DNA of 26,397 bases from a virus, in the IMG/VR virus record IMGVR_UViG_3300025736_000167, positions 1-26,397 of that record; one strand, 5' to 3'. Under the pieces are notes generated by a model, which made no database searches, was not told the DNA's origin, and saw nothing but the letters and a program-made list of their open reading frames with translations. Shown here piece by piece: positions 1-26,397 of the stretch. The position numbers and the translations under genes were made by a program. The first letter of the stretch is position 1; each line of letters starts with the position of its first letter.

Positions 1-30
1 GCCCCCCAAGAGTTGGCCCCCCAAGAGTGG
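1..30 (+). repeat. 15-bp tandem repeat inside a coding frame
   Basis: Two consecutive 15-base units, gccccccaagagttg and gccccccaagagtgg, differ at one position. A decayed third unit begins at 31 with the same run of C. In the reading frame they encode a five-residue Ala-Pro-Gln-Glu-Leu/Trp repeat, then Ser-Pro-Gln. The array may continue left of the window. It is much richer in C than its surroundings. Confidence 0.85.
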
Positions 31-345
31 TCCCCCCAGTACAACTTTGAGGAAGATGGTTACGAGGAATGCTTTGAAGAAGATCTACACATCAAAGAAT
101 CTGCTAAACCACTACCCAAGATCAATACACATAAAGAAACCCAACTATTAAATAATCCCCCGCCCCTCGGGGCCCCATCTTCACCTATTGAAGAATGTAA
201 CAAGATAATTAATGATCGTCGCATTGCATTATCGAAGATGCCGCACTTTTTGTACGACATGATGAAAACTAATTGGACTAATGAACTTAAGATTAAGTTT
301 TCGTTTTTACCAGAGGACTTTGACATTTTGGCTTATGCGATATAA
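1..345 (+). CDS. 3' end of an unrecognised gene (5' truncated)
   Basis: The frame is open from base 1 to a TAA and has no ribosome binding site before its first in-frame start codons (TTG at 13), so it is probably the tail of a longer gene. It starts in Pro/Gln pentapeptide repeats, passes through an acidic stretch and a Pro-rich linker, and ends in about 55 residues that look folded (Trp, Phe, Leu-rich). The linker is encoded by a GC island where CCCCG at 158-162 pairs with CGGGG at 168-172. The position just before RusA and the terminases would suit a replication or recombination protein with a flexible linker and a small C-terminal domain. That is inference only; I do not recognise the family. 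Confidence 0.55.
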   Translation, partial: APQELAPQEWSPQYNFEEDGYEECFEEDLHIKESAKPLPKINTHKETQLLNNPPPLGAPSSPIEECNKIINDRRIALSKMPHFLYDMMKTNWTNELKIKFSFLPEDFDILAYAI

Positions 346-418
346 GAACTGTTTTTATTGATACGCATATCATTCTATTCGCAGAACCATTATACTTTTC
401 TAAAAGGTTTTTATAGCA

Positions 419-451
419 GTTTGGTCAATTTCCAAACAACGTTAGAAGGAG
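419..451 (+). promoter_or_regulatory. Leader hairpin and strong RBS before the rusA-like gene
   Basis: A perfect 6-bp stem, GTTTGG (419-424) with CCAAAC (432-437), has a seven-base loop and sits just upstream of AGAAGGAG at 444-451. The RBS is itself flanked by ACGT on both sides (439-442 and 454-457), so it can sit in a loop ending directly at the start codon. The 112-base gap to the previous gene has room for a promoter, but I saw no convincing -35/-10 pair. Confidence 0.4.
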
Positions 452-457
452 ACACGT

Positions 458-835
458 ATGAAATATTGTTTGATGGGCAATCCTAAGGCTTTATCTAGGC
501 CACGGTTTACAAATAATCATGTCTATGACTCGCAAAAAGAACACAAACTTATCCTTTCGATAGATTTAGAACGGCAACGTGATGATATGCCTATGTTAAC
601 AGGACCACAACATTTGTTTGCTGATTTCTTCATGCCTTTATCTATATATAAATCGGACAAGTTGGAGGGGACATATGTGGAGTCGCGTCCAGATTTGGAT
701 AATTTGTTAAAACTTCTCTGTGATGTATGTAATGGGGTACTATATGCGGACGATCAGAGGGTGGTGAAGATAACAGCTGCTAAGCGTTATTCACGTAAGC
801 CAAGAACTGAGTTTTACTTTGAGGATGCTATATGA
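458..835 (+). CDS. rusA: RusA-family Holliday junction resolvase
   Basis: Likely a metal-dependent endonuclease that cuts four-way DNA junctions. The 125-residue length fits the family. The diagnostic segment is RPDLDNLLK at residues 77-85 followed by YADDQRV at 96-102. Asp79, Asp81 and Asp98/99 occupy the acidic catalytic positions known from E. coli RusA. The N-terminal GNPKALSRPR resembles the family's usual start around a conserved Pro and basic residues. A strong AGAAGGAG precedes the ATG. The stop overlaps the next start in an ATGA, so the two are translationally coupled. Its place as first gene of the terminase operon suggests it removes branches from replicated DNA before packaging, the job endonuclease VII does in T4. 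Family assignment is firm; the packaging role is inference. Confidence 0.9.
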   Translation: MKYCLMGNPKALSRPRFTNNHVYDSQKEHKLILSIDLERQRDDMPMLTGPQHLFADFFMPLSIYKSDKLEGTYVESRPDLDNLLKLLCDVCNGVLYADDQRVVKITAAKRYSRKPRTEFYFEDAI

Positions 836-1395
836 AAAAAAAAGAAACACAAATTAAACCAAAACACTCTACAATTGAACAGTCTGATCAGTCAAAAGAG
901 ATTCGCACAAGTAAAAGAGGTCTAGTAAGGCCTTTACTTGAACAATATTACTCTGTGATATCAGGAAAAAAAGAACTATTAGACACACGCAAATTGGACT
1001 CGTTATGTGAATATTTTCTCAAATGTGCACAAAACTGTGAGAGTACTAAGCATGTATCTTATTATCTAAAATCACCTGATGCGCCTTTTAAAGTTGAGGT
1101 GAGAACACTCGAAAATTGGTTACACAAATACCCTAATTTAAAAGATGCCTATAATGAATTGATGGAAGCAATAGGGGATAAGTTAAGGGAAGATGTTTTA
1201 AAGAGTAAAATACCTCATACACTTATTCACAAGGATCTTAATCTCTATTGCGATAGATATAAGAAACTATTTGAATGGGAACATGGTATTAAGAATAAAC
1301 CCGAAGACAATTCTAAGAGCTATGTAGTTGTGATGGAGCAAACTAAGGATTGTCCTAATGTGCCAAAATTGGAGCCTGATGAATCTGACGACTGA
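832..1395 (+). CDS. Putative terminase small subunit (TerS)
   Basis: A 187-residue, highly charged protein between RusA and the large terminase, where the small subunit normally lies. The first ~35 residues are Lys-rich and probably disordered. Residues ~85-120 carry a Trp-containing stretch (VEVRTLENWLHKYPNLKDA) followed by an amphipathic helix. This resembles the DNA-binding helix-turn-helix plus coiled coil of terminase small subunits. The acidic tail ends in EPDESDD, like partner-binding tails of other small subunits. It starts in the ATGA overlap with RusA and overlaps the large-subunit start by 17 bases. In the family this protein binds pac/cos DNA and hands it to TerL. The call rests on position and general pattern rather than a signature motif. 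Confidence 0.6.
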   Translation: MKKKETQIKPKHSTIEQSDQSKEIRTSKRGLVRPLLEQYYSVISGKKELLDTRKLDSLCEYFLKCAQNCESTKHVSYYLKSPDAPFKVEVRTLENWLHKYPNLKDAYNELMEAIGDKLREDVLKSKIPHTLIHKDLNLYCDRYKKLFEWEHGIKNKPEDNSKSYVVVMEQTKDCPNVPKLEPDESDD

Positions 1396-2731
1396 AACCC
1401 AGGTACGATTAGATAAATATAAACCGCGGGACTATCAGTTACCTCTCCTTGATGCTGTATTAAATAAAGGGTATAGAAAAGTACTAGCCCTATGGTGTCG
1501 TCGTTCAGGTAAAGATTTAACAGCTTGGAATTTGATCATACGTAAAGCAGTCATGGAGATAGGTAACTATTTCTATTGCCTGCCGACCTATAGACAATGT
1601 CGTTTGGTAATTTTTGACAGTATTACCATAGATGGCAACAAATTTATCGACTATATTCCAAAAGAACTTATTAAGGCTATTAATATACAAGAGATGAAGA
1701 TCTCACTTATAAATGGTTCCATTATTCAGCTAATGGGCTCAGATACGTACGATACTTCTCTCATTGGTACAAACCCACGCATGATAGTATTTTCAGAATG
1801 GTCTCTTTCAGATGAACGCGCATATCAGTTTGTGCGGCCTATCATGAATGCAAATAATGGTATAGTTGTATTCTTGAGTACACCGAGAGGGTATAATCAT
1901 TTCTATACTCTCTATCAGATAGCAAGTCACTCTAAAGACTGGTTTTGTTACAAGCTTACGGTTGAAGATTGTGGGCATATTTCACTTGCTGATATTAGAA
2001 AAGAGATAGAATCATGCGAAGTTAGTGAAGATCTTGCACGCCAGGAATACTGGTGTGACTTTTCTGCTGGTGTTGAAGGTAGTTATTATGCAAAATATAT
2101 TGATCGCATGCGTCTTAAGGGACAGATTACTAATGTACCTTGGGAACCAGGTTTCGCTGTTCATACTGCTTGGGATATTGGGGTCCGTGATTCAACAACT
2201 ATCATATGGTTCCAATGTATAGGGCAAACAGTCCGAATAATTGATTGCTATGAAAAGAACAAAGAAGGTCTCGAGCATTACGTCAATGTAATCAAATCTA
2301 AGCCGTATACTATGGGTCGTCATATAGCGCCACATGACATAGCTGTCAAAGAATGGGGTTCAGGACAAACTAGAATATCTAAGGCAAGAGAACTAGGAAT
2401 CAAATTCACTTTATCGAATAACGTAAGCCTTATGGATGGTATAGAGTCGTGCCGTTCTGTTTTCGGCAAAATATGGATTGATGAAAAAGTCTGTGCACCA
2501 TTGATCAAGGCACTGGAGAATTATAGACAGGAATGGGATAGTAAACGAAAAGTCTATCATGACCGTCCGTTACATAATAGTGATAGCCATTTTGCTGATG
2601 CTTTTAGGTATCTGTGCGTTTCGTTACCAAAAATGCGTGATGGTTTATCAGCGGAAGAATTAGATAAAAGATATAAAGAAGCTATGATGCTTAATGATAC
2701 AGCTAGACCATTTAAGAAAGAACCATGGTGA
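1379..2731 (+). CDS. terL: Terminase large subunit (packaging ATPase/nuclease)
   Basis: The motor that pumps DNA into the procapsid and cuts it at the end. With the start chosen here the protein has 450 residues. The N-terminal ATPase domain has a Walker A-type LWCRRSGKD at ~38-46 and a Walker B-type MIVFSEWS with the catalytic Glu, followed by the coupling motif VVFLSTPRG. The C-terminal RNase H-fold nuclease domain starts near HTAWDIGVRDSTTI, which supplies the first metal-binding Asp, and ends with HNSDSHFADAFRYL. I chose the ATG at 1379 because GGAG lies just upstream. An in-frame ATG at 1358 would add seven residues but lacks an RBS. The stop TGA shares its last base with the next start. 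Confidence 0.93.
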   Translation: MNLTTETQVRLDKYKPRDYQLPLLDAVLNKGYRKVLALWCRRSGKDLTAWNLIIRKAVMEIGNYFYCLPTYRQCRLVIFDSITIDGNKFIDYIPKELIKAINIQEMKISLINGSIIQLMGSDTYDTSLIGTNPRMIVFSEWSLSDERAYQFVRPIMNANNGIVVFLSTPRGYNHFYTLYQIASHSKDWFCYKLTVEDCGHISLADIRKEIESCEVSEDLARQEYWCDFSAGVEGSYYAKYIDRMRLKGQITNVPWEPGFAVHTAWDIGVRDSTTIIWFQCIGQTVRIIDCYEKNKEGLEHYVNVIKSKPYTMGRHIAPHDIAVKEWGSGQTRISKARELGIKFTLSNNVSLMDGIESCRSVFGKIWIDEKVCAPLIKALENYRQEWDSKRKVYHDRPLHNSDSHFADAFRYLCVSLPKMRDGLSAEELDKRYKEAMMLNDTARPFKKEPW

Positions 2732-2865
2732 TGGAAGATACTACTAAATTATGGCTGCTTTTGATTTTCTATATTTTTGTGTTTTCTTTGAAAGATGTTC
2801 TTAATACATACAATGAAGGGTTAAAAAAACATGAATATATTATCAGTAATAGAAGCAATCCTTAG
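2731..2865 (+). CDS. 44-residue single-pass membrane protein
   Basis: A small frame that starts on the last base of the terminase stop (TGATG), so it would be translated by coupling. After MEDTTK comes a strongly hydrophobic stretch (LWLLLIFYIFVFSL), then a charged tail of about 24 residues (KDVLNTYNEGLKKHEYIISN). It therefore looks like a one-helix protein with a soluble end. It overlaps the next small frame by 35 bases in another phase. I recognise no family. Size, topology and the nested pair recall small holin-type or spanin-type lysis genes, but no lysin is nearby and there is no lipobox. It could also be an unexpressed frame, although the exact start-stop junction argues for a gene. Confidence 0.5.
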   Translation: MEDTTKLWLLLIFYIFVFSLKDVLNTYNEGLKKHEYIISNRSNP

Positions 2866-2941
2866 TTTCATCTTCTTAATCATAGGAATTTTGAGTCTAC
2901 TCTGCATAATTACTCTTATATATATGATCAACAATCAATAA
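2831..2941 (+). CDS. 36-residue hydrophobic membrane peptide
   Basis: Almost the whole peptide is one transmembrane segment: MNILSVIEA, then an Ile/Leu/Phe-rich run to MINNQ. GAAGGG lies 10 bases before the ATG, which is rather far. The gene overlaps the preceding membrane-protein gene in a different frame and ends 75 bases before the portal. No family is recognised. Together the pair forms a compact membrane module between packaging ATPase and portal. A holin/antiholin-like role is speculation. Confidence 0.45.
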   Translation: MNILSVIEAILSFIFLIIGILSLLCIITLIYMINNQ

Positions 2942-3016
2942 ATCATTGCGTTGAAATACCTTCTGGACTTAAGCTAATGAAGTAACGAAAAACGCTCAAT
3001 TGAAAAAGGGGCAGTA

Positions 3017-5125
3017 GTGATATTTCAAGAGCTTGATACTAAATATGTAGATTCAGGTGATCGCAATATACTTGAGTATATGAATCATTTGTACATGCAA
3101 TCAATTACGATAAATCTAACCTATGCCTCTGAGGCTGATTTAGATCATAAATTTTACAGTGGCGACCAATCAGCCTTTAATTCATATTGGGCTGGTGTTC
3201 CAGGTCCTATGCGCAAAACCTTTATATTTAACAAGATACGTAAACAAATCGATCTTGTTTCAGGTAATCAGCGAAAAAACCGCAAACAAACTGTATGTGT
3301 TCCTGTAGAGAATGCGGACCAGAAGACAGCAGATCAGTTTTCAAAGATTTTTGACTATGTACATAATAGAGAATATGTCCTCGAAACCATATCAGATACC
3401 TTTAAGGAGGCTCTCATTTCTGGCATGTCTCTTTTGCAGCTCTGGTTAGATTTTAGAAATGATCCTATATCAGGTGATATTAAAGTAGCTAAAACTGATT
3501 ACAATTCATTTATAATCGACCCATTCTTTCGAAACGCTGATCTTTCTGACTGCCATTTTATATGGAAACGTTCTTATCTAACCAAGAGAGATATATTAAG
3601 TCTCATGCCTACAGCATCAGATATTATTAAAAACCTCCAAAATGACACCATGCGCGACGGAAAGTTTCAGTACCAACCAGAATCCCTCGGTTATAACATG
3701 AGCAACCTGATTGCGTATGATGAGTTCTACTATAGAGATTATAGAGAGCAACTTATTCTTGTAGATAGACAAACTGGTGAAGTACAAGAGTGGCGTGGCC
3801 AAGATGATGATCGCCTAAATCTATTTTTACAGACTTACCCTCAAATCACTATGAAGAAAACAGAGGTTCCTACGGTTAAGCTAGCTATAGTTGCTGGAGG
3901 ACAAGTTCTATTTAATTCCTACAATCCAATGGGTATAGATAATTACCCTTTTATACCTGTAACTGCCTATTATAATCCACAAATTCCCTATTATAATTAT
4001 CGCGTACAAGGAATGGTCAGAGGCCTCAGGGATGCACAATTCTTATACAATCGCCGTAAGGCAATAGAATTGGATATTTTAGAGAGTCAGGTAAACTCTG
4101 GTTGGAAGTATAAAGAGGACTGCTTAGTCAATCCTTCAGATATATTTATGGCTGGACAGGGTAAGGGAATCGCTCTTAAGACTGAAGCACAAATGACCGA
4201 TGCGGAGCAAATACAGTCTCCAATAGTACCACCAACAACTATTCAGTTATCTGAGATGTTGGGTAAAGAAATGAATGATATATCCGGTATTAGTGAGGAA
4301 TTACTCGGTACTCCTACTAATGATGTTGCTGGTTTATTGTCCATGATTAGACAAAATGCTTCTCTTGTTACCTTACAGCCTTTATTTGATCAACTTGATA
4401 GGTCACAAAGACAACTTGGCAAACTTATGATAGACGTGATTCAAGCTAACTATACTCCTGGTAAAATAAAGAAAATACTCGGCGGTGACGAGCCTAGTCA
4501 ACAGTTCTACAATAAGTCATTCGGTGTATATAACGCACACGTTGAAGAGGCTGTACTTACTCAAACTCAAAAACAGTTACAATTTGCACAGTTGATCCAG
4601 TTAAGAGAGATGGGTGTTGCTGTACCAGATAACGTCCTATTAGACTCATGTCTATTGCAGAACAAAGAAGAACTTATAAAATCTATCCAACAGTCGCAAC
4701 AACAAAAACAAGAAATGGAACAAAGACAAGCAGAGTTGCAGATGATGCAATTACAATCTCAGATCAAACTTAATGAATCTCAGGCTACAGCGAACGAAGG
4801 TCTTGGTATCGAACGCCTATCTAGAGTACAAGAAAATGAAGCACTTGCTCAAGAACGTCGCGCTCAGGCAGTTAAAGATGAAGATTCTGCTCTTTTAGAT
4901 CTCGTTAAAGCAATGAAAGAGATTGATGGAATAGATTTAAGCCATATGAAACAACTTTTAGAGATGCATAACCTCGTTAAAGCGCAAGAACAGGATAATG
5001 CTAACGGTGATTCTGATGTTACAGTTAAACCAGGAAGGGCTGTGAATGATCGAAAAACTGCAGAAGTTAATAGTAATAATAGAGATAATCAAGAAGCTGC
5101 CGGAGGAGGAAATAATCTTACTTAA
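3017..5125 (+). CDS. Portal protein, P22 type
   Basis: Forms the dodecameric ring at one capsid vertex through which DNA enters and leaves. The 702 residues are close to the P22 portal in length. The N-terminal region is typical of that family: DRNILEY, then an aromatic stretch with FNSYWAGVPGPMRK, then IRKQIDLVSGNQRKNRKQ. The central part contains DISGISEELLGTPTNDVAG, a clip/stem-like region. From about residue 554 to 650 the chain is Gln/Glu-rich helix and coiled coil (QQSQQQKQEMEQRQAEL), matching the C-terminal barrel of P22-type portals. The start is GTG with GGGG five bases upstream; no better in-frame start was seen. Directly follows the terminase block. Confidence 0.92.
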   Translation: MIFQELDTKYVDSGDRNILEYMNHLYMQSITINLTYASEADLDHKFYSGDQSAFNSYWAGVPGPMRKTFIFNKIRKQIDLVSGNQRKNRKQTVCVPVENADQKTADQFSKIFDYVHNREYVLETISDTFKEALISGMSLLQLWLDFRNDPISGDIKVAKTDYNSFIIDPFFRNADLSDCHFIWKRSYLTKRDILSLMPTASDIIKNLQNDTMRDGKFQYQPESLGYNMSNLIAYDEFYYRDYREQLILVDRQTGEVQEWRGQDDDRLNLFLQTYPQITMKKTEVPTVKLAIVAGGQVLFNSYNPMGIDNYPFIPVTAYYNPQIPYYNYRVQGMVRGLRDAQFLYNRRKAIELDILESQVNSGWKYKEDCLVNPSDIFMAGQGKGIALKTEAQMTDAEQIQSPIVPPTTIQLSEMLGKEMNDISGISEELLGTPTNDVAGLLSMIRQNASLVTLQPLFDQLDRSQRQLGKLMIDVIQANYTPGKIKKILGGDEPSQQFYNKSFGVYNAHVEEAVLTQTQKQLQFAQLIQLREMGVAVPDNVLLDSCLLQNKEELIKSIQQSQQQKQEMEQRQAELQMMQLQSQIKLNESQATANEGLGIERLSRVQENEALAQERRAQAVKDEDSALLDLVKAMKEIDGIDLSHMKQLLEMHNLVKAQEQDNANGDSDVTVKPGRAVNDRKTAEVNSNNRDNQEAAGGGNNLT

Positions 5126-5134
5126 AGATTATTT
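5110..5134 (+). other. Hairpin over the portal stop codon
   Basis: AAATAATCTT (5110-5119) pairs perfectly with AAGATTATTT (5125-5134) around a five-base loop, and the portal TAA lies within it. The stem is AT-rich and has no T-run after it, so it is more likely an mRNA processing or stability element than a terminator. Confidence 0.4.
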
Positions 5135-5178
5135 AGAAGCATATATCGAGACCTTTTCTGAGGAATAAAAGGAATAAT

Positions 5179-5406
5179 TTGAATAAGAAAATTAAGGATA
5201 TTGGTGACGAACTTGGTGTTAACTGGAAACAGATCAACCCTAAACAGTTCGAAATGGGGATGAAAGTTGAATTAGAACATGGAACTAAAAATCCTAAGAC
5301 TAATATAACTAATGATGATCCAATTAAGACTGCAAAGATCGCTCTATCTCACTTATATGAGAAAAATAATTATTATAGTGAGCTAAAAAAAGTTGAGTCA
5401 AAGTGA
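5179..5406 (+). CDS. Small protein resembling DUF5661
   Basis: A 75-residue soluble protein with a TTG start and AAGGA five bases upstream. The pattern IGDELGVNWKQINPKQFEMG, then KVELEHGTKNP, TNITNDD, then KIALSHLYEKNNYYSELKKVE matches what I remember of the DUF5661 family: an E-L-E-H-G core, a T-N-x-T-x-D-D turn and a final HL-x-E-x-x-x-YY-x-x-L helix. That family is short, found in phages and bacteria, and has no known function. Position between portal and small virion-associated genes suggests a structural or assembly accessory. Family match is from memory; function unknown. Confidence 0.65.
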   Translation: MNKKIKDIGDELGVNWKQINPKQFEMGMKVELEHGTKNPKTNITNDDPIKTAKIALSHLYEKNNYYSELKKVESK

Positions 5407-5480
5407 CTAAAATAACCCCTCTGTTGTAGATGGGATAACCATTGTCGATACTATATCGGCAGTTCACAGAAAGGCCAAAT

Positions 5481-5690
5481 ATGGCAAAAAGATACCATGA
5501 ATCAGCAGCTATGATTACAGAAAATCCTAGCGCAATGTCCTTCATGCCTGAAAACACTGTTATTAAAAAGTATCAACCAAACGAGTACAACATGCCTTGT
5601 GAGTATGATGATACTATTGTTGGTATTGATTCTCAGAAAAATGGTGATGGGGCAATGATCCGTCGTGCTACTAAACCACGTAAGGCATAA
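5481..5690 (+). CDS. Small conserved-type phage protein (69 aa)
   Basis: I chose the ATG at 5481 because GAAAGG lies six bases upstream. An upstream in-frame ATG at 5442 lacks an RBS and lies in a hairpin (GTCGATA 5444-5450 with TATCGGC 5454-5460). The protein begins MAKRYHESAAMITENPSAMS and has FMPENTVIKKYQPNEYNMP in the middle, then DDTIVGIDSQ and a basic end (KPRKA). Short proteins of this pattern (a Met/Asn-rich start, MP-x-N/E-V-x-x-x-x-YP, DDTI-x-GID-x-Q) occur near portal and scaffold genes of many tailed phages. I know no function for them. Ends two bases before the next start. Confidence 0.65.
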   Translation: MAKRYHESAAMITENPSAMSFMPENTVIKKYQPNEYNMPCEYDDTIVGIDSQKNGDGAMIRRATKPRKA

Positions 5691-5691
5691 T

Positions 5692-5829
5692 ATGGCGGTA
5701 ATGGTTCGCGATCCTAAGATGCAGAAGATTCTCAATAAGATCATAGGCAAACCTGCTAACATGATAAAAGCTAAACGCTATAAGAAATCTTCCATTATAC
5801 TGAACGATGATAATAGCCAGAACCGTTGA
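5692..5829 (+). CDS. 45-residue basic protein, unrecognised
   Basis: Starts two bases after the preceding stop, with AAGG six bases upstream, so it probably shares that transcript. The sequence (MAVMVRDPKMQKILNK, then KPANMIKAKRYKKSS, then a polar end) is strongly basic and likely helical at the start. It could bind nucleic acid or scaffold, but no motif shows this. No family recognised. A hairpin follows the stop at once. Confidence 0.5.
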   Translation: MAVMVRDPKMQKILNKIIGKPANMIKAKRYKKSSIILNDDNSQNR

Positions 5830-5832
5830 TTA

Positions 5833-5860
5833 ATTGGGCTCTGTTTAATCAGGGCCCAAT
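5833..5860 (+). terminator. 11-bp intercistronic hairpin
   Basis: ATTGGGCTCTG (5833-5843) pairs with CAGGGCCCAAT (5850-5860) with one G-U pair and a TTTAAT loop. It is a stable hairpin between two small genes, but no T-tract follows; the next bases run into AAAGGAG. It may be a partial terminator, processing site or stabiliser. Confidence 0.5.
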
Positions 5861-5876
5861 ATTTAAAGGAGAAAAT

Positions 5877-5975
5877 ATGAAAATGAAACTTAAGAAACCT
5901 AAACTTAAAAAAGAATTTTTAAATTCTGTCAAAGAAGATAAAAAAGGATCTAAACCTTGTAAGAACAAGAAATAA
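5877..5975 (+). CDS. 32-residue lysine-rich peptide
   Basis: A canonical AAAGGAG five bases before ATG drives a peptide in which 14 of 32 residues are Lys (KMKLKKPKLKKEF, then a KEDKKG segment, ending KPCKNKK). It has one Cys and almost no hydrophobic core. The strong RBS and hairpins on both sides suggest a real, well-translated gene. A DNA-binding or condensing peptide, or a scaffold partner, would fit the charge, but nothing in the sequence proves it. No family recognised. Confidence 0.55.
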   Translation: MKMKLKKPKLKKEFLNSVKEDKKGSKPCKNKK

Positions 5976-5995
5976 TTTCCCCTCCTTATTTATTC

Positions 5996-6017
5996 CCCAG
6001 TTTTAAAAAAAACTGGG
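5996..6017 (+). terminator. Terminator-like hairpin
   Basis: CCCAGTTTT (5996-6004) pairs perfectly with AAAACTGGG (6009-6017) around an AAAA loop, 20 bases after the Lys-rich gene. The downstream sequence ACTTACTTTAG is only moderately T-rich, so termination is probably partial. Confidence 0.55.
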
Positions 6018-6053
6018 ACTTACTTTAGAATTAAATTCGTGTATATGATGGTA

Positions 6054-6080
6054 GTGATATTTTAAAAAAAGGGATATCAC
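6054..6080 (+). promoter_or_regulatory. Hairpin presenting the RBS of the next gene in its loop
   Basis: GTGATAT (6054-6060) and ATATCAC (6074-6080) form a perfect 7-bp stem. The 13-base loop is purine-rich and contains the Shine-Dalgarno AAGGG. The ATG follows one base after the stem at 6082. This could hold the RBS accessible, or act as a binding site for a translational regulator. Confidence 0.5.
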
Positions 6081-6081
6081 G

Positions 6082-6525
6082 ATGGAAAAAAGAGAGAGAA
6101 GTAACATCATTGTATCCGATCTTCGTAATGCTGCCTTAGACAGTTACGATAAAGATTTATACGAATGTTTCAATAAAAATAAAAATAATTATAGGCATTT
6201 GTTCTATATTGTCAGCACATTTAAAAAAGATCCTGCTACAAGTAAAATCCATACAAAATTCTGGTCAAGAAATTCATGCCCTACACCACAGTTCGACCAA
6301 TCTGTATATCAATGCAATAAGGATTGGGATGGACCTTTGTACATGTGGACATTACCAACTGAAGATTATGCAATTGCTATGCGGGACCATAAAGAATTAT
6401 GCCCGCCAGAACAATACCAACTGTTAAGATTTGTACTTGATTATTTTAACGGTACACTTTTAAATGTTGCCAAGAAATTAAGTAACGAAAAAGAAGAATC
6501 AGGACACTTAATCATTGAGAGTTAG
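6082..6525 (+). CDS. Conserved-type phage protein before the scaffold
   Basis: A 147-residue soluble protein. The centre has CPTPQFDQSVYQCNKD, then GPLYMWTLPTEDYAIAM, and the end has LCPPEQYQLLRFVLDYFNG then LLNVAKKLSNE. Proteins with this arrangement (P-x-P-x-x-x-QSVY, LW-x-(V/L)P, then a Pro-Glu helix ending in F-x-x-G-x-L) sit beside scaffold and capsid genes in other tailed phages. They have no agreed function. I matched this from memory. The gene starts after an RBS hairpin and ends two bases before the scaffold ATG, so the two are probably co-translated. Confidence 0.65.
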   Translation: MEKRERSNIIVSDLRNAALDSYDKDLYECFNKNKNNYRHLFYIVSTFKKDPATSKIHTKFWSRNSCPTPQFDQSVYQCNKDWDGPLYMWTLPTEDYAIAMRDHKELCPPEQYQLLRFVLDYFNGTLLNVAKKLSNEKEESGHLIIES

Positions 6526-6527
6526 CA

Positions 6528-7238
6528 ATGGAAACAGAAAAAGTATTAGAAACTCAGGTAGAAACTGAAGTTAAACAAGATACTGTTTTGGAACAGCCTG
6601 CAGAAGCGGTTGCAGCACCAGTAGAAACAGCAGCGCAGTTGTCATTTAAACAGTTACGCGAGAAGGCTGAACGTCTAGAACGTGAACGCGATGAGTATTA
6701 TAGAAAAAACCAGCAATATGAGAATAGACAACCCGTAGAGAGAGGCGATGAAGAAGAAAATTATCCGATTAATAATGATGATCTGGTCGAAGGTAAACAT
6801 CTTAAAGCATATGAGAAAAAACTCAAAAAATTAGAAGATTCCTTTACAAAAAGCCAAAAGAAGGCAGAAGAAGCATTCTCAGAGAGTAGAATCCGCTCAG
6901 AGTTTCCAGACTTCGATAAAGTAGTCTCTCAAGATGCATTATATATACTACAGTCACAATTCCCAGAACTCGCAGCCTCTATTAACGCTAACCCTGATCT
7001 GTACAGCAAAGCCAAGGCAGCGCACCAAGCAATAACAAAACTTAATATCAATCCAAATGATTTTAGCTCACAAGATAAGGCAATTAACAAAAATCTCAGT
7101 AAACCACAGAACGTTAATGCAGTATCACCACAACAGGGTGAATCCGCATTAAACAAAGCTAATGCATTTGCTAACGGATTAACTGAAGATGATAAAAAGA
7201 GATTGTACGCAGAGATGTGTCGTTACGCGGACATGTAA
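6528..7238 (+). CDS. Capsid assembly scaffolding protein
   Basis: A 236-residue, very charged protein with no Cys and little hydrophobic core. The first ~35 residues are Glu/Val/Ala-rich. Helical, coiled-coil-like stretches follow at ~38-65 (FKQLREKAERLERERDEYYRK) and ~92-125 (KHLKAYEKKLKKLEDSF). A conserved-looking FPDFDKVVSQD then FPELAASINANPD segment precedes an Asn/Gln-rich part and a short helical C-terminus with a basic patch (EDDKKRLYAEMCR). This layout and the place after portal and upstream of the major capsid gene fit phage scaffolds, which co-assemble with capsid protein through their C-terminus and then leave. The ATG can lie in a stem (CATTG 6513-6517 with CAATG 6526-6530) whose loop carries GAG. 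A strong terminator follows. Confidence 0.85.
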   Translation: METEKVLETQVETEVKQDTVLEQPAEAVAAPVETAAQLSFKQLREKAERLERERDEYYRKNQQYENRQPVERGDEEENYPINNDDLVEGKHLKAYEKKLKKLEDSFTKSQKKAEEAFSESRIRSEFPDFDKVVSQDALYILQSQFPELAASINANPDLYSKAKAAHQAITKLNINPNDFSSQDKAINKNLSKPQNVNAVSPQQGESALNKANAFANGLTEDDKKRLYAEMCRYADM

Positions 7239-7299
7239 ATTCATCACGGAGTACTGTAAAAACCACTTAAGTTTGTATAGTAAACGAAAGTCGTGATGG

Positions 7300-7336
7300 T
7301 TGCCCCAAGGTTTTGTCTACTTCTTCCTTGGGGCAA
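7300..7336. terminator. Strong bidirectional terminator after the scaffold gene
   Basis: TTGCCCCAAGG (7300-7310) pairs perfectly with CCTTGGGGCAA (7326-7336) around a 15-base pyrimidine-rich loop. It lies between convergent genes (scaffold forward, membrane protein reverse) and could end transcription from both sides. A further inverted repeat, CATCACG (7243-7249) and CGTGATG (7292-7298), lies just before it. Confidence 0.75.
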
Positions 7337-7359
7337 ATTCATTCATGTTAAAATATCAT

Positions 7360-7719
7360 TTAATCGATATATCTAAAATTAGTTACGACAATAACCATTG
7401 AGATCATTAAAATAGAATTAATAATCAGATAATTGAGTTCAAAATGATCATTTATACTATAATTATAAAACTGTGTAAGTGCTAAAGAACATACTATCAA
7501 AGGAGTCCATATTAAAAATGGTTTTAAACTCCTGGGTTCGCCAATAATTGGGTAATATTCACGAGCAGCCCACAATATATATGAAAATAGTATAGTAGTT
7601 ATGAAAATTTTGATAAAACTCACATAACCATCGACATAAACAACTGATATTGCATTAAAGGCGGCCATTGTGAACCCATAAATAATCAATTTAATATAAT
7701 AGATTAAGTTATTATCCAT
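7360..7719 (-). CDS. Four-helix inner-membrane protein, unrecognised
   Basis: A 119-residue protein with four predicted membrane segments at about residues 7-27, 33-51, 66-84 and 95-113 and short polar links (one contains REYYPIIGEPRSLK). A GGGG lies four bases upstream of ATG. It is the last gene of the reverse-strand island, starting 28 bases after the stop of the secreted Gly/Ala-rich protein. The two could act together, for example as a toxin or exclusion factor with a membrane partner, but this is inference. No family recognised. Topology also fits small EamA/DMT-like or holin-like proteins. Confidence 0.65.
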   Translation of the reverse strand: MDNNLIYYIKLIIYGFTMAAFNAISVVYVDGYVSFIKIFITTILFSYILWAAREYYPIIGEPRSLKPFLIWTPLIVCSLALTQFYNYSINDHFELNYLIINSILMISMVIVVTNFRYID

Positions 7720-7747
7720 GATACCCCAGTTCTAATTTGTGTTACCT

Positions 7748-8239
7748 TTATGGGAGCGGTAAAGCACCACCTACAATAGTTGCTGCAATTGTTGCCTTAG
7801 TTGTAGCCGCTGCACCAGCTGCGAGAACAAAAATACAGCCTGGGCCTGTTGAAGGTATAGATACGATTGTAGCCGCAAGTGTCCCAGCGCATCCACCAAC
7901 AGCTGTAACAAGACCGAAAACCATGCCTGTAAAAGGTCCTGCCCCTAATCCTCGTTGATGTCCTTCAATTTTGTAACTCGCATCAGACATTCTTTTAAGC
8001 TCTAGACAACCAGTCTTCAGATATGATCGCAATTCCTCTTTACTACGGTGCCTTAGCTCTTTTGATACATTGTATGAAGGGATTTTGTAGCTGCTGTTAT
8101 CTTTTTGTACACAAAAACCATCCTTATGATAAGACAGTTCGATACCATCAACTTTACTTGATTGTATAAAATTCTTCTCTTTAATAGCCATACCGTTAAC
8201 TATGCATGGAAAAAGAAATAAAATAAATAATTTATTCAT
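7748..8239 (-). CDS. Secreted protein with a Gly/Ala-rich hydrophobic C-terminus
   Basis: 163 residues. Residues 1-16 form a signal peptide (MNKLFILFLFPCIVNG, predicted cut before MAIKEK). Residues ~17-95 are polar, with KELRHRSKEELRSYLKTGCLEL. Residues ~102-128 and ~132-160 are Gly/Ala-rich hydrophobic segments (PFTGMVFGLVTAVGG; FVLAAGAAATTKATIAA) with GxxxG-like spacing, ending in ALPLP. The pattern of a secreted precursor with two membrane-inserting glycine-zipper helices recalls bacteriocin-like or pore-forming proteins and some secreted proteins of amoeba-associated bacteria. I cannot name a family. AGAGGA lies upstream of ATG. A terminator separates it from the thymidine kinase gene, so it may have its own promoter near 8250-8290. 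Confidence 0.7.
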   Translation of the reverse strand: MNKLFILFLFPCIVNGMAIKEKNFIQSSKVDGIELSYHKDGFCVQKDNSSYKIPSYNVSKELRHRSKEELRSYLKTGCLELKRMSDASYKIEGHQRGLGAGPFTGMVFGLVTAVGGCAGTLAATIVSIPSTGPGCIFVLAAGAAATTKATIAATIVGGALPLP

Positions 8240-8289
8240 AAAATAATCCTCTTAAGAGAATGATATCTCTTTTAAAAAATGTATGAAAA

Positions 8290-8348
8290 ATAAGCCATGT
8301 AAGTAACATATATTAATCAAAATATATTACAATAATTACATGGCTTAT
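8290..8348 (-). terminator. Long terminator hairpin after the thymidine kinase gene
   Basis: ATAAGCCATGTAA (8290-8302) pairs perfectly with TTACATGGCTTAT (8336-8348). The interior extends the stem with GTA/TAC and with ATATATT (8308-8314)/AATATAT (8321-8327), giving about 23 pairs with two bulges and a six-base loop. Read on the reverse strand the stem is followed by TTTTTC, as expected of an intrinsic terminator. Confidence 0.75.
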
Positions 8349-8373
8349 CGATATAATGAATAAATCGAATGTT

Positions 8374-9051
8374 TTAAAGCAAAATATGACAATTTTTACA
8401 TCGTGGCTCATAGGTAACTAGACTTTTATCATCATCGATAATAATATCTGGGTCGCTAGATAGGGCCGGCATGCCATTAACAAGACGTTGTGTATATTCT
8501 GCATTATGGCAATTACAAAGGTTGCATCGTGATTGAAGTTTAATTTTGTTCTTAGATCTCTGTACCAATTGAGTAATTGTAGTCCCAAATGATTCACGTC
8601 TAAAATTAGTATCAAGACCTGATACAACAACATTTATTTTTGCTTTGATCATTGTATCGATAACATTAATAAGTTTATTAGAATAAAACTGTACCTCGTC
8701 AATAAATACGACCTCAGGTTCCTCCTGTAGAACTTTAAGTAAAATATACTCAGCTGATGATGTAGAAATACAGGGAATCTCCTCAGCATAAGCACGAGAC
8801 TTGAGCGTATTCTCTGTTCTTGTATCAAAGGTATGTTTGAACGCCAAGTACTTTATCCGTTGTTCACGGGCAAATTTGACATACAATATAAGGTTGGCTG
8901 TTTTTCCAGCATACATTGGTCCTGTTATGGTAGTTAATTCACCATCATTAGAAAAGAGAGAGTATTTATTTAAATTGTACATTCCAGGAGATTTTTGTAC
9001 CATCGCCTGAGAGTTGCAGAATATTAACAAAAGAAATAATAGTTTCTTCAC
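8374..9051 (-). CDS. tdk: Thymidine kinase (type II) with an N-terminal signal peptide
   Basis: Phosphorylates thymidine to dTMP in nucleotide salvage. Of 225 residues, 44-51 are the P-loop GPMYAGKT, 118-122 the Walker B DEVQF, and 145-156 the family motif GLDTNFRRESFG. Cys176, Cys179, Cys218 and Cys221 form the zinc-binding pair of CxxC motifs, and 183-189 (NAEYTQR) matches the lasso region. The oddity is residues 1-16, MKKLLFLLLIFCNSQA, a textbook signal peptide (two Lys, hydrophobic core, cut site before Met17). The start is GTG, with GGGAG at good spacing, in a 4-base GTGA overlap with the upstream gene. An internal ATG at codon 17 would give a normal cytosolic enzyme but has only a weak AGG upstream. 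Kinase identity is firm; export is a prediction. Confidence 0.93.
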   Translation of the reverse strand: MKKLLFLLLIFCNSQAMVQKSPGMYNLNKYSLFSNDGELTTITGPMYAGKTANLILYVKFAREQRIKYLAFKHTFDTRTENTLKSRAYAEEIPCISTSSAEYILLKVLQEEPEVVFIDEVQFYSNKLINVIDTMIKAKINVVVSGLDTNFRRESFGTTITQLVQRSKNKIKLQSRCNLCNCHNAEYTQRLVNGMPALSSDPDIIIDDDKSLVTYEPRCKNCHILL

Positions 9052-9263
9052 AATTCTCCCTCAATTTCACAAAATTCAATAACAGGAAACTTTGTAATAT
9101 CAACAATAGCACCATTACACTCAATGAATTTCTGGGGAAGATCGGTATTCATAATATCAACTGCTTTTTTAAGCATGATTTCCTCTATTTCACACTCATA
9201 GCTACAATTAAGATCACCAATTTGGTCTAACGAGTAGAACATGATACTAAATATCTTCATCAT
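9048..9263 (-). CDS. Small acidic protein of unknown function
   Basis: 71 residues, acidic, with several Cys and Ile-rich stretches (YSLDQIGDLNCSYECEIEEI; AVDIMNTDLPQKFIECNGAI; VIEFCEIEGEL). Two Met codons begin the frame; AAGGAAGG upstream fits either, and the second is better spaced. The stop overlaps the kinase GTG, so it is coupled to it. A perfect TATAAT on the reverse strand at 9297-9292 might be the -10 of an internal promoter, but I see no matching -35. I recognise no family. Confidence 0.55.
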   Translation of the reverse strand: MMKIFSIMFYSLDQIGDLNCSYECEIEEIMLKKAVDIMNTDLPQKFIECNGAIVDITKFPVIEFCEIEGEL

Positions 9264-9308
9264 TTTCCTTCCTTGTATGTATATAAGTCTAATTATATGG
9301 CTTCTTCC

Positions 9309-9641
9309 TCATCTATTTTCATTAATGATCGATTCCTGCTTAAATAATCTATCATCCGAATGGGCTACAATACTATTATTTTCTTTAAATTCTACAGTTA
9401 CTTTACCAAAATATTTCTGAATAAATCCTACAAGTTCTTGGTTGCAACTAAACAACCGAATGGTTGCAGCATGTTTAGGATTATATACAATGAGAAGATG
9501 TTTTTTAACCCTATCAAACGTTTTTATGCTAACAAGTGAAAGCATACGTTCAAATGGTTGTACCCCTTGTTGGGCATCCTCTAATACATGACTCCATTGC
9601 TCGCAACAATATTTAAATTCAACCCAGAGATCAATCTCCAT
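9309..9641 (-). CDS. Small protein resembling the C-terminal domain of clamp-loader tau/gamma
   Basis: 110 residues, cytosolic. The order of elements resembles the last domain of DnaX (tau) from many bacteria: an early Trp helix (EFKYCCEQWSHVLEDAQQG), a helix (FERMLSLVSI), a strand (HLLIVYN), a helix (NQELVGFIQKYFG), then an edge strand (FGKVTVEFKE). In DnaX this region contacts the polymerase. If correct this is a free-standing copy that could modify or block the host replisome. Only the pattern supports it, not a unique motif. It starts four bases after the upstream stop and has no clear RBS, which suggests translational coupling. The short C-terminal tail after VEFKEN is polar. Confidence 0.6.
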   Translation of the reverse strand: MEIDLWVEFKYCCEQWSHVLEDAQQGVQPFERMLSLVSIKTFDRVKKHLLIVYNPKHAATIRLFSCNQELVGFIQKYFGKVTVEFKENNSIVAHSDDRLFKQESIINENR

Positions 9642-9645
9642 AAAC

Positions 9646-10404
9646 TTATAATAATTTTACAATCAATTTAGAGTCATCAAACAATTCACATAATTTGTTG
9701 AGTACTAAATTTTTTGACAAAAGATCGACAATACCATCCCTAAAGAATATTTCTGATTGGTCAAGTTCTAGTGTTAGACAATGATTTTCAATATCGTAAT
9801 TCTTGAAAATAACCATCTGCAGCACCGATACCTTTACAGGGTCCCCTGTCGATTTATCAACAAAATCAATTAGTTTATGTAACTTGTCAATGTAAACAGC
9901 TGTTTCAATAGGGTCACTTTTGTAGTCGGCTGTTAGATCAATATTGAAATATTCAAACATCTTTAACAACAATTTATTCACGGGGTAACCACTCCTTACT
10001 GTCGCACCTTGAACAATACGCTTTAACGATCCATTTTCTTGATCTTTAGCAATCTCATAATTTAAATCTTTTAAAAAATGACTCTCCATTAAATAGAGAT
10101 GATCCATCTTTTTAAGGTTGTTAATATCATACGGCACAAAATATTTTTTAGATTTTTTCAGTATCAATAAGTTGTTAGATCGTAAAACAACTGTGCCACA
10201 ATCATCGAGCTGTAAAGATCTGAACCAATAGACACCTGTTATGATTGCTACATGAATGGCATAATGGTTACTTTTGAATCCTATATGAGTCACATATGAA
10301 AGTAATACTTTGTTTTCCCTGTGATCATATATTTCGATTCCTATAGCAGATTCTCCAGGATTAGAAGAGGCACAGCCACATGTATTTATCGTGTATAAAT
10401 GCAT
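9646..10404 (-). CDS. RNase H-like protein lacking the catalytic acids, plus C-terminal domain
   Basis: 252 residues. The first ~85 follow RNase HI order: strand, CGCASSNPG (family: DGxxxGNPG), GIEIYD, then KSNHYAI (family: TNNxAE), then a strand with LRSNNLLI (family: sDSxxvv). The three metal-binding acids align with Cys9, Ile50 and Asn77, so cleavage is unlikely and a nucleic-acid-binding role is more plausible. Residues ~95-190 are mixed helical with HLYLMESHFLKDLNYE. Residues ~190-252 (VLQMVIFKNYD; CLTLELDQSEIFF; KLCELFDD) have a helix-strand-helix-strand order like the next gene and DnaX C-termini. AGGAAGAG precedes ATG, and the next gene starts four bases after the stop. The RNase H relation is by motif pattern only. 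Confidence 0.6.
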   Translation of the reverse strand: MHLYTINTCGCASSNPGESAIGIEIYDHRENKVLLSYVTHIGFKSNHYAIHVAIITGVYWFRSLQLDDCGTVVLRSNNLLILKKSKKYFVPYDINNLKKMDHLYLMESHFLKDLNYEIAKDQENGSLKRIVQGATVRSGYPVNKLLLKMFEYFNIDLTADYKSDPIETAVYIDKLHKLIDFVDKSTGDPVKVSVLQMVIFKNYDIENHCLTLELDQSEIFFRDGIVDLLSKNLVLNKLCELFDDSKLIVKLL

Positions 10405-10411
10405 TCTCTTC

Positions 10412-10597
10412 CTATTTTTTAGATTTTGTATCTTTAATATAATCTTCTAAGAATTTGTATATAGATGGGAGTAATAAACTTGATATAGACGTATTGTTTT
10501 TTTGAGCGATTGCTCTAATTAAAAGATATTCATAGTTTTCTACTGAAACATGTAACCGTATTAAACCATTACGGGGTTTTTGCAGCTTTTTCATCAT
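10412..10597 (-). CDS. Ribbon-helix-helix (Arc/CopG-like) regulator
   Basis: A 61-residue basic protein. After KKLQKPRNG comes a beta strand (LIRLHVS), a helix (VENYEYLLIRAIAQKNN), a turn and a second helix (SISSLLLPSIYKFLEDYI), the plan of Arc/CopG/MetJ repressors, which bind DNA as dimers by the paired strand. The frame is open to 10744, but the upstream ATG has no RBS, while AGAAAGAAG lies just before the ATG pair at 10597/10594; I therefore use the short form. It is the first gene of the reverse island and faces the capsid gene, so it probably controls one or both promoters between them. Its stop is eight bases before the RNase H-like start. Confidence 0.7.
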   Translation of the reverse strand: MMKKLQKPRNGLIRLHVSVENYEYLLIRAIAQKNNTSISSLLLPSIYKFLEDYIKDTKSKK

Positions 10598-10761
10598 ACT
10601 TCTTTCTTTTTGAGACCCTTTGATATTAGACTCTCTAGTAGCGTAACAACAGATTCGCTTACTGTAAATGACGCAATTGGCCTCGTCGACCACAGGGCGC
10701 AAATTGGAGAGAATTCGCCCATCTTGCAAAATATATACATTCATAGTAATGAGGTATTACC
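10598..10761. promoter_or_regulatory. Divergent control region between the reverse island and the capsid gene
   Basis: 164 bases separate the regulator from the divergent capsid gene. They contain an imperfect hairpin (GGGCG 10695-10699 with CGCCC 10716-10720, inner AATT/AATT, GGAGAG loop). The capsid RBS sits in a 5-bp hairpin: GTAAT (10746-10750), loop GAGGT, ATTAC (10756-10760), one base before ATG. On the reverse strand TTGTTA and TAATAT are 15 bases apart, a weak promoter candidate. Late-gene and island promoters probably both lie here. Confidence 0.5.
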
Positions 10762-11709
10762 ATGGCCTACATAACCACGGATACTTTAAGTGCACCAGTA
10801 CAACAGAGTTTTGACTCTAAAATTCTCAGTACTCCTACTGCTAACCAAATTCACAATTTAGCAGCAATGCCCAAAAGAATGCCATCAAAAGGTGGCAAAA
10901 TCCTTCGCATGAGACGATATAACCAATTGCAGCCAGCTCTTGTACCATTGGGTAATAGTGGATTAACACCACCACCACAGATGGCTACAGCAGTTGATAT
11001 TGATGCTGAAATTAGTTTCTATGGAACCTATTTACAGATCAACGAGCAATGTACATTACAAGCGCAAGATAAACCGCTTAATGAACTCGCAATAAGATTG
11101 GGAGTATCGTTAAGGATTACCGAGGATTTGTTAACTCGTAATATGCTGCAAGCGACTGCCTCACAGATTAACTGTACTGGTGGCGTGAACGGTGATAATC
11201 CTACAGAATTAACGGCAAGTGATGTCGGTAATGTAGTTAAAACTTTGCTCACAAATGATGCTAAGACAATTCTCGAAAACGTCGATGCCACGGATAAATT
11301 TGGAACAGGCCCGATACGCAATTCTTTCATGGCCTTTTGCCACACTGATCTTACTGAGGATATTAACAACGTTGCTAAATTTAAACACGTTAATGAATAT
11401 CCATCGCAGCATAATATCGGCAAAGCAGAGTGGGGCAGTGTTCAGAATTTAAGATTTTGGATATCAAGCCAAGGTGCTAAGGTCACAAATTCATCATTCT
11501 TAGGTGCAACAGTTTATTCGATTTTTGTAACAGGTATGGAATCATATGCATATATTATGCAAGATGGCATGTCTGCAACATTCATCTATAGACCTGCAAT
11601 TTTTGACTCAGCTTTAGCGATGAATGCTTCAGTTGGATACAAATTTGGTGCCTGTCCAAAAATTTTGAATGACCTTTGGCTCTTCAGATTAAATACTACA
11701 TTAGCTTAA
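10762..11709 (+). CDS. Major capsid protein, N4 gp56 family
   Basis: Forms the icosahedral shell. 315 residues with an HK97-like order typical of the N4 gp56 capsid family: a short N-arm with Gln/Asn-rich residues, a basic patch (KRMPSKGGKILRMRRY), LVPLGNSGLTPPPQ, then AEISFYGTYLQINEQ, a long helix (NELAIRLGVSLRITEDLLTRNML), an insertion rich in Thr/Asn, FMAFCHTDLTEDI, and the motif EYPSQHNIGKAEWGSVQNLRFWIS near residue 210-235. Strong expression is expected; GAGG lies seven bases upstream in a hairpin loop. It is separated from its scaffold by 3.5 kb of reverse-strand cargo, although the two are normally adjacent. The next gene starts 12 bases later. Confidence 0.85.
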   Translation: MAYITTDTLSAPVQQSFDSKILSTPTANQIHNLAAMPKRMPSKGGKILRMRRYNQLQPALVPLGNSGLTPPPQMATAVDIDAEISFYGTYLQINEQCTLQAQDKPLNELAIRLGVSLRITEDLLTRNMLQATASQINCTGGVNGDNPTELTASDVGNVVKTLLTNDAKTILENVDATDKFGTGPIRNSFMAFCHTDLTEDINNVAKFKHVNEYPSQHNIGKAEWGSVQNLRFWISSQGAKVTNSSFLGATVYSIFVTGMESYAYIMQDGMSATFIYRPAIFDSALAMNASVGYKFGACPKILNDLWLFRLNTTLA

Positions 11710-11720
11710 AAGGAGATAAT

Positions 11721-12710
11721 ATGGACGGAACTATAATTTTACAAGGTTCTTTTGTATCTGATGGTAATGCTAAATATATACCAATTAGATCTGATGTAGA
11801 TTGGATGAGAGTTGTAAACTATACAAATAGCATAGGGGTTGTTAATGCTTCTGGAACTTCGTTCTACTGGCAGCGTGGAATGGCGACAGGTCGTGGATTA
11901 GTCCATCCTCATATCGGCGGAGACGCGACAATTGGTGTTGCTGAAATTGCAGCAAATAATGGTTTTACACTTTACGATACCTCGGTTAATACTCCTGGTG
12001 CACAGATAGTAACTACTGGAACTACTTCAGTACCTGCCCCAGTCGTTTCTACCGCTAATACTGCCGGTCTCGTAGCATTCCAATCAATTGTTAGGCTAGA
12101 TAGCATTGCAGCAGCTCCAACATTGTGCGGTATTGATTTCTCTCCAGTTGCTATTGTTGCTGGTGTAAGGTTTACTCTTCCTACATTAGCTAGTACGGTC
12201 GCTCTTGGCGGTGCTGGTCATTATAGAGTAATTCCCTACAACCCTCTATTTTATCCACGCAATAGAACAGTATGTAATGTAACACGAGCAGCTAATGCTG
12301 TAGTGACTACTACTATTCCTCATGGATTAACGGTAGGGCAACAGGTACGTTTCAGTGTCCCTGTATATAGTGGCCTAGGTATGGTGGAACTCGACAACGT
12401 TCTTGCAACTGTATTAACAGTAGATGCACCGAACAATCTGTCATTTACTATCGATATCAATACAACAGCATATACAGCCTTTGCTTGGCCTCTTGCTGGT
12501 TCTGCTCCTTGTCAGTTCCCACAGATGGTGCCAGTCGGCATAGCTGCACAGCATCCATATGAAAATATCTTGACTGATGCAACCAGGAATACTGGTGCAA
12601 TCGGAATGATTCTTGGTGCTGGTAATGATGCCGCAACACGCTTGTTGGCTCCAGCAGGAACAAACAATGATGTTATTTATTGGGTTGCTGGTAAATCCTG
12701 GAATATGTAA
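11721..12710 (+). CDS. Capsid-associated (decoration-like) protein with an FCCH-like module
   Basis: 329 residues, rich in Ala, Val, Thr and Gly, mostly beta. The start is the ATG after AAAAGGAGATAAT; an upstream in-frame ATG at 11676 lies inside the capsid gene. The position after the capsid gene suggests a decoration or head-fibre protein. Residues ~184-265 contain a module of the type seen in phage tail proteins as the ubiquitin-E1 FCCH-like fold: VTTTIPHGLTVGQQVRFSVP, GMVELDNVLATVLTVD, LSFTIDINTTAYTAF. It is followed by FPQMVPVG and TDATRN. The same module and tail appear in the gene at 13224. The N-terminal part (IRSDVDWMRVVNYT; FYWQRGMATGRG) matches nothing I know beyond virion proteins. 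Confidence 0.75.
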   Translation: MDGTIILQGSFVSDGNAKYIPIRSDVDWMRVVNYTNSIGVVNASGTSFYWQRGMATGRGLVHPHIGGDATIGVAEIAANNGFTLYDTSVNTPGAQIVTTGTTSVPAPVVSTANTAGLVAFQSIVRLDSIAAAPTLCGIDFSPVAIVAGVRFTLPTLASTVALGGAGHYRVIPYNPLFYPRNRTVCNVTRAANAVVTTTIPHGLTVGQQVRFSVPVYSGLGMVELDNVLATVLTVDAPNNLSFTIDINTTAYTAFAWPLAGSAPCQFPQMVPVGIAAQHPYENILTDATRNTGAIGMILGAGNDAATRLLAPAGTNNDVIYWVAGKSWNM

Positions 12711-12733
12711 TTAATTCGTAGTAATAAAGTGCA

Positions 12734-12754
12734 GGGGGGCGCACGATTCCCCCC
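12734..12754 (+). terminator. G/C hairpin after the capsid genes
   Basis: GGGGGG (12734-12739) pairs with CCCCCC (12749-12754) around a nine-base loop and is followed by TATTCTT. It may partly terminate or protect the abundant capsid message before the lower-level tail genes. The next RBS lies in a small stem: TATTC (12755-12759) with GAATA (12769-12773). Confidence 0.65.
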
Positions 12755-12775
12755 TATTCTTAAAAAAGGAATATA

Positions 12776-13216
12776 ATGGAAAATTTAGAAACAACAGAAG
12801 TAAAAAAGAATTCTCATAGGCTAGAGAGACCAGAAAACAAACTTAAATATCAACGCGACAAAGACCGTGAGATTGTTAAAGGTATGTTTAAATATTATGA
12901 AGTTGATGGAGGAGTCCTCAATTTCTGCTTTAAAGCATATAAAGAAGATCCTGTAGAACAGTTTAGTCTTGAAGATGGTAAAGTTTACTCCATTCCTTTA
13001 GGCGTTGCTAAGCATCTGAATAAGAGTGGTTTTTACCCTCAATATGCATTTTTACCAGGTGATAGAGAGATGATCGGTGCTTATTCTCCTGATGGACAAA
13101 CTATGCAGGTAATTAAGAAAATTAGACGATATGCTTTCCATTCTCTTGAATTCGTTGATATTGAAGGACTTGAAGAATCATCAGGTATTGTCGAAGTAGT
13201 TAAAGCTTCGTATTAA
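12776..13216 (+). CDS. Conserved-type virion-associated protein
   Basis: 146 residues, soluble. A charged N-terminus leads to KYQRDKDREIVKGMFKYYEV, then GVLNFCFKAYKEDPVEQFSL, EDGKVYSIPLGVAKHLNKSG and a C-terminal IRRYAFHSLEF. This RDRE-x-V-x-G-x-F-x-(F/Y)-Y-E start followed by a PLGVAKHLN segment is familiar from proteins placed just after the capsid gene in other podo-type phages. They are annotated as hypothetical or structural. Match from memory; exact role unknown. AAGGA is six bases upstream. Confidence 0.7.
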   Translation: MENLETTEVKKNSHRLERPENKLKYQRDKDREIVKGMFKYYEVDGGVLNFCFKAYKEDPVEQFSLEDGKVYSIPLGVAKHLNKSGFYPQYAFLPGDREMIGAYSPDGQTMQVIKKIRRYAFHSLEFVDIEGLEESSGIVEVVKASY

Positions 13217-13223
13217 GGATATC

Positions 13224-13583
13224 ATGCCACTACTTACCGAACAATACCCGATATTCCAACCTGCTATGAGAGAAATAACCGCAATAACTAATGCATTTCC
13301 CGCTGTTTTGACAACAGCATTTGATCATAACTACTTAACAGGTCTTGTAGTACGTTTATATATACCATTAAATTGTGGAATGATCCAAATTGATCATTTT
13401 AAGAGTTCTATAACACGCATCGATGCAACAAGATTTTCAGTTGATATCGATACAACACGTTTTGATATATTTAACGTGCCAGCAGATACAACGCAATGGC
13501 CTCAAGTTGTACCAATTGGGGAAGTTAACTCTCAGCTAGATCAAGCAACAAGAAACGTGTTACCAGATAATATTTTGCCTTGA
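13224..13583 (+). CDS. Small FCCH-like tail/neck protein
   Basis: 119 residues built almost entirely of one beta module. ITAITNAFPAVLTTAFDHNY, LTGLVVRLYIP and CGMIQIDHFKSSITRID, then FSVDIDTTRFDIF, match the FCCH-type pattern (strand; His-x-(L/Y)-x-x-G; GM-x-x-(L/I)-(N/D); then a F-x-(V/I)-D-x-D-(S/T)-T strand). It ends WPQVVPIGEV and QATRN, nearly the same as FPQMVPVGIA and DATRN in the protein encoded at 11721, so the two arose from a shared module. Such proteins are common in phage neck regions. Likely a head-tail joining or small tail component; AAGGA precedes ATG. Confidence 0.75.
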   Translation: MPLLTEQYPIFQPAMREITAITNAFPAVLTTAFDHNYLTGLVVRLYIPLNCGMIQIDHFKSSITRIDATRFSVDIDTTRFDIFNVPADTTQWPQVVPIGEVNSQLDQATRNVLPDNILP

Positions 13584-13596
13584 AAAAGGGGTAATA

Positions 13597-14694
13597 ATGC
13601 CAGCTTTAACCACATTATCACAGATTTATACAAAGGTACGTAGACTCGTACGTGCTCCATCTACCATGCAACTTTCAAACAGTGATATTAATGACTATAT
13701 CAATACATTCATATTATACGATTTGCCAGAGTCTTTAAGATTATTCAATCTACGCAAGACATTTACGTTTTATACAACACCATACGTCGATACATACCCG
13801 TTAAACCTTGCCGATGAGACAATTAATACAAACAACCAGTTCTACAACTTTAAAAACAAATATATCAGTATTCATGAGCCACTTTTTGTTGCGGGTCAAC
13901 GTAAGGTTTATACACAGTCACGGGAACAACTGTATGGCATATATCCACAAGTACAAGCAATATCTGCTCTTAATACTATTGGCGATGGTGTCACTACAGC
14001 TTTTACAGGATATTTACCATCAAATACAGGTTATTTACCAACTAATGTAGCCGCACCAACTACTATTACTCTGCGTAAAACTGTTTTGTTTAACTCAATT
14101 GATTCAAGTAATAATGGTATTGCTATGCATGATGTACCTTTGTTAACAGGTAATCATGGTGCGCCAGCGGTTAATAACTTTCCTGGATTCGGTGAACTTG
14201 TCGCAATTAATAGTGCTCCAACAGGATTATTTAATGCTAACAACTATGTTAACTATATTACCGGGCAATATGTTGTTACATTTCCTGTAGCACCTGCTGC
14301 AACACAACAAATATTTTCTCAATGTGTACCTACAGTAGTTTCTATACCTCAATTAATGCTCAATTTTGACGATACGCTCACCTTGAGACCTGTTCCCGAC
14401 AAAGTATATTCGGTTAACTTTGAAGTCTATACGCAACCAACTGAGATGCTTCTTAATACTCAAGAACCAGAGTTACGACAGTGGTCTCAATATATAGCGT
14501 ATGGTGCAAGTAGGAAGATCTTTCAAGATAGAATGGATATGGAATCATTAGCGATGATAGAACCAGAATTTAGAGCGCAAGAACGATTTGTATTACGAAG
14601 AACTATTGTACAGTTAACGAATCAAAGAACACCTACAATATATTCAGAATCTAATGGATGGCCATCAGGATGGTTTTCTAGTGGTGGTCAATAA
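13597..14694 (+). CDS. Putative head-tail adaptor or tail structural protein
   Basis: 365 residues. The N-terminus (LSQIYTKVRRLVRAPST, QLSNSDINDYINTFILYD, ESLRLFNLRKTFTFYTTP) and C-terminus (NFEVYTQPTEMLLN; ELRQWSQYIAYGASRKIFQD; EFRAQERFVLRRTIVQL) are helical and resemble the two ends of gateway/adaptor-type proteins placed between capsid and nozzle genes in short-tailed phages. Between them are ~200 residues of Asn/Thr/Gly-rich beta sequence (TGYLPSNTGYLPTN; YITGQYVVTFPVAP). I infer a neck or tail-tubular-A-like role from position and helix pattern. AAAAAGGGG precedes ATG, although CCTT just upstream can pair with it. Confidence 0.65.
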   Translation: MPALTTLSQIYTKVRRLVRAPSTMQLSNSDINDYINTFILYDLPESLRLFNLRKTFTFYTTPYVDTYPLNLADETINTNNQFYNFKNKYISIHEPLFVAGQRKVYTQSREQLYGIYPQVQAISALNTIGDGVTTAFTGYLPSNTGYLPTNVAAPTTITLRKTVLFNSIDSSNNGIAMHDVPLLTGNHGAPAVNNFPGFGELVAINSAPTGLFNANNYVNYITGQYVVTFPVAPAATQQIFSQCVPTVVSIPQLMLNFDDTLTLRPVPDKVYSVNFEVYTQPTEMLLNTQEPELRQWSQYIAYGASRKIFQDRMDMESLAMIEPEFRAQERFVLRRTIVQLTNQRTPTIYSESNGWPSGWFSSGGQ

Positions 14695-14706
14695 TAAAGG
14701 AATAAT

Positions 14707-15318
14707 ATGCCATATAATAATGCTATACCTGCGGCAACAGATAGAATCAGCGCATCACAACCGCAAATACTAGCTAATTTTCAAGCAATACAAATTGCAC
14801 TTGGTGCTAACCATGTAACATTTAATGGTCTCGCAGCAAATATAGGGAAACACAATGCTGTAACATTTCCAGTTCAAGCAGCAATACCAGCATCAGTAGT
14901 TGGTGAGTTTGTTATCTATAATAAAGTTCCAGCAGCTCCATATCCTCTTTCAGGTTTAAGCGAATTATTTATAAAACGTAATGGTGGTGTATCTCCATAT
15001 ACTGCACCATTGTCTATGAAGACTTTTACTGCTGGTGCAAATTCATATTGTTATCTTGCTTGTGGTCTTTTAATGAAATTTGGAACTGGTTTAACAAATG
15101 ACGTAGGTTATCAATTAATCGATCTTAATACTATTGCACAGAACTATACTGCAGTTCCATTTATATTCCTTACTCCTAAAGAATATCAGCCAGGTAATAA
15201 TTATAGAGCAGTTCAATTAAGGGCTTCCGATATTAATCAATTTGAAGTTGATACGCTTAACTTTCTTGGTGTTGGAGCTGTAGCTAATTACAATTGGATT
15301 GCAATAGGAACATATTAA
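14707..15318 (+). CDS. Phage virion protein, small fibre or needle-like
   Basis: 203 residues. The start (YNNAIPAATDRISASQPQIL, NFQAIQIALGANHVTF, then GKHNAVTFPVQ) is a common N-terminus of small phage structural proteins that attach to the tail or head. The remainder is beta-rich with SGLSELFIKRNG, a Cys-containing SYCYLACG, and an end with YNWIAIGTY. The N-terminal part probably forms a short coiled attachment and the rest a trimeric beta domain. Position between adaptor and nozzle genes supports a tail component. AAAGGA lies upstream. Exact role not known. Confidence 0.7.
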   Translation: MPYNNAIPAATDRISASQPQILANFQAIQIALGANHVTFNGLAANIGKHNAVTFPVQAAIPASVVGEFVIYNKVPAAPYPLSGLSELFIKRNGGVSPYTAPLSMKTFTAGANSYCYLACGLLMKFGTGLTNDVGYQLIDLNTIAQNYTAVPFIFLTPKEYQPGNNYRAVQLRASDINQFEVDTLNFLGVGAVANYNWIAIGTY

Positions 15319-15327
15319 GGATAAACC

Positions 15328-17805
15328 ATGGCACAAAATAGATTTCTCATAGCGCCAATGACTGAAGGTCGACAGTCAGATGTTAAACCGTTTCTAATTC
15401 CAGATGAAGCATATGCAGAACTTAACAACGTTTACAATTTCCGAGGCCGTTTAAGAAAACGTTTTGGTGCTCGTCCTTTAAATACTTCTATAGCATTAGA
15501 GTATCAACAACTGTATACACGTTTAAGACATGCCTTGCCTGGTGGTGCTAATGTTGGTATAACAACTGCTGGTGGTAATGCTGCAGGTATTATACCTGGT
15601 GCAGGTGCTGGAGGCGCAGAAAGTCAAATATTCTCGATAGGTAACCAGATATTTACTATTTATGATATTGTTACCCCTGGTGCTGTTCCTATGTTAGCTA
15701 CTGGTGGCGCAGGTACATTCAATATTGCAACAGGTGCATATGCATTTGTTGGATGTACTCCAGCAACACAAATATATTGGTACCCTTCATTACCTGTCAT
15801 GGGGTTCTGTACCTATGAAACAGGGGCAGTAAACAATAATCCCGTAATAGCTTTTGATCAGAAATACGCTTATTTACACTCTGCTGGTGGTTGGAATCGA
15901 CTTGGTGCAGGTATCTGGACAAGTACTGATCTTCAGTTTTTTTGGGGCGCTAACTGGCAAAGTAATGATTCAGCGGATAATTTATTATACGTTACTAATA
16001 ATAATACAACTGACCATGTTAAATATTGGACTGGTGTTGCATGGGTTGATTTACGGCCGAGAACACGCGCAACACTGCCAGCAACAGATTATTTCATTGA
16101 GACTGCACGCCTTGTCATTACCTTTAAAGATCGACTCTTAATGTTGAATACAACAGAGACTGAAGGTGCAGCAGGTGCATTTTTTGTTCATGTTAATAGA
16201 GTTAGATGGTGTCAAAATGCTTCACCAGTTCAAGATGATGCATGGCGTGAAGACATACCTGGTAAGGGGGGTTGGAGAGATGCGCCTACAAGGCAATCTA
16301 TTATAACAGCATCTATCCTTAAAGATCGATTAATAGTCTATTTTAGTTCAAGTACATGGGAACTTGTCTATATGGGCAACGAAGTTGACCCTTTCAGATG
16401 GTACCAGCTCAACAATGAGTTTGGCTCTGAGGCTACATTCTCACAAATATCCTTTGATAAAGTAATACTTGGTATCGGTAACGTGGGTATTCAAGCCTGT
16501 AATGGTGCTCAAGTTGAACGTATCGATGAAAAGAATCCACAAGATGTCTTTGATATTCATGCAAATAATGATGGTACACAACGTATACATGGTGTCAGAG
16601 ATTTTTACACTGAAATGGTCTATTGGTCCATTGTATATCCAACATATCTACAAAGACCTACGTATAAGTTTCCCAACAGGATACTCGTATATAACTACAA
16701 ATCTAATACATGGTCATACAATGATGATTCTATTACTGCATTCGGTTACTATGAAAAACAAGATGCTCGTACATGGGCTAATATGGATCAAACATGGGCA
16801 GATACAACTGATATATGGGACTCTGGACAGTTAGCGAACAATCCCAAACTCATTATTGCTGGCAATCAAGAAGGGTTTACCTTTATCGTAGATCAAGAGA
16901 ATCCAAGAAACTCGATTGGGCTATCTATAACTAATATCGATAATACCAATAATGTAATAACTGTTATAAATCATAATTTAAGAGAGCAGGAGTTTATTCT
17001 CATAGAGAATTGTCAGGGACTTACTAATTTCAACAATCGTATATTTAGATTTACTGTTATTGATGATAATCACATAGGAATAATAGCTGAATTAAATGTA
17101 ACTATTTATACTGGCGGCGGTACAATTACGCGTGTTTCACAAATAGATATTCTCACTAAACAGTACAACTTCTTCCTAAAAGAAGCACGTAATGCCTTTA
17201 TTAATAAAGTTGATTTTCTTGTTGATAGAGATGCCGGTCAGGTAACTGTAGAATGTTTTCCTTCGTATAGTAATATACCTTTAGTAGAAGATGGTATTGC
17301 ATCTAATGTTCTGATTGGAACAAGTATATTAGAACTTACACCCTACAGAGACAATGAGAGTCAAAATATTGGTACAACAACTATTGCTGGTCTTTTTGCC
17401 AGAATTGTTCCTGGTGGTTATTATGCAGTTGGGCAACAGTTTTTAGTAGAATCTACTATTGGCAGTGCATTGTTTACAGTTATATCAAGTGACCCTGGTC
17501 CGCAACCAATGGCTGCTACTGTTGGTAATGGATCATTCGATTTTACAACAGGAATTGTTGCAATTGTTACTAATGTAGCTTTTGCTCAGAAAACAGTCTC
17601 TTTCTTTCCATATACACCTAATCCTGTTGAACAATCACAGTCTCAGTATTGGCATCCAGTATACTTCCAAGCAGAAGGAGAAGCAGTACAACTACGTATT
17701 ACATTAAGTACTCAACAAATGTTGACATATCATAATGCATTATCAGACTTCACTCTTAATGCTATGGCAATTTATGCTATGCCAACCGCGTCTAGATTCC
17801 AATAG
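15328..17805 (+). CDS. Tail nozzle/tubular B-like protein
   Basis: 825 residues. The beginning is characteristic: GRQSDVKPFLIPDEAYAEL, then NNVYNFRGRLRKRFGARPL, as in tail hub or nozzle proteins that list the proteins' own assembled state from residue ~15 on. The middle has DRLLMLNTTET, VNRVRWCQNASPVQDDAW, STWELVYMGNEVDPFRWYQL and NEFGSEATFSQISFDKVILG, again common to these proteins. Residues ~532-600 hold an FCCH-like module (TNIDNTNNVITVINHNL, GLTNFNNRIFRFTVIDDN). The C-terminus is beta with HPVYFQAEGEAVQLRITLS. It should form the distal short tail. AAGGATAAACC precedes ATG. Its TAG abuts the stop of the opposing gene with no base between. Confidence 0.8.
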   Translation: MAQNRFLIAPMTEGRQSDVKPFLIPDEAYAELNNVYNFRGRLRKRFGARPLNTSIALEYQQLYTRLRHALPGGANVGITTAGGNAAGIIPGAGAGGAESQIFSIGNQIFTIYDIVTPGAVPMLATGGAGTFNIATGAYAFVGCTPATQIYWYPSLPVMGFCTYETGAVNNNPVIAFDQKYAYLHSAGGWNRLGAGIWTSTDLQFFWGANWQSNDSADNLLYVTNNNTTDHVKYWTGVAWVDLRPRTRATLPATDYFIETARLVITFKDRLLMLNTTETEGAAGAFFVHVNRVRWCQNASPVQDDAWREDIPGKGGWRDAPTRQSIITASILKDRLIVYFSSSTWELVYMGNEVDPFRWYQLNNEFGSEATFSQISFDKVILGIGNVGIQACNGAQVERIDEKNPQDVFDIHANNDGTQRIHGVRDFYTEMVYWSIVYPTYLQRPTYKFPNRILVYNYKSNTWSYNDDSITAFGYYEKQDARTWANMDQTWADTTDIWDSGQLANNPKLIIAGNQEGFTFIVDQENPRNSIGLSITNIDNTNNVITVINHNLREQEFILIENCQGLTNFNNRIFRFTVIDDNHIGIIAELNVTIYTGGGTITRVSQIDILTKQYNFFLKEARNAFINKVDFLVDRDAGQVTVECFPSYSNIPLVEDGIASNVLIGTSILELTPYRDNESQNIGTTTIAGLFARIVPGGYYAVGQQFLVESTIGSALFTVISSDPGPQPMAATVGNGSFDFTTGIVAIVTNVAFAQKTVSFFPYTPNPVEQSQSQYWHPVYFQAEGEAVQLRITLSTQQMLTYHNALSDFTLNAMAIYAMPTASRFQ

Positions 17806-18360
17806 TTAGGTCTTGATGTACTCTAACGTAACGAATGTATAATTATATGCTGATGCGTTAAAATTCGTTGTCAAATAGATATTGGTACCATCGGCATACA
17901 ATTGTATGATTTCTACAAGATTTGCTGTTATGTAAGGAATTGGTACGTACTTGTGGGGAACTAATTGGGTTGCTGCACCATAGATACGCGTCATTTTGTA
18001 CGTATTAGATGTAAAATCTATGCCATGAGCTAAATTGTCTATCCCACTATTAGGTAAAGTCCTGGGCCATGGAAATGTTTTCCTAAATACTTGCCGTCGC
18101 GTTGGTTTTTGTGGTGTTGTTGATGTTAATGTTGTATCAGGAAAATATGTTTGCCCACATGAAAACTCTGTTTGTGGGTACATTCCTGTGTCTTTAAGGT
18201 TGATTGCTTCACTTACTTTGCTCATTGTTTTTCTAAGATCAACAAGAAATTCTTTAAACTGTTGGCTATTGATATCCATCTGATAAATAGTTTGTATGTC
18301 GAACACACTTGTAGTCTCTAGAAACAATCCTGGTTCGTTGTGTTGTCCATATGTGGCCAT
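17806..18360 (-). CDS. Fibre-like virion protein on the reverse strand
   Basis: 184 residues. I chose the ATG at 18360 (MATYGQHNEPGLFLE); AGAAAGA lies upstream, while the ATG at 18441 has no support and overlaps the next gene. The pattern matches a known class of small phage tail or receptor-type proteins: QFKEFLVDLRKTMSKVSEAI, NLKDTGMYPQTEF, CGQTYFPDTTL, QVFRKTFPWPRTLPNSGI, NLAHGIDF, MTRIYGAATQ, VEIIQLYADGTNIYLTT and FVTLEYIKT. The N-terminus is a helix, the rest a beta domain with the F-G-x-L-P-N and A-H-G-I turn motifs. It is unusual to find such a gene backward within the tail block; it shares no gap with the nozzle stop. Match from memory. Confidence 0.75.
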   Translation of the reverse strand: MATYGQHNEPGLFLETTSVFDIQTIYQMDINSQQFKEFLVDLRKTMSKVSEAINLKDTGMYPQTEFSCGQTYFPDTTLTSTTPQKPTRRQVFRKTFPWPRTLPNSGIDNLAHGIDFTSNTYKMTRIYGAATQLVPHKYVPIPYITANLVEIIQLYADGTNIYLTTNFNASAYNYTFVTLEYIKT

Positions 18361-18434
18361 ATTAATCTTTCTTTTTATGGGAGGGGAGTAGTACTCTATT
18401 AAAGATATATTAACATAGAAAAGAGAGGCGAATA
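18361..18434. promoter_or_regulatory. Divergent intergenic region inside the tail block
   Basis: 74 bases between two divergent genes. It contains the palindrome GAGTA-G-TACTC (18386-18396) and the RBS GAGAGG of the forward gene. The reverse fibre needs a promoter here because both flanking blocks are transcribed the other way. The 8-mer GTACTCTA at 18391 also occurs in direct orientation at 17818, at the other end of the reversed gene. Confidence 0.45.
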
Positions 18435-19091
18435 ATGGCAAATCAAGTATACCAATCCAATATGCAACCCTATGGTCAAAATAACGATAGTTACTTGTGG
18501 GGCAGTCCTGAACGTGTTGAACAGTTACAAAATTATAGTCCTAATCAAAATAATGCTATGGATCAAGCATTGCAACAGGGCCTTCAAGGTTCAATGAATA
18601 ACTTTGATTTTGCACCTATTGAAGAACAAGCTCGTACAGGATTCGCACAAAAGACTATACCTGGCATAGCAGAACGATTCTCAAGTCTTGGTAGTGGTGG
18701 ACAACGTAGTTCAGCCTTTTTTCAATCATTAGGTCAAGCTGGTGCAGGACTTGATGAAAGTCTTGCAAGTATGAAAAAGAATTACAATCTTCAAATGATG
18801 CCTATGATGCAAAACCTGATGAATATGGGCCTTAATAGGCGTTATGAGAATGCTATGCATGCACGTGTACCAGGTATGGTGGAAACTGGCCTATCTTCAT
18901 TACTTGGTGGTCTTAGTAGTGGCCTTGGTCTTGCTGCAACTGGCGGCATGGGGCATATGATGGGTATGTTTGGCAATTCCAATACTGCAGGACAACAATT
19001 TGGTAGTCCAATGCAACAATACGGCAACCAAATGCAAGGTTTAAATAGAAGTAACTATCAAGTTGGTTTAAACGGCGGTTTCCGCGGATAA
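18435..19091 (+). CDS. Internal virion/ejection-type protein (Gln/Met/Gly-rich)
   Basis: 218 residues. The segment YLWGSPERVEQLQNYSP, then AMDQALQQGLQGSMN, FDFAPIEEQARTGFAQKTIP, GIAERFSSLGSGGQRSSAFF and LGQAGAGLDESLASMK is a pattern I know from phage proteins encoded just before ejection proteins. A Met-rich stretch (MMPMMQNLMNMGL) and a Gly/Leu/Met-rich membrane-seeking segment (LLGGLSSGLGLAATGGMGHM) follow, and the end is Asn/Gln/Gly-rich. It is probably packaged in the head and enters the cell envelope with the DNA. GAGAGG is upstream of ATG, and the next gene begins ten bases after the stop. Confidence 0.7.
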   Translation: MANQVYQSNMQPYGQNNDSYLWGSPERVEQLQNYSPNQNNAMDQALQQGLQGSMNNFDFAPIEEQARTGFAQKTIPGIAERFSSLGSGGQRSSAFFQSLGQAGAGLDESLASMKKNYNLQMMPMMQNLMNMGLNRRYENAMHARVPGMVETGLSSLLGGLSSGLGLAATGGMGHMMGMFGNSNTAGQQFGSPMQQYGNQMQGLNRSNYQVGLNGGFRG

Positions 19092-19100
19092 GGTGATAAT

Positions 19101-20348
19101 ATGGCAATAGTATTCCCAAAGACGATGGGTGCAGGAGAACGGCTCGGTGGAGCGATTGGCGGCGGGTTAGGTCGTGGTATGGAATCAGGTTTTCAGGCAT
19201 TAGCTAATTTAAAAATGAATCAGTATACACAAAAACAACAGATGAAGATGCAACAACAACAAATGCAATATACACAACAACAACAACAACAAAGGAACTA
19301 TCAAGCGTTGTCATCAATGTTGCCAAATATGTCTAATGAGCAGCGTCTATCACTATCAAACGCAGATCCTGCGCTGTTAAGTAAGTATGTAACACAACAA
19401 CTACAGTCTCAAGGTAATGAACCAATAGCACGAATATTTGCCTCTATGGTTAATGGCAACCAGAATCAACAAGGACAACCTCAACAAGTTGGACAACAAC
19501 TTCAAGATGAACAACTTCAAGGTCAACAACCTCAACAAATTGGGCAACAACTTCAAGATGAACAACTTCAAGGTCAACAACCTCAACAAATTGGGCAACA
19601 ATTTCAAGCCAATAGCGGTAATCCTCAAGTATCAGCCGATGAGCTAAAGAATTTATCGAGCAATAGATTGATGCAGACAGGTCAGACGTTAATCAAAAAT
19701 AAACAATTTAACGAAAACCTTGCATTCAAAAAGAGCGAATCTCAAGAAAAGCGTAGCGAGTTTCAAGAAAAAGGGTATCGTCAGGATCAACTGGCCTTGC
19801 AACCATTCCTTAAAGAAGATAGAGAGAAATTCCAAGGAATAAAGAAAGAAAAAGAGATAGCATCCGAAATGCTCGATATAGCAAACAACTACAAAGGTGA
19901 GTTCCCCGGACTAATTATGGGAAATGTTCCAGAACCTTTGAAAAAAATGTGGGTTAATAATCCTAAAGTTCGTCGTTTCATGCAACTTCAAGCTGAATTA
20001 GTACGGAAATCTGCCGAAAAAGGTGGTGGGCGAGCCTCTAAACATCTTTATCAGTTGGCTGAATCAGGCAAAACTGGTATTGGGCAACCTATTGAGACTA
20101 TTCAAGAATCCTTACAGAACTATATTAATGAGTATGGAAAATCTAAAGACAGAGAGAGGTTTAAGGTCTCATTGCGCGATAAGAAAACTGGTAGGTATCC
20201 GACTGATTTACCTGAACGTCTAGTTGAATATGATATGGCGGAAGAAGAACCTTTGAATTATCCAAAATATTACACTGAAAATACCATCTATGAAGATGAG
20301 AATGGAAAACGCTCTGTATTAAAGAATGGTACATGGAAGGATATGTAA
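19101..20348 (+). CDS. Gln-rich internal virion/ejection-type protein
   Basis: 415 residues in three parts. Residues 1-35 are Gly-rich (GERLGGAIGGGLGRGMES). Residues ~36-180 are Gln-rich, low complexity, including two identical 17-residue repeats and flanking partial copies. Residues ~200-415 are charged and helical (KEDREKFQGIKKEKEIASEM; MQLQAELVRKSAEKGGGRAS; IQESLQNYINEYGKSKDRE) with a polar C-terminus that ends NGTWKDM. Gly-zipper starts, Gln-rich stretches and helical tails fit P22-type injected proteins. No specific family recognised. AAGG precedes ATG; TAA overlaps the next ATG by one base. Confidence 0.65.
   Translation: MAIVFPKTMGAGERLGGAIGGGLGRGMESGFQALANLKMNQYTQKQQMKMQQQQMQYTQQQQQQRNYQALSSMLPNMSNEQRLSLSNADPALLSKYVTQQLQSQGNEPIARIFASMVNGNQNQQGQPQQVGQQLQDEQLQGQQPQQIGQQLQDEQLQGQQPQQIGQQFQANSGNPQVSADELKNLSSNRLMQTGQTLIKNKQFNENLAFKKSESQEKRSEFQEKGYRQDQLALQPFLKEDREKFQGIKKEKEIASEMLDIANNYKGEFPGLIMGNVPEPLKKMWVNNPKVRRFMQLQAELVRKSAEKGGGRASKHLYQLAESGKTGIGQPIETIQESLQNYINEYGKSKDRERFKVSLRDKKTGRYPTDLPERLVEYDMAEEEPLNYPKYYTENTIYEDENGKRSVLKNGTWKDM
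19473..19607 (+). repeat. 51-bp tandem repeat in the Gln-rich protein
   Basis: Two 51-base copies (19491-19541 and 19542-19592) differ by one base (gga/ggg, both Gly). They encode GQQLQDEQLQGQQPQQI twice. An 18-base partial copy precedes (19473-19490) and a 15-base one follows (19593-19607). Near-identity implies a recent duplication or ongoing homogenisation, and copy number may vary between relatives. Confidence 0.9.
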
Positions 20349-21973
20349 TGGGACGAATAGTAAGCGGCGGTCTTATTGGTTCACAATCTAAGCAAAATAT
20401 TACCCCTCAACATACTAGTAATAAATCAAAAGGCTTTGAACCGTACCTAGGACCTTTGACTGAAGAACAAGAATCGACCCCACAATACATAGCTCGCAAC
20501 GTAGCAAAGACTCCTGCATCTCTTTATGAAATGGGTCGTTCTTTAGGTGGTTTAGGCAACCTAGTTGAATTAGGCGCCCGTAAACTTGGTGCACCAGAGT
20601 CAGTTAAAAATTTGTTAGGGCATATAATTCCAACATCACAACAAGCACATGAAGAAGCAGCATCTATATTGCCTCAATATATGACTGAGAACAAGCAGGG
20701 CGATGAGCTACCACAATTTGCAGCTAAAGAGTTAGCCTTAGCCGCAGCGACTGGTGGTCTTGGTAGACCATTAGCATTTCTAGCATCATCGCTTGGTGGT
20801 CTTGCTGGTGGTTATATTGGTAGTGAAGTAGGCGGCGCTATTGGTAAAAGAGTTGGTGACGAAGAAGTAGGTAGAGCAATTGGAGGCCTCGGAGGTGGTT
20901 TTGCAGGTTCTACAGGCACTCAAATAGGAGTTAAAAAGTTACGTCCATCAAAAGCATTGCCAGAAATGTTCAATCGCGATAAAGCACAGCGTATCAATTC
21001 TGCTACCGATGAAATGAGAGCGTATGATACTCGCATCAAAGATGTTAAGCAACAACAGCATGAATCATACAAAAAAGCACAAGAAACTATTCCACATTCT
21101 CAAAAAAGTGATGCTACTGGATTATATAACAAATTAAAAGACATAAGTAATAATATTAGTTCTGGACTAACACAGCCTGAAAAATCATCTATTATGGAGC
21201 GTGTTAAATCTGTTGCAGGTGACATCAAAAATAAGAAATTAACTATTGGTCAAGCGAAAGAAGCGCGTAAAAATATTAACGAAGCAGTATATACAAGACA
21301 TATCCCTTCTGGTGTTAAAAATAAACTTAAAGAGGTCACGGGAGCACTTGATGAATTCATTGAAACATTTGGCCCCGAACATTATGAACATTTTAAGCGT
21401 GGTGAAACATCGACAATAGAACTTAAACAGATGCAGAAACAACGCAATGAATTTATACAACAAAAAAAGAGTCAGATTCGTAATATTAATAAGGAATCTC
21501 TCGATGATATAACTGATCCTATTAGAAGTTCTATAAAAGATGGAAACAAGCCACTTTACAATGACATCATTAAATCTCCTGTTAAACAGAAAGAAGTTGC
21601 ATCAAATATAGAAAAAGCATTAGGATTCGCGAAGGATAAATTTGGTGTTGTCTCGGCAGGTATTATACTTGGTGCATTAGGACTTGATAAAAGATTAGCA
21701 GTCCTAGCGTCAGGATCAGGAATTATATTGCAAAATCTTCATAAAGAAGTTTCTCTTGCTCGAAATATTGCTAAGAAATACCCACAATTATTTAAGGAAT
21801 ATACTCCACAACTAATAAAGGCAGCCCAGCAAGGTGTAGCACAGACAGCAAACGTAATAACAACTTTAGGCACAAAAGTTGAACAAGCAGCAACTGAACC
21901 TTCTAGGCAACAACCTACAAAACAATCTACAAAACAAACAAAAGGTAGAATTATCAAAGGTGGTTTACGATAA
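20348..21973 (+). CDS. Internal virion/ejection-type protein with glycine-zipper and long helices
   Basis: 541 residues starting at the ATG that overlaps the upstream stop (TAATG); an ATG at 20333 would be inside the previous gene. After a polar start (GRIVSGGLIGSQS) come KTPASLYEMGRSLGGLGNL and a Gly/Ala-rich membrane-seeking region at ~130-200 (LAFLASSLGGLAGGYIGSEV; GGAIGKRVGDEEVGRAIGGL). Residues ~215-400 are long charged helices (YDTRIKDVKQQQHESYKKAQ). A second hydrophobic stretch lies at ~425-460 (FGVVSAGIILGALGLDKRL), and the end is Lys/Gln-rich, closing with GRIIKGGLR, an echo of the N-terminus. The design fits proteins that cross the envelope to form a DNA channel; no enzymatic domain is seen. 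Probably the largest ejection protein. Confidence 0.65.
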   Translation: MGRIVSGGLIGSQSKQNITPQHTSNKSKGFEPYLGPLTEEQESTPQYIARNVAKTPASLYEMGRSLGGLGNLVELGARKLGAPESVKNLLGHIIPTSQQAHEEAASILPQYMTENKQGDELPQFAAKELALAAATGGLGRPLAFLASSLGGLAGGYIGSEVGGAIGKRVGDEEVGRAIGGLGGGFAGSTGTQIGVKKLRPSKALPEMFNRDKAQRINSATDEMRAYDTRIKDVKQQQHESYKKAQETIPHSQKSDATGLYNKLKDISNNISSGLTQPEKSSIMERVKSVAGDIKNKKLTIGQAKEARKNINEAVYTRHIPSGVKNKLKEVTGALDEFIETFGPEHYEHFKRGETSTIELKQMQKQRNEFIQQKKSQIRNINKESLDDITDPIRSSIKDGNKPLYNDIIKSPVKQKEVASNIEKALGFAKDKFGVVSAGIILGALGLDKRLAVLASGSGIILQNLHKEVSLARNIAKKYPQLFKEYTPQLIKAAQQGVAQTANVITTLGTKVEQAATEPSRQQPTKQSTKQTKGRIIKGGLR

Positions 21974-22081
21974 TACCCAAGCGATAAACATACAAATGAT
22001 CAAGTGTTCTATTACCCACATAAATTCTCCATAAATGTTACTGGTATCTTTAAAATTAAACTAGTTCGACCTACTTCAAAC

Positions 22082-22106
22082 ATGGGACTACAAATTCGAG
22101 TCCCAT
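22082..22106. terminator. Terminator-like hairpin between convergent genes
   Basis: ATGGGACT (22082-22089) pairs perfectly with AGTCCCAT (22099-22106) with a nine-base loop, followed by TATTT. It lies in the 197-base gap between the last internal-protein gene and the reverse regulator gene. A smaller hairpin, CTATCT/AGATAG, lies at 22130-22146. Nothing else was seen in this gap. Confidence 0.6.
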
Positions 22107-22170
22107 TATTTACAGCAGTGTTTAAACGCCTATCTTATTCAGATAGCATATATGTCATAATAACAACCCC

Positions 22171-22347
22171 TCAAATATAATTTTTGTCCTTTAACATCTT
22201 CCCCGTAAGGGCCTCAATCACATACTGCCGCATTGAGATGCGTCTCTCAATAGCATGTTTTTTTACTTCGATAAGGAACTGTCTCTCTACTTTTATGCGG
22301 AGGAAAGTACTGTCTTTAACCGTAGATTTCAATTCTTCACGTTTCAC
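22171..22347 (-). CDS. Ribbon-helix-helix regulator (second)
   Basis: 58 residues from a GTG start with TAGGAG five bases upstream; a longer frame to 22410 would start with an unsupported hydrophobic stretch and no RBS. After KREELKSTVKDS comes the strand TFLRIKVE, helix QFLIEVKKHAIERR, turn ISM and helix RQYVIEALTGKML, the Arc/CopG plan. It is divergent from a small secreted-protein gene, with 9-bp repeats between them. It is likely an autorepressor controlling both directions. Confidence 0.7.
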   Translation of the reverse strand: MKREELKSTVKDSTFLRIKVERQFLIEVKKHAIERRISMRQYVIEALTGKMLKDKNYI

Positions 22348-22363
22348 AAATACTCCTACTTTT

Positions 22364-22394
22364 GGTATAAATAGTATAAACGGTATAAATATAC
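22364..22394. promoter_or_regulatory. 9-bp operator-like repeats
   Basis: Three consecutive 9-mers, GGTATAAAT, AGTATAAAC and GGTATAAAT (22364-22390), share GTATAAA. The last overlaps the palindrome GTATA-AA-TATAC (22383-22394). They begin 17 bases upstream of the GTG of the ribbon-helix-helix gene. That family binds short tandem repeats as dimers, so these are plausible operator sites. Confidence 0.55.
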
Positions 22395-22413
22395 TACAAA
22401 ATGGTAACATTTA

Positions 22414-22451
22414 AGTAAAGCTTTTTTTTTAAACTGGATTCATGCTTTACT
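22414..22451. other. Inverted repeat with T-run before the secreted-protein gene
   Basis: AGTAAAGC (22414-22421) and GCTTTACT (22444-22451) are perfect inverted repeats, 22 bases apart, enclosing a run of T (22422-22430). TATATATAG follows and may be a -10 region for the forward gene. It could be an operator or a leader hairpin. Confidence 0.4.
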
Positions 22452-22482
22452 ATATATAGAAGTAGACAATGTTAGGAAATGT

Positions 22483-22746
22483 ATGAAAATGTTGTTACTT
22501 TTGTCGTGTCTTTTTTGTATATATCATTCTGTTCAATCTTGTGGACTAATGGTATGGGGAAACAGTGCCTCGTCCGATCTCGTTAGTGCTAGCGCATCTT
22601 TTAGTAATAATTTTAACTACTGGCAAACGTTTCACAGTTTTAATATCAATTACAATGATCTGTTCATATTGTTGACCACGGATTGCATTTTCCACATTTT
22701 ATTCATTGGCATAATAGTTTACTTAATATATTATTCACGTTTTTAA
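22483..22746 (+). CDS. Small exported membrane protein, unrecognised
   Basis: 87 residues. A signal peptide (MKMLLLLSCLFCIYHSVQS) is followed by CGLMVWG; Cys20 comes after VQS, close to but not quite a lipobox, so a lipoprotein is possible. Residues ~27-57 are Ser/Asn/Phe-rich (SDLVSASASFSNNFNY). Residues ~59-82 form a membrane segment (FHILFIGIIVYLIYY) ending in a basic residue. TAGGAAAT precedes ATG. It would sit in the envelope facing outward. A spanin-like, exclusion or host-surface role are options, none proven. Its own divergent regulator suggests expression independent of the tail operon. Confidence 0.6.
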   Translation: MKMLLLLSCLFCIYHSVQSCGLMVWGNSASSDLVSASASFSNNFNYWQTFHSFNINYNDLFILLTTDCIFHILFIGIIVYLIYYSRF

Positions 22747-22758
22747 AAAGGAGACGTA

Positions 22759-22962
22759 ATGGAACTTAAATCAACAGTTATATTAGAAGTTAAACGAGGT
22801 GAATTTGTTTTTAGAATGGAATTACCTGTTGGAGCTCCCTTGGGCGATACCTATGAGGCTGGTTGGGACTTTTTGAAAAAGATTAATGATTTAATGACTG
22901 ATGCCATTGAAAAAGCTAAGCCACAAACCAATAAAGAAATTTCTGGCGAGCGAGATGAGTAA
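22759..22962 (+). CDS. Small conserved-type phage protein
   Basis: 67 residues: MELKSTVILEVKRGEFVFRM, then ELPVGAPLGDTYEAGWDFL, then a helix (KKINDLMTDAIEKAKP) and a polar tail. The G-A-P-(L/I)-G-(E/D)-x-Y-(D/E)-A pattern is familiar from short proteins upstream of fibre genes in several phages, without known function. AAAAAGGAG lies between two ACGT sequences just before ATG. It overlaps the next gene by eight bases, so it belongs to the fibre operon. Confidence 0.65.
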   Translation: MELKSTVILEVKRGEFVFRMELPVGAPLGDTYEAGWDFLKKINDLMTDAIEKAKPQTNKEISGERDE

Positions 22963-23293
22963 TCTTACACGAGCACGTGCTATTGAGTTATTATTCTATG
23001 ATCCCAATGATCTCGACCCAGTAGTTTGGCATGTTGTAACTGATAGTCTCGAAGAATCATGTTTTCTTGTACGGTTTACTAATAGTAGCGATTCGATTAT
23101 TTATCTATCATACGATAAGGGTGTAACAACTCATGATGTATCAATTCCAGATTCTGTAGTCGAAATTCAATTTCAGAGCAATGCTCCATATTCTGGCAGA
23201 TCTAACAGTATTGCTAAAGGTACTTCCATATATGTACGTGGAAGACCTGATGATGGAATATTTTGTATATCAGGGTATACATATGTGGAATAA
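22955..23293 (+). CDS. Small beta-rich tail protein, paralogue 1
   Basis: 112 residues from the ATG at 22955 inside the end of the previous gene; an earlier in-frame ATG at 22901 lies deep in it. The order NLTRARAIELLFYDPNDL, SCFLVRFTNSSDSIIYLSYD, VSIPDSVVEIQF, then AKGTSIYVRGRP and GIFCISGYTYVE is shared in outline with the next two genes: F-x-N-x-(S/T), a short strand, a K-G-T-x-(I/F)-x-(V/I) strand and a final G-Y/F-x-Y. Typical of small trimeric tail or fibre-base proteins; no named family. Cysteines are unusual for a virion surface protein. Confidence 0.6.
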   Translation: MSNLTRARAIELLFYDPNDLDPVVWHVVTDSLEESCFLVRFTNSSDSIIYLSYDKGVTTHDVSIPDSVVEIQFQSNAPYSGRSNSIAKGTSIYVRGRPDDGIFCISGYTYVE

Positions 23294-23295
23294 CA

Positions 23296-23640
23296 ATGCA
23301 AATCAAAAATAGAGCACGCGCTTTGCCTACATGTATACTTGATGGGGCCCTCTTTCCCATTAATCCAATGGTCTATTGCCCACCATTAACAGCACCGATA
23401 TTTAGGCTTTCGATTTATAATAACCTAAAATTTGGCGCTGCATATTTATACATAGATGGAAACGCGGCTGATGTTATATTTTCTGAAATGCCATTACATA
23501 TCGATACTCAGAAATTTAACTCATATAGCGAGAGAACTACATTATTCCCCAAAGGTACCATTTTTAGTATTGATAATGAAGAAGATTTTAACGCTGGTTC
23601 AGTAATTTTAGTAGGTTATACCTATTACTGGGAGGTCTAA
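23296..23640 (+). CDS. Small beta-rich tail protein, paralogue 2
   Basis: 114 residues, ATG two bases after the preceding stop. IFRLSIYNNLKFGAAYLYID, then IFSEMPLHIDTQKF, LFPKGTIFSID and SVILVGYTYYWEV follow the same order as its neighbours but with low identity. The N-terminus is distinct (IKNRARALPTCILD and YCPPLTAPI). The weak RBS (GGAATAAC) suggests coupling. The stop shares one base with the next ATG. Confidence 0.6.
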   Translation: MQIKNRARALPTCILDGALFPINPMVYCPPLTAPIFRLSIYNNLKFGAAYLYIDGNAADVIFSEMPLHIDTQKFNSYSERTTLFPKGTIFSIDNEEDFNAGSVILVGYTYYWEV

Positions 23641-23993
23641 TGGGCATACAAACTTCTATACGTTTAGAAATAGCCCCCGCAGCAAGTAAATTATGGAATG
23701 CCATTGTCGTAGGTTATACCACTTTGGGTAATCCTATTAGCAACCGAGCACGCATGATTCTTTTGCAGAATTTTACGAATGGTGATTTGTGGATATCAAA
23801 AAATGGTGTAGATGATCATATTCCCTTAGGTTCACGATCATTCATGTTACTTGATATCATGTCAAATCAATCGGCACAAGGCATGTCCTTTTATGTTTCA
23901 AAAGGAACACAATTCTATGTCAAATGGCTTGAAGCTGCTGGTCCCGCTTCTGGTAGTGTTTACATGACATATTTCTACGGTTCGGAGGAATGA
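23640..23993 (+). CDS. Small beta-rich tail protein, paralogue 3
   Basis: 117 residues with the clearest family pattern: NRARMILLQNFTNGDLWISK, then NGVDDHIPLGSRSFMLLDI, SNQSAQGMSFYVSKGTQFYV and SGSVYMTYFYG. Proteins of this form occur next to tail-fibre genes in other phages, from memory. GGGAGG is upstream of ATG, and the start overlaps the previous stop (TAATG). It ends one base before the long fibre gene. Probable fibre-base or fibre-tip accessory. Confidence 0.65.
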   Translation: MGIQTSIRLEIAPAASKLWNAIVVGYTTLGNPISNRARMILLQNFTNGDLWISKNGVDDHIPLGSRSFMLLDIMSNQSAQGMSFYVSKGTQFYVKWLEAAGPASGSVYMTYFYGSEE

Positions 23994-23994
23994 T

Positions 23995-25824
23995 ATGTCA
24001 CAATCAGGTTCTTTATTTGTAACACCTCCAGTTGGAGCCGGCGTCCAGTATTTAGGCGATGGAACTCTTGATAATAACGTAGGACCAGATCTTGGTGGTC
24101 TTATATCTATTCTCGGCACTGCAGGCGATGTTATTGTAGCATACAATACACATGCAAACGCTGTAACATTAAGCACAGTCGGGAATGCTGCAAGCTTTGA
24201 TGCGGATGTGGGGGCTGCTGTACCTGTTGCTGGTGTACTTAAGGTTTTTGGCACTGCCAATAAGGTTACTACAGCAGCTGAAGATGATAAGGTAACTATA
24301 TCATTGCCCAATAATGTCACTATTCCAGGCGACTTTCAGGCCGCTAATGTTGTTTCATCGGGTGCTATTAATTGCGCAACAGTAGTAACAACAGGAATAG
24401 TTACAGTTGGAGGTAATATCAGCATCACAGGGAATATGAGTGGAGTTGCCAATATTGTTTGTTCTGGAATAATATCAACGACTAGTACAATTGGAGGATT
24501 TGTATCATATGCAGCGCTAGAACATTTCGCCTATTATACTACCTATGGCGATATAGCAACTGTCCATGGCAATTTAGGAACTGTTCATGGTAGAGTTTCT
24601 GGCAAAACTTTGATTGTTGAGACTACTGCAACTATCAGTTCACTTAATGTACCAGGCATACTATCTAATACAAATGCTGGTCTCATACAATCATCAGCTG
24701 GTGCTAATGGACAAGTACTTATTGGTGGCGGCGCAGCTCCCGCTTGGCGTAATCTTACAGCTGGCAATGGAATAGTTGTAGGTAATCTAGCTAATTCAAT
24801 AACAATAGGTCTTAATAATAATATTGTTCTACCAGGTACTTTTGGGGCATCGTCAGTTACCTCCGATAATTTAATGACTGCAAGCAATGGCTTAACAGTT
24901 AGCAGTGGCAATGTTACTATCACTACTGGTAATGTTGATGTAAGTGGTGGCACCATGGCAGTTAGAGGCTCTATTTCGAGTACACATGCTGGAATATCGG
25001 CTGCTGGAACGATAGTTTCTAATAATTTAGAGACAGGATTTAGATCATATTCCCAAATTGGTCATTTAGCTTTTTTCACTGAAAATGGTGATATATCCGC
25101 TTTTAATGGTAATATCGTCGCATCAGGCGGGACTATTATTGGTAGCCATTTAAATGTAACTTTCAATGCAACTATAGACTCGCTTAATGTACCAGGCATA
25201 TTATCTAATACAAATACTGGTCTCATACGATCATCAGCTGGTACTAATGGACAAGTACTTATTGGTGGCGGCGCAGCTCCCGCTTGGCGTAATATTACAG
25301 CTGGTACGGGAATATCAATAACTAATGCAGCTAACTCAATAACGATTACTAATTCAGGTGTAGGTGGCGTTAAGGCAGCATTTTTTGCACAACTAAATGC
25401 ACCAAAAGTTAATATTTCTGGCGATGGCTCAACATATTTATTCAAGGGACCAGATCTTACTGAATCATATGATACAACAAATTCATTTAGCCATAATACT
25501 AATCCGGCACGATTTGTTGCTCCAGTTAATGGGATATATCAATTTACGTTGTCTGTTTCACCTTCAGCAGGGTCACAATTTTTTCATTACACAAATACTC
25601 TCAATATATATGCACCTGGAAGAACTTATATATTGACTCGTACGCCGATAATTACACGTGATATGCAAGGAACACAGGGTGATATATCCCAACTAACAAC
25701 TAATATACAACTAACGATTGGTCAACAAGTATCCTTTGGCTTTGAATCTCAATCTGGTACGGGTGTAAAAAATTGTTCTTTAGTAGCGTATGACACTTAT
25801 ATCACAGGTTTTCAAATCTCATAA
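23995..25824 (+). CDS. Tail fibre with internal duplication and C1q-like tip
   Basis: 609 residues, mostly Gly/Asn/Thr/Ser-rich beta repeats. The N-terminus (SQSGSLFVTPPVGAGVQYLG) is a virion-attachment type. Residues ~165-280 and ~345-460 are two copies of a 180-residue unit, each ending with SLNVPGILSNTN and NGQVLIGGGAAPAWRN. Residues ~461-609 resemble the C1q/TNF-like jelly roll: AFFAQLNAPKVNISGDG, then the hallmark FVAPVNGIYQFTLSV, and a closing AYDTYITGFQIS. That domain forms trimers and binds proteins or sugars. The protein should be a trimeric fibre whose C1q-like tip contacts the host. TTCGGAGGAATGAT precedes ATG. Confidence 0.82.
   Translation: MSQSGSLFVTPPVGAGVQYLGDGTLDNNVGPDLGGLISILGTAGDVIVAYNTHANAVTLSTVGNAASFDADVGAAVPVAGVLKVFGTANKVTTAAEDDKVTISLPNNVTIPGDFQAANVVSSGAINCATVVTTGIVTVGGNISITGNMSGVANIVCSGIISTTSTIGGFVSYAALEHFAYYTTYGDIATVHGNLGTVHGRVSGKTLIVETTATISSLNVPGILSNTNAGLIQSSAGANGQVLIGGGAAPAWRNLTAGNGIVVGNLANSITIGLNNNIVLPGTFGASSVTSDNLMTASNGLTVSSGNVTITTGNVDVSGGTMAVRGSISSTHAGISAAGTIVSNNLETGFRSYSQIGHLAFFTENGDISAFNGNIVASGGTIIGSHLNVTFNATIDSLNVPGILSNTNTGLIRSSAGTNGQVLIGGGAAPAWRNITAGTGISITNAANSITITNSGVGGVKAAFFAQLNAPKVNISGDGSTYLFKGPDLTESYDTTNSFSHNTNPARFVAPVNGIYQFTLSVSPSAGSQFFHYTNTLNIYAPGRTYILTRTPIITRDMQGTQGDISQLTTNIQLTIGQQVSFGFESQSGTGVKNCSLVAYDTYITGFQIS
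24627..24764 (+). repeat. Fibre repeat, copy 1
   Basis: The first of two 138-base segments lying exactly 540 bases apart; by my count they differ at 10 positions. It encodes the SLNVPGILSNTN to PAWRN part. The longest identical stretch exceeds 50 bases. Beyond it the similarity continues only at protein level. Confidence 0.9.
25167..25304 (+). repeat. Fibre repeat, copy 2
   Basis: Second copy, 540 bases downstream of the first and in the same frame, just before the C1q-like tip. Direct repeats this close can recombine and delete or add one 180-residue unit, changing fibre length. Confidence 0.9.
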
Positions 25825-25843
25825 TTCTTAAAAAGGAGAATTA
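25822..25843 (+). promoter_or_regulatory. RBS-loop hairpin before the last gene
   Basis: TAATTCT (25822-25828) pairs perfectly with AGAATTA (25837-25843). The loop TAAAAAGG carries most of the Shine-Dalgarno AAAAAGGAG. It starts on the fibre stop codon's last bases and ends three bases before the ATG. Confidence 0.5.
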
Positions 25844-25846
25844 GAA

Positions 25847-26395
25847 ATGTCTAAAAATGTAAACAATTTATCCTCTTATGGACAAAACCAACCACTTATT
25901 GGTGTTTTTGATCCGCCGATAGCATCAAAACGCAATCCGACTGGTAACGATAAAGCATCCATCGGGCGTGTTTGGGTTAACAAACTAACAAATACTATTT
26001 ATATCCTGTCTAGTTTTGCAGGAGGTCAAGCAGTCTGGACAGCGGTCGATAATTCAGGTGCAACAGGTATAACGTGGTCGCGTGAAGCAGGTGCGGCAGT
26101 CGCTATGACTAATAATCATGGTTATGTGAATACTAATGCCGGACTCACTACTTTTACATTACCTGCAGTTTCACCCCTAGGGTCGGTAATTAAGATAATC
26201 GGTGAAGGCGCTGGAGGATGGCGAATCAATGCCCAAGCAGGTCAAAACTTTAGATTTGGTCAAGTTCCAGGTGTGGCAGGTGGAAGCATAAGAATCCCTA
26301 TCAACCATACATATGCGTCTATTTCATTGATTACGTCTGTAGCAAATACAACATTTGAAGTAGTTTCAACTAATGACAATATAAACGTTACTTAA
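25847..26395 (+). CDS. Fibre-like virion protein
   Basis: 182 residues, complete, ending two bases before the window edge. The start (SSYGQNQPLIGVFDPPIASK; then ASIGRVWVNKLTNTIYIL) is typical of phage fibre attachment regions with a W-V-(N/D) strand. The rest is a beta unit: TGITWSREAGAAVAMTNNHG, then TFTLPAVSPLGSVIKIIGEG, GGWRINAQAGQNFRFG and ISLITSVANTTFEVVS. This unit (N-x-G-Y, LP-x-x-x-x-x-G-x-x-(I/V)-x-(I/V)-x-G, GGW-(R/K)-I-x-(A/Q)) is repeated in other large phage fibres and surface proteins, from memory. Probably a second fibre or a cap for the preceding one. Confidence 0.7.
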   Translation: MSKNVNNLSSYGQNQPLIGVFDPPIASKRNPTGNDKASIGRVWVNKLTNTIYILSSFAGGQAVWTAVDNSGATGITWSREAGAAVAMTNNHGYVNTNAGLTTFTLPAVSPLGSVIKIIGEGAGGWRINAQAGQNFRFGQVPGVAGGSIRIPINHTYASISLITSVANTTFEVVSTNDNINVT

Positions 26396-26397
26396 AA

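Follow-up and report, generated by a model that had tools for sequence, protein, structure and literature searches.

The DNA analysed here, referred to as the window, is a virus record of 26,397 nucleotides (26.4 kb) that represents a tailed-phage contig with a P22-type portal. Pfam and PHROGs identify a RusA-like nuclease, a large terminase, the portal protein and the major capsid protein among its products, and the portal gene (positions 3017–5125, plus strand; PF16510, 3e-65) served as a marker for finding relatives and the host. Several other metagenomes hold contigs near-identical to the window, and, by their IMG sample numbers, these are probably Antarctic saline-lake (Ace Lake) metagenomes. 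One of these contigs, G002, is 37.9 kb long and reaches beyond the window at both ends. On the minus strand, an open reading frame (ORF) that begins with a GTG at 9051 and stops at 8374 (8374–9051; ORF list, Pfam, NCBIfam) encodes a thymidine kinase (TK) of 225 aa with a signal-peptide-like N-terminal leader. The original prediction, made from the letters of this stretch, treated it as a bacterial gene. This was mistaken: the sequence is a virus record and a tailed-phage contig, and the gene is the phage's.

A divergent type II thymidine kinase

The ORF product is a type II TK. PF00265 matches residues 38–222 at 2.6e-28 with 99.5 bits (cut-off 20.6), the NCBIfam equivalog matches at 5.4e-44 with 150.6 bits, short of its cut-off of 183, and the identity as a thymidine kinase is given by Pfam, PHROGs and PDB alike. 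The catalytic core (residues 37–225; 8377–8943, minus strand) carries the P-loop GPMYAGKT at 44–51, DEVQF at 118–122 and zinc cysteines at 176, 179, 218 and 221. Residues G44, K50, D118, E119, Q121, F122, C176, C179 and C218 align with the family, and C221 is present. An AF2 model built using 51 viral TKs lies 1.9 Å from the solved TKs 2uz3, 2ja1 and 1xx6; pLDDT is ~95 in the core, and residues 1–24 are unfolded (pLDDT <50). The protein thus shares with type II TKs (TK1-like; PF00265, phrog_592; the same three structures) the fold, the P-loop, the DExQF motif, the lasso TQRL, the four zinc cysteines and a core of ~190 residues. Unlike them, it has a 36-residue N-terminal extension with a predicted signal peptide, sits on a long branch and has lost E53, H87 and G206. 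Alignments place the start of the family at residues 30–37 and the core begins at G37, so the first 36 residues are extra. The part of this extension that adjoins the core is a linker (residues 17–36; 8944–9003, minus strand), the first portion of which is disordered.

All kinase motifs had been described as intact. For the P-loop, DEVQF and the four zinc cysteines this holds, but the protein departs from its family at eight positions that are conserved at ≥85% in the 51 viral TKs. E53N, H87A and G206D are among the changes, and E53N and G206D fall in columns that are invariant in the other viral TKs. The end branch of 3.52 is the longest in a tree of 101 TKs (median 0.5), the bootstrap of which is not fully settled. 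A chlamydial origin of the gene was also considered, and on account of the long branch the tree left it unplaced. The best identity to any relative is 34%. We conclude that the protein is a TK by descent, probably active, but unusual; given its very long branch and the conserved residues that it has lost, decay or repurposing could also be under way. The TKs of Bacillus phage G, Agrobacterium phage Atu_ph07 and Sinorhizobium phage Phosso are likewise phage-encoded, with 27–34% identity. Those phages have large genomes and leaderless TKs, whereas the phage described here is of podovirus type and ~38 kb in size.

The leader and its start codon

On the reading that we prefer, to which we assign a probability of about 0.4, the phage encodes a type II TK with a gained, translated and cleavable Sec signal peptide, and the enzyme would be released outside the bacterial cytosol. 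The established family and fold of the protein are the first support for it. The leader itself (residues 1–16, MKKLLFLLLIFCNSQA; 9004–9051, minus strand) is a predicted Sec signal peptide with cleavage after A16. It contains K2-K3, a nine-residue hydrophobic stretch and a cleavage site between S-Q-A and M17; the n-, h- and c-regions of a signal-peptidase-I substrate are present, with small residues at −3 and −1. Signal peptides were scored by a crude hand-made rule that picks up 10 of 14 E. coli proteins known to be exported and, among 54 cytosolic ones, gives one false positive at 10.8. With 13.3, the leader comes close to the top of the range of the exported E. coli proteins that the rule detects (9.3–14.4). 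It is one of 4 start codons at this level among the 735 open ones in the window, and when its own bases are shuffled, six of the 6881 open versions reach a score of 12. An export-signal-type leader had been predicted, and this crude score does place it in the range of proven E. coli signal peptides. A leader that scores in the manner of genuine signal peptides, at a level that shuffles seldom reach, argues for export.

Other types of N-terminus fit less well. Processing as a lipoprotein by signal peptidase II was rejected, since the lipobox [LVI][ASTVI][GAS]C is absent and L-I-F-C12 has Phe before Cys. The original prediction had offered membrane anchoring close to a nucleotide importer as its alternative, considered here as an uncleaved anchor with the kinase on the cytosolic side. 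Although the N-terminus is hydrophobic, as such an anchor requires, its stretch of ~9 residues is short, K2-K3 predict an N-in/C-out orientation that would leave the kinase outside, and a good signal-peptidase site follows the hydrophobic stretch. We consider an anchor very improbable.

The extension also sets this protein apart from other TKs. Scored from every in-frame start, 112 other TK genes of viral or Chlamydiota origin show no comparable N-terminus; the sole positive of the scorer among them was the P-loop itself. Viral contigs outside the same species yielded no close TK relative with the leader, and none was found in diverged relatives, all distant TKs being without the extension. 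Relatives that lack the extension had been named beforehand as a result against export; the distant TKs, at 34% identity or less, make no clean comparison for this, and the conspecific contigs that reach the site carry the leader. That the extension lies outside the TK fold and occurs in 0 of the 112 other genes is a further argument for export.

We then consider where translation begins. The GTG overlaps, in the sequence GTGA, the stop codon of an upstream ORF of 71 aa (9048–9263, minus strand; no family), an overlap of the kind that gives translational coupling, and its ribosome-binding site GAGGGAG (9056–9062, minus strand) forms a duplex of −8.5 kcal/mol at usable spacing. A coupled GTG start with a strong ribosome site was part of the original prediction, and this part is supported, indirectly, by a comparison of ribosome sites. 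A duplex of this strength at a usable distance occurs at only 54 of 8000 random positions, and among 157 internal ATG or GTG codons in frame, 3 attain −8.5. By the same duplex comparison, the in-frame ATG at codon 17 has −2.5 kcal/mol at a spacing of 1 and that at codon 24 has −2.8 kcal/mol at a spacing of 15. As a strong ribosome site accompanies the GTG and the internal ATGs have none, we take the GTG to be the main start, and the same difference favours export.

These values bear directly on the possibility that the functional product is a normal cytosolic TK begun at codon 17 or 24, with the leader an accident or a minor product. Such a protein would keep TK chemistry in the cytosol, where it belongs, and would agree with the observation that all known TKs begin just ahead of the P-loop; ATG17 leaves 20 extra residues before the core and ATG24 leaves 13. 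Neither ATG, however, has a usable ribosome site to set against that of the GTG, chance would seldom place an open, signal-peptide-like leader after so strong a coupled start, and GTG is used by the portal gene too. Translation from codon 17, which had been named beforehand as a result that would speak against export, is disfavoured by the ribosome-site comparison. We regard an internal start as unlikely, but as an alternative to be taken seriously.

Within the phage population, G001, G002 and the contigs of samples 3300005935 and 3300005917 do not differ in leader DNA, start codon or ribosome site; G003 (sample 3300025628) starts only at codon 10, and from there its leader is the same. None of the contigs has a broken TK reading frame. 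A strain variant carries V18I, Q19R and S21Y (positions 9000, 8996 and 8990), three amino-acid changes in four codons and within 11 bases; its other differences number ~5 over 9 kb. Nowhere is the TK gene more variable than at the residues that directly follow the predicted cleavage site. V18I occurs in two independent assemblies, which rules out a contig-end error for this change, and Q19R and S21Y occur in one assembly only. The contigs of samples 3300025628, 3300005935 and 3300005917, three independent assemblies, all end inside the window between 8997 and 9025, where the strain variant would be expected to create an assembly bubble. We count the unchanged start, ribosome site and leader of the conspecific contigs, together with the change-rich codons behind the cleavage site, in favour of export.

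A cargo hotspot between scaffold-like and capsid genes

The TK gene lies in a stretch (7239–10761) between a scaffold-like gene (6528–7238) and the major capsid gene (10762–11709). Relatives were recovered as 80 loci via the portal and 80 via the capsid protein. Across 108 loci, the scaffold–capsid stretch ranges from 183 to 5361 bp and is mostly 200–350 bp, and the longer ones contain cargo: GroES/GroEL, endolysin-like proteins, LAGLIDADG-like ORFs and many short signal-peptide proteins. Of the 130 cargo ORFs in the hotspot, 18 have a signal peptide; for open starts throughout the window the figure is 27 of 735. The thresholds differ slightly between the two counts, so that the enrichment is indicative. 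This enrichment also speaks for export of the TK.

Downstream of the TK gene lies a gene for an exported-type protein (7748–8239, minus strand) that begins with MNKLFILFLFPCIVNG followed by M. Members of its family occupy the hotspot of relatives that lack TK (L019, L028, L030 and L070) and consist of a signal peptide, a domain that carries the motifs DGFxVK and NGDYxI..R..GGGP, and a long, hydrophobic, Ala/Gly-rich C-terminus; the family has no Pfam or PHROG match. It is adjoined by a gene for a small membrane protein (7360–7719, minus strand), and in L019 a similarly placed one stands beside the relative of the 7748–8239 gene. TK was found in 0 of 50 records of related phages, and the portal and capsid loci of relatives contained it only in the same species. 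A search for further TK loci by way of the 7748–8239 family likewise returned only the same species. Since the related phages searched lack TK and the hotspot holds a signal-peptide family, we interpret TK as a local acquisition at a site where exported proteins accumulate.

Other features of this region were noted in passing. GroES- and GroEL-like genes occupy the scaffold–capsid gap of L048, L052, L062 and L067, and the GroEL of L052 matches phrog_5725 at 2.8e-168. The major capsid gene is split by insertions in many relatives (L038, L045, L046, L070, L074, L082, L084, L086 and L220), several of which have LAGLIDADG-like ORFs between the capsid pieces, which suggests introns or homing elements; the capsid gene of the window is uninterrupted. 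Within the window, 9646–10404 (minus strand) encodes a protein of 252 aa that matches no family; its N-terminus has an RNase H-like motif (SSNPGESAIGIEI) but lacks the acidic residues that normally go with it. A small ORF at 22483–22746 (plus strand), which adjoins the tail-side genes, has a signal-peptide-like start (MKMLLLLSCLFCIYHSVQS followed by CG).

The setting of the gene lends itself to two further explanations. Recent recombination in the hotspot may have fused a neighbour's signal peptide to the TK, giving a misdirected, non-adaptive product of a decaying gene. Signal-peptide genes are common here and one adjoins TK, the TK branch is by far the longest, conserved residues are lost and no related phage has kept the gene. 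The ORF is nevertheless open, with P-loop, DExQF and zinc cysteines retained and the frame intact in all contigs, and no DNA copy of the leader was detected elsewhere in the 38-kb relative, where matches did not exceed 13 bp and were of the chance kind. On this evidence a recent, non-adaptive fusion appears unlikely. Alternatively, the exported protein may have been repurposed and be a TK no longer, with a role in the envelope, for example in superinfection exclusion, as suspected for other hotspot cargo. Its exported neighbours and divergent core would suit this, as would the cluster of changes just past the cleavage site, a pattern expected where selection on an exposed surface keeps changing. 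The protein still has its catalytic and zinc residues, however, and the neighbours have no assigned function; we hold repurposing to be decidedly unlikely.

Predicted host and destination of the kinase

The relatives of the phage point to a host phylum. A direct search found portal relatives in 10 of 234 Chlamydiota genomes, in five of which the portal contig, at 35–41 kb, is as large as a complete phage genome. An insensitive pattern scan of 84,980 species gave a single portal match, in a Chlamydiia metagenome-assembled genome. Because portal relatives occur consistently in Chlamydiota genomes, we favour a Chlamydiota host: it is probably an intracellular chlamydia-like bacterium, an assignment that rests on metagenome bins, in which binning errors are possible. 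Chlamydiota live inside eukaryotic cells. The original prediction had envisaged a bacterium inside a eukaryotic cell; as a setting this is plausible, given the phage relatives in Chlamydiota genomes, but the gene in question is the phage's and not the bacterium's. About half of the Chlamydiota genomes (122 of 234) have a TK of their own. A 125-kb Chlamydiota contig (G211:C1, L223) carries a portal fragment and a full terminase of this phage group and is possibly a prophage remnant. A literature search for tailed phages of Chlamydiota returned nothing relevant.

If the preferred reading, a TK released outside the bacterial cytosol, is correct, translation would begin at the GTG, coupled to the upstream gene. 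The Sec machinery of the host would recognise the leader, signal peptidase I would cut after A16, and a linker of ~20 residues with the kinase core would be set free outside the bacterial cytosol. As a free periplasm has no ATP, the enzyme would have to travel past it to make metabolic sense. The inclusion or the eukaryotic cytosol would be the most sensible destination, since the host is probably intracellular and both ATP and thymidine are available there. Having crossed the outer membrane, an active kinase might raise the thymidylate pool, to the benefit of phage or bacterium. The separate steps of this scheme differ in their likelihood. Export as such is somewhat more likely than not; action in a eukaryotic compartment, argued from analogy, is well below this. 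The complete proposal, in which a nucleoside kinase of a chlamydial phage is secreted into the eukaryotic cell and alters the nucleotide metabolism of the host's host, must be called a long shot.

Two known systems provide analogies. In microsporidia, enzymes that are otherwise cytosolic, hexokinase among them, carry an attached signal peptide, and the proposed effect is a rise in host nucleotide production (PMC6460350, PMC5113988). Like these secreted hexokinases, the phage protein would be a metabolic kinase of cytosolic type that has received a signal peptide and belongs to an agent linked to life inside cells, and the analogy lends support to export (PMC6460350, PMC5113988). There, however, a eukaryotic parasite uses the ER route; here, a phage gene known from sequence would send a nucleoside kinase along the bacterial Sec route, an analogy and no homology. 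The Chlamydia proteins CPAF and cHtrA reach the host cytosol in a Sec-dependent manner, by an outer-membrane step that is still unknown (PMC3107777). They resemble the phage TK in their Sec signal peptide and in its probable chlamydial setting (PMC3107777) and, together with the phage relatives in Chlamydiota genomes, make secretion from a chlamydial host conceivable. As chlamydial proteases unrelated in sequence to the TK, they are a precedent for the route only. Two points count against a metabolic benefit: dTMP formed outside the bacterium would still need uptake, and intracellular chlamydiae retain their own ribonucleotide reductase (PMC5113988). Our literature search for exported TKs found no relevant report.

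Should export prove true, the phage would carry a metabolic enzyme whose intended place of action lies outside the infected bacterium. In a chlamydial host, a phage gene could then act in a eukaryotic cell, for which we found no described case. The locus also draws attention to the little-known tailed phages linked to Chlamydiota, and to a capsid-side hotspot that repeatedly holds exported proteins and GroEL.
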